The notes under the pieces are model-generated. The model was not told the DNA's origin. It saw nothing but the letters and a program-made list of their open reading frames with translations, and searched no databases. From Fretibacterium sp. OH1220_COT-178 (GTDB lineage Bacteria; Synergistota; Synergistia; Synergistales; Aminobacteriaceae), in NCBI RefSeq assembly GCF_003860125.1, contig NZ_RQYL01000026.1:1-42998 (forward strand): a stretch of 42,998 nt of DNA, given 5' to 3'. The translations under genes were made by a program, and so were the position numbers. Positions 1-42,998 of this stretch are shown here, one piece after another; position 1 is the stretch's first letter, and each line of letters opens with the position of its first letter.

Positions 1-444
1 ACCGTCCTGGGCAAGCCAGGTTCTGGGGGCCTGGTTACTGTGGTTGACCGCACAAGCCGCTTGCTGCTGGCGGCAAAGATCGAAGACAAGACTGCGTCTG
101 CTGTTCAAGCTGCCCTGATCCGTCTGCTCAAGGGGATGGAGTGCCGTAGCCTGACGACAGACAACGGAAAGGAGTTTGCTCGACATAAGGAGATAGCCAC
201 AGCCCTGGGGGCTCCTGTCTACTTTGCCCATCCCCATAGCCCCTGGGAACGGGGTACAAATGAAAACACAAACGGACTCATTCGCGAATATTTGCCCAAG
301 GGGCTCGATTTTCGAGAGGTGCGGAACGATGTTGTTCTACGGATTGTAGAACGGCTGAACAACCGTCCCAGAAAGTGTCTCGGCTTTCGTACCCCGAATG
401 AGGCTTTTTTCAATTTGCCTGTTGCGTTTAGATTGACAATCTAG
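1..444 (+). CDS. IS30-family transposase, C-terminal part (5' end outside window)
   Basis: The frame is open from the first base and ends with TAG at 442-444, so 147 residues of the catalytic domain are visible. It reads like the RNase-H-fold DDE core of IS30 transposases: a GKPGSGGLVTVVDR strand, a TTDNGKEF motif holding the second catalytic Asp, the SPWERGTNENTNG motif holding the catalytic Glu, and the terminal LNNRPRKCLGFRTPNEAF block. The first catalytic Asp normally lies just before the TVLGK segment and would be the codon immediately upstream of the window. No frameshift is visible. The end of the gene overlaps a near-palindrome (TAGATTGACAATCTA) that may belong to the right inverted repeat; the left end is not in view, so element length and activity cannot be judged. 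Confidence 0.9.
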   Translation, partial: TVLGKPGSGGLVTVVDRTSRLLLAAKIEDKTASAVQAALIRLLKGMECRSLTTDNGKEFARHKEIATALGAPVYFAHPHSPWERGTNENTNGLIREYLPKGLDFREVRNDVVLRIVERLNNRPRKCLGFRTPNEAFFNLPVAFRLTI

Positions 445-481
445 CAGGGAAAATACTTCTCATAGCTATAAGCTACCTGAA

Positions 482-504
482 CCCCCGGCCGAGCCGGGGG
501 TTTT
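482..504 (+). terminator. Hairpin terminator after the IS30 transposase
   Basis: CCCCCGGC and GCCGGGGG form an 8-bp GC stem around a CGA triloop, followed by TTTT. It lies 38 nt after the transposase stop and fits a rho-independent terminator for rightward transcription. Confidence 0.75.
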
Positions 505-515
505 CAAAACACAAC

Positions 516-557
516 GAAAAGGGCGTTTTCCTCGTAACAAGGAAAAACGCCCTTTTC
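516..557. terminator. Bidirectional hairpin terminator
   Basis: GAAAAGGGCGTTTTCC and GGAAAAACGCCCTTTTC form a stem of about 16 bp with a one-base bulge. The arms begin and end in A4/T4 runs, so it can terminate from either side: rightward from the IS, or leftward from tRNA-Ala, whose 3' end is 46 nt away. Confidence 0.75.
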
Positions 558-602
558 TCTAATCTTTTCATCGACCGCTTAATTTTCGGTCGAGGATATC
601 CT

Positions 603-678
<76 letters not shown>

Positions 679-695
679 ACGGCAAAACAGGAGAA

Positions 696-724
696 ATTAT
701 AGGGACAACAGAGGTTTTTGTCAA
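696..724 (-). promoter_or_regulatory. Consensus sigma-70 promoter for tRNA-Ala
   Basis: On the minus strand TTGACA (724-719) and TATAAT (701-696) are separated by exactly 17 bp, a perfect match to the housekeeping consensus, and the tRNA 5' end is 18 nt downstream of the -10 box. Confidence 0.9.
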
Positions 725-1020
725 GAACAAATTCCACCCACGGATGGCCTTTCGGGGCAGAATGTACTATTGCAGCAGCCAAGCGATCTGGTTCCCACAC
801 CAGATGCCTTAAGACGCCTCACTCCGCCCTCATCCCCTTCGCAGATAACGGATACAACGGCAGCTTTTCGTTGCGCCTCGCCCCATTTCGGCTCTTCATC
901 GGAGAGCGTGACAAACCGCAGCGAGCCCCTCAACCTTTTCTTCGGTTGTGCCGGCTGCTTGTCACCAACTTCGCAGATCTTAGGAACGTCGCTGAACTCG
1001 GGGCTATCGTTGGTGGACAT
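721..1020 (-). CDS. Possible small hypothetical protein, 99 aa (doubtful)
   Basis: An ATG-started frame (TTG one codon earlier) runs to a TGA that lies inside the -35 box of the tRNA-Ala promoter. The product is polar, rich in Lys, Arg and Glu, with four Cys near the C-terminus (LGCCNSTFC), and matches no family I recognise. There is no clear Shine-Dalgarno sequence, and the opposite strand is also open. The stop overlapping a consensus promoter suggests that, if real, the gene is not co-transcribed with the tRNA. It may be a repeat element or a decayed gene. The rest of 680-1079 shows nothing else I can support. Confidence 0.22.
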   Translation of the reverse strand: MSTNDSPEFSDVPKICEVGDKQPAQPKKRLRGSLRFVTLSDEEPKWGEAQRKAAVVSVICEGDEGGVRRLKASGVGTRSLGCCNSTFCPERPSVGGICS

Positions 1021-1079
1021 CAAAAGCCAGCTATCAGCCTAAACACAAAGCCTGCACATAGTTCAGAAATGAAATTAGG

Positions 1080-1085
1080 TATAAT
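1080..1085 (+). promoter_or_regulatory. Candidate -10 box for the ferritin-like gene
   Basis: A perfect TATAAT lies 44 nt before the ATG at 1130. I see no convincing -35 hexamer at 16-18 bp, so the promoter may be weak or activator-dependent. Confidence 0.4.
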
Positions 1086-1129
1086 ACAGGCGGGGTTTCA
1101 CTGTCTTCCCCCAAAAAGCCGAGGGAGAG

Positions 1130-1609
1130 ATGACTGGAATGGGAGAGCCTTTTCGCGTATCCGATCTCTTGGATACCTTGATACGACTTGAGGAAAGGGG
1201 CAGCGCCTTCTACGAGGACCTGGCCGCGAGGACAAAATCGGAACGGGCGCGGGCGCTCTTCGAAGAACTCAGCAGAGAGGAACGAGAGCACGAAGCCCTG
1301 TATTCCGCCCTCAAAAAGGAGTTCGGCGATGGCGCTCCTCCGGATTCGGACCGTATCCGTCACCTGGACACACTGATTCGCCAGAGCTTTGCCTTCGAGG
1401 AGTTCAGGCCCATCCTCAAGGACTCCGACAAGGCATGGGAACAGGCCATCGATTTCGCCATACAGCTCGAAAAGAACACCGCGGCCTACGTCCGGGAGAT
1501 CCGCAGCATCCTCCGGACCGAGGCCCCGGAGGTCTTCGAGGCCATTCTGGCCGAGGAGGAACGGCATCTCAGAATGCTGGCGGACTACAAAAACGAGGCT
1601 GGATTCTGA
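1130..1609 (+). CDS. Ferritin-like (rubrerythrin-type) diiron protein
   Basis: This 159-residue, all-helical, Glu-rich protein has the four-helix pattern of the ferritin-like/rubrerythrin superfamily. Putative iron ligands appear as EERGSAFYE in helix 1, EEREHEALY (ExxH) in helix 2, LEKNTAAYVRE in helix 3 and EEERHLRML (ExxH) in helix 4. There is no C-terminal rubredoxin domain, so it resembles the short 'erythrin' relatives that handle peroxide or iron. The start at 1130 has GAGG five bases upstream; a second in-frame ATG at 1139 would also be spaced acceptably from the same purine run. The gene stands alone and converges on the ABC transporter operon across a shared hairpin. The exact reaction is not readable from sequence. 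Confidence 0.75.
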   Translation: MTGMGEPFRVSDLLDTLIRLEERGSAFYEDLAARTKSERARALFEELSREEREHEALYSALKKEFGDGAPPDSDRIRHLDTLIRQSFAFEEFRPILKDSDKAWEQAIDFAIQLEKNTAAYVREIRSILRTEAPEVFEAILAEEERHLRMLADYKNEAGF

Positions 1610-1648
1610 AAAGGGAGAGCCCGACGGACCGAAGCCCGGGGCTCTCCC
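1609..1648 (-). terminator. Terminator of the amino-acid ABC operon
   Basis: A perfect 10-bp stem (GGGAGAGCCC at 1613-1622, GGGCTCTCCC at 1639-1648) is followed on the minus strand by TTTT. It sits between two convergent genes and fits leftward termination best. Confidence 0.75.
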
Positions 1649-1705
1649 CAACTCTATCCAGGACCATCCGGCCGGAGCTCTCGCCCTCCATCGCCAATCG
1701 AGCGG

Positions 1706-2467
1706 TCAGCGGCGCAGGACCTTGGACAGAAAATCTGCGGTACGCGGCTCCCGCGGCCGGTCGAAGACCTCCTCCGGCGTCCCCTCCTCGGCGATGCTTC
1801 CCCGGTCCATGAAGAACACACGGTCGGCAAACTCCCGGGCAAACCCCATCTCGTGCGTGACCAACAGCATCGTCATGCCGTCCCCGGCGAGCTCCTTCAT
1901 CACCGCGAGCACCTCGCCGATCATCTCGGGATCGAGCGCGGAGGTCGGCTCGTCGAAAAGCAGCACCTCCGGACTCATCGCGAGGGCCCGGGCGATGGCG
2001 ACCCGTTGCTTCTGTCCTCCGGAAAGCCTTTCAGGCCATTCGTCCACCTTGTCCTCCAGCCCCACGCGCCGCAGCAGTTTCTCCGCCAGGGCGTCCGCCT
2101 CCTTGGGACCGCACAACCCCAACGAGACCGGAGCCAGCGTGATGTTGCGCCTAACGCTCAGGTGAGGAAAGAGGTTGAAGTGCTGAAAGACCATGCCCAT
2201 GTGCCGACGGACCCGGTCGATATTGCAGCCGGGAGCGGTGATATCCTCTCCCCGAAAGAGAATGGTGCCGGAGCTCGGCTCCTCCATCCGGTTCAGGCAG
2301 CGCAGAAAGGTGCTCTTGCCCGAGCCCGAGGGACCGATGATCGCCAATTTCTCCCCTCTCTCGATCGTGGTTTCGATGCCGTTCAGGACGGATACCCCGC
2401 CGAACTCCTTGCTCAGGCCGCGAACCTCGATCAGAGGCCTGCCGCCCCCAGCCGCACGCTCCCCCAT
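1706..2467 (-). CDS. Polar amino-acid ABC transporter, ATP-binding protein
   Basis: The 253-residue product is the cytoplasmic ATPase of a PAAT-family uptake system (GlnQ/HisP type). It has Walker [10 protein letters not shown] at 45-53, Q-loop Gln 95 in FQHFNLFPH, signature LSGGQKQR at 148-155, Walker B VLLFDEP at 168-174 and switch His 205. Length is normal for the family. The open frame continues far upstream, but ATG 2467 is chosen because GGAGG lies 8 nt before it and it follows the permease stop by two bases, so the two are translationally linked. It is the last gene of a binding protein-permease-ATPase operon ending at the hairpin 1609-1648. The substrate cannot be read from this subunit. 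Confidence 0.95.
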
Positions 2468-2469
2468 CC

Positions 2470-3312
2470 TCAGGACCTCCGGCTGCGATGCAGCCACTTT
2501 TCCAGCCTGCGGACCAGCTCCGTCAGAACCAGCACCATCGCCAGATAGATCAGGGCCACCATCACCAATGGCTGGGAATGCTCCAGCGTCAGCGCTTGGA
2601 TGTTCTGTCCGGCGCGCGTCAGATCGTCGATGCCGATATAGCCGGCCACCGAGGTCTCCTTCAGCAACGTGATGAACTCGTTGAACAGCATGGGCACGAC
2701 GTTCCGGAACGCCTGGGGCAGGACGATGCGCAGCATCGTGACCCGATAGGACAGCCCAAGGGAACGTCCGGCCTCCATCTGCCCGGGATCGACGGCCTCG
2801 ATCCCGCCGCGGAAGATCTCCGCGACGTAGGCCCCGGAGTTCAGGCCGAAAGCCAGGATGGCTATGTGGAGGGTGTTGACGTCGCGTGCCGTGGCGAATA
2901 TGGAGAAGTTCCAGATCAGAAGCTGCACCATCACCGGCGTCCCACGCAGAACGGTGATGTAGAGGTTGGCGAGGGCGTTCAGAAGGCCGATCCGCGCCCC
3001 CCCTCGATAGGCTACTCGGATCACGCTGATGACCAGACCGAGAACGAGACCGATCAGGGTGGCAAACAGCGTCATGCTCAGGGTGGCCTTCAAGCCGTCG
3101 AGCAACATCCTGTAGCGCCCGTCCAGGATGAAATTCTGATGGAACTTCTCCCCGAAATCCCTCCAGGCACCGGGAGAGAAGAAACCGCTGTGGATCAGGA
3201 TCGCGACGAGGAGCACCCCGCAAACGAGAAGGCTGGCGTCACCCCGTCCGGGCCGGCTCCATCCACGGGACACCCCCCTGTCGCCGAAGTCGAGGGGGGA
3301 GGGGGACGTCAT
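2470..3312 (-). CDS. Polar amino-acid ABC transporter, permease
   Basis: This 280-residue inner-membrane protein has an Arg/Gly-rich cytoplasmic N-terminus, a first hydrophobic segment near residues 28-45 and then the His/Glu/Gln/Arg/opine-type permease core. The EAA loop that docks on the ATPase is visible as [22 protein letters not shown]. The motif [15 protein letters not shown] before it is typical of the GlnP/HisM group. The frame is open for 34 more codons, overlapping the binding-protein gene, but ATG 3312 has a strong GGGGGAGGGGGG element just upstream and avoids the overlap. ATG 3342 is the alternative. A single permease gene suggests a homodimeric channel. Confidence 0.93.
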
Positions 3313-3346
3313 CGGAACGCGCCCCCCTCCCCCAGATTCCATTCCG

Positions 3347-4177
3347 TCATTTTCCCGCGGGGGCCTCGTAGTCGTCCGCCCGGACCACGGCCACCTGCCT
3401 GGCTCCCTCGACATAGTTGGCCGAGAAATCCATGTTCTTCTTCCGATCCTCGGTGACGGTGATCCCGGCGCAGATCATGTCGACCTTGCCGGAGGACACG
3501 GCCATGGGGAGCGCGTCGAAGTTCATGTTCTCGATCACCAATTCCTTGTCCAGACGCTTGGCGATCCCTGCCGCCATCTCGATGTCGATGCCGATGTAAC
3601 CGCTGCCCACCTTGAGCTCGTAGGGAGCGAAGCCGGCCTCCGTCCCCATGATCAATTTGCCGCCTCTGGCGCCCTTGTTCAGGTCGATGTCCTCCGGTTT
3701 GACGGAAAAATCGCCGTTGTACTTGTCGATGATGGCCGCCAGGGTTCCGTCCGCCTTCATCGCGGCAAGGGCTTCATCGACCCGCTCACGAAGTTCCGTG
3801 TTCCCCTTCCTGAAGCCGATCGCGTAGCTCTCCTCGGAGAGCGACTCATGCATCAGGGCCAGGTTTTCCACACTTCGCAGGAATCTTTGGGCCGGGGCCT
3901 CGTCCATGATCACCGCCCGAACCTTCCCCTGACGCAGTGCCGCAATTGCGTCCACGTACTTCTCATAGGTGGTCAGCAGCGCCTTGCTGTCCTCGCCCAG
4001 CAGGTCCTCGGCCAGAAAATGACCGATCGTACCGCGCTGCGCCGCCAGCTTCTGATCCTTCAGCTGATCGATGCCCGTCAACTTTTCCGCACCCTGGGAA
4101 GCGCCGGCCAAAAGCACCAGCACCGCCCACAAGGTGAACACGGCAAAACCTCCAAAAGCCCTCCCCGATTTTCTCAT
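3347..4177 (-). CDS. Circularly permuted periplasmic amino-acid-binding protein (SBP_bac_3 type)
   Basis: The 276-residue product has a signal peptide (about residues 1-30) and then the two halves of a type-II amino-acid-binding protein in reversed order. Residues 33-155 match what is normally the C-terminal part: LTGIDQLKDQKLAAQRGT, VRAVIMDEAPA, YAIGFRKGNTEL and the final helix ADGTLAAIIDKYNG. After a linker (156-172), residues 173-270 match the normal N-terminal part: GKLIMGTEAGFAPYE, YIGIDIEMA, GKVDMICAGITVTEDRKK and DFSANYVEGARQVAV. Ligand-contact positions of the family (Arg in TEDR, Asp in MDEAP) are kept, so the fold is probably functional. ATG 4177 is chosen for GGAAGGGTGG five bases upstream; ATG 4198 is the longer alternative. 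It heads the transporter operon. Likely ligand: a polar amino acid. Confidence 0.9.
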   Translation of the reverse strand: MRKSGRAFGGFAVFTLWAVLVLLAGASQGAEKLTGIDQLKDQKLAAQRGTIGHFLAEDLLGEDSKALLTTYEKYVDAIAALRQGKVRAVIMDEAPAQRFLRSVENLALMHESLSEESYAIGFRKGNTELRERVDEALAAMKADGTLAAIIDKYNGDFSVKPEDIDLNKGARGGKLIMGTEAGFAPYELKVGSGYIGIDIEMAAGIAKRLDKELVIENMNFDALPMAVSSGKVDMICAGITVTEDRKKNMDFSANYVEGARQVAVVRADDYEAPAGK

Positions 4178-4262
4178 GGCAACCACCCTTCCCTGCATCG
4201 GTATCGGTCCCGAAACCAGGCGACAAGATCCTCACGCAACCCCGTCGCGCTTATGAGTTTGC

Positions 4263-4271
4263 ATTATAGCA
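4263..4271 (-). promoter_or_regulatory. Extended -10 promoter of the amino-acid ABC operon
   Basis: The minus strand reads TGCTATAAT, a perfect TGnTATAAT extended -10 element, 86 nt upstream of the binding-protein start. No good -35 box is seen, as is common for extended -10 promoters. Confidence 0.6.
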
Positions 4272-4346
4272 TCCAAAAGGGATAAAATATACCAAAATAA
4301 ACTTTTCGCTCCCCATGCAACATCGATACACTCTCACGACATCCCG

Positions 4347-6392
4347 TCACGGCCTTTTTCGGCGGCGGCCTCCGGCTCTCGGACTCGGCATGCGGCCCCT
4401 TCCCGTTTCCTCCGGCGCCCCGCCGCGGGACTCCGCAATCAGGTCGCGCAACGTCGCGGCGCGTTCGAAATCCAGCCGCTCGACGGCCTCCCACATCGCG
4501 CGCTCCAGCTCCGCCACCGACAGTTTCGGGGCCTCGTCGGGCTTTCGGTCCCCCCGTCCGGGGCCGTCCAGCGAGTAGGCCTCCAGCAGCTCCTGCGGGA
4601 GAAGGCTCTTGACCTCCTTCTCGATGTTGCGCGGGACGATGCCGTGCTTCTCGTTGAAATCCATCTGCTTCCGGCGGCGTCGTTCCGTCTCCTCCACGGC
4701 CCTGCGGATGCTCTCCGTCTCCGCATCGGCATAGAGGTAGACCGTGCTGTCCACGTTTCGGGCCGCGCGCCCCATGATCTGGATCAGGGACCGGTAGGAC
4801 CGCAGATACCCCTCGCGGTCCGCATCGAGGATCGCGACCATCGTCACCTCGGGCAGGTCCATGCCCTCGCGCAGCAGATTGATGCCCACCAGCACCTGGA
4901 CGTCCCCTTTGCGCAGATCGCGGATCAGCTCCGCGCGCTCGAAGGTGTTCAGCTCCGAGTGAATGTAGCGCACCTTGAACTTGAGTTCCCTCAGGTAGTC
5001 GGCCAAGTCCTCGGACGAGCGCTTCGTCAGGGTCAGCACCAGTGCGCGCTCTCCCTTTTCCGCCACCGTGCGCAGGCGCTCGATCAGGTCGTCGATCTGC
5101 CCCTTGGCGGGCAGAACCACCACCTCCGGGTCCGGAATGCCGGTGGGGCGGATCACCTGTTCCACGACCTGCGTGGAGTGCTCCAGCTCATAATCGCCCG
5201 GCGTGGCGGAGACGAAGACCGCCGTATGCAGGTGTCCCTCGAACTCGTGCCACTCCAGCGGACGGTTGTCCAGGCAGGAGGGCAGACGGAACCCGTTGTC
5301 CACCAAGACCGTCTTGCGGGCGCGGTCGCCGTTGTACATGCCCCGCACCTGGGGCAGCGTGATGTGGGATTCGTCCACGATCATCAGAAAATCCCGGGGG
5401 AAGAAGTCGACCAGCGTGCCGGGCGGATCGCCGATGTTCCTGCCGTCGAGGTAGACGGAGTAGTTCTCGATTCCCGAGCAGTACCCCACCTCGGAGAGCA
5501 TCTCCAGGTCGTAGCGCGTGCGCATCCGGATGCGCTGGGCCTCCAGGAACTTGCCCTCGTTGGCGAAGCGCTCCTCCATCCGGGCCAGCTCCGCCTCGAT
5601 CAAGGGCTTGGAGCGCTCGATGGCGTCCGTCTGGGTGACGTAGTGCTGGGCGGGGAAGATGGACGCCTCCGGCATCCGCTCCACCAGCTTGCCCGTCAGC
5701 GGGTTCACCAGGTCCACCCGCTCGATCTCGTCGTCGAAGAAGGTGACGCGGATGCAGTTCTCGTCGTAGGCGGGAAAGATCTCGATGGTGTCGCCCCGGA
5801 CGCGGAACTTCCCGGCCTCCAGCACCGTATCGTTGCGCTCGTAGTAGTTCTCCATCAGGTGCTGCAGAAAGGCGCGGTGCTCCCAGCGGTCGCCCTCCGC
5901 GAAGGAGAAGATGGCGTTTTCGTAGTTCTCGCGCTTGCCCAGGCCATAGATGCAGGAGACGCTGGCCACGACCAGGACGTCGCGCCGCTCGATCAGAGCC
6001 TTGGTCGCGGCCAGCCGAAGCCGTTCGATGCGTTCGTTGACGGAGGCATCCTTCTCGATGTAGGTGTCGCTGGACGGGATATAGGCCTCCGGCTGATAGT
6101 AGTCGTAGTAGCTGACGAAGTAGTGGACGGCGTTTTCCGGGAAGAACATCTTGAACTCGCTGTAGAGCTGGGCCGCGAGCGTCTTGTTGTGCGCCAGAAC
6201 CAGGGTGGGCCGGTTGACCGCCGCCACGACGTTGGCCATGGTGAAGGTCTTGCCGCTCCCCGTGACGCCCATCAGCGTCTGGAAGCGGTCCCCGCGGTTC
6301 AGCCCCTTCGTCAGGGCTTCGACGGCCTCCGGCTGGTCGCCCGATGCGGGCCAGTCCGAGTGCAGGACGAAATCTTTACGGATCAATGTCAT
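4347..6392 (-). CDS. uvrB: UvrABC excision nuclease subunit B
   Basis: UvrB is the damage-verifying helicase-like subunit of nucleotide excision repair. The 681-residue product has Walker A GVTGSGKT at 42-49, the Tyr-rich beta-hairpin region SYYDYYQPEAYIPSSDTYIEKD at about 94-115, the DESH motif (VDESHITLPQ), helicase motifs ending QIMGRAARN, and a C-terminal UVR domain (LERAMWEAVERLDFERAATLRD) that contacts UvrA/UvrC. Length and motifs are typical and intact. ATG 6392 follows GGGAGG by only two bases; a TTG two codons later would be better spaced and cannot be excluded. No uvrA or uvrC is in the window. The gene is separate from ftsH by about 100 bp. Confidence 0.98.
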   Translation of the reverse strand: MTLIRKDFVLHSDWPASGDQPEAVEALTKGLNRGDRFQTLMGVTGSGKTFTMANVVAAVNRPTLVLAHNKTLAAQLYSEFKMFFPENAVHYFVSYYDYYQPEAYIPSSDTYIEKDASVNERIERLRLAATKALIERRDVLVVASVSCIYGLGKRENYENAIFSFAEGDRWEHRAFLQHLMENYYERNDTVLEAGKFRVRGDTIEIFPAYDENCIRVTFFDDEIERVDLVNPLTGKLVERMPEASIFPAQHYVTQTDAIERSKPLIEAELARMEERFANEGKFLEAQRIRMRTRYDLEMLSEVGYCSGIENYSVYLDGRNIGDPPGTLVDFFPRDFLMIVDESHITLPQVRGMYNGDRARKTVLVDNGFRLPSCLDNRPLEWHEFEGHLHTAVFVSATPGDYELEHSTQVVEQVIRPTGIPDPEVVVLPAKGQIDDLIERLRTVAEKGERALVLTLTKRSSEDLADYLRELKFKVRYIHSELNTFERAELIRDLRKGDVQVLVGINLLREGMDLPEVTMVAILDADREGYLRSYRSLIQIMGRAARNVDSTVYLYADAETESIRRAVEETERRRRKQMDFNEKHGIVPRNIEKEVKSLLPQELLEAYSLDGPGRGDRKPDEAPKLSVAELERAMWEAVERLDFERAATLRDLIAESRGGAPEETGRGRMPSPRAGGRRRKRP

Positions 6393-6429
6393 GGCCTCCC
6401 AATCGAGACGAATTTCAGTTGAGACGAAG

Positions 6430-6464
6430 AGGGCGGGGGCCAGAATGATGCCGGCCCTCGCCCT
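6430..6464 (-). terminator. Hairpin downstream of ftsH (weak terminator)
   Basis: AGGGCGGGGGCC and GGCCCTCGCCCT pair with one mismatch around an 11-nt loop, 33 nt past the ftsH stop. No long U tract follows on the minus strand, so termination is uncertain. Confidence 0.4.
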
Positions 6465-6497
6465 TCATTTTAAAGCATCGACGTCCGCGCTCGCGAA

Positions 6498-8525
6498 TCA
6501 GCCCACAAGGCCGTCCTTGGGCAGACCGTCGGTCCGGTTCTCCGGCAGAGGGGGCACCTCTCCCTCGGCGACCGCCGTCTCGGCGGTTTCCTCCGTATCC
6601 CCCCTGGGCTCCTCCGCCCCGGAAACGGACTCGGAGGAAGCCTCCTCCGTCTTGGAGACCGAGCCGTTCCCGTTCCGCCGCTCCGGCTTCGGAGGCAGTT
6701 CCTCCCCGTTCATCAGAGCGTCGAACTCCTTGCCGTCCAAGACCTCCCGCTCCAACAGGACGGCGGCGATCCGGTCCAGAAGTTCCCGCTTCTCCGTCAG
6801 GATCTCCTTGGCCTTCGCGTAACAGGAGTCGATGATCGCCTTGACCTCCTGGTCGATGGCATAAGCCACCTCCTCGCTGTAGTCCCGATCCTCGGAGATG
6901 TCGCGTCCCAGGAAGATCTCCTCGTGCTTCCGCCCCAGCTTGACCAGCCCCAGCCGCTCGCTCATGCCGAGCTCCGTCACCATCTGGCGCGCCGTCCGGG
7001 TGGAGCGGTCCAGGTCGTTGGCCGCTCCGCTGGTGACGTCGCCGAAGACCAGCTCCTCCGCGACGCGGCCGCTGAGCAGGATACTGATGCGGTTCAGCAG
7101 GTCCGAGCGGGACGTGAGGAAGCGGTCCTCCTCCGGCAGCTGGAGCGTATAGCCCAGCGCGGCGTGCCCGCGCGGGATGATCGAGATCTTGTGCACGGGG
7201 TCGCTCTCCGGCAGCATCTTGGCGACGATCGCATGCCCCACCTCGTGGTAGGCGATGATCTTCTTCTCCTTATCGCTGATCAGGCGGCTGCGCCGCTCGG
7301 GGCCGGCCATCACGCGCTCGATCCCCTCCTCGAACTCCTCCATGCCGATCTTCTCCCTGTCGTGCCGGGCGGACAGCAAAGCCGCCTCGTTGACGAGGTT
7401 CTCGAGGTCCGCGCCGACGAAACCCGGCGTCCTCCGGGCCAACACCCCCAGATCGACGTCGTCGTCCAGCTTCTTGTTCCGAACATGCACCTTCAGGATC
7501 GCCTCGCGGCCGTTGACGTCCGGACGGTCCACCACGATGTGCCGGTCGAAACGCCCCGGGCGCAACAGTGCCGGATCCAGAATGTCCGGCCGGTTCGTCG
7601 CGGCGATCAGAATCGTGCTGCTGTCGTCCTCGAAGCCGTCGAGCTCCACGAGAAGCTGGTTCAGGGTCTGCTCGCGCTCGTCATGACCGCCGCCGAGTCC
7701 CGCGCCCCTGTGCCGCCCCACGGCGTCCATCTCGTCGATGAAGATGATGCAGGGCTGGTACTTCTTGGCCTGGTCGAACAGGTCGCGCACACGAGCCGCC
7801 CCCACGCCGACGAACATCTCGACGAAATCCGAGCCGCTCACACTGAAGAAGGGCACGTCCGCCTCGCCCGCCGCCGCACGGGCCAGAAGCGTCTTACCGG
7901 TACCGGGAGGTCCCAGCAGCAGCACGCCGCGCGGCACCTTGGCCCCCAGCTTCGTGAACTTCGCCGGATCCTTGAGGAAGTGGATGACCTCCTGCAATTC
8001 CTCCTTCGACTCGTCGCATCCCGCGACGTCGTCGAACGTCACCTTCGGACGGTTGTCCAGAAAGAGCTTGGCCTTGCTCTTGGCAAAGGACATCACCTTC
8101 CCGCCGCCGCCCTGCATGTTGTAGAGGAAGAAGATCCAGACGCCGATCAGCAGGAGGGTCGGGAACAGGGAGGAGAGCATCGTAACCCACCAGGAGGTCT
8201 TCTGGGGCGCTTCGATATTGACGATTGCCCCCTTCTTGGCCGCCACCTCCGCCAGATTTCCGACCTCCACCCCGTAGGTCAGGAAACGGGTGCCGTCCTT
8301 GAACTCCCCCTTCAGGACGGCGGAGCTGGATTCGCCCGGCAACGTGTTGTTGCGGATCTGAAGGCTGCGGACCCTTCCCCCATCGAGCTCCGACAGAAAA
8401 GAGCTGTAACTGATCTCGGTGTGCTGCTTCTGGACCTGTTCCGGGGTAAGGAACATGTTGACCACGCTGACCACCAGAAGAATGAGGATCAGGTAAAGGC
8501 CCAGATTTTTTACTATTCGACCCAA
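6498..8525 (-). CDS. ftsH: ATP-dependent zinc metalloprotease FtsH
   Basis: FtsH is a membrane-bound hexameric AAA+ protease that degrades misfolded membrane proteins and regulatory proteins. The 675-residue product has two transmembrane helices (about 7-25 and 118-135) flanking a periplasmic domain, Walker A GPPGTGKT at 205-212, Walker B IIFIDE at 260-265, the pore motif FVG near 238-240, the second region of homology around [18 protein letters not shown], and the zinc site HEVGH at 427-431 (most homologues have HEAGH). The C-terminal tail after about 600 is acidic and low-complexity. The start follows the usual MGRIVKN-type N-terminus. It is the last gene of a tilS-hpt-ftsH run, a common arrangement, though 226 bp separate it from hpt. 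Confidence 0.98.
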
Positions 8526-8751
8526 AACATCGCCGCCTCTCCAACAAGCTCCCCCCCAAGGGGGCGGAAACCGAAAAAGTATCCAAAAACACTACGTCGT
8601 GCTTTACAATGCAAGCAACGCCGCCCACCGCGGAACAAACCGACGGGCACGCAACGGACGGAACGCGAACTTTATGATTTTATCATCAAGCCCCCGGAGG
8701 CTGAAACGAGAAAACACGGATATATTCGCCCCGGGAAAGCGTACGGCCCCC

Positions 8752-9336
8752 TCAAAACTCCACGGCCCGGATATCCGGAAGATGGCGCCACCTTCCGGCG
8801 CAGTCCAAACCATAGCCGACGACGAAGGCATCCGGCAGCGAGAAACCGCAATAATCCACATGGACGGCCACCTCGCGCCGCGCGCTCTTGTCCAGCAGCA
8901 CGCAGGTCCTCAGACTGGCGGGCCTGCGCGCATGCAGGAGCTCCAGAAGGTAGGAGAGCGTCAGTCCCGTGTCGATGATGTCCTCGACGATCAGGACGTC
9001 CCTGCCCTCGATGCTGCTGCCGATGTCGCGAAGAATACGGACGACGCCGCTGCTTTTCGTCGCGTTTTCGTAGGACGAGACGGACATGAAGTCGACCCGT
9101 ACGTCCAGATCCTCCGGCATCCGCCGCACGAGGTCGCTCAGAAAGAAGACGGCACCGTTCAGGATACCGACGACAAGCAATTCCTTGCCCCGCGCATCCG
9201 ACGCAATCTGAGCGGCCAGCTCGGAGACGCGCCCGGCGATCTCCTCGCTCGAAAACAACACCTTGCCAATTCGATATTCCTGATTCACCTTGTCCCCAGC
9301 CTCCTCGACAACCTCGGTATTCACGATTTTCGACAC
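8752..9336 (-). CDS. hpt: Hypoxanthine phosphoribosyltransferase
   Basis: This purine-salvage enzyme converts hypoxanthine or guanine plus PRPP to IMP or GMP. The PRPP-binding signature is VLIVEDIIDTGLTLSYLLELL, preceded by the LVVGILNGAVFFLSDLVRR strand-loop and followed by VGYGLDCAGRWRHLPDI, all typical of HPRT. The start is uncertain. GTG 9336 has GAGGGGGG upstream and overlaps the end of tilS by 16 bases; GTG 9324 would give a GTGA overlap; GTG 9288, preceded by GAGGAGG at 11 nt, would give the 178-residue length most usual in the family. Overlap with tilS indicates co-transcription. Nothing is missing from the catalytic core. Confidence 0.94.
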   Translation of the reverse strand: MSKIVNTEVVEEAGDKVNQEYRIGKVLFSSEEIAGRVSELAAQIASDARGKELLVVGILNGAVFFLSDLVRRMPEDLDVRVDFMSVSSYENATKSSGVVRILRDIGSSIEGRDVLIVEDIIDTGLTLSYLLELLHARRPASLRTCVLLDKSARREVAVHVDYCGFSLPDAFVVGYGLDCAGRWRHLPDIRAVEF

Positions 9337-10442
9337 AGGCCGCCCCCCTCGGGACGGGGCGCCGCCGAACGGGCCCAGGTGACCCGGCGGGCGTCGCCAC
9401 AAACCGTTATTCCCCCGCCCCAGGCGAACGAGAACCGTTCTCTGCCCTCCAGCAGGCGGGCGAGCTCAAGACTCCGGACTCGGGAGAGGGCGGTCAGCCC
9501 CAGCCGTCGCGCCAGCGCGCGGATCAGAAGCACCCGGTCCGAATCCGGCAGACCGGCGAGACGGCTCCGGGCAATTCCGGCAGGAAGGCCCGATTCTTCC
9601 ACCCCCGCGGCCGCAAGCAGCTCCGTCCCGCGCCGTTCCTCGTCCTCGCGGTACGCGCGCATCTCCTCGGCGAAGGCCGCCAGATGCTCGACGGCCCGTT
9701 CGTTGACCCGCTCCTCCACGAGAGGCAGAAGGCTGTGGCGCAGAAAGTTCCGCGTGTGCCTCAGATCCTCGTTCGAGCGATCCTCCCTCCAGCAGAACCC
9801 TCGACAACGCAAAATGTCCCTGAGGAACTCCCTCCCCAGGGACAGGAGCGGACGAAAAAAAATGCCTCGCCGCTCGGGCATTCCCACACTGCCGCGCACT
9901 CCGGTGCCGCGCAGAAGGTTGAAGAGCACGGTCTCGGCAACGTCCTCGCGGTTGTGTCCCAGCGCAACCCCGCAGGCGCCGCATTCTTCGGCCAGGTCGG
10001 ACAGGGCCTCGTAACGCATCCGCCGCGCGGCGGACTCCAGCGACTCCCCCCTTCGGGCGCCGCCGGGCACGTCGACCCGGGCCTCCCGAAATTCCACCCC
10101 CCAGCCGAGGGCGGCCTGACGGACAAAGCGCGCATCCTCGTCGGACTCCGCCCCTCGGATGCCGTGATTCACATGAGCGGCCACGACGGGCCCCGCATAG
10201 AAGGTCCTGAGGAGCCAGAGCAGCGCCATGGAATCCCCCCCCCCGGATACCGCCGCCAGAACCGGCCCGGAGGGAGGCAGCCAGCCCTGACGCCTCCCGA
10301 CGCGTTCCAGGCGCTTCGCCAGGGAGTGCAGGGAGAGCGGGTAAGGGATATCCCGGCCCCGCTCCCGTTCTCGCTCAAAGGGCGTCAGGCGTCCCCACGC
10401 CGAACGATAGAGCGAGTCGCGATCCTCCCTCCGATCCGCCAT
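9321..10442 (-). CDS. tilS: tRNA(Ile)-lysidine synthase
   Basis: TilS attaches lysine to C34 of the CAU-anticodon tRNA-Ile, changing its specificity from Met to Ile codons. The 373-residue product carries the N-type ATP-pyrophosphatase loop SGGGDS at 66-71, the HVNHGIRGAESDED motif, LGHNREDVAETVLFNLLRGTG, and the RPLL and DRSNEDLRHTRNFLRH segments that define the family. About 50 residues precede the PP-loop, slightly longer than average. The C-terminal domain is short compared with the E. coli enzyme. GAGG lies 5-6 nt before ATG 10442, and the gene begins six bases after the lytic transglycosylase stop, so they form one transcription unit with hpt. Confidence 0.95.
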   Translation of the reverse strand: MADRREDRDSLYRSAWGRLTPFERERERGRDIPYPLSLHSLAKRLERVGRRQGWLPPSGPVLAAVSGGGDSMALLWLLRTFYAGPVVAAHVNHGIRGAESDEDARFVRQAALGWGVEFREARVDVPGGARRGESLESAARRMRYEALSDLAEECGACGVALGHNREDVAETVLFNLLRGTGVRGSVGMPERRGIFFRPLLSLGREFLRDILRCRGFCWREDRSNEDLRHTRNFLRHSLLPLVEERVNERAVEHLAAFAEEMRAYREDEERRGTELLAAAGVEESGLPAGIARSRLAGLPDSDRVLLIRALARRLGLTALSRVRSLELARLLEGRERFSFAWGGGITVCGDARRVTWARSAAPRPEGGGLCRKS

Positions 10443-10448
10443 CGGCCC

Positions 10449-12515
10449 TCAGTCCACGGTCTCCGTCTCGTCTTCGAGGGGAGCGGCCTCCGGGGCGTCC
10501 TCCGCCGCAGGAACGGCGATGTCCCCGCTCGCAAGTTCCTCCGTGCCGTACAGCATACGATAGACCGCCAGATTGCCGGACACCTTCTGGACGTAGTCGC
10601 AGGTCTCGTTGAAACGGACCTCCTCGATCCAGCGATCGGGGGACATCTTGTCCCTGCCGTCCTTCAGCCACTTTCGCGCGTTGCCGGACCCCGCATTGTA
10701 GGCGGCCATGACCCAATCCTTACGGGCGAAGGACTTGCTCAGCCAGGCCAGGTGCGAGGTCCCCATCGCGATGTTGTCCGCAATGTCGTAGATATTGTAT
10801 TGCTTCAACCCCATGCGCTTGGCCTCGCCCTTGGCCGTCCCCGGCATGAGCTGCATCAGCCCCGACGCCCCGGCCCAGCTCGTGGCCCTGGGTTTGAAGG
10901 CGCTCTCCTGCCGCATGACGGCCCAGACGAAATGGTTCTCGACCCCATAGGTCCCGCAGGCCTTCTCCACCTGGGTTCGGAAGGGGCGGGGATAAAGCGC
11001 CTCCAGATCGGAACGGTAAAGGGTCGTTCCCGAGGTCATCAGGCCGGTCATTCGGCGTGCCTGTTCGTAGGCCTCCTCCAGCCCCAGCCAGCGAGCCAAT
11101 TTCAAGGAACGATAGAGATCCCGCGCCGAGGTCCCGGGGGCCTGGAGCCTCAACCGCGCGTAGAGGACGAACCCCCAAAGCTCCAAATCCCGGGGCTTGG
11201 AAGCCAATGCGGGATTCTCCCCGTCCAGAATTTTGATCGTCCCGGGACGGCCCATGAAGGTGTAGATGGAGAGAGGATGGTTGCGGGCCAGGGCGTCCAG
11301 GGTCTTTTCGGCCTCGGCCGCCTTGCCTGCGGCCCGCTCCGCATGGGCGATCCAATAGAGAATCCGGGCCTTCCGCGAGGCATCGGAGCCGGGCGCATAA
11401 GCCTGTCTCCAGAGACGGACGGCCTCGCTGGGGTTTTTGGCGTTCAGGCTCGCCCAGCCCCGGCGCCAGAGCACCTCGAAGGCGTAGGCCGTGTCCGGGT
11501 ACCCCCGAAGCAGCCGGTCCTCCAGCTTCCCCTTTTGGTCCTCGTCCACAAGGCCGCTGAGCACCAGCAGAGCACGGGCCTGAGGCTTGCCCTTGCGCGC
11601 CTTGACGATACGCTCCAGCACAGGGACGGCATCCTTCTTGTCGTCCCGCGCGAGGATTCCGATGCGCCGCACGGACGACTCCGCGTAGGCGTTGCCGGCC
11701 TCGGCCAGGGACCCCCACAAGGCCAGCGCCTCCGCCCTGCGTTTCAGCCGATGCAAGGACCAGGCACGGTAATACGCGGCCCTCCGGCCCTCCGCAGAGG
11801 CGATCGGGACGGACGCCAGCCGTTCGACCGCCGTCTTGTCGTCCTTCTTCAGATGGGCATAGACCCCGAGGGCAACCCGGACCGACTGAGGCCAAGGCTT
11901 CTTATGCAGGGACAGGACCTCGGCAGCCGCCTTGTTGCCCGCCTGAAGCTTCAGGAGGCTCAGGGCCTGCGCGGTCCGATCCCCCGGCAGGCGGACAAGC
12001 CGCGAGAGAACATAAATTCGGCGCTCCTTCGTATCCGCGGCCTGGAGCATCCGCTCCAGGGCCACCTGCACCGCTCGGGGCTCTCCGTCCTTCCGGAGAC
12101 GATACTGAGCCGAGGCGATGTAGTATCTCAGGTCCTTCGGCGCGGACCTCCAAAGCCGCTCGGAGAGGGCAAGGGCCTCCTCCGTCCGCCCCGTCCTCTC
12201 GTACCCCAGAAGCAGCGTCATATCCGCATAGGGCCGAACCGACTGGGGGAAGGAGGCGCCGTGAGCCTCCAGAACGGCGACCGCTTCGGTCCACTTGCCG
12301 CGCAGGCGCAGAGCGTTCGCCATCAGGGCATGCTCCCGGGGCGAGGCATCCCGCTTCGAGGCATAGGCCTTGTCCATGGCAGCCCAGGCGCGCCGCCAGA
12401 AGAGATCGTACATCGGGGTGTCCGCCGCCTCGACCCCATGGACCCCACAAAGCAACGCCAGCAGCGCCGCACAGGCGAGCCGGCAGACCTTCGTCTCAAA
12501 GAATTTTTTCAGCAC
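10449..12515 (-). CDS. Soluble lytic murein transglycosylase (Slt70-like)
   Basis: An exported peptidoglycan-cleaving enzyme of 688 residues. A signal peptide (KKFFETKVCRLACAALLALLCGVHG) is followed by a long alpha-helical superhelix of about 480 residues, resembling the U/L-domain doughnut of Slt70, and a C-terminal goose-lysozyme-like SLT domain. Catalytic Glu is near residue 537 in VMRQESAFKPRA; GASGLMQLMPGTA and MAAYNAGSGNARKW are the other family motifs. An acidic tail follows. GTG 12515 is chosen because AAGGAG is six bases upstream; the ATG two codons earlier abuts the Shine-Dalgarno sequence. The gene shares an operon with tilS and follows ispE by 66 bp. Confidence 0.93.
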   Translation of the reverse strand: MLKKFFETKVCRLACAALLALLCGVHGVEAADTPMYDLFWRRAWAAMDKAYASKRDASPREHALMANALRLRGKWTEAVAVLEAHGASFPQSVRPYADMTLLLGYERTGRTEEALALSERLWRSAPKDLRYYIASAQYRLRKDGEPRAVQVALERMLQAADTKERRIYVLSRLVRLPGDRTAQALSLLKLQAGNKAAAEVLSLHKKPWPQSVRVALGVYAHLKKDDKTAVERLASVPIASAEGRRAAYYRAWSLHRLKRRAEALALWGSLAEAGNAYAESSVRRIGILARDDKKDAVPVLERIVKARKGKPQARALLVLSGLVDEDQKGKLEDRLLRGYPDTAYAFEVLWRRGWASLNAKNPSEAVRLWRQAYAPGSDASRKARILYWIAHAERAAGKAAEAEKTLDALARNHPLSIYTFMGRPGTIKILDGENPALASKPRDLELWGFVLYARLRLQAPGTSARDLYRSLKLARWLGLEEAYEQARRMTGLMTSGTTLYRSDLEALYPRPFRTQVEKACGTYGVENHFVWAVMRQESAFKPRATSWAGASGLMQLMPGTAKGEAKRMGLKQYNIYDIADNIAMGTSHLAWLSKSFARKDWVMAAYNAGSGNARKWLKDGRDKMSPDRWIEEVRFNETCDYVQKVSGNLAVYRMLYGTEELASGDIAVPAAEDAPEAAPLEDETETVD

Positions 12516-12581
12516 TGGCATCTCCTTAACGGTATACGATTCGTCCCCTCCCCCGGTACTCCGCCGAAAGGAGGAAACCGG

Positions 12582-13427
12582 TCAATGAAACGACGGCAAA
12601 TACAGGACCTGCCGGACCCAGTCGGGCCAATCGGGAGCGCGTCCCTCCCCCTCGAAGAGGGCAAAGGCGGCCCCGCCGCTGCCCGTTATCCCCCAAGCCA
12701 TGCAGCCCAGCCGCTCGAAGCGGTCGAAGAGCCGACGGTAATCGGGGAAACGCTCCAGGAGGGGCGGCGCAAAATCGTTGGGGAGGAGCCCCACGCGCTC
12801 CCCCCTCCCCAGCGCCTCATGAAGCCGCATCGCCTCCGCGCGGGCATCGGGCTCGGACAGCGGATAGCCATCGGGATGCCGAAGATCCAGGTCGCCGTAG
12901 GCATTTTTCGTCCCCACGCTCCAGTCGGGAAACACCACCCACCCCCGGAGGGGAAGGGGGACGACGGGCTCGATCCGATCCCCGATCCCCGCCACCAGGG
13001 CTGCGGAACAGCCCGAGAAGAGAAAGGGCACGTCCGCCCCGGTACGGCGCACGACCTCCGCCCATCGTCCTTCCCCCCCATCGGCCGCAAGCCATCTCAG
13101 GAGCGCCGCCGCATTGCCGCTTCCCGCCCCCAGCCCGGCCCCCGGATAAAGGCTCTTGACGAGCTCCACGTCCAGGCAGGGGACGGAAAGACCGGCGCTC
13201 CGCGCCAGTCGAAGAGCCTTGAAGACGATGTTCTCGCCCTCGAGCGCCATCCCCTCCACCCGAACCCGATCCTCGCCCACGGGGTCGGGCAGGACGGATA
13301 CGCGGAGCACCTCGCCCGAGGGAATCCGGAGGAACAGCGAGACGAGATTGTGATAGCCGTCCTCCCGCCGTCCGGTCACCCGAAGGGACAGGTTCATTTT
13401 CGCATAGGCGGGCAGAATAACGCGCAT
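12582..13427 (-). CDS. ispE: 4-diphosphocytidyl-2-C-methyl-D-erythritol kinase
   Basis: IspE is the GHMP-family kinase that phosphorylates CDP-methylerythritol in the non-mevalonate isoprenoid pathway. The 281-residue product begins with the family signature AYAKMNLSLRVTGRREDGYH, has the ATP-binding glycine loop PGAGLGAGSGNAAALL (usually GLGGGSSDAA, so slightly divergent), and the C-terminal GITGSGGAAFALFEG loop. ATG 13427 has GAGGAG nine bases upstream; an upstream ATG in the same open frame would run through the veg terminator and is rejected. The gene lies just after the veg terminator and may need its own promoter or read-through. No other isoprenoid gene is in the window. Confidence 0.95.
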   Translation of the reverse strand: MRVILPAYAKMNLSLRVTGRREDGYHNLVSLFLRIPSGEVLRVSVLPDPVGEDRVRVEGMALEGENIVFKALRLARSAGLSVPCLDVELVKSLYPGAGLGAGSGNAAALLRWLAADGGEGRWAEVVRRTGADVPFLFSGCSAALVAGIGDRIEPVVPLPLRGWVVFPDWSVGTKNAYGDLDLRHPDGYPLSEPDARAEAMRLHEALGRGERVGLLPNDFAPPLLERFPDYRRLFDRFERLGCMAWGITGSGGAAFALFEGEGRAPDWPDWVRQVLYLPSFH

Positions 13428-13470
13428 GGCACTCACTCCTCGGTTTCGGAAAGGCCGACCGGGGCGCATA

Positions 13471-13499
13471 AAAAATACCCCCGACCAGCCGGGGGTATT
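13471..13499 (-). terminator. Rho-independent terminator of veg
   Basis: AATACCCCCG and CGGGGGTATT form a 10-bp stem with a five-base loop; on the minus strand it continues directly into a run of six T. It is 4 nt past the veg stop. Confidence 0.85.
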
Positions 13500-13503
13500 G
13501 TAC

Positions 13504-13737
13504 CTAAACGCGACTCACAATTTCAAGTTCGACCTCTCGGGTCAGTATCTCCGCGTAGCTGAAGGAGACGGTGCTCGCCCTCGATTCATCGTACAAGGTG
13601 AAGAGCTTGGGGTAGACATCCAAGAGAATTCCCTCCGTCTCCTCGGTCCGGTTCCTCCCCTTGGACGTGCGACAGCGGACCAGCTGTCCCTTATAGGAAA
13701 AGATTTCAGCTTTGATGGACGTGAGCGTTCTCGGCAC
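13504..13737 (-). CDS. veg: Veg family protein
   Basis: A 77-residue beta-rich protein matching the small Veg family (DUF1021), known from Bacillus where it influences biofilm-gene expression and spore outgrowth; its molecular role is unsettled. The family core is clear: LTSIKAEIFSYKGQLVRCRTSKGRNRTEETEGILLDVYPKLFTLY, followed by SFSYAEILTREVEL. The start is GTG, with GAGGA about 11 nt upstream. It is a single-gene transcript, with its own extended -10 promoter and a strong terminator. Placement next to ispE and ftsH-type housekeeping genes resembles the veg/ispE neighbourhood seen in Firmicutes. Confidence 0.93.
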   Translation of the reverse strand: MPRTLTSIKAEIFSYKGQLVRCRTSKGRNRTEETEGILLDVYPKLFTLYDESRASTVSFSYAEILTREVELEIVSRV

Positions 13738-13770
13738 GAAACATCACTTCCTCGACCTCGACTTCTTTTA

Positions 13771-13779
13771 AGTATAACA
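13771..13779 (-). promoter_or_regulatory. Extended -10 promoter of veg
   Basis: The minus strand reads TGTTATACT (TGn plus TATACT), 33 nt upstream of the GTG start. The -35 side is T-rich without a clear TTGACA. Confidence 0.5.
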
Positions 13780-13909
13780 CAAAGAGGAGAAAGAGGAAAA
13801 AAGTACGATCATCCGAGCCGCACGTCAAGGACGCGACGGGCCTTACGGGGCACCCGAAGCCTCGTGCATCTCAAGCCCCTCCGCAGTCCCCGCAGGGCGG
13901 ATCTCGAGT

Positions 13910-14227
13910 TCAGCTCCCCTGGGCCGGGACGTGATCCGGCAACGGATGGCCGCGCAGAATCACCGGCGTATGGATGACCATTCCCCTCGGCATGACATAC
14001 CGGTTTTCCCCCTCCCGATCCAGCAGGACGGGATAACCGTCGCGCGTCACGGTTCCCAGCGCCTCGGGATTGCGGCGGGGACGAACGTCCATCGTAAAGC
14101 CGTCCCCGCAATCGGGAACGGTGATGACCGCGGGGGCGGCCGAAACCGGAGGATGGGCGGCAAACGCAGCTCCCGCCAGGGCGAGCGCACCGACGAGGGC
14201 GAGACGGAGCCGAGCCGAGCCGCTCAT
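13910..14227 (-). CDS. Small exported protein of the envelope cluster, 105 aa
   Basis: I do not recognise a family. The product has a signal peptide (MSGSARLRLALVGALALAGAAFAAHPPVSA) and a short mature part with the stretch VTRDGYPVLLDREGENRYVMP. The tripeptide context DGYPV followed by a charged turn also occurs in the two larger neighbours (FDGYPVTKNRDGVWVYG and YDGYPVFRNADGIWVYG), which may mean a shared small beta module. ATG 14227 is chosen because it overlaps the stop of the preceding gene as ATGA, giving translational coupling. It is the last gene of the five-gene exported cluster. No clear terminator is seen in 13780-13909. Confidence 0.7.
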   Translation of the reverse strand: MSGSARLRLALVGALALAGAAFAAHPPVSAAPAVITVPDCGDGFTMDVRPRRNPEALGTVTRDGYPVLLDREGENRYVMPRGMVIHTPVILRGHPLPDHVPAQGS

Positions 14228-14997
14228 CGGGACGGGACCACCTCTCCCATCCAGTAATACCCCCACTCGGTGGCCTGCTGGGCCAGCACTGGCATGTCGG
14301 CCTCGTACCAGACGAACCGATTGCGTTTGACCATGCGGGACATCTCATAGAGCTGCCCCTTGAGGGCATCCACCGGGCGCTGAGACTCCCGGGGGGTTAT
14401 CTGAAACCAGCTGCGCCCCGTCCAGACGTAAATCGCCTTCGGAAAGTTGCCCTTCCAGGCGACGGGAACGGCGGGGTTGTGCAGGACTCCCATGCGATCG
14501 ACGCTGCTCTTCCAGTTTCCGATGGCCATGAAGCGGGGGTTGAAGCTCCAGTCCGGCACCCAGGTGGAGTGCGTCCCGCCCCCCGCGGAACGGGACGGCG
14601 GCAGCGAGGGCTGACGGACGACCGAGGCATTCGGCGGAGGGACCTTCACGAACGACGAGATCTGGGCCGGCCGAACCCATGGGGTGATCCCCGCCATGGA
14701 GGGGACCACCGATCCGACGATGTAGTTGGTCGGGTTCAGATTGGGTCCTGCGGATGTACCGTACACCCAGACGCCGTCCCGGTTCTTCGTCACCGGATAA
14801 CCGTCGAAGGTCACGTACCAGTTCTTGGGCATGTTGTAGGGACGGTACACGTAAAACTGCATCCCCGCATAGGAGGGCTGAGCGACCAACAGGGGCTCGG
14901 CCACGTAGACCTTGCCCTCCGACACGGCCGGGCGGGCCAGGGCGGCAAGGGCCAGACAGAGGATAAAGCCGGAACGCCGAAAGAATACGGGCAACAC
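14224..14997 (-). CDS. Exported protein, tandem paralogue 2 (257 aa)
   Basis: A signal peptide is followed by a mature protein in two conserved blocks separated by a Pro/Ser/Gly-rich linker. Block 1 contains QPSYAGMQFYVYRPYNMP, the FDGYPVTKNRDGVWVYG segment and YIVGSVVPSMAG. Block 2 contains NPRFMAIGNWKSSVDRMGVL, NPAVPVAWKG, IYVWTGRSWFQI and a C-terminal WGYYWMGEVVPSR. Both blocks are shared almost motif for motif with the gene at 15080-15865, so this is a recent or conserved duplication. I know no family name. The start could be GTG 15003 or GTG 14997; the latter is five bases past GGGAG and is used here. It overlaps the next gene by four bases. Confidence 0.8.
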   Translation of the reverse strand: MLPVFFRRSGFILCLALAALARPAVSEGKVYVAEPLLVAQPSYAGMQFYVYRPYNMPKNWYVTFDGYPVTKNRDGVWVYGTSAGPNLNPTNYIVGSVVPSMAGITPWVRPAQISSFVKVPPPNASVVRQPSLPPSRSAGGGTHSTWVPDWSFNPRFMAIGNWKSSVDRMGVLHNPAVPVAWKGNFPKAIYVWTGRSWFQITPRESQRPVDALKGQLYEMSRMVKRNRFVWYEADMPVLAQQATEWGYYWMGEVVPSR

Positions 14998-15079
14998 GAT
15001 CACTCCCAGTTACAGCTAGAACATGCCGCCGGGACCGGAACGCAGCGCCGCCCCGGCAGCTCCCTCGATCTTCGCCCCC

Positions 15080-15865
15080 TCATCGGGCGGGGACGATCTG
15101 TCCCATCCATCGGTAGCCCCAGAGCGCTGCGTGCTGGGCCAGGACGTTCATGTCCTGATCGGTCCAGACCAGGTTGTTCCTGTTGGACATACAGGTCAGC
15201 TCGTACAATTTGCCGCGCAGCACGTCCACGGGGGACTCCCATTCGTCAAGGTCGATCTGGTACCAGCTTCTCCCCGTCCAGGCATAGATCACGTCGGGAC
15301 GGCGCCCCTTCCAGGCGACGGGAACCGCGGGCTTGCTCAGCACCCCGATACGGTCCACGCTCCTCCCCCATCCCCCGATCGCCACGAAATTGGGATTGCG
15401 CACCCAGCAGGGCACATAAACGGGCGTCATGACGGCAACGGGAGCGACCGGGACCACAGGCGCGACGGCCGCGACCGGAGCGACGGCCGTCCTGACGACC
15501 GGAACCGGCGAGACGACGGGAGCACAGACGGGAGCGGGAACCCAGGGGACCAACCCCGCAACGGAGGGAACGACCGACCCCACGATGTAGGCGGTCGGGA
15601 CGATCGACGTTCCGACGCAGGAACCGTAGACCCAAATGCCGTCGGCATTCCTGAATACGGGATACCCGTCGTAGGTCGCGTACCATCCGGAGGGGATGTT
15701 ATAGGGACGATAAACGTAGAACTGCATCCCCGCATAAGCGGGCTGGGTGATCAGAATGGGATCCGGGGAGCTCACCCACACCTGCGCCGCAACGGCACAG
15801 GTGGCAACCGCCAACACCATGGCCAGCGCCCAAAATGCCTTGAGCACCAAACGTCCGACTCTCAT
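15080..15865 (-). CDS. Exported protein, tandem paralogue 1 (261 aa)
   Basis: Same architecture as the downstream paralogue. After the signal peptide (LVLKAFWALAMVLAVATCAVAA) comes block 1 (QPAYAGMQFYVYRPYNIP, YDGYPVFRNADGIWVYG, YIVGSVVPSVAG), then a low-complexity Val/Ala/Pro linker of about 40 residues built from PV-AP-VA units, then block 2 (NPNFVAIGGWGRSVDRIGVL, KPAVPVAWKG, IYAWTGRSWYQI, WGYRWMGQIVPAR). Aromatic residues and glycines are strikingly conserved between the copies, as expected of a compact beta fold. Four Cys occur in the mature part here but not in the other copy. AAGGAG lies nine bases before the ATG. Function unknown; an extracytoplasmic structural or binding role is a guess. 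Confidence 0.82.
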   Translation of the reverse strand: MRVGRLVLKAFWALAMVLAVATCAVAAQVWVSSPDPILITQPAYAGMQFYVYRPYNIPSGWYATYDGYPVFRNADGIWVYGSCVGTSIVPTAYIVGSVVPSVAGLVPWVPAPVCAPVVSPVPVVRTAVAPVAAVAPVVPVAPVAVMTPVYVPCWVRNPNFVAIGGWGRSVDRIGVLSKPAVPVAWKGRRPDVIYAWTGRSWYQIDLDEWESPVDVLRGKLYELTCMSNRNNLVWTDQDMNVLAQHAALWGYRWMGQIVPAR

Positions 15866-15993
15866 CTCTCATCGCTCCTTCTCTGAGATAGACCTCCAAA
15901 CAGCTCCTCGGGCCCCTCGCCCTGCCTGAGGAGAAAGCCCCTGCGAAATCCTTTTCGCCCGGGACTTCCCCCAAACCCATGTTTTCAATGCTT

Positions 15994-17133
15994 TCAATGC
16001 GTCTCCGACGGCGACGGAGGAAGGTGGACGGGCTGGTCCCCCGAGACGGCGCCCCCCTCTATCGAGGCCCCGTCGTTTCCGGGCAGAGGGGGCCGATAAA
16101 CCGGCCCCTCTGCCGCCGAAGCCGGGGACGGGGGGACGCTCGGCGCTCCGGTCCCCGCACCGGGCATCGGCGGCTGATAGACGGGGGAGGCGCCCGGCCG
16201 AACGTCGCGGGGTTCGGCCGGGGCCGCCAAAGGCGCCGCGTGGACGGAGACCTCCCCCACCGAAGGCGATACGGCCTCGGGGGACAGGGCGACACCGATC
16301 GGCGGAGGCGCAGCCAGGGGAAGAACCCGAGACTCCGGAGGAGTGTAGACGGGATCGCCGCCCTCCATCATGCGCTCCCGGCCGGGCGGAACGTAGACCG
16401 ACGGCTGCCAGGCATCCCCACCGAAAGATGCGGCACCGGGCTCCGGAGGAACGTAGAGCGGCACCTTGGGCAGCTCCGGATCGATCGGAGGCCGAACCGG
16501 CCGACGCCGCGCCTGAGGCGCATCGGGAGGGATGATGGCGATGCCGTGGTCATTCGTGGGGACGGGATAGATGCGGGCCGGCCGCCGGGGATCCCACAGG
16601 GGAACCCGATCCCCGTCCCCGGGATAGGCGACCACCCGGGAAAACGGCTCGAAGCCGGGGTCGAGCGCCATCGCCTTTCTGTAAAAGAATTGGGCCTGCT
16701 CGAACTGGGCGGTCTTCTCGTGGTACATCCCATACCAGTACCAGGCCTCCGGATTGCGCCGCTCCTCCTGAACTCCCTTCTGAAGCCAGGGACGCGCCGC
16801 CTCGTAGCGCTCCTGCCGCATGAGGGCGATGCCCTGCTGCAGGGAGGAGAGACGGGGGTGCGGGGCCGCCTTCTTCTTGTTGGCCGCCGGTGCCGGTCTG
16901 GGCTTCTTTCTCGCTTTTTTCGGCTTGGGGGCCGGTTTTTTGATCGGAGCCCTGCGCACCGATTTTTTCAAGGGTGGGGGCGGGACGTCCGCCGAGACGT
17001 TTCCGTTGGCAAAAATCGGCGCGCAGTCAAGCGCCACGAGGCACACAAAGAGGCACAAGAGGACGCCCCAAAACCTCGGTCTCCTCACACACCGCATTTC
17101 AGCGCTGCTTTCCCGCCGTCTCTCGACCGTCAT
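15994..17133 (-). CDS. Exported TPR-like protein with PVYxPP repeats (379 aa)
   Basis: The product has a signal sequence after an Arg-rich N-terminus (FWGVLLCLFVCLVAL), a very basic Lys/Pro/Ala stretch (about 50-90), then one or two TPR-like helix pairs (LQQGIALMRQERYEAARPWLQKGVQEERRNPEAWYWYGMYHEK and AQFEQAQFFYRKAMALDPG). The last 200 residues are Pro-rich, with at least six copies of a [VL][YH]xPP motif: LYVPPEP, VYVPPGR, VYTPPES, VYQPPMP, VYRPPLP and VHLPPSP. Such repeats often cross the cell wall or bind partners. GAGGAG lies nine bases before ATG 17133, five bases after the previous gene's stop, so the two are co-transcribed. No enzymatic motif is visible. Confidence 0.78.
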   Translation of the reverse strand: MTVERRRESSAEMRCVRRPRFWGVLLCLFVCLVALDCAPIFANGNVSADVPPPPLKKSVRRAPIKKPAPKPKKARKKPRPAPAANKKKAAPHPRLSSLQQGIALMRQERYEAARPWLQKGVQEERRNPEAWYWYGMYHEKTAQFEQAQFFYRKAMALDPGFEPFSRVVAYPGDGDRVPLWDPRRPARIYPVPTNDHGIAIIPPDAPQARRRPVRPPIDPELPKVPLYVPPEPGAASFGGDAWQPSVYVPPGRERMMEGGDPVYTPPESRVLPLAAPPPIGVALSPEAVSPSVGEVSVHAAPLAAPAEPRDVRPGASPVYQPPMPGAGTGAPSVPPSPASAAEGPVYRPPLPGNDGASIEGGAVSGDQPVHLPPSPSETH

Positions 17134-17138
17134 GACGT

Positions 17139-18176
17139 TCAGCTCCTCGGCCCCGTGACCTTGATGACGATGTCCTTCAACTGTATGGGCTCCTTCCGGT
17201 TGTCCTTCACGACGCGAACGACGGAGTTCCGCTCCTGAACGGAGATCACCTTCACCTTGCCGATCACGTTCCGGAGCACCACGACGGGGTTCTCCGGGTC
17301 GACGGTGACGTAGGTATCGCCCCGGACGACCTCCAGGACATCCCCCACACGCAATGCGTCCTGGCGCCCGATCGAGATGATGAACTCCCGCTTGCGGCGC
17401 TTCGACCTGGCGGTGGGGGACAGGATCCGCCCCACCGTCGTGAAGGACGGGGAGAAGGTATCCCTCCCCTCGGCCGCCGCCGTCGGGTCGTTGCGCCTGA
17501 GGGCATTGGCAACCTGCCCCATGGCCTGAGCCTGAGCGTCCTCGATGGCCTTCTTGAGGGCGTGCCACTGCGAGGAGGTCCGGAACTGCTCCCACGTCGG
17601 GCGGCTCATCCGCTGTCCCCGATCCTTGCCCCCGGTCAACCCCAGAAGGTCGAGCCCATCCTTGAAGGGGAGCGGGAGGGAGACGAGAGCCGCGTCCAGC
17701 CAGTAGAGCTTATCTCCATCGAAGGTGAAGCGCTTGTCGGCCCCCTCGGCGACCCTCATGGCGAACTGCTGCGCGCGGACGGAGTCCATGATGCGGATCC
17801 GCAGGCTCACCCTCCCCTTCTCCAGTTTGCCCAGGACGTTGCGCTCCTCGAACACCGCGTCGAAGAGCTCCATCTGGAGCGCCATGTCCCCCGGACGGCG
17901 GGGCATGGCGAACCAGCGGTTCATGCCGGTTTCGTCCAGCACCTGAACGTCGATCAGGGGGGACCGCTTGAAGAGCACCTCCAGATAATCCGTCATCTTG
18001 CGTTCAAGGACGTCGTAAGGGTAGAACTTGCTCTCCCACACCTGCATTCCCGTGGAGTTCTCCGTGGGCAGGATCACCACGTGCAGACGCCGCGGCTCCG
18101 CCGCCATGCAGACGGAGACCAGCGAGAAGAACAGGGACAGCGCCAGACAGGATTTTAAAAGCCCCTTCTTTTTCAT
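17139..18176 (-). CDS. Exported CsgG/FlgT-like protein (345 aa)
   Basis: A signal peptide (KKKGLLKSCLALSLFFSLVSVCMA) precedes a domain beginning RLHVVILPTENSTG, with a pattern of TolB-N/CsgG-like folds: a first strand, then an amphipathic helix (VLERKMTDYLEVLFKRS) and VQVLDETGMNRW. Further on, SSQWHALKKAIEDAQAQAMGQV resembles the helix that closes CsgG-type domains. The C-terminal part (KREFIISIGRQDALRVGDVLEVVRG ... IGKVKVISVQERNSVVRVV) resembles the FlgT C-terminal domain. These are fold-level resemblances, not a firm family call. ATG 18176 is chosen because it fits the signal peptide; its Shine-Dalgarno sequence (GGGAGTGA, 11 nt) is modest. It is the first gene of the exported cluster. There is no lipobox, unlike true CsgG. 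Confidence 0.72.
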   Translation of the reverse strand: MKKKGLLKSCLALSLFFSLVSVCMAAEPRRLHVVILPTENSTGMQVWESKFYPYDVLERKMTDYLEVLFKRSPLIDVQVLDETGMNRWFAMPRRPGDMALQMELFDAVFEERNVLGKLEKGRVSLRIRIMDSVRAQQFAMRVAEGADKRFTFDGDKLYWLDAALVSLPLPFKDGLDLLGLTGGKDRGQRMSRPTWEQFRTSSQWHALKKAIEDAQAQAMGQVANALRRNDPTAAAEGRDTFSPSFTTVGRILSPTARSKRRKREFIISIGRQDALRVGDVLEVVRGDTYVTVDPENPVVVLRNVIGKVKVISVQERNSVVRVVKDNRKEPIQLKDIVIKVTGPRS

Positions 18177-18437
18177 GGGTTTTCGGGTCACTCCCAAGTC
18201 CAAAGATGCAAAAAGCCCAAGACGCTCCGCCTCGGGGACCCCGGCGCGGGAGCGATCTGCAGAGCCTTGGATCATTTCTTCGTCTTTATTGTATCGTATC
18301 CGAGGCTTAAATCACGGGTCGATTTTCTCAAGTCCGTATTTTTTCGCCTTGTGCCAAATCGGAATTTGATGTACTCTTTCGGACGAGGGAAACAGGTACT
18401 CCAAACACCAGACAAGTACGGAAAGGGGCGTTTCTTA

Positions 18438-18809
18438 ATGGAGAGACTGAGTATACTCAAATGTGACAAATGCGGCTGCATGGTGGAGGTGCTCAACACC
18501 GGCTGTGGAGAGATTTCCTGCTGTGGAGATGCCATGAAGCTGCTGAAGGAAAACACCACCGACGCCGCTCAGGAGAAGCACGTGCCCGTGTTCGAGGGCA
18601 GCGAGGTCAAGGTGGGGAGCGTCGCCCATCCGATGGCCGAGGAGCACTACATCGAGTGGATCGAGGTCATCTGCGGCGACAAGATCTGCCGCCGTTTCCT
18701 GAAGCCGGGCGAGGAGCCGAAGGCCGAATTTTCCGGTTCCTGCAACTGCTCCAAGACCATCGCCCGGGAATACTGCAACCTGCACGGACTTTGGAAGGGA
18801 GAGAAATAG
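18438..18809 (+). CDS. dfx: Desulfoferrodoxin (superoxide reductase, two-centre)
   Basis: Superoxide reductase reduces superoxide to hydrogen peroxide without making oxygen, an anaerobe strategy. The 123-residue product has the N-terminal desulforedoxin rubredoxin-like centre (Cys9, Cys12, Cys28, Cys29) and the catalytic domain with the EKHVP motif (Glu46, Lys47, His48), His64, His70, Cys113 and His116, the canonical four-His one-Cys iron site. All ligands are present. ATG 18438 matches the normal family start, with AAAGGGG nine bases upstream. Ferritin follows four bases after the stop, so they are co-transcribed. The 160-bp upstream region, divergent from the exported cluster, holds a weak TTGTGC...TACTCT promoter candidate. 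Confidence 0.97.
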   Translation: MERLSILKCDKCGCMVEVLNTGCGEISCCGDAMKLLKENTTDAAQEKHVPVFEGSEVKVGSVAHPMAEEHYIEWIEVICGDKICRRFLKPGEEPKAEFSGSCNCSKTIAREYCNLHGLWKGEK

Positions 18810-18813
18810 CCCG

Positions 18814-19299
18814 ATGATCTCTGAGAAAATGGTGGCTGCGATTAACGATCAGATCAAGGCCGAGTTCGATTCCGCCTATATCTACCTGGGCATGGCCGCG
18901 TATTTCGAGGACAGCAACCTGCCCGGCATGGCTCATTGGATGAAGAAGCAGTATCACGAGGAGCTCGAGCACGCCGAGAAGCTCATCGAGCACCTCTACG
19001 AGCGGGGAGCCCGCGTGAAGATCGCCGAGATCGCCAAGCCGAGGGAGAGCTACGACGGCCCTCTGAGCGTCTTCAAGGAGTCCCTCAAGCACGAGCAGTA
19101 CGTGACGGACCGCATCCACAAGCTGATGGACCAGGCGATCCAGGAGAAGGACCACGCAACCTGTTCCATGCTCAAGTGGTTCGTCGACGAGCAGGTCGAG
19201 GAGGAGGCGAACGCCGACGCCATCGTCCACAAATTGGAGTTTGTCGGAGACTCCAACTCCAGCTTGTACCTTCTGGACAAGGAGTTGGGCGCTCGTTAG
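18814..19299 (+). CDS. ftnA: Ferritin (non-haem, FtnA type)
   Basis: Iron-storage ferritin of 161 residues. The ferroxidase centre is complete and at textbook positions: Glu17, Glu50, His53, Glu94, Gln127 and Glu130. There is no haem-ligating Met of the bacterioferritin type. Pairing with dfx makes sense: superoxide reductase yields peroxide, and ferritin consumes ferrous iron and peroxide, limiting Fenton chemistry. It follows dfx by four bases and is closed by a hairpin terminator at 19325-19355. Operon regulation by a peroxide or iron regulator is plausible, but I could not find a convincing operator. Confidence 0.97.
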   Translation: MISEKMVAAINDQIKAEFDSAYIYLGMAAYFEDSNLPGMAHWMKKQYHEELEHAEKLIEHLYERGARVKIAEIAKPRESYDGPLSVFKESLKHEQYVTDRIHKLMDQAIQEKDHATCSMLKWFVDEQVEEEANADAIVHKLEFVGDSNSSLYLLDKELGAR

Positions 19300-19324
19300 C
19301 CGTCCGTAAGAATCGCTTCAATTT

Positions 19325-19355
19325 GAGGGAACAGCGCTCGCTGTTCCCTCGTTTT
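19325..19355 (+). terminator. Terminator of the dfx-ftnA operon
   Basis: GAGGGAACAG and CTGTTCCCTC form a perfect 10-bp stem (extendable inside), followed by GTTTT. It lies 26 nt past the ferritin stop. Confidence 0.8.
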
Positions 19356-19374
19356 CGTATGGGAGGCATCGGCA

Positions 19375-19914
19375 TTGAACGAAAACGCGAACGCACAAGT
19401 GGACATCAACGCACTGTTTACCTTCGGATACGGTCTCTACATCGTGGGAACCGCATGGGAGGGACGGCTCAACGGACAGGTTGCCGACGCCGTCATGCAG
19501 CTCACGGCCGAGCCCATCTGCCTGGCAGCCTGTCTGCACAGGGACAATTACACCGCCGAGCTCCTGGCCAAGAGCAAGAAGTTCTCCGTCTCGGTGTTCA
19601 GCGAGGATGTTCCCCTCCCCTTCATCGGCAACTTCGGTTTTCGGAGCGGGCGCGAACACGACAAATACGCCAACTGCAAATACGAGATGGGGATGCTCGG
19701 GGTCCCGCTGGTGACGGACCATACGGTCGCGGTGGTGGAGGCGGAGCTCCTGGACGTCACGGACGTGCACACCCATCGCCTCTTCATCGGGACGGTCGTA
19801 AGCGCACGCCTGCTGAACGACAAGACTCCCTTGACCTACGCGAACTACCACAAGATCAAGAAGGGCAAGTCCCACGTCAACGCCCCTTCCGCGGTGTTCA
19901 ACACCATCCGCTGA
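19375..19914 (+). CDS. Flavin reductase-like FMN-binding protein
   Basis: A 179-residue split-barrel flavoprotein of the flavin-reductase-like family. It resembles the stand-alone or fused NAD(P)H:rubredoxin/flavin reductase modules of anaerobes: FTFGYGLYIVGTAWEGRLNGQVADAVMQLTAEP, a hallmark SVFSEDVPLPFIGNFGFRSGR and the C-terminal PLTYANYHKIKKGKSHVNAPSA. Such proteins pass electrons to rubredoxin-type centres, which fits a position just after dfx and ferritin, although the terminator between them means separate transcription or partial read-through. The start is TTG 19375, eight bases after GGGAGG; no ATG or GTG is equally placed. The partner and natural electron donor are inferred from context only. 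Confidence 0.88.
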   Translation: MNENANAQVDINALFTFGYGLYIVGTAWEGRLNGQVADAVMQLTAEPICLAACLHRDNYTAELLAKSKKFSVSVFSEDVPLPFIGNFGFRSGREHDKYANCKYEMGMLGVPLVTDHTVAVVEAELLDVTDVHTHRLFIGTVVSARLLNDKTPLTYANYHKIKKGKSHVNAPSAVFNTIR

Positions 19915-19929
19915 CCCCCGTCCGAAGCC

Positions 19930-20742
19930 GTGAAGAGTCCCTCCCAGGGAGGAATTGCCTCCCAAGGTTTTGCCTCGCTCAAACCCTTCCTGGACGGGCT
20001 CTATTTTGCCTACAACCGCAGGGAGCTGGTCCGTCCGGACCCGCTCCTCTTCCTCTACGATTACGACGACCCTCTCGACCGCGAGGTCGTGGGACTCGTC
20101 GCCTCCTCCCTGGCCTACGGCCGCGTCGCGCAGATCCTGAAGAGCATCGCCCGGGTTCTGGCCCCGATGGGACCGCATCCCCATCGTTTTCTGCTCTCCT
20201 CCGGCCGGGCCCGCCTCCCCAAGGATTTCAGGCACCGCTTCACCACGGCCGGAGATATGGAGGGCCTGTTTCACGGCATCGGCCTGGCGCTGAAAACCTA
20301 CGGAAGCCTGGAGGCCCTCCTCCTGCACTGTCTGGAGCGCAATAAAGGGATGCTCGACGCCCTGAACGCCTTCTCCGACGCGCTCGTTCCCAGACGGCGG
20401 GGCTTTCCGCTTCTGACCGCCCCAAGGGACGGAAGCGCCTGCAAACGCCTTTTCCTGTTCCTGAAGTGGATGGTGCGGAGCGACGACGTCGACCCCGGGG
20501 GCTGGCGGGTTTTGTCCCCCCGCGATCTCGTCATGCCCACCGACACGCACATCCACGCCATAGCGCTGAAACTGGGGCTGACGACCCGAAAAACGGCGAA
20601 CCTGGACACCGCACTCGACATCACGAGGGCGTTCCGGGAGATCTCCCCCGACGACCCCACGCGGTACGATTTCGTCCTGAGCCGCTTCGGAATCCGTAAC
20701 GGGCTGAGCACCGACACGCTTGCGGAACTGCTGCACGGCTGA
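19930..20742 (+). CDS. TIGR02757 (DUF2400) family protein
   Basis: The 270-residue product matches the uncharacterised TIGR02757 family, common in Bacteroidota, spirochaetes and Synergistota. Visible family blocks are DPLLFLYDYDDPLDREVVGLVASSLAYGRV near 35-65, a middle segment with LFLFLKWMVRSDDVDPGGW, and PTDTHIHAIALKLGLTTRKTANLDTALDITRAFREISPDDPTRYDFVLSRFGIR near the end, which recalls a helix-hairpin-helix glycosylase-like fold but has no demonstrated activity. The start is GTG 19930, 15 nt after the flavin-reductase stop, with only a weak Shine-Dalgarno sequence. It may be transcribed with the upstream gene. Confidence 0.88.
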   Translation: MKSPSQGGIASQGFASLKPFLDGLYFAYNRRELVRPDPLLFLYDYDDPLDREVVGLVASSLAYGRVAQILKSIARVLAPMGPHPHRFLLSSGRARLPKDFRHRFTTAGDMEGLFHGIGLALKTYGSLEALLLHCLERNKGMLDALNAFSDALVPRRRGFPLLTAPRDGSACKRLFLFLKWMVRSDDVDPGGWRVLSPRDLVMPTDTHIHAIALKLGLTTRKTANLDTALDITRAFREISPDDPTRYDFVLSRFGIRNGLSTDTLAELLHG

Positions 20743-20825
20743 CTGTCCCCTGTCCTCCGTATCGGGCAGAGCCGCCTCACGATCTTGAAGTCCCGCCACG
20801 GCGCCGGAGGCCAATGGAGCCCGGC

Positions 20826-20836
20826 TGCTATATAAT
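20826..20836 (+). promoter_or_regulatory. Candidate promoter of the fructose PTS operon
   Basis: TGCTATATAAT holds both TATAAT (20831-20836) and an extended-type TGCTATATA. It is 78 nt upstream of the first PTS gene. No good -35 or catabolite-repressor operator was recognised. Confidence 0.45.
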
Positions 20837-20914
20837 CTTTCCAGGGACTCCTTCTTGAATCTTTCAAATTTCTATCTTCCCTAAAGAACTCGGTTCCGAA
20901 AGGAGGCTTTCTGT

Positions 20915-23437
20915 ATGACGGACGGAAATTTCCCGCTTATTTCGGACACTCTCGTGAGGGTAGGGGCGTCGCCGGGAGACAAGTCATCCGCAATCCGGGA
21001 GGTCGGTACGCTGCTGCTCCACGCCGGATACGTCGAAGCCCCCTATCTGGCGAGCATGGAGGGACGGGAGAGGGCCGCCGACACCTTTCTGGGCTCCGGA
21101 GTCGCCATCCCGCACGGAAAGGTGGAGGACAAGGGATACGTTTTGCACGACGGCATCGCGGTCCTTCAGATTCCCCAGGGGGTGGAGTGGAATCCCGGCC
21201 AGACTGCCCGGCTCGTCGTGGGCATCGCCGCCAGGTCCGACGGCCACCTGGACATACTGAAGCGGCTGACGCGGCTGATGCAGGAGGAGGGAACGATCGA
21301 ACGCCTCTCGTCCACCGACGACGCGTCGATTATCGTCTCGGCCCTTATGCAGGAAAAAACGGGTGGAACCGGGGAGACCGCGGCGGAGGACCTGGAGGTC
21401 CGCGCCGAATGGGTGGTCGACTACCCCTCCGGCCTTCATGCTCGCCCCGCCTCTCTTTGGGTCAAGGCCGCCAAGTCCCTCGAGGGGCCGCTGAGGCTCC
21501 GCCGAGGCAGCGAGACCGCGGATCCACGCAACATGCTTGCCCTGCTGAGGCTCGGCATAAAGGCCGGAGAGACGATCGTGATCTCCGCCGGCGGGCCCAA
21601 GGCCGAGGAGTCGGTCCGCCGTCTCAAAGAGACGATGGCCGCCCTCTCCGCGCAGGAGAAGAGGGATTTCGAACGGGCCGCCCAAAAGGCCGAACCCGCG
21701 GCCCCCAAAGACGCATGGCTCCCCCCAAGCGGCAGCCCCGCTCTGAAGGGCGTCTCGGCGAGCCCCGGCATGGCGGTGGGGACGATTCTGAAGATCGGCG
21801 CCCGTGCAATCGAGGTGGAGGACGAGCCCGCCTCCCTGGAGGAATCCTCCCGTCTCCTCGATACGGCCATTGAGGAGGCGAAACGGCAGCTCGAGGACGT
21901 CATCGAGGAGACGCTCCGTCGTCTTGGGCAGAACGAGGCGGCCATTTTCAAGGCACACCTCGGCATCCTGGAGGATCCCAGACTTCTGACCCTGGCCTCC
22001 CGGACCGTCGTGGCCGGGCATGGTGCGGCCTGGGCCTGGCACCACGCCGTGGAAACCCTGGCCAACGAGCTCGCGGCAATCGACAACCAACTGCTGGCCG
22101 CCCGCGCCTCGGACATGAGGGATGTGGGACGCCGGGTTCTGAGGGCACTGCGCAAGGAGAAGGGGGACGAGCACGCAGAGGGCATGACCGGTCCGGATGG
22201 CTCTCCGATCATCGTGCTGGCCGAGGACCTGTCCCCCTCGGACACCGCCGGCCTGGACCGCGAACGCGTCACCGCCCTCGTCACCGCCCTCGGGGGCCCG
22301 ACGTCGCACACTGCGATCATCGCACGGACCCTGGGGCTTCCGGCGATTGTCGCCCTGGGCCGCGACATTTTGAATCGGCAGGCCTCCACGGCGATCGTCG
22401 ACGGCGATAGCGGCAGGGTCTGGCTGGATCCGACCGAAGAAGATCTCCAGGCGGCCCGGGATCGAATGCACGCCCTAAGGGAAAAGGAGGACGCTGAACG
22501 GGCCGCTCGGCTAGAGCCGGGAAGGACCACGGACGGACACGCCGTCACCATCGCGGCGAACGTCAACCGGCCGGATCAGGTTGCGGAAGCCCTCGACATG
22601 GGCTGTGAGGGCATCGGCCTGATGCGCACGGAATTTCTCTTCCTGGACCGAGACACGGCCCCCGACGAGGAGGAGCAGTACGGAACCTACCGCGCCATGC
22701 TGGATGCGCTGGGCGACAAACCGATCATCGTCCGCGCCCTCGACATCGGCGGGGACAAGCGGGTCCCTCACCTGAACCTGCCCCACGAGGAGAACCCATT
22801 CCTCGGAGTGCGTGGCATACGCCTGCTGCTCCGTCATCCGGAGCTTCTGCAGCCGCAGCTGCGCGCTCTCTACCGCGCCGCAAAGAAGGGCGGGAATCTG
22901 TCCGTGATGTTTCCCATGGTCGGGACCCTCGATGAGATACGCCGCTTCCGGACGGTCTGCGAGGAAGTGCGCGGCTCCTTGGACGCTCCGAGCATCCCCC
23001 TCGGCATCATGATCGAGGTCCCCGCCGCGGCCCTTCTGGCCGAGGAATACGCCCCCGAGGTCGATTTCTTCTCCATCGGAACCAACGACCTCACCCAGTA
23101 CACCCTGGCCGTCGACCGCCAGAACCCCGAATTGGCCGTCTCGGCCGACGCCCTCCATCCCGCCGTCCTGCGACTTGTCAAAAGGACGGTCGATGGCGCC
23201 GATAAGCACGGCAGGTGGGTGGGCATCTGCGGCGGCATCGCCGGAGACCCGTTCGGGGCGTCGCTCCTGGTCGGGCTGGGTGTGACGGAGCTTTCGATGA
23301 CCCCAAGGGACATTCCGGCCGTCAAGGCCCGCCTTCGCGCGAACAGTCTGGACAAGCTCAGAGAGCTGGCAGGACAGGCGCTCGCCCAGAGCACCGCCGA
23401 GGCCGTCCGCGCACTGGAGCGCGAGGTGCTGTCATGA
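20915..23437 (+). CDS. fruB: Multiphosphoryl transfer protein: EIIA(Fru)-HPr-EI fusion
   Basis: One 840-residue chain carries the whole soluble phosphotransfer path of the fructose PTS. The EIIA domain (1-150) has phospho-His67 in GVAIPHGK. The HPr domain (160-250) has phospho-His175 in GLHARPAS. The Enzyme I domain (275-840) has phospho-His465 in GGPTSHTAIIAR, the PEP-binding MRTEFLFLDRD region and Cys772 in ICGGIAGDP. Phosphate flows PEP, EI, HPr, EIIA, then FruA. In HPr the place of regulatory Ser46 reads PRNMLALL, so Asn replaces Ser and HPr-kinase control is unlikely. AAAGGAGG lies eight bases before the ATG. The stop overlaps fruK as ATGA. Confidence 0.95.
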   Translation: MTDGNFPLISDTLVRVGASPGDKSSAIREVGTLLLHAGYVEAPYLASMEGRERAADTFLGSGVAIPHGKVEDKGYVLHDGIAVLQIPQGVEWNPGQTARLVVGIAARSDGHLDILKRLTRLMQEEGTIERLSSTDDASIIVSALMQEKTGGTGETAAEDLEVRAEWVVDYPSGLHARPASLWVKAAKSLEGPLRLRRGSETADPRNMLALLRLGIKAGETIVISAGGPKAEESVRRLKETMAALSAQEKRDFERAAQKAEPAAPKDAWLPPSGSPALKGVSASPGMAVGTILKIGARAIEVEDEPASLEESSRLLDTAIEEAKRQLEDVIEETLRRLGQNEAAIFKAHLGILEDPRLLTLASRTVVAGHGAAWAWHHAVETLANELAAIDNQLLAARASDMRDVGRRVLRALRKEKGDEHAEGMTGPDGSPIIVLAEDLSPSDTAGLDRERVTALVTALGGPTSHTAIIARTLGLPAIVALGRDILNRQASTAIVDGDSGRVWLDPTEEDLQAARDRMHALREKEDAERAARLEPGRTTDGHAVTIAANVNRPDQVAEALDMGCEGIGLMRTEFLFLDRDTAPDEEEQYGTYRAMLDALGDKPIIVRALDIGGDKRVPHLNLPHEENPFLGVRGIRLLLRHPELLQPQLRALYRAAKKGGNLSVMFPMVGTLDEIRRFRTVCEEVRGSLDAPSIPLGIMIEVPAAALLAEEYAPEVDFFSIGTNDLTQYTLAVDRQNPELAVSADALHPAVLRLVKRTVDGADKHGRWVGICGGIAGDPFGASLLVGLGVTELSMTPRDIPAVKARLRANSLDKLRELAGQALAQSTAEAVRALEREVLS

Positions 23438-24381
23438 GGATCGCGACCGTGACGATCAACCCCGCGATCGACATGACGATCGGCCTGGACGAACCGCTCG
23501 CAAGGGGGTCCGTAAACTTGGCCCGGTCCGTGACCGAGGCGGCGGGCGGCAAGGGGATCAACGTCGCCTCGTTCCTGGCCGATTGGGGTCTGCCCTCGTC
23601 CGTAACGGGGCTGCTGGGCTCCGACAACGTCAGGATATTCGAAGCTCTGTTCCAAAGCAAGGGGCTGGACGACCGCTTCGTAAGGGTGCCGGGCAAGACG
23701 CGTACCAACGTGAAGATCGTGGACGGCGACGAGACCACCGACGTGAACCTTCCCGGGCTCCGCGCGGACGAAGCTGCGCTTCATGGCCTGAAATCCGTCC
23801 TGTCGGATCTCGCCGGCAGCGGCCCCTGTATTTTCTGCCTCTCGGGCAGCATTCCCGGGGGCTGCGGGACGGAATTCTACGCGGAGCTGATCGCGGAGCT
23901 CCGGGAGAGCGGCTCCCGCGTGATGCTCGACACCAGCGGAGCGGCACTGAAGGCGGCTCTGGAGGCACCGGTCAAGCCTCTTTATGCCAAACCCAATCTT
24001 GACGAACTTTCGGTGTGGACCGGCCGGCCCATCCAAGCGGAGAGCGACCTCGTCCCCGTAGCCCAGGCGCTTCTGGCGGGGGGAATGGAACTGCTCGTGG
24101 TCTCGATGGGAGGCGACGGCGCGGCGTTTTTCTCCGGGGAGGGAGCGCTGCACGCCCGATCACGAGTGAATCGGCTCTCGAGCACTGTCGGAGCGGGCGA
24201 TTCCATGGTCGCCGGCGTTGTCGCAGCCCTGGAGGAGAACGGGGACCTCGAACGCATCGCGCGCCTGAGCACCGCGTTCGCGGCGGCGCGGGTCGACGCC
24301 GATTTCACGGGGACCCTCCGGGATCATGGGGCCATCGAGACGATGGCCTCCTCCGTCGAGCTCAGGACGATAAAACGGTAA
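23434..24381 (+). CDS. fruK: 1-phosphofructokinase
   Basis: FruK phosphorylates fructose 1-phosphate, the product of PTS uptake, to fructose 1,6-bisphosphate. The 315-residue PfkB-family protein shows TVTINPAIDMTI at the N-terminus, the substrate-binding GGKGINVASFLADWG, and the anion-hole/catalytic motif STVGAGDSMVAG with the catalytic Asp. LSGSIPGG and KPNLDEL are also typical. The ATG overlaps the fruB stop, so translation is coupled; fruA follows after 14 bases. Assignment to FruK rather than tagatose-6-phosphate kinase rests on the operon. Confidence 0.95.
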   Translation: MRIATVTINPAIDMTIGLDEPLARGSVNLARSVTEAAGGKGINVASFLADWGLPSSVTGLLGSDNVRIFEALFQSKGLDDRFVRVPGKTRTNVKIVDGDETTDVNLPGLRADEAALHGLKSVLSDLAGSGPCIFCLSGSIPGGCGTEFYAELIAELRESGSRVMLDTSGAALKAALEAPVKPLYAKPNLDELSVWTGRPIQAESDLVPVAQALLAGGMELLVVSMGGDGAAFFSGEGALHARSRVNRLSSTVGAGDSMVAGVVAALEENGDLERIARLSTAFAAARVDADFTGTLRDHGAIETMASSVELRTIKR

Positions 24382-24395
24382 GGGAGTGAGGCATC

Positions 24396-26114
24396 GTGGA
24401 CAAGACCAGGCTGTTCCTGATCATCAATGAAAGGGCCTCCGCGCTGAGGGGCATCCTCGCGGCCGAGGCCCTCAAGGACGCGGCGGAGCGGAGGGGAAGC
24501 GCGCTGGAGGCCGAGGTGAGGTCCAACGGCGAGACGCTCGTCTCCTTTGAGGGATCGCCCGGCCCCGAGGACCGCGTACTTCTCATCGGAAATCGGGACG
24601 ACGCCGTCCCCGGGCAGGCGGAGATCCTCCCCGGCCTGAACCTGGATTCCGTGCTGGCCGACCCGTCGGCGGCCCTCGATCGGATTCTCGGAAGCGCCGT
24701 GCGGGCGCACTCTGCGGAGAAGAAAGCGGATCGGGAGCTCATCGTGGCGATCACCTCCTGTCCAACCGGCATCGCGCACACCTTCATGGCCGCCGAGGGA
24801 CTGGAACGGGCGGCGGAGGCCATGGGATACACAATCCGCGTCGAGACCCAGGGTTCCGTAGGGGCCGGGACGCCCCTGACGGCCGCGGAGATCGCCGAGG
24901 CCGCCCTCGTGATCATCGCCGCGGACAAAGAGGTGGAACGAGGCCGCTTTGTCGGCAAACGCGTCTTCGCCTGTGCGACGAAGCCTGCAATCACCGCAGG
25001 TGAAGCCCTGATCCGTCAGGCCTTCACCGAGGCACAACTTCAGGGAGGGGGATCGGAAAGCCCGTCCCCTGCCGCCGTATCGGAGAGGAAAGCGGGCCCG
25101 TACAAGCATCTGATGACGGGTGTTTCGTTCATGCTCCCCTTCGTGGTCGCCGGCGGGCTCCTGATCGCACTCGGGTTCGCTCTCGGCGGCATCTACGCCG
25201 GAGACCCTTCCCACGCGGGAACGCTCGCACACGCGCTCTTCACCATCGGGGCCACCGCCGGCTTCTCCCTGATCGTCCCCGTGCTGGCCGGCTACATTTC
25301 CTATTCGATAGCCGATCGCCCCGGAATTGCGCCCGGGATGATCGGCGGCGTCCTGGCGGCCAACCTCAACGCCGGATTTCTCGGCGGCATCGCCGCGGGA
25401 TTCATCGCCGGCTACGCCACGGACTTCCTGAACCGCGTCATACGGCTCCCCAAAAACCTGGCGGGCCTCAAACCGGTGTTGATTCTCCCGCTTCTGGGGA
25501 CCCTGATCACCGGGCTCTCAATGCAGTATGCGGTGGGGGCTGCCGTGGCCCGGGCGCTTCAGGCCCTCACCAACTGGCTCCAGAGCCTGCAGGGAACGAG
25601 CTCGCTCATCCTGGGGCTGATTCTGGGAGCGATGATGGCCATCGACATGGGGGGACCGATCAACAAGGCCTCCTATGCCTTCGCCACCGGGCTCATCACC
25701 TCCCAAATCTACGGCCCCATGGCCGCGGTCATGGCGGGAGGGATGACTCCTCCATTGGCCCTGGCACTGGCATGCCGTCTCTTCAAAAGCCGCTTTACCC
25801 ACGACGAGCTGGAGGCCGGAAACGCCGCCGCCGTTCTGGGACTCGCCTTCGTGACGGAGGGGGCCATCCCCTTCGCGGCCCGGGACCCTCTGAGGGTCAT
25901 CCCGGCCCTCGCCGTGGGTTCCGGCCTGGCCGGGGCGATCTCCATGCTGGTCGGGGCGGAGCTGAAGGTCCCCCATGGAGGCGTCTTCGTTCTGACGATA
26001 CCGGGCGCGGCAACGCATCTTCTGGGCTACATCGCCGCTCTGGCCGCAGGCACGGTCGCAAGTGCCCTGTTGCTGGGCATGCTCAAGAGGCCGCTACAGG
26101 CTCCCGGGGGATAA
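24396..26114 (+). CDS. fruA: PTS fructose transporter subunit EIIB'BC
   Basis: The membrane permease takes up fructose and phosphorylates it at C1. Of its 572 residues, 1-105 form a degenerate EIIB' domain without a phospho-Cys, 113-215 form EIIB with phospho-Cys122 in [16 protein letters not shown], and about 230-560 form EIIC with eight or more hydrophobic segments and the conserved [16 protein letters not shown] and [12 protein letters not shown] motifs. The start is GTG 24396, a few bases after GGGAGTGAGG. It ends 34 bp before the convergent mutL. No fru repressor gene is in the window, so regulation is not evident. Confidence 0.95.
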
Positions 26115-26148
26115 GCACCGATCCCCCACAGAGGATCGAGAATCCGCA

Positions 26149-27978
26149 CTACTCCCTGCCAAAGTGGCCGACCAGCCGCTCCGTCCTGATCTCGAGGAGC
26201 GTCGGGCGGCCATGCGGGCAAAAATAGGGCTGGACGCAGGCGTGCAGGTCCCGCCAGAGGGCCAGGGATTCCTCATGGGACAGGCGCGTCGTCAGCTTCA
26301 CCGCCGCCTTGCAGGCCATCGTCGCCCAGGTGCGCCACAGGAGCTCCGCCACGTCCCCCTCCCCCTCCTCTCTCAGGGCGCCCAGAGAGGCCCGAAGCAG
26401 GGCCTCGGGCTCCACCGCCTCCCCCACCGAGGGGACGGACCGAAGCCGCGTCCCGCCGTCGCAGAACTCCAGATCGAAACCGAATCGGGCCAACGTCTCC
26501 CTATGCTCCTCCGCCTCCAGGGCCAGAGTCGGGGGAAGCGGGACCGGGACCAGGAGCGGCTGAACGCCCCCCTCCCCCTCCGCGGCGGCGCGGATGCGCT
26601 CGTATCCCACCCGTTCGTGCGCCGCGTGAGGGTCCATGAGGACGAGTCCGGCCGGCGTGTCGAACACCAAGTACCCCGAGCCCATCTGTCCCATCCAGAC
26701 GATCTCCCCCCCGGGGACGGCATCCGACGACTCCCGTTCCGGGAGCGGCAGGGCCGGCCCGGGGCATGGGGCCTCGGGCTCCACCGGCCGTTCCGGGCCG
26801 AAGGGAGGGGGGGCGATACGGGAGAAGGGTGAGGAGCCGACGGAGCCCGCCTCGCCCCGGGCGAACGGCGCTTGGGGCCGCGCCGTTCGGGGCGGCGGGG
26901 CGGACGAAAAATCGTCGCGGAACCCCCACCCGCCCCGCGATATCGCGGCGGCGCGGGTGACGGCAGCCCCTCCGGCCGGCGCGGAGTCCGTCGACCAGGT
27001 GCGCCCCTCTCGGACCGTCACGGGCGCGGGAGCTCCCAGCAGGGCGGCCGCCTCCCTCAGGGCCTCGAACACCTCCCCGGGGTACCGGAAACGGATCTCC
27101 GCCTTGGCCGGGTGGATGTTGACGTCGACGAGGGAGGGGTCGATCGAGAGGAAGAGCGCCCAGTTGCCCGTCAGCTCGCGCGCGGCGGCGCTCACCGCCC
27201 CCTTCACCACCGGGTCCGTCACGGCACGCCCGTTGACGAAGGCGGCGATGTCGTTGCGCCCCTGCCGGGGCTGCCACCAGCATTCCAGGCTCAGGTGCCC
27301 CGCCTCGGCCGTCACGGTCCGGATCTCGGGCTCCGCCCCCCAAAGCCGCTCGACCGCCCGGCGGCGGTCCCCGCTGCCGTCGGTGGAAAGCACCTCCCGC
27401 CCGTCGTGCTCCAGGACGAAGCTCACCTCGGGGCGGCAGATCGCGTACTCCCGCATCAGGAGGGCGGCCCGGCGCAGTTCGCCCGCGGCACTCTTCAAAA
27501 ACTTGCGGCGCGCCGGCAGATTGCCGAAGAGCTCGTCCACCTGCACACGCGTGCCGGGGGTACAGTTTGCGGCGACGTGCTCCGACACGCGCCCCTCCGA
27601 GGCCCGGATCAGGCCGCCCGCCTCCCCCTCGGGACGCGAGCGGATCTCCACGGAGGCGACGGCCGTCAGGCTGGCCAGGGCCTCGCCCCGATAGCCCAGG
27701 GTGCGTATGGCCTCCAGATCCTCGATGCCGCCGATCTTGCTGGTCGCGTGGGGCGTCAGGGCCAGGGGCAGATCGTCGAGTGCGATGCCGCACCCGTCGT
27801 CCTCGACCACGATGCGCAGCCGTCCGCCATCCCAAAGACGCACCCGGATACGGCTCGCGCCGGCATCCAGGGCGTTTTCCACCATCTCCTTGACGGCCGA
27901 GGCAGGGCGCTCCACCACCTCCCCGGCAGCGATGCGAGCCCAGACGCTCTCCGGAAGTTCCTTAATCCGCGGTGCCAT
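26149..27978 (-). CDS. mutL: DNA mismatch repair protein MutL (endonuclease type)
   Basis: MutL couples MutS mismatch recognition to strand incision. The 609-residue product has the GHKL ATPase N-terminus (IAAGEVVERPASAVKEMVENALDAG with catalytic Glu34, then DDGCGI and TPHATSKI, and TLGYRGEALASL). A Pro/Ala-rich linker spans about 330-430. The C-terminal endonuclease motif DPHAAHERVGYE at 449-460 keeps D, H and both E of the DQHAxxExxxxE signature but has Pro for Gln, and the zinc-site partners ACKAAVK and CPHGRP (587-592) are present. No mutH is expected. MutS lies upstream on the same strand but is separated by a 2.7-kb insertion. Confidence 0.97.
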   Translation of the reverse strand: MAPRIKELPESVWARIAAGEVVERPASAVKEMVENALDAGASRIRVRLWDGGRLRIVVEDDGCGIALDDLPLALTPHATSKIGGIEDLEAIRTLGYRGEALASLTAVASVEIRSRPEGEAGGLIRASEGRVSEHVAANCTPGTRVQVDELFGNLPARRKFLKSAAGELRRAALLMREYAICRPEVSFVLEHDGREVLSTDGSGDRRRAVERLWGAEPEIRTVTAEAGHLSLECWWQPRQGRNDIAAFVNGRAVTDPVVKGAVSAAARELTGNWALFLSIDPSLVDVNIHPAKAEIRFRYPGEVFEALREAAALLGAPAPVTVREGRTWSTDSAPAGGAAVTRAAAISRGGWGFRDDFSSAPPPRTARPQAPFARGEAGSVGSSPFSRIAPPPFGPERPVEPEAPCPGPALPLPERESSDAVPGGEIVWMGQMGSGYLVFDTPAGLVLMDPHAAHERVGYERIRAAAEGEGGVQPLLVPVPLPPTLALEAEEHRETLARFGFDLEFCDGGTRLRSVPSVGEAVEPEALLRASLGALREEGEGDVAELLWRTWATMACKAAVKLTTRLSHEESLALWRDLHACVQPYFCPHGRPTLLEIRTERLVGHFGRE

Positions 27979-28031
27979 TCCATCTCACTCTTTTCCAAGC
28001 TGATATATTCCGCTCCCCTCAAGCCTCCTGC

Positions 28032-29048
28032 TCAAAGCTGAAGGCCTATTTCCCCGGCAATCTTTTCCGCCAGAAGCCTGAAATCCTTCCTGGCGTCCTG
28101 GACGGCATTCGCATGACTGCCGATGGCGCCATCGGCGGAGGTGAGGTTGAAAATGGGTTTACGGCACTCCTGAGCCATAGGGATCAGGCTTCGGTAGTGC
28201 TTTATGATTGCCAGGCAATAGGGATCCTCTTCCTGAGAAATTTTGGGGATATGCTCTTCATTCAGGACATGTTTTCGGTAGCCCCCCGGAATGCGCTGCA
28301 CCCATTTATCATAAGCCTGCACGGGGCGCTCCAACCTCACGCCATGCTGCTGGCAAAGATAGCCGATGGGCTGCATTTTTCCTTCAGGCAAATGAAAATC
28401 CGGATAAAGACGGGCCTCCCCGCTTTCCCTCCAGTTATCCAAACGCTTTTTCCAAAGGTTTTTCCAGGAGCGCAAAGCAGGGCCCAAGTTGCCCAATCCC
28501 TGCAACGAAAACAAATCCGCTCCCAGGGGAATGGCCACATAGTCCGTCGCCAATAAGGCCGAGCGGTTGATTGCGCCGAGATTCGGGCCAATATCGACCA
28601 AGACCAGATCGGCCCGGACCGCTCGGGCAGCCATCTGCATGACCTGCCAGAAGGAGCTGAGAATTCGCATCGGACGATAGAGATTGTGATCCCCCATACT
28701 GTTGGGCCATTCCATGGACAAGCTTTCCTCGTAACCGGAAAGGCGCACGTCGCCGGGGAGCAGATACAGATCGGGCGCGATCCTTCTAAGGTGCGGCTCC
28801 GCGATGTCACCGACCCCAGCCAGAGGTTTGACGCACTGAAAAACCGTCGAGCCCGGCTTTTCCTCCTCCCAAATCGCCTCGATCTCCTCCTCCGTCAGGA
28901 ATGCCGCGGTCAAATTGGCCTGCGGATCGAGGTCGGCAGCCACGATCCTTTTCCGCAGGCTGGCAAACATCCAGGCCAGATGGTAAATAAGGGAGGTCTT
29001 GCCCACGCCGCCTTTGTTGTTGAAGAATGTGAGCACGGGCGAAATCAT
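28032..29048 (-). CDS. ParA/MinD-type ATPase of the mutS-mutL insertion
   Basis: A 338-residue SIMIBI-class ATPase with the deviant Walker A FFNNKGGVGKTS (KGGVGKT at 12-18), switch-I region DLDPQANLTAAFL and Walker B LVLVDIGPNLGAINRSAL. It resembles the stand-alone AAA_31/ParA proteins of mobile elements rather than Soj, with a long C-terminal part (HVLNEEHIPKISQEEDPYCLAIIKHYRSLIPMAQE). No parB or centromere-like repeats are nearby. ATG 29048 is chosen for AGGAGG five bases upstream; it overlaps the AlbA_2 stop (ATGA), so the two proteins are made together. Base composition is visibly less GC-rich than mutS and mutL. The role is unknown; a joint function with the AlbA_2 protein is inferred. 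Confidence 0.88.
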   Translation of the reverse strand: MISPVLTFFNNKGGVGKTSLIYHLAWMFASLRKRIVAADLDPQANLTAAFLTEEEIEAIWEEEKPGSTVFQCVKPLAGVGDIAEPHLRRIAPDLYLLPGDVRLSGYEESLSMEWPNSMGDHNLYRPMRILSSFWQVMQMAARAVRADLVLVDIGPNLGAINRSALLATDYVAIPLGADLFSLQGLGNLGPALRSWKNLWKKRLDNWRESGEARLYPDFHLPEGKMQPIGYLCQQHGVRLERPVQAYDKWVQRIPGGYRKHVLNEEHIPKISQEEDPYCLAIIKHYRSLIPMAQECRKPIFNLTSADGAIGSHANAVQDARKDFRLLAEKIAGEIGLQL

Positions 29049-30253
29049 GATTTCCTCCTGAGCGTGCATACGACCGCGCTCTGGCTCGTCTCAAACTCCA
29101 GAGGAGGATTGCCGTTCCTTTCCGCCTCTCTCCGAGCCGTGGGGATCCCTCTTCCGAAGGCCTGGATAAAACCGAACGTCTTGAGCACATCCGCGATATT
29201 CGGATTACGATAATCCGTGATCCCCGGCCTTCCGAAGTTTTCGGAGGTGACATTGCCATAGGGCCCCCCCGGGCTGTGAATCTCTATTCGATCATCGAAC
29301 CAGTACACTCGCACAGGCGCGTTGGTACTCTCATACGTGCGGTGCAACACGGCATTGTACAAAATTTGCTGTATCGCCGCCGGGGGATACGGCATGCCGA
29401 TCCGGTGTGTCGGGGCCGAGGCGATGTCCACGGCAACGCGATTGTGGGCTCTCAGCTTCTCCTCGGCACGGCGGAGCATTTCGACGACCGCCCCACCGAT
29501 TTTTTCCTCATCGACTACAGGATCCGCCAATTCGGTCCCATCGATCCGCAAGAATTGGATGCAGGCCCCCGGCAAAAAATCCTGGGGGCTTTTCCCAAGG
29601 GCGAACAACCCCAGAACGGTCGGGATCGCATTTTCCGGAGAGACGATCATCTTACAGGACGCCAACCGCTCCTCATACGTTCGATTGTTCTCCTCCAGCA
29701 CGTCCGGAGCGAAGGCCGACGGCAGATATTCGTTTTCAAAAATCGACCGGGACAGATCCGTAATTCTGGCCGAAGGCACGGGGTAGATGTCGAAAGGAAG
29801 GTTTTTGTATCGTCTCCTCTCGATCAAGAGCCGTTCCTCCTGCTCGTTGGCAATGGCTCGGCGAGGCCCTGTGCGAATCCAGATTCTTCCATCGTACTTC
29901 ACGGGCGGCATATCGGAGGGCATGACGGTCACGACCGCCAGCTCCGCCCCCCTCAAAACGCGCTTTTCCACAGAAAGCACGGGCAGGGGCAGAATATTTC
30001 CATCCGTCTTGATATCCGCCAGGGCAAGCAAAAGCCGATCGGTCACATGCAACCCGGAAGGCTCCCCATCGTCCTTCGCGCCGACAAAAAGAACGCCGGG
30101 CTCATTGTGATTCGGCAAATCGTTGGCAAATGCACAAACGGCTTGACGCACCTTCCTGGGCACGTCCCCGTTGAAGGATTCTTTACGTTCGATCCTGTCG
30201 GACTCCAGAGATTTCAGCAACTCTAAAAGTTCTTCATCCGAATATCGTCTCAT
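29045..30253 (-). CDS. AlbA_2/Schlafen-type ATP-binding regulator (COG2865-like)
   Basis: A 402-residue protein. The N-terminal AlbA_2 (Schlafen AlbA-like) domain is seen as SDRIERKESFNGDVPRKVRQAVCAFANDLPN ... GVLFVGAKDDGEPSGL, followed by a middle region with IWIRTGPRRAIANEQEERLLIERRR. The C-terminal half carries the HATPase_c_4 block: AIQQILYNAVLHRTYESTNAPVRVYWFDDRIEIHSPGG, then NPNIADVLKTFGFIQAFGRGIPTARREAERNG. Family members are annotated as ATP-dependent transcriptional regulators or helicase-like and recur in defence and mobile loci. ATG 30253 is preferred over a longer open frame because AAAGGTG sits just upstream and it matches the family start. It overlaps the ParA gene and lies next to the structured repeat at 30315-30680. 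Confidence 0.87.
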   Translation of the reverse strand: MRRYSDEELLELLKSLESDRIERKESFNGDVPRKVRQAVCAFANDLPNHNEPGVLFVGAKDDGEPSGLHVTDRLLLALADIKTDGNILPLPVLSVEKRVLRGAELAVVTVMPSDMPPVKYDGRIWIRTGPRRAIANEQEERLLIERRRYKNLPFDIYPVPSARITDLSRSIFENEYLPSAFAPDVLEENNRTYEERLASCKMIVSPENAIPTVLGLFALGKSPQDFLPGACIQFLRIDGTELADPVVDEEKIGGAVVEMLRRAEEKLRAHNRVAVDIASAPTHRIGMPYPPAAIQQILYNAVLHRTYESTNAPVRVYWFDDRIEIHSPGGPYGNVTSENFGRPGITDYRNPNIADVLKTFGFIQAFGRGIPTARREAERNGNPPLEFETSQSAVVCTLRRKS

Positions 30254-30392
30254 CACAGCACCTTTGACCAAGTGAAAAGTTTTTTTCGAGGCCTTGCACC
30301 ACCGTGCAGACCTTGGGAAACGCTGATTTAATCCATGAAGCACCCCGGTGGTACCCCAGCTTGCCTGTTTTGAAGAGGAAGCTTACCGGGGC

Positions 30393-30579
30393 CGCCGCTA
30401 TCCCCAACGGGAGCCTTCCGGCAACCGTTCGCTCCGCTCACGGGCCGATCAGTCTCGGGATAGCGGCGTGGGGGCTTGGGGGCGAGGGCGTGGCGTGCGG
30501 CCGACTTACGGGAACCGTCAGGTTCCCGGCGTCGCAGCCGCCGCCCTGTTGCCCCAGGGCACCGTTGCCGTGGGGCAAC
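30393..30579. other. Three consecutive strong stem-loops (possible structured RNA or repeat)
   Basis: Within the element, CGCCGCTATCCC (30393-30404) pairs with GGGATAGCGGCG (30457-30468), 12 of 12. CGGGAACC-GTCA-GGTTCCCG (30509-30528) is an 8-bp stem with a tetraloop. GTTGCCCCA (30548-30556) pairs with TGGGGCAAC (30571-30579) around an inner GGC/GCC. Open frames here have no Shine-Dalgarno sequence or family resemblance, so I read the stretch as non-coding. Confidence 0.55.
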
Positions 30580-30595
30580 CCCATATTAATTTTTA

Positions 30596-30680
30596 GGGAA
30601 GCGCTGTAGACTTTTGCCTATAGATGTTTTGCATATTTACTTTTGAAAAATATGCGATTTTGTTTTAATCAGCGCTTCCC
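30596..30680. repeat. Nested 85-bp AT-rich element with 11-bp perfect inverted ends
   Basis: GGGAAGCGCTG at 30596-30606 and CAGCGCTTCCC at 30670-30680 are perfect inverted repeats. Between them is AT-rich DNA with an internal GCATATTT/AAATATGC stem. The outer end is shared with the 366-bp element, so a second, solo copy of the end lies inside it. Confidence 0.55.
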
Positions 30681-30730
30681 TTGGTGTTTCCCCGATCCGT
30701 TGCGTATCGGCCTGCTTTTATGCCTCCATC

Positions 30731-33319
30731 CTAACCCAAAGTGCCATTCCGGGCCCTCACGCTCTTTTCCTTCATCTTGTAGAGCACCTCCAGCGCTCGC
30801 ATCGGCGTGATGTTGTCGAGGTCCAGCTCCGCCAGCTCCTCCACCACGGCGTCCGTCTCGGGCGAGAAGAGCAGGAGCTGCTGCCGCAACGCGTTCTGCG
30901 GCAGGGGGTCGGGAATGGACGAGCGCTCGAACCCCTCGCGCTCGAAGAGCTCCAGCAGCTCGAAGGCCCGCCTCAGAACCGGCTTGGGCAGCCCCGCGAG
31001 GCGCGCCACCTCGATGCCGTAGGAACGGTCCGCCGGGCGCGGCACCACCTGGTGCAGGAACAGGATGCCCTCCGCCCCCTCGGCCACCGCCATGCTATAG
31101 TTCCGCACCCCCTCCAGGCGATCCTCCAGACAGGTGAGCTCGTGGCAGTGCGTGGCGAACAGCACCCGAGGGGACGCACCGCAGCCGCCGTGCAGGTACT
31201 CCAGGACCGCCCAGGCGATGCTCATGCCGTCCCACGTGGCCGTTCCGCGCCCCACCTCGTCCAGGATGACCAGGCTGCGGTCCGTGACGTTGTTCAGGAT
31301 CCCGGCCGTCTCCAGCATCTCCACCATGAAGGTGCTGTTGCCCCGCACGAGGTCGTCGTGGGCGCCGATACGGGTGAAGACGCGGTCCACCAGGCCGAAG
31401 GACGCGCTCTCGGCCGGAATCCACAACCCCGCCTGCGCCATGACCGCCAGAAGGGCCGTCATGCGGAGCCAGGTGGATTTGCCCGCCATGTTCGGCCCCG
31501 TCAGGATCACGATACGCGCCTCGTCCCCGCCCAGGACCACATCGTTGGGCACGAAGGTCGCGTCCGTCAGGGTCGTCTCCAGCACCGGATGGCGGCCGCC
31601 GCGGATGGTCAGGCCCATGGAATCGTCCACCGTCGGACGGACGTAGCCGCGCTCCCGCGCCACCTGGGCGGAGGAGGCCGCGCAGTCCAAGACCCCCAGC
31701 AGGCGTCCCGCCATCTGGATGTCCGCCCCATCGGCGATCACGCGCTCGACGACCCCCCGATAAAGCTCGGCCTCGACGCGCGCGATCTCCCCCTCGCTGC
31801 GCAGCATCCTGTCCTGAAACGCCCTCAGCTCCGGGGTGACGAACCGCTCGGCGTTCACCAGGGTCTGGCGCCGCTCGAAGTGCGGCGGGACCGTCTCCAG
31901 CCCGGACCGGCCGATCTCCAGATAGTAGCCGAACGCCCGGTTGTAGCCGGACCGGAGTCGGGGGGACCCCGTCGCCGTCCTCTCTCGCTCCAGGTACTCC
32001 GCAAGCCACGCCTCCCCCTTCTCGGAGACCTCGCGCCAGGAGGCGAGCTCCCCGCTGAAGGAGGAGCGCACGACCGGCCCCGCCCCCAGGGCGCGGGGCA
32101 GCTCCTCCTCCAGGGCCTCGTCCAGATGGACGCGCAGGGGTTCCAGGTCCGGCAAAGCGTCGAAAAGTCCGGCAAGCGGCTCGGGAAAGGAGAAGGAGCG
32201 CAGGCTCGGCAGCAGGCGCAGCGTGTCCCGGACCGCGGCGAGATCCCGGGGCGTCCCCGTGCCCAGGGAGAGCCGGGACAGCGCGCGCTCGGCGTCTCGG
32301 GCGCCAGCAAGCGCGTCCTGCAGGGCGCCCAGACGCGCAGGGTCGCCCACCAGAAGGCCGATGCAGGCCTGGCGCCGCTCGATGGCGGGGATATCCATCA
32401 GCGGCCGCAGCAGCCATTCCCTCAGGGTACGACGCCCCATGGGGGTCCGACAGCGGTCCAGGCACGAGAGCAGCGAGACGGAGCCGCAGGAGAGCTCCGG
32501 CGTCAGTTCCAGGTTTCTCTGGGCCGCCGCGTCCAGGCCCATCCGGTCCCTGGCCCGCAGCGGCGTGATGCGCAGCACGTGGCGCACGGCACTGAACTGC
32601 GTCGCGGACAGATAGTCCAAAACGGCCCAGGCCGGCCCCGTGCAGGGATCGTCATCCTCGATACCGAAGGACGCGAGACGGCCCCCCCCCAGAGCCGACC
32701 GCAGGCGCTCCGCGGACGTTCCCGGGCGGAAGGGCTCCGGGGCCGCGGGCAGCAGGGCGTAGGGCTTCAAAAAAGCGGGAATCGTGCGGAGCGTCGCCGG
32801 GTGCAGCACCTCGCCCGGTGCGAAGGCGGAGAGCAGCGCCGCAGCCTCCTCGAGCGACAGGGTCCCCGCCTCGAGACCGCCGGTCTCGACGGACAGGAGC
32901 GCCAGTGCGACGCGGCCGTCCTTCAAGGGAAGGACGGCCGCCAGGCGTCCGGTGTCGCCGCTCTCCTCCGGAACGTAGGTGCCCGGCGTGACGAGGCGAA
33001 CGACGCGCCGCTCCACCACGCCCTTGCCCGTCGGCTCCCCGATCTGCTCGCAGATGGCGGCGCGGTATCCGGCCTTGATGAGCCGTCCCAGGTAGAGGGA
33101 GAGCGCGTGGTGCGGCACGCCCGCCATGGGGATCTTCCTGTCGGCGTCCCGCGCCGTCAGGGCGATGTCCAGGACCGCCGCGGCGGTCCGCGCATCGTCG
33201 AAGAACAGCTCGTAGAAATCGCCCATGCGGAAGAGCAGCAGCGCGTCGGGGTACTCCGTCTTCCACCGCCTGTACTGACTCAGCCACGGAGTCATCTTGA
33301 TGTCGTCGGGTATGGTCAC
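30731..33319 (-). CDS. mutS: DNA mismatch repair protein MutS
   Basis: MutS recognises mismatches and small loops. The 862-residue product has the mismatch-contacting Phe-x-Glu (Phe35, Glu37 in GDFYELFF), domain II/III segments, the ABC-type ATPase with Walker A GPNMAGKST at about 608-616, FMVEMLETAGILNN, Walker B LVILDEVGRGT, and the FATHCHELT switch. Near the C-terminus RQQLLLFSP resembles a beta-clamp-binding motif. The start is GTG 33319, eight bases after GAGGAG; a longer frame begins 12 codons earlier and ATG nine residues downstream is another option. MutL, its partner, lies 2.7 kb downstream on the same strand beyond the AlbA_2/ParA insertion. Confidence 0.98.
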   Translation of the reverse strand: MTIPDDIKMTPWLSQYRRWKTEYPDALLLFRMGDFYELFFDDARTAAAVLDIALTARDADRKIPMAGVPHHALSLYLGRLIKAGYRAAICEQIGEPTGKGVVERRVVRLVTPGTYVPEESGDTGRLAAVLPLKDGRVALALLSVETGGLEAGTLSLEEAAALLSAFAPGEVLHPATLRTIPAFLKPYALLPAAPEPFRPGTSAERLRSALGGGRLASFGIEDDDPCTGPAWAVLDYLSATQFSAVRHVLRITPLRARDRMGLDAAAQRNLELTPELSCGSVSLLSCLDRCRTPMGRRTLREWLLRPLMDIPAIERRQACIGLLVGDPARLGALQDALAGARDAERALSRLSLGTGTPRDLAAVRDTLRLLPSLRSFSFPEPLAGLFDALPDLEPLRVHLDEALEEELPRALGAGPVVRSSFSGELASWREVSEKGEAWLAEYLERERTATGSPRLRSGYNRAFGYYLEIGRSGLETVPPHFERRQTLVNAERFVTPELRAFQDRMLRSEGEIARVEAELYRGVVERVIADGADIQMAGRLLGVLDCAASSAQVARERGYVRPTVDDSMGLTIRGGRHPVLETTLTDATFVPNDVVLGGDEARIVILTGPNMAGKSTWLRMTALLAVMAQAGLWIPAESASFGLVDRVFTRIGAHDDLVRGNSTFMVEMLETAGILNNVTDRSLVILDEVGRGTATWDGMSIAWAVLEYLHGGCGASPRVLFATHCHELTCLEDRLEGVRNYSMAVAEGAEGILFLHQVVPRPADRSYGIEVARLAGLPKPVLRRAFELLELFEREGFERSSIPDPLPQNALRQQLLLFSPETDAVVEELAELDLDNITPMRALEVLYKMKEKSVRARNGTLG

Positions 33320-33502
33320 CGTCTCGTCTCCTCGTCTTCCCCGCGCACCAGGCACGGCTCGTTCTTACCATTTTACTATAGTCCGTCCTCCGTCTTGTGG
33401 ACAGCCCGTTTCCCGTGGGCTATCATGGGCCTGTCCGGACCCCATCCGCGAGGCGATGGGGCCGGCGGCCTTTGCACGCATCGTTAAAGGAGAGGATAGA
33501 CC

Positions 33503-34585
33503 ATGAAAATGACGTTTCGGTGGTACGGCGAGGGCAACGACGCCATCCCCCTGCGGCACATCCGTCAGATCCCCGGCTGCACGGGCCTCATGGGGCTGCT
33601 GGACCAGTACGCCGCCGGAGAGGTATGGCCGCTCGAGGTCGTCCGGGACTATGTGGACCACGTCCATCGGGCCGGGCTCGAGGTCGAGGTCATCGAGAGC
33701 GTGAACGTCCACGAGGACATCAAGCTGGGCCTTCCCGGCCGGGACCGATACATCGAGAACTACAGCAGGACCATCGAGAATCTGGCGCAGTGCGGCGTCA
33801 GGGTGATCGTCTACAACTTCATGCCGGTGCTCGACTGGTTGAGGACCGACCTGGCCCGGGAGATCCCCGAGGACGGGTCGAACTCGCTCTACTACGACGA
33901 GGAGGAGCTCATGGGCATGACGCCCCTCCAGATCGTGGAGAACACCGCCCGGGGCTCGGGCGGCTTCTCCCTTCCCGGCTGGGAACCGGCCCGTCTGAAG
34001 GAGCTGGACCGGGTCCTCGAGCTCTACAAGGACGTGGACCAGGACCAGCTGAGGGCCAACCAGAAGTACTTCCTGGAGGCCGTGATACCGACCTGCGAGC
34101 GGTGCGGCGTCCGCCTGGCCATCCACCCGGACGACCCCGCCTGGCCCATCTTCGGGCTGCCGCGCATCGCCCACGACCTGGAGGGCTTCGACAGGATCGC
34201 GAAACTCGTGGACAGCCCCGCCAACGCCCTCTGCCTCTGCACGGGCTCCCTGGGCTCGAACCCGGACAACGACGTCCCCGCCATCATCCGCCACTTCGGC
34301 TCGATGGGCCGTGTGGCCTGCGTGCACGTGCGCAACGTCAAGCACCTGGGCTACCGGCGGTTCCGGGAGTCGTCCCACCTGTCGAGCGACGGATCGCTGG
34401 ACATGTACGCGATCGTCGAGGCCATCTACGAGACCTGCCCGGACGTCTACGTCCGTCCGGACCACGGCCGCATGATCTGGGACGAGAAGGGCCGCCCCGG
34501 CTACGGGCTGTACGACCGCGCGCTGGGCATCGCCTACCTCAACGGCCTCTGGGAGGCCATCGACAAGGAACGGCGCGGCCGCTAA
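33503..34585 (+). CDS. uxuA: Mannonate dehydratase
   Basis: UxuA dehydrates D-mannonate to 2-keto-3-deoxygluconate in glucuronate catabolism. The 360-residue TIM-barrel protein shows [21 protein letters not shown] at the N-terminus, [10 protein letters not shown], the metal and substrate region [32 protein letters not shown], and VHVRNVK with [11 protein letters not shown] near the end; His, Asp and Cys metal ligands are in place. AAAGGAG lies about nine bases before the ATG. No other hexuronate gene (uxaC, uxuB, kdgK) is adjacent, so it stands apart from its pathway. It is divergent from mutS; the shared 180-bp spacer holds a palindromic ACTATAGT that could serve as a -10 box in either direction. 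Confidence 0.96.
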
Positions 34586-34634
34586 AAGGGAAAGGGAGAA
34601 GCGGGGCGCGGCCGCTGCGCGCAGGGAAAGCGGA

Positions 34635-35717
34635 ATGTCCGGCATGCGCAAGATCATCCACATCGACATGGACGCCTTCTACGCCTCCATAGAGCAGCGG
34701 GACGATCCCGCGCTCCGCGGGAGGCCCCTGGCCGTGGGCTATCCCGGGGAACGGGGCGTGGTGGCCGCCGCCAGCTACGAGGCACGGGCGTTCGGGGTCC
34801 GCTCGGCCCTGTCCTCTCGGGCCGCCCTGGCCCGATGCCCTCAGCTCGTCTTCGTCCCGGCCCGATTCGACGTCTATGAAGCGATCTCCCTTCAGATACG
34901 CCGAATCCTCCTCGACTACACGGACAGGGTGGAGCCCCTCTCCCTGGACGAGGCCTACCTGGACGTGACGGAGAACCGGCCCGGCATCCCCTTCGCCACG
35001 CGCATCGCCCGCGAGATCAAGCGGCGTATTCTGAAGGAGACGCATCTGACCGCCTCGGCCGGGGTCTCGGTCAACAAGTTTCTGGCCAAGATCGCCTCGG
35101 ACTACCGAAAGCCCGACGGCCTCTTCGTGGTCCTGCCCCATCAGGCCGAGACCTTCGTCGAAGGGTTGAAGATCGAGCGGTTCTGGGGCGTCGGCAGGGT
35201 GACGGCCGCGGAGATGCACCGGCTCGGCATCCACACGGGGGCCGACCTGAAAAAGTACGAGGAGCACGAGCTGGTGCGCCTGTTCGGCAAGATCGGAAGC
35301 ACCTACTACCGGAACGCCCGTGCCCTCGACGATCGGGAGGTGGAGCCGGACCGGGTGCGCAAATCCGTGGGGGCGGAGAACACCTTCGCGGCCGACATCG
35401 ACGACGGGGACGAACTGAGGGCAAGGCTCCGCGACGCCGCCGTCGAGGCCTGGGATCACGCCGGACGGATCGGCTTCGTGGGACGCACCGTCACCGTGAA
35501 GGCAAAGTACGCCGACTTCGAGCGCATCACGCGCAGCCGGACCCTCCCCCGTCCGGTCCGCGACTTCGCCGCGCTCTGGGAGATCGCCTGCGGCCTCCTG
35601 GACGCCGTCGACGTCAGCCAAAAGAAGATACGCCTGCTCGGCCTGGTCCTGAGCAACCGCGAACCGCCGGACCGCTCGACGAGCTCCCAGCTGGAGTTCG
35701 ACTTCGGGGAGAACTGA
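34635..35717 (+). CDS. dinB: DNA polymerase IV (Y-family)
   Basis: A translesion polymerase of 360 residues. Catalytic acidic residues lie in HIDMDAFYASIE and SLDEAYLDVT; the HhH region KFWGVGRVTA-like (IERFWGVGRVTAAEM) and the little-finger domain with VGAENTF and RTVTVKAKYADFERITRS follow. The C-terminus ends QLEFDFGEN, a good beta-clamp-binding QLxLF-type motif. ATG 34635 has a weak GGAAAG upstream; ATG 34644, three codons on, is possible. It is 49 bp from uxuA, so the two could share a transcript. No LexA-type box was recognised. Confidence 0.97.
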   Translation: MSGMRKIIHIDMDAFYASIEQRDDPALRGRPLAVGYPGERGVVAAASYEARAFGVRSALSSRAALARCPQLVFVPARFDVYEAISLQIRRILLDYTDRVEPLSLDEAYLDVTENRPGIPFATRIAREIKRRILKETHLTASAGVSVNKFLAKIASDYRKPDGLFVVLPHQAETFVEGLKIERFWGVGRVTAAEMHRLGIHTGADLKKYEEHELVRLFGKIGSTYYRNARALDDREVEPDRVRKSVGAENTFAADIDDGDELRARLRDAAVEAWDHAGRIGFVGRTVTVKAKYADFERITRSRTLPRPVRDFAALWEIACGLLDAVDVSQKKIRLLGLVLSNREPPDRSTSSQLEFDFGEN

Positions 35718-35820
35718 AGCCCGGAAAGGCGACTCCTGCCGAACTTTTTGCGGAGGTTCGCCGCCATGACCGACCGAAGTTTCGATCGAATCGCGAAAAT
35801 CCCCCGTCCCTCTTTGTCCC

Positions 35821-35849
35821 TTGACAATTGTTTTATATCAAACTAAAAT
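35821..35849 (+). promoter_or_regulatory. Promoter of the marR gene
   Basis: TTGACA (35821-35826), 17 bp, TAAAAT (35844-35849). The ATG at 35859 is only nine bases past the -10 box, so the transcript should start within a few bases of the start codon and may be leaderless; no Shine-Dalgarno sequence is present. Confidence 0.8.
35830..35843 (+). promoter_or_regulatory. Operator 1 of the MarR regulator
   Basis: GTTTTATATCAAAC is a 14-bp imperfect palindrome (12 of 14 positions symmetric). It fills the spacer between -35 and -10, and recurs exactly before the next gene. Confidence 0.65.
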
Positions 35850-35858
35850 GATCCCACG

Positions 35859-36302
35859 ATGCGCATTGGAGACGATATCGTTCAGACCATCTCGGACCTG
35901 CGGGCCCTGGCCCATGCCTTTATCCTCGAATGCCTGGAGGAGGAGGGCATTGTTGGGCTTGTCCCCTCGCACGGGGCCGTTCTGGCGACACTTTACCGCG
36001 AGGGGCCGTTGCCCATGAAGGCGATCAGCAACCGCATCCGCAGGGACAAGAGCACCCTTACCGTTCTGGTGCGCAAACTGGAGGAGCTGGGCTACGTGGC
36101 GCGGGAACCGGACGAAAAGGACAGCCGCGTCGTCCTCGTCCGCCTGACGGAGAAGGGCCTCGCCTCCCAAGCCATTCTCGAGGGCATTTCCCGCCGCTTG
36201 CAGGAGCGGGTCTGGGGCGACTCCTCCGAGGAGGAAAGGGAGATGGTCTGCCGTGCTCTGACAAGGATGATCGAGCGGATGGGAAGGGTCCCGCAATCCT
36301 GA
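35859..36302 (+). CDS. MarR-family transcriptional regulator
   Basis: A 147-residue winged-helix regulator. The recognition helix region is KAISNRIRRDKSTLTVLVRKLEELGYV, the wing is REPDEKDSRVVLVRLTEKG, and flanking helices form the dimer interface. The DxRxxxxxLT wing signature of MarR proteins is clear. It probably represses itself and the downstream PPOX gene, because both promoters carry the same 14-bp palindrome. There is no Shine-Dalgarno sequence before ATG 35859, and promoter spacing suggests leaderless translation. The inducing ligand is unknown; PPOX association suggests a flavin- or redox-active compound, which is speculation. Confidence 0.92.
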   Translation: MRIGDDIVQTISDLRALAHAFILECLEEEGIVGLVPSHGAVLATLYREGPLPMKAISNRIRRDKSTLTVLVRKLEELGYVAREPDEKDSRVVLVRLTEKGLASQAILEGISRRLQERVWGDSSEEEREMVCRALTRMIERMGRVPQS

Positions 36303-36327
36303 CAAAGGGATTTTTTTCGCATTATTA

Positions 36328-36341
36328 GTTTTATATCAAAC
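36328..36341 (+). promoter_or_regulatory. Operator 2 of the MarR regulator
   Basis: Identical GTTTTATATCAAAC, 26 nt before the PPOX gene. It abuts a weak promoter candidate (CTGACA, 18 bp, TATTAG at 36299-36328). Confidence 0.65.
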
Positions 36342-36366
36342 AAAAAAACGACGGAGGCGAAGCACG

Positions 36367-36771
36367 ATGATCGATCTGGAAAAAATTCTGAGGGCGACCC
36401 CCAATGGAGTGCTGGCAACGCGCAATGGGGATGGAGTCGCGACAAGGGTCTTTCAGTTTCTCTTCATGGAGGGCAAAAACAGGGTCTACTTCTGCACGGA
36501 GAGCGACAAGCCCGTTTACGCGCAGCTGACCGCCGAGCCCAACGTCTCCTTCTGCACCTGGGCGAGCGACTGGAACCCGGTGCTGTCCCTGAACGGCCGG
36601 GCCATCTTCGTCGACGACATGTCGTTGAAGCGGCGTGCGCTGGACGAGTATCCCCTGATCCGGGATATCTTCAAGACCCCGGACAACCCCGTCTTCAAGA
36701 TGTTCTACATCGAGGTGCAGGAGGCCCGAACCTTCTCCTTCGCCGAGGGAACACAAAGCCAAAATCCGTGA
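36367..36771 (+). CDS. Pyridoxamine 5'-phosphate oxidase-like FMN-binding protein
   Basis: A 134-residue split-barrel protein of the PPOX/general-stress group. GVLATRNGDGVATRVFQFLFMEGKNRVYFCTESDKPVYAQLTAEPNVSFCTWA is the FMN-binding N-terminal sheet typical of small PPOX proteins; FKMFYIEVQEARTFSF closes the barrel. It is too short to be PdxH and lacks its pyridoxal-binding C-terminus, so flavin- or cofactor-dependent reduction of a small molecule is more likely. GGAGG lies nine bases before ATG 36367. It follows the MarR gene and shares its operator. The actual substrate is unknown. Confidence 0.88.
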   Translation: MIDLEKILRATPNGVLATRNGDGVATRVFQFLFMEGKNRVYFCTESDKPVYAQLTAEPNVSFCTWASDWNPVLSLNGRAIFVDDMSLKRRALDEYPLIRDIFKTPDNPVFKMFYIEVQEARTFSFAEGTQSQNP

Positions 36772-37280
36772 AATCAAAACCGCCGGCCGATTCCATTTCC
36801 AAATGTTCTCAGGCGACAAGCGGCGAGCCGGCGAACGCGACGATCAGGCAGGCGACCAACGGGCGGTGTCGACCACCTAGCTGCGTCGTCCGCTGTACGA
36901 ATCGCCCATAAGCGAGAAAGCAAATCCTTGGATTTGCGTTTTCGAGCCTGAAGGCGTCGTCAGGGGGGCGAAAAGCTCCGCTCCTCTCTTTCAGGACGAA
37001 ATGGTATCGGCGGATGGCCGGCTCCTTCGGCCTGAAAGACCCCATGAGCCGGCCATCCGCCGATACCGGGCATGAAGCTAGTTGAAAATTGGATCCGTTT
37101 GGCATTCGACTAAAAATTCGAGCTCCAACGTCGCCCCATGAGAGAAAAAGATTTTCTGAAGCATGCGATAAAGGCAAAAGGCGCTCGCTGCCGCTGCCTA
37201 AACTCGATTGCCAAACGGGTCGCGACCGGATGGAGCCTGGAGGAAGGCGGTCTTTATACAGACCGATATTGCCATCGTGA
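36772..37280. other. Gene-free, hairpin-rich stretch
   Basis: About 500 bp with no gene I can support. A minus-strand frame of some 120 codons exists (36809-37177) but has no Shine-Dalgarno sequence and crosses both large hairpins. The stretch holds a 15-bp hairpin at 36913-36944 (13 of 15 paired, TT loop) and the 22-bp perfect inverted repeat at 37003-37067. It may be a dispersed extragenic repeat or a decayed insertion. Confidence 0.5.
37003..37067. repeat. Perfect 22-bp inverted repeat with 21-nt loop
   Basis: Arms 37003-37024 and 37046-37067 are exact reverse complements (22 of 22), starting GGTATCGGCGG. There is no U tract on either side, so it is not an ordinary terminator. Confidence 0.8.
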
Positions 37281-37727
37281 CTATAGAGACCTTTTTAAAT
37301 AAACCATGTCAACCAACTGTTGCCCGTCTTCATAAATAGGGTGGTCGTAATTGTCTATAAAAAAGTTCTTAACAACATGCGATTTTTCGAAACCGCATCT
37401 CTCGTAGAAACGGAGAGTACCAGGGCAATCGCCTGTTCCGACATATAACTCGTTGCCCAGTTTTCCGTAGTAATCGGCGATAAATGAAACCAGACGTTGT
37501 CCATATCCTTTGCGTTGGTATCGAGGAACGGTCACGATATTTTTGATTTCGTATACGCCGGGTCGCTCTTGCGTCACAATGCAAATCGCCCTGATATCCT
37601 GATCACACAAGGCAAACATGTCGCCGCGATACAAATATTTCTCTATCATGCTCACCTGTTCGTCTGCGATAAGCAGCAAATCCATGTACTTCGTTTTATC
37701 TCCATCAATAATCTTTACAAATTCCAT
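37281..37727 (-). CDS. GNAT-family N-acetyltransferase, low GC
   Basis: A 148-residue acetyltransferase fold. The acetyl-CoA site is visible as IKNIVTVPRYQRKGYGQRLVSFI, which holds the Q/RxxGxG/A motif, followed by ELYVGTGDCPGTLRFYERCGFEKSH, the usual helix-strand pair. The substrate cannot be told. ATG 37727 is preferred for AAGGA upstream; an ATG 12 codons earlier is possible. The gene is distinctly AT-rich (about 40 % GC) compared with both sides and probably arrived by transfer from a low-GC bacterium. It is flanked by hairpin-rich non-coding DNA on one side and a 400-bp gene-poor stretch on the other. Confidence 0.85.
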   Translation of the reverse strand: MEFVKIIDGDKTKYMDLLLIADEQVSMIEKYLYRGDMFALCDQDIRAICIVTQERPGVYEIKNIVTVPRYQRKGYGQRLVSFIADYYGKLGNELYVGTGDCPGTLRFYERCGFEKSHVVKNFFIDNYDHPIYEDGQQLVDMVYLKRSL

Positions 37728-37765
37728 TTTTTCTTTTCCTTGTTTTTCTTTCTGCACATGCAATT

Positions 37766-37972
37766 CTATATTTTAATCGACAACAGGAATTGCTTTGCCC
37801 TGTACAGCCCTTTCTCCTGTCCTTTCCAGTCGTATTTCACCGATGTCCGCCTCCTGTCCTTAAGCCAGTAGACCACCTGTCGTCCCTGTTGGATCGAAGC
37901 CCGTTCGGAGGGCACGCTCGGCGGCAGGACCGCCATCCCGGCCAAGCAGCACAGAATTCTACGGAAACGCAA
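37766..37972 (-). CDS. Possible small protein, 68 aa (doubtful)
   Basis: A TTG-started frame reads RFRRILCCLAGMAVLPPSVPSE at the start, signal-like but short, and ends SVKYDWKGQEKGLYRAKQFLLSIKI. No family is recognised and the Shine-Dalgarno sequence is poor. It could be a gene fragment. Otherwise the 37728-38131 stretch holds only the terminator at 38077-38106 and an AT-rich region before the GNAT gene. Confidence 0.22.
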   Translation of the reverse strand: MRFRRILCCLAGMAVLPPSVPSERASIQQGRQVVYWLKDRRRTSVKYDWKGQEKGLYRAKQFLLSIKI

Positions 37973-38076
37973 CGCCTTGATCGAATCCGAGGGCTTTTAC
38001 CAAACGGCTTCTTGCGCCAACGACAGACCGTCGCCGGAGATCGGAGCCCAGCCGGGGGCGTCCAAAAGACTGAAAC

Positions 38077-38106
38077 GGGAGCGGGACCGCCGACGGCCCC
38101 GCTCCC
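38077..38106 (-). terminator. Terminator of the kbl-tdh operon
   Basis: GGGAGCGGG and CCCGCTCCC form a perfect 9-bp stem (loop with an inner GCC/GGC pairing), 25 nt past the tdh stop; the minus strand continues GTTTCAGTCTTTT. Confidence 0.7.
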
Positions 38107-38131
38107 TTCGTTCGTGCCCCTGCCGGAAGCT

Positions 38132-39064
38132 CTAGCGCTCCGGGACGCGTGCCAGCATGTCCCGCGTCATGGCGTCGAGGTCGTACCTGGGCGCGAAGCC
38201 CCACTCCTCACGCGCAGCGGAACAGTCCAGCGAGTTGGGCCACGAGTCCGCGATGGCCTGTCGCTCCGGGTCCACGTCGTAGTCCAGCTCGAAGTCCGGG
38301 AGGACCTTGCGGATGGACGCCGCGATCCCCTCGGGGTCGAAGCTCATGGCCGAGATGTTGAAGGCGCTGCGGTGCCGCAGTTTTGCGGGGTCGGCCTCCA
38401 TCAGGCGAACCACCGCGTCCAGCGCGTCCGGCATGTACATCATGTCCATGTAGCTGCCCGCCGCGATGTAGCTGGTGTACCGTCCCCTGGCCCGCGCCTC
38501 GTAATAGATGTGGACGGCATAGTCCGTGGTCCCCCCGCCCGGCAGGGCCTCGTAGGAGATCAAACCGGGGAAACGGAGGCCGCGCGCATCCACCCCGTAC
38601 TTCAGGTGGTAGTAGTCGCAGAGGAGCTCTCCGGCCACCTTGCTGACGCCGTAGATGGTGGTGGGACGCTGGATCGTGTCCTGCGGCGTGTTGTCCGCCG
38701 GCGTGTTCGGACCGAACGCGGCGATCGAACTGGGGAAGAAGACCGAGCACCCCCGCTCGCGGGCGACCTCCAGCATGTTGTAAAGCCCCCCCATGTTCGT
38801 CTCCCAGAGCTGTTGGGGATTGGCCTCCCCGCGCGCCGAGAGGATGCCGGCCAGGTGCATGACCGTATCCGGCTTGAAGGCATCCAGCAGCGACGCGATC
38901 GCCCCCCGGTCCCGAACGTCCAGCAGCGCGAAGGGCCCCGAATGCCCCTCCTGCGCCTTGAAGTCCGACGCCATGACGTTGGCGTCCCCGTACAGCCTGC
39001 GCAGATGCGCCACGAGCTCCGTGCCGACCTGGCCTCCGGAACCGGTCACAAAAATCCTCTTCAT
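38132..39064 (-). CDS. tdh: L-threonine 3-dehydrogenase, SDR type
   Basis: An NAD-dependent enzyme of the extended SDR (epimerase-like) family, 310 residues. The Rossmann motif GSGGQVG is at 8-14, the catalytic pair Tyr138/Lys142 sits in YGVSK, and LRFPGLISYEALPGGGTTDYAVHIYYEA is the segment characteristic of SDR-type threonine dehydrogenases. It oxidises threonine to 2-amino-3-ketobutyrate, which KBL, encoded 42 bp upstream in the same operon, cleaves. This context makes TDH more likely than a sugar epimerase. This form is distinct from the zinc-dependent enterobacterial Tdh. GGGGGATC upstream serves as ribosome site. Confidence 0.93.
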   Translation of the reverse strand: MKRIFVTGSGGQVGTELVAHLRRLYGDANVMASDFKAQEGHSGPFALLDVRDRGAIASLLDAFKPDTVMHLAGILSARGEANPQQLWETNMGGLYNMLEVARERGCSVFFPSSIAAFGPNTPADNTPQDTIQRPTTIYGVSKVAGELLCDYYHLKYGVDARGLRFPGLISYEALPGGGTTDYAVHIYYEARARGRYTSYIAAGSYMDMMYMPDALDAVVRLMEADPAKLRHRSAFNISAMSFDPEGIAASIRKVLPDFELDYDVDPERQAIADSWPNSLDCSAAREEWGFAPRYDLDAMTRDMLARVPER

Positions 39065-39106
39065 CCGTTTCGATCCCCCGTCCTCACGTCACGGCCCCGA
39101 CGGGGC

Positions 39107-40291
39107 CTAACCGACAATTCCCAGCTCGCGCCCCACCGAGGCGAACAGCGCCACGCCCTCGTCCAGATCCTCCCGACTGTGCGCGGCGCTGACCATCACG
39201 CGAATGCGCGCGGTCCCCTTGGGAACCGTCGGGAACACGATCGCCGTGGCGAAGACCCCCCGCTCGAACAGGGCGGCGCTGAAGTCCTTGGCCGTCTGGG
39301 CCTCGCCCACGATCACCGGCGTGATGGGCGTCTCGCTGCTGCCGACGTCAAAACCGTGCTTCTTCATCTCCGCCTTGAGGTATCGCCCGTTGTCCCAGAG
39401 CTTCCTCACCAGCTCGTCGCTCTCCTCCATGATCTCGATCGCCGCCATGTTGGCCGCCACGTCCGGGACGGTCATGGCGCTGCTGAAAAGGTTGGGACGA
39501 GCCTTCTGACGCAGGAAGTCGACCAGGGTCGCACTTCCGGCGACGATGCCGCCGACGACCCCGAAGGCCTTGGACATGGTCCCGATCTCGATGTCCACCC
39601 GGCCATGCAGGCCGAAGTGGTCCACGATTCCGCGCCCGCCGCGGCCCAGAACGCCCTCCCCGTGGGCGTCGTCCACCGCGACCATCGCCCCGAACTCCTC
39701 GGCGGCCGCGACGATCTCGGGCAGTTTGGCGATGTCTCCGTCCATCGAAAAAACGCCGTCCGTGACGATCAGCCTGCGTCCCGGCGCGGAGGCGTGCTCC
39801 TTGAGCTTGGCCCTCAGGTCGTCGATGTTGGAGTGCTCGTAGCGCAGGGTCTTCGCCTTGGAGAGCCGACAGGCGTCGATGATGGAGGCATGGTTCAGCG
39901 CATCGCTGAAGATCAGGTCTCCCTCGCCCGTCACGGTCGGCATCACGGCCAGATTGCCGCAGAAGCCGGACTGGACGGTGATGGCGGCCTCGGTCCCCTT
40001 GAAGCGGGCCAGCTTCCTCTCGAGCTCCAGATGGATGTCCATCGTTCCGGCGATGGTGCGCACCGCCCCCGGTCCGACGCCATAACGGTCGATGATCTCC
40101 TTGGCGCGCCTGCATACGCGCGGGTCGTTGGCAAGCCCCAAATAGTTGTTGGAACAGAGATTCAGGTACCTTTTGCCGTCGATCTCGATCCGGGCCCCCT
40201 GCGGCCCCGTCAGAGTGCGAATGTTTCCGTAGAGCCCCTCCCGCTTCATGCGGTCCAGCTCCTCCTGCATGAACGCCATCGAAACAGCCAT
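39107..40291 (-). CDS. kbl: Glycine C-acetyltransferase (2-amino-3-ketobutyrate CoA ligase)
   Basis: A PLP-dependent alpha-oxoamine synthase of 394 residues that splits 2-amino-3-ketobutyrate with CoA into glycine and acetyl-CoA. Typical blocks are [53 protein letters not shown] and the Schiff-base Lys241 in [15 protein letters not shown] 40291 is chosen because GGGAGGG lies seven bases upstream; a longer frame starts 23 codons before. It is the first gene of the kbl-tdh threonine-degradation operon, the usual route for amino-acid-fermenting anaerobes. Related AONS/BioF enzymes are less likely given the neighbour. Confidence 0.95.
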
Positions 40292-40459
40292 TGCGCATCC
40301 CTCCCGGTTCGACTGTACGTCATCCACCCCCAAGACGGCCGCCACAGCGCATGACGACATCCGAGGGTTCTTCGGTCCGTTTTCAGTTTGTCACGGCAGC
40401 GCGAGAAGGTCAAATATATTCACCGGAGTGAATTTCCCGCCCCGGTCCCGAAGTGCGGC

Positions 40460-40502
40460 GCCCCCCGGGGAATCGGGACACGTCCTCGATTCCCCGGGGG
40501 GC
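40460..40502. repeat. Perfect 16-bp inverted repeat after the dnaJ-like gene
   Basis: GCCCCCCGGGGAATCG (40460-40475) is exactly complementary to 40487-40502 with an 11-nt loop. It lies 26 nt past the dnaJ-like stop; no U tract follows on either strand. It may still act as a transcript end or mRNA stabiliser. Confidence 0.7.
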
Positions 40503-40527
40503 ACCGCATCGCTCGCCATGCTCGGCG

Positions 40528-41412
40528 TCACCCTCCGAGCTTTGCCAGCTCCTCCCACAGTTCCCTCTGGCGCTCCGTCAAATGCCGGGGCAGATCCACC
40601 TCCACCCGCACGAACAGATCGCCGTTTCCTCCCCCTCGTTTCGGAAGCCCCTTGCCGCGCAGCCTCAGGCGCTGACCGCTCTGCGTCCCGGGCGGAACTT
40701 TCATCGAGACGCTGCCCGACAAGGTCTCCACCTGCACCTCGTGCCCCAGCACGGCGTCCCAGGAGGCAATTCTCATGTTGCGCGTCAAATCATAGCCGTT
40801 GACCTGGAATACGGGATGCGGCGCAAGGTGCAGATTCACATAGATGTCGCCGCCGCCGCTCGCCTTGCCCGGAAGCCGGATCCGCGATCCCTCCGCGATA
40901 CCCTGGGGAAGGCGGACGTTGATCGTCCGCTGTCCGCCATCCGCCGAACGCATCACCAGAGTGTGCGTGCCGCCGCGGACCGCGTCCTCGAGCGTCAGCT
41001 CCAGGTCCACCTCGCTGTCTCGGCGCACCGGCGCGCGGGCGTGCGTCCCCCCCGAGAACATCTCCGAAAAGCCGCCGCCGAAGATCGTCTTGAAAAAATC
41101 GCTGAAGCCGCCCATATCCCCGCCGAACTCCACGCGCATTCCGCCGCCCTGCCAGCCGGGCGGTGGGGCAAAGTCCTGGCCCTGCTCCCAGTTCGGCCCC
41201 AGGGTGTCGTAACGCTCGCGCTTCTCGGGGTCCTTGAGCACCTCGTAAGCCTCGTTGACGTCCTTGTAGCGGACGTCGGCATCCTTCTCCTTCGAGACGT
41301 CCGGGTGATACTTCTTCGCCAGCTTTCTGTACGCCTTCCGAATCTCGTCCGGCGTCGCGGTGCGCGGTACCCCCAGAATCTCGTAATAGTCCTTGTACTG
41401 AACGGCCATCAT
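40528..41412 (-). CDS. CbpA-type DnaJ co-chaperone (no zinc finger)
   Basis: A 294-residue J-domain protein of the DnaJ/CbpA class that stimulates DnaK ATPase. The J-domain (5-70) has HPD at 36-38, followed by a Gly/Phe-rich linker (GGDMGGFSDFFKTIFGGGFSEMF) and the two C-terminal substrate-binding beta-barrel domains (DSEVDLELTLEDAVRGGTHTL, NVRLPQGIAEGSRIRLPGKA, DLFVRVEVDLPRHLTERQRELWEELAKL). The CxxCxGxG zinc repeats of true DnaJ are absent, giving class B. Start is ATG 41412 or the adjacent ATG 41409. The gene has its own promoter at 41452-41480 and no dnaK nearby. Confidence 0.95.
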   Translation of the reverse strand: MMAVQYKDYYEILGVPRTATPDEIRKAYRKLAKKYHPDVSKEKDADVRYKDVNEAYEVLKDPEKRERYDTLGPNWEQGQDFAPPPGWQGGGMRVEFGGDMGGFSDFFKTIFGGGFSEMFSGGTHARAPVRRDSEVDLELTLEDAVRGGTHTLVMRSADGGQRTINVRLPQGIAEGSRIRLPGKASGGGDIYVNLHLAPHPVFQVNGYDLTRNMRIASWDAVLGHEVQVETLSGSVSMKVPPGTQSGQRLRLRGKGLPKRGGGNGDLFVRVEVDLPRHLTERQRELWEELAKLGG

Positions 41413-41451
41413 TCACCAGCCCCTATTTGACCAATGTTAACCTTGCGAGAG

Positions 41452-41480
41452 AGTATAACATTGCGGCAAAGGGGCGTAAA
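41452..41480 (-). promoter_or_regulatory. Promoter of the dnaJ-like gene
   Basis: On the minus strand TTTACG, 17 bp, TATACT with an extended TGT before the -10. It is 40 nt upstream of the ATG. No CIRCE-type inverted repeat is seen. Confidence 0.6.
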
Positions 41481-41568
41481 TAACGAAAACTACGGACTAG
41501 AGCGCTCCCAAGGCGGGAAACGCACGGCAAGGGCGTTTCATGGCCGGACCGAGCCCGCGCCGGAGCGC

Positions 41569-42666
41569 TCACCTCCCGGTCTCGAAGATCGACACCCCAT
41601 GCGGGGCCGCACGCAGGTACTGGTTGGGTGCGGCAACACGCGCGCCCAGACGGGCCGCGGCCAGCCAGGGCCAGTGGGGGTTGAACAGCATTCCCCGCCC
41701 TACGGCGACCAGGTCGGCCTGCCCCGAGGCGACGACGTGCTCCGCAAGGTCCGGTTCCGTGATCAAGCCCACCCCGATCACCGGCATGGAACAGGACGAG
41801 CGGATGGCGGCTGCCAGGGGAATCTGATAGCCGGGATAGAGCGGGATCTCCTGCCTGGGCGAGAGCCCGCCGGAGGAGACATGGATGAACCGGCAGCCTC
41901 GCGTCTCCAGCTCGCGGGCGTAGACGGCACACTGCTCGACATCCCAGCCGCCGGGTACCCAATCCGTCGCGGAGACTCGGACCCCCAGGGCAACGGACTC
42001 CGGAACCTCCTGCCGCACCGCCTCGAAGACGGAGAGCGGAAACGCCATGCGGCCCTCGAGAGTCCCGCCCCATCGGTCCGGCCTGGCGTTGCTGAGGGGC
42101 GACAGAAACTGATGCAGCAGGTAACCGTGCGCGCTATGGATCTCGATGAGGTCGAAGCCCAGATCGACGGCCCGACGAGCCGCGCGGACAAAGTCCGATC
42201 GCACCCGCTCCAGCTCGGTCTCGGAGAGCGCTCGGGGTACCGGAAAGCCCCCGTCCCATGGCAGGGGGGACGGCGCCACGACGGGCCAGCCGCCAGCCGC
42301 CTCCGGTACGCTCCCGCCCCCCTGCCATGGCGGCAGAACCGAGGCCTTCCTTCCCGCATGCGCCAGCTGGACGCCGAGCGCCGCGGAACCGTGGGCGCGC
42401 AGGGTCCCGATCAGGCCGCGCAGAGCCTCCTCCGCCTCGTCGGACCAGAGCCCCAGGTCGGACGGCGAGATGCGCCCCTCCGGGCTCACGGCCGTCGCCT
42501 CGAGGATCAGCAGTGCCGCCCCGGAGCCGGCGAGCACCCCATAGTGGATGCGATGCCAGTCCGAAGCCTTTCCCTCCGTTGCGGAATACTGATCCATCGG
42601 CGGGATGACGATACGATTCTTCAGGGCCAGCGGCCCCAGCCGGAAGGGCGAGAACAATTTCGACAT
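41569..42666 (-). CDS. NADH:flavin oxidoreductase (old yellow enzyme, YqjM-like)
   Basis: A 365-residue FMN TIM-barrel oxidoreductase. The start LFSPFRLGPLALKNRIVIPPMDQYSA, QLAHAGRKAS, FDLIEIHSAHGYLLHQFLSPLSNARPDRWGG with the FMN/substrate His residues, and GVRVSATDW are typical of the YqjM/XenA branch that reduces alpha,beta-unsaturated carbonyls. It ends DLVAVGRGMLFNPHWPW. No iron-sulphur or second flavin domain follows, unlike 2,4-dienoyl-CoA reductases. ATG 42666 is preferred because GGAGG lies eight bases upstream; the longer frame has no better site. A good promoter is at 42805-42834, leaving about 130 nt of leader. Confidence 0.94.
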   Translation of the reverse strand: MSKLFSPFRLGPLALKNRIVIPPMDQYSATEGKASDWHRIHYGVLAGSGAALLILEATAVSPEGRISPSDLGLWSDEAEEALRGLIGTLRAHGSAALGVQLAHAGRKASVLPPWQGGGSVPEAAGGWPVVAPSPLPWDGGFPVPRALSETELERVRSDFVRAARRAVDLGFDLIEIHSAHGYLLHQFLSPLSNARPDRWGGTLEGRMAFPLSVFEAVRQEVPESVALGVRVSATDWVPGGWDVEQCAVYARELETRGCRFIHVSSGGLSPRQEIPLYPGYQIPLAAAIRSSCSMPVIGVGLITEPDLAEHVVASGQADLVAVGRGMLFNPHWPWLAAARLGARVAAPNQYLRAAPHGVSIFETGR

Positions 42667-42804
42667 TACCGTTACCTCCGTGTCATCATCGACAACAAAA
42701 CCAGGCTGCATTCAATCCGCCTGGGCCGAATAGCGCCCCCCAACGGAACGCCCGCGGTTCCCCGCCTCAGGCCGTCCCTCGGTCCCCAGAGGAAACCGTC
42801 CCCG

Positions 42805-42834
42805 ATTATAGCACCGTTCGGCTTCGAGAAGCAA
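42805..42834 (-). promoter_or_regulatory. Promoter of the OYE gene
   Basis: The minus strand reads TTGCTT, 18 bp, TATAAT with an extended TGC directly before the -10. This TGCTATAAT is the same extended element found before the amino-acid ABC operon. Confidence 0.65.
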
Positions 42835-42866
42835 CGCGCCCCCGAATGGAATGTCGCCGGACTGTG

Positions 42867-42910
42867 ATAATGTCATCCCTTAGCGGGACCGAGAGAATGT
42901 CCCCCCTCAG
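42867..42910. repeat. Two degenerate 17-bp direct repeats, 27-bp period (likely IS end)
   Basis: ATAATGTCATCCCTTAG (42867-42883) and AGAATGTCCCCCCTCAG (42894-42910) agree at 13 of 17 positions. Closely spaced repeats containing AATGTC before a transposase gene are typical of subterminal transposase-binding sites, so an insertion sequence probably begins near here. Confidence 0.5.
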
Positions 42911-42937
42911 GACAGGAGCCTCTTGGATAATGGAGGC

Positions 42938-42998
42938 ATGAGGAATTCAGGTGACTTGAAATTGCCCGTCAAGCAAGCGCGCAAGGTATTCGTCCTGG
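42938..42998 (+). CDS. Start of a probable transposase (cut by window end)
   Basis: ATG 42938 is preceded by GGAGG one base upstream (TGGAGGC), with a further GGAG farther back. Twenty codons are visible: MRNSGDLKLPVKQARKVFVL. The basic, helix-forming start resembles the N-terminus of helix-turn-helix transposases of the ISNCY/IS1202-like group, and the repeats just upstream support this. With only 20 residues the family cannot be fixed. Confidence 0.4.
   Translation, partial: MRNSGDLKLPVKQARKVFVL

Follow-up and report, generated by a model that had tools for sequence, protein, structure and literature searches.

Within a family of substrate-binding proteins (SBPs), chain order is usually taken as fixed, and it is used for classification. 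The canonical amino-acid receptors of the SBP_bac_3 family, such as GlnH, ArtJ, AncQR (4zv1) and the SBDs of GlnPQ, run from lobe 1 through lobe 2 to the lobe 1 C-terminal helices. In GlnPQ of Lactococcus lactis, tandem SBDs are fused to the permease (PMC8025302). Circular-permutation relationships have been described among glycine-betaine-binding proteins, 2B4L included (PMC2395249), which gives the permutation of type II binding proteins a precedent in another family. Crystal structures of permuted halves of the ribose-binding protein also show that parts of a binding-protein fold can withstand permutation (PMC9815098). A search for natural permutation in amino-acid receptors, with partial coverage of the literature, returned no report of permuted SBP_bac_3 proteins.

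We analyzed a window of 42,998 nucleotides, positions 1 to 42,998 of contig NZ_RQYL01000026.1 from Fretibacterium sp. OH1220_COT-178. By its sequence, one protein encoded there is a permuted SBP_bac_3 homologue and not a canonical member of the family.

Segment order and predicted fold

The SBP gene lies in an ORF (3347-4198) that encodes 283 residues from an upstream ATG and 276 residues from the ATG at 4177. The latter is preceded by GGAAGG and is the likely start. The original prediction placed the gene correctly at 3347-4177 and left its strand, the minus strand, unstated. Read from the N-terminus, the chain comprises a signal peptide, segment B, a 17-residue linker and segment A, followed by the stop codon; it is therefore B-linker-A, versus A-B in canonical receptors (Table 1).

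Table 1. Positions of the SBP gene, its segments and the associated operon features in the window
Feature	Position	Strand	Remarks
Permuted SBP_bac_3 substrate-binding protein gene	3347..4177	-	276 aa from ATG at 4177
Signal peptide region	4088..4177	-	About the first 30 residues, from the translation; cleavage site not computed
Segment B, placed first: lobe 2, hinge strand 2, canonical C-terminal helices	3713..4081	-	Contains the MDEAP Asp
Linker from old C-terminus to old N-terminus	3662..3712	-	17 residues; PEDID..NKGA.G motif kept in relatives
Segment A, placed last: N-terminal portion of lobe 1, up to and including hinge strand 1	3371..3661	-	Contains FAPYE and the TEDR Arg
PAAT/GlnP-like permease	2470..3342 (start 3342 or 3312)	-	PF00528, 3.6e-22; NCBIfam GlnP-like, under the equivalog cut-off
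GlnQ/EhuA-like ATPase	1706..2467	-	PF00005, 4.8e-40
Extended -10-like sequence TGCTATAAT	4263..4271	-	Some 85 bases 5' of the ATG; read directly

In the PDB and Pfam searches, for which query numbering starts at 4198 (the 283-residue form), AncQR residues 10-107 match query residues 180-276 (i-E = 3e-18), and AncQR residues 104-232 match query residues 35-162 (i-E = 1.3e-13). Membership of SBP_bac_3 is supported by PF00497 (E = 3.1e-32; 111.5 bits versus a curated cut-off of 26.4), positions 1-94 of which match query residues 182-276. When the halves are re-joined in canonical order, a single AncQR match is obtained, with query residues 7-235 aligned on chain residues 10-232 (129.6 bits, E = 1.7e-36). 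As expected of a circular permutant, the two halves correspond to a single parent, and one cyclic shift makes them co-linear with it again; the canonical succession of lobe 1, lobe 2 and lobe 1 C-terminal helices is absent. These E-values exclude a chance match, as does the recurrence of this order across dozens of further genomes. The original prediction had described two halves in reversed order after a normal signal peptide, with residues 33-155 as the canonical second part and 173-270 as the first; in the same numbering we place these parts at 33-155 and 173-269. The two crossed AncQR pieces, which become one on re-permuting, and the PF00497 match bear this out, and the proposed linker length and the motifs FAPYE, TEDR and MDEAP are all present in the translation. 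Its placement of the new ends at the hinge also holds: these ends adjoin the first hinge strand, and the short linker joins the old ends. As a structural effect, lobe 1 would become continuous in sequence, with the conserved linker joining its former ends, and both chain ends would move to the hinge-1/lobe-2 side. A hidden lobe-1 exon upstream was considered and rejected; the neighbor on that side, in the same orientation, is a UvrB-like ORF (4347-6392, assigned from sequence).

AlphaFold, run with 58 permuted sequences, produces one compact two-lobed model (pLDDT 95.3, pTM 0.89) in which both hinge strands are present (E86-95 and E228-238) and the linker is ordered. The two halves complete one fold in this model, which is the outcome on which the original prediction had staked its structural check. 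The top VIA-align match is OpuAC from Bacillus subtilis (2b4l; Z = 14.1, 217 residues, 4.2 Å), and unpermuted amino-acid receptors rank below it, with about 177 residues and Z of about 11. With Z values of 11 to 14, the model conforms to the two-lobed type II binding-protein fold, although this is a prediction and not a solved structure. No solved structure of a permuted SBP_bac_3 protein was seen; the PDB matches listed cover permuted proteins in two pieces or in one part. The original prediction raised altered opening dynamics or altered docking on the permease as a possible consequence of permutation at the hinge. Because both hinge strands are still predicted to be intact, ligand-driven lobe closure may be little changed by the permutation.

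The operon and its putative receptor

The permease and ATPase genes lie on the same strand, within a few bases 3' of the SBP gene. Both are directly downstream and matched by PF00528 and PF00005, which agrees with the linkage to an intact permease and ATPase in the original prediction. A GlnP-like permease adjoining a GlnQ-like ATPase identifies the locus as a PAAT (polar amino acid) ABC importer operon. No NCBIfam equivalog cut-off is reached, and the substrate is accordingly not assigned. Upstream of the SBP gene, a two-hexamer sigma-70 promoter scan found nothing and did not pick up the extended -10-like sequence either, and no riboswitch or other RNA element was found at Rfam gathering thresholds. 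Elsewhere, the window carries a transposase fragment with an integrase core at the start of the contig (40-444, plus strand; rve, PF00665), a tRNA-Ala (GGC) gene (603-678, minus strand) and a rubrerythrin-family gene (1130-1609, plus strand) that is convergent with the ABC operon.

In glutamine-binding protein, an Arg residue contacts the α-carboxylate of the ligand and an Asp residue its α-amino group. Among the permuted Synergistota sequences, the TEDR Arg is kept in all 48 readable rows and the MDEAP Asp in 49 of 49. The window protein thus has the conserved Arg and Asp of an amino-acid receptor, with residue roles taken from glutamine-binding protein. The mature part yields dN/dS ratios of 0.11 to 0.19 against four orthologues at 76-80% identity, indicating purifying selection; these figures are approximate, with dS near 1 or above. 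Because the orthologues are under purifying selection and retain both the ligand Arg and the ligand Asp, we infer that the gene very probably encodes the working receptor of the adjacent importer, amino-acid binding and transport being without measurement. Together with the permease and ATPase linkage, these data favor the original proposal of a probable working receptor. The exported protein would hold a polar amino acid (of the arginine, lysine or glutamine type) between its lobes, with the Arg presumably on the α-carboxylate and the Asp on the α-amino group. The lobes would then close on the ligand, and the protein would dock on the permease dimer.

An assembly artefact, in which a chimeric contig wrongly joined the halves of two SBP genes, can be virtually ruled out. 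The window does belong to a draft assembly, which comprises 105 contigs, and many of its relatives are MAGs. Nevertheless, the same order and junction recur in dozens of independently assembled species. They are likewise present in Ructibacterium gallinarum DSM 107454 (L061), a named strain, and, within the same family, on a single contig of 2.73 Mb; the number of independent genomes, together with the large single contigs, refutes the artefact in practice. It is also extremely unlikely that the gene is a decaying or non-complementary fusion of halves from two SBPs with no working binding site. The confident, compact two-lobed model, the purifying selection with retention of both ligand residues, and the long conservation of order and operon all weigh against such a fusion, even if the tandem SBP arrays of relatives could yield mixed fragments. 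A sensor or scavenger role, as opposed to that of receptor for the adjoining permease, appears very improbable. SBP-like domains act as sensors in other proteins, and the adjacent permease could in principle work with either of two canonical SBP_bac_3 proteins from the same genome. However, the permuted protein has a signal peptide and no attached signalling domain, the permease and ATPase are immediately linked both here and in relatives, and relatives fuse permuted SBPs directly to permeases. We hold with high confidence that the protein is a periplasmic, naturally circularly permuted SBP_bac_3 receptor of the operon's GlnPQ-like polar-amino-acid ABC importer, in the absence of binding or transport data.

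Distribution and history of the permuted orders

All close homologues examined, from many Fretibacterium and Synergistaceae MAGs, share the order of the window protein. With a permuted profile (best E < 1e-40), about 53 of the 188 Synergistota genomes are scored as having permuted members; among 391 Clostridia genomes sampled, the profile finds a match in 69 at E up to 1e-40. The Synergistota count is a tally of best profile scores, and segment order was verified for fetched loci only. The homologue search proposed in the original prediction thus finds the same segment order in dozens of other genomes, and the permutation is neither private nor recent.

Among the fetched loci, two permuted orders are distinguished: type I, that of the window protein, is B1-B2-A, and type II is B2-A-B1, with the cut placed before hinge strand 2. 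Counting the canonical A-B1-B2 as well, this one family, with homologues 60-75% identical per segment, is found in related gut bacteria in each of the three possible cyclic orders. The type II proteins (e.g., L182:2670-3554, plus strand, and also L213-L229) are lipoproteins in which the C-terminal hinge strand and helices come right after the signal peptide. Some are encoded on large single contigs (L219, 2.97 Mb; L222, 3.84 Mb; L218, 4.90 Mb). The AlphaFold model for type II scores a pLDDT of 88.6 and a pTM of 0.80, and its A-B1 part matches canonical receptors at 1.9-2.7 Å for many entries, as permutation predicts. Where enough flanking sequence is available, the permease and then the ATPase follow type I single ORFs in 32 of 58 cases, and both lie downstream of type II genes in 11 of 13; some loci overlap.

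Several other arrangements were observed in passing. Five loci (L077, L079, L080, L081 and L083) contain tandem clusters of divergent SBP-like proteins of 280-310 residues in permuted order, with motifs such as GVILSEPYY and no adjoining permease noted. A Ruminococcus MAG (L062:5911-8947, plus strand) has a permuted SBP gene followed directly by two mutually close canonical SBP genes. Finally, L171:5186-7042 (minus strand) encodes a 619-residue lipoprotein that combines an N-terminal part resembling, by eye, sugar-type binding proteins with a permuted SBP_bac_3 unit.

In further relatives, 1-8 or 12 type I units are fused N-terminally to the permease. Single-unit fusions are found at L014, L024 and L026, and the largest predicted protein of this kind (L114:1349-11104, plus strand) spans 3,252 residues, with 12 PF00497 stretches and BPD_transp_1. 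In the complete array genes examined, the signal peptide directly precedes a B segment. A 910-residue chain (L230:3653-6382, plus strand) unites permuted SBP, permease and ATPase, amounting to a whole half-importer. If the prediction is true, a transporter dimer with 12-unit arrays would carry as many as 24 receptors, and the long arrays pose the question of why one transporter should have so many.

For phylogenetic analysis, the segments were re-assembled into canonical order before the tree was built. The best tree has 10 changes of segment order, and well-supported branches force at least five type I and at least two type II changes; these counts do not tell gain from loss, nor whether the direction was from permuted to canonical or the reverse. 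A single clade of all type I proteins is rejected (AU p = 6e-6), as is one of type II (p = 0.015). Since the permuted proteins do not form one clade, the order appears to have changed repeatedly, and the two different cut sites require at least two events. It is unlikely that one ancient permutation underlies all permuted members and that the apparent recurrence stems from errors in the tree, from gene conversion between halves or from some lines having reverted to the canonical order. The Synergistota single proteins may be joined with the permease-fused arrays (p = 0.17) or with L061, L190 and L202 (p = 0.18) as one clade without rejection, and the ambiguity between gain and loss also leaves room for a single event. 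Against it stand the rejected clades, the two cut sites and L176, for which grouping with the Synergistota singles is rejected at p = 1e-29. The nearest canonical relative of L176 is L137 for each of A, B1 and B2, and gene conversion at this locus is disfavored for that reason. We consider it probable that SBP_bac_3 has been permuted repeatedly in nature at two hinge-adjacent cuts, with three cyclic orders serving amino-acid ABC importers and one of these orders present in permease-fused arrays of up to 12 units.

The window's own clade, that of the Synergistota singles, groups with the Clostridial permuted genes L203, L205 and L206 at 97/90, which implies that its permutation is older than the Synergistota clade. 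Transfer between lineages may have occurred. The sequence comparisons support a permuted order that the window protein has inherited, one that is common to Clostridia, older and widely shared. We infer an origin by tandem duplication with subsequent loss of the outer parts, which would give either permuted order; both cuts adjoin a hinge strand, a place at which the fold can probably accommodate a break in the chain. No intermediates (A-B-A, or canonical-order arrays on a permease) occur among the fetched loci, an absence that means little, since the loci were chosen with the permuted profile.

Comparison with known systems

OpuAC, the glycine-betaine receptor of Bacillus subtilis, is the best structural match and covers nearly the whole chain. 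Nevertheless, it belongs to another family, has another ligand and shares only 13% identity with the window protein in the structure alignment, and the Pfam search, taken to E = 0.1, gives no match to the OpuAC family. A similar order of the chain in SBP_bac_3 would have to be counted as a separate event. The canonical SBP_bac_3 receptors share the family assignment over both segments, the ligand Arg and Asp and the operon type. The window protein differs from them in its B-A order, in the extra linker and in the position of its ends, which lie beside the first hinge strand and not on lobe 1. Because profiles match the permuted proteins in two pieces, annotation may be misled.

More interesting than the single gene is the broader picture of recurrent permutation, covering all cyclic orders, and of permuted arrays. 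Natural and closely matched permutants make it possible to test for effects of chain connectivity on folding, closure of the lobes and docking. The fused relatives resemble GlnPQ of Lactococcus lactis in carrying SBP_bac_3 domains on a PAAT permease, the GlnQ ATPase being a separate protein. GlnPQ has two such domains in canonical order, whereas the fused relatives have 1 to 12, all permuted, and the SBP of the window is a separate protein. The ribose-binding protein halves are laboratory constructs of another fold class; the SBP_bac_3 permutation, in contrast, is natural, widespread and recurrent.
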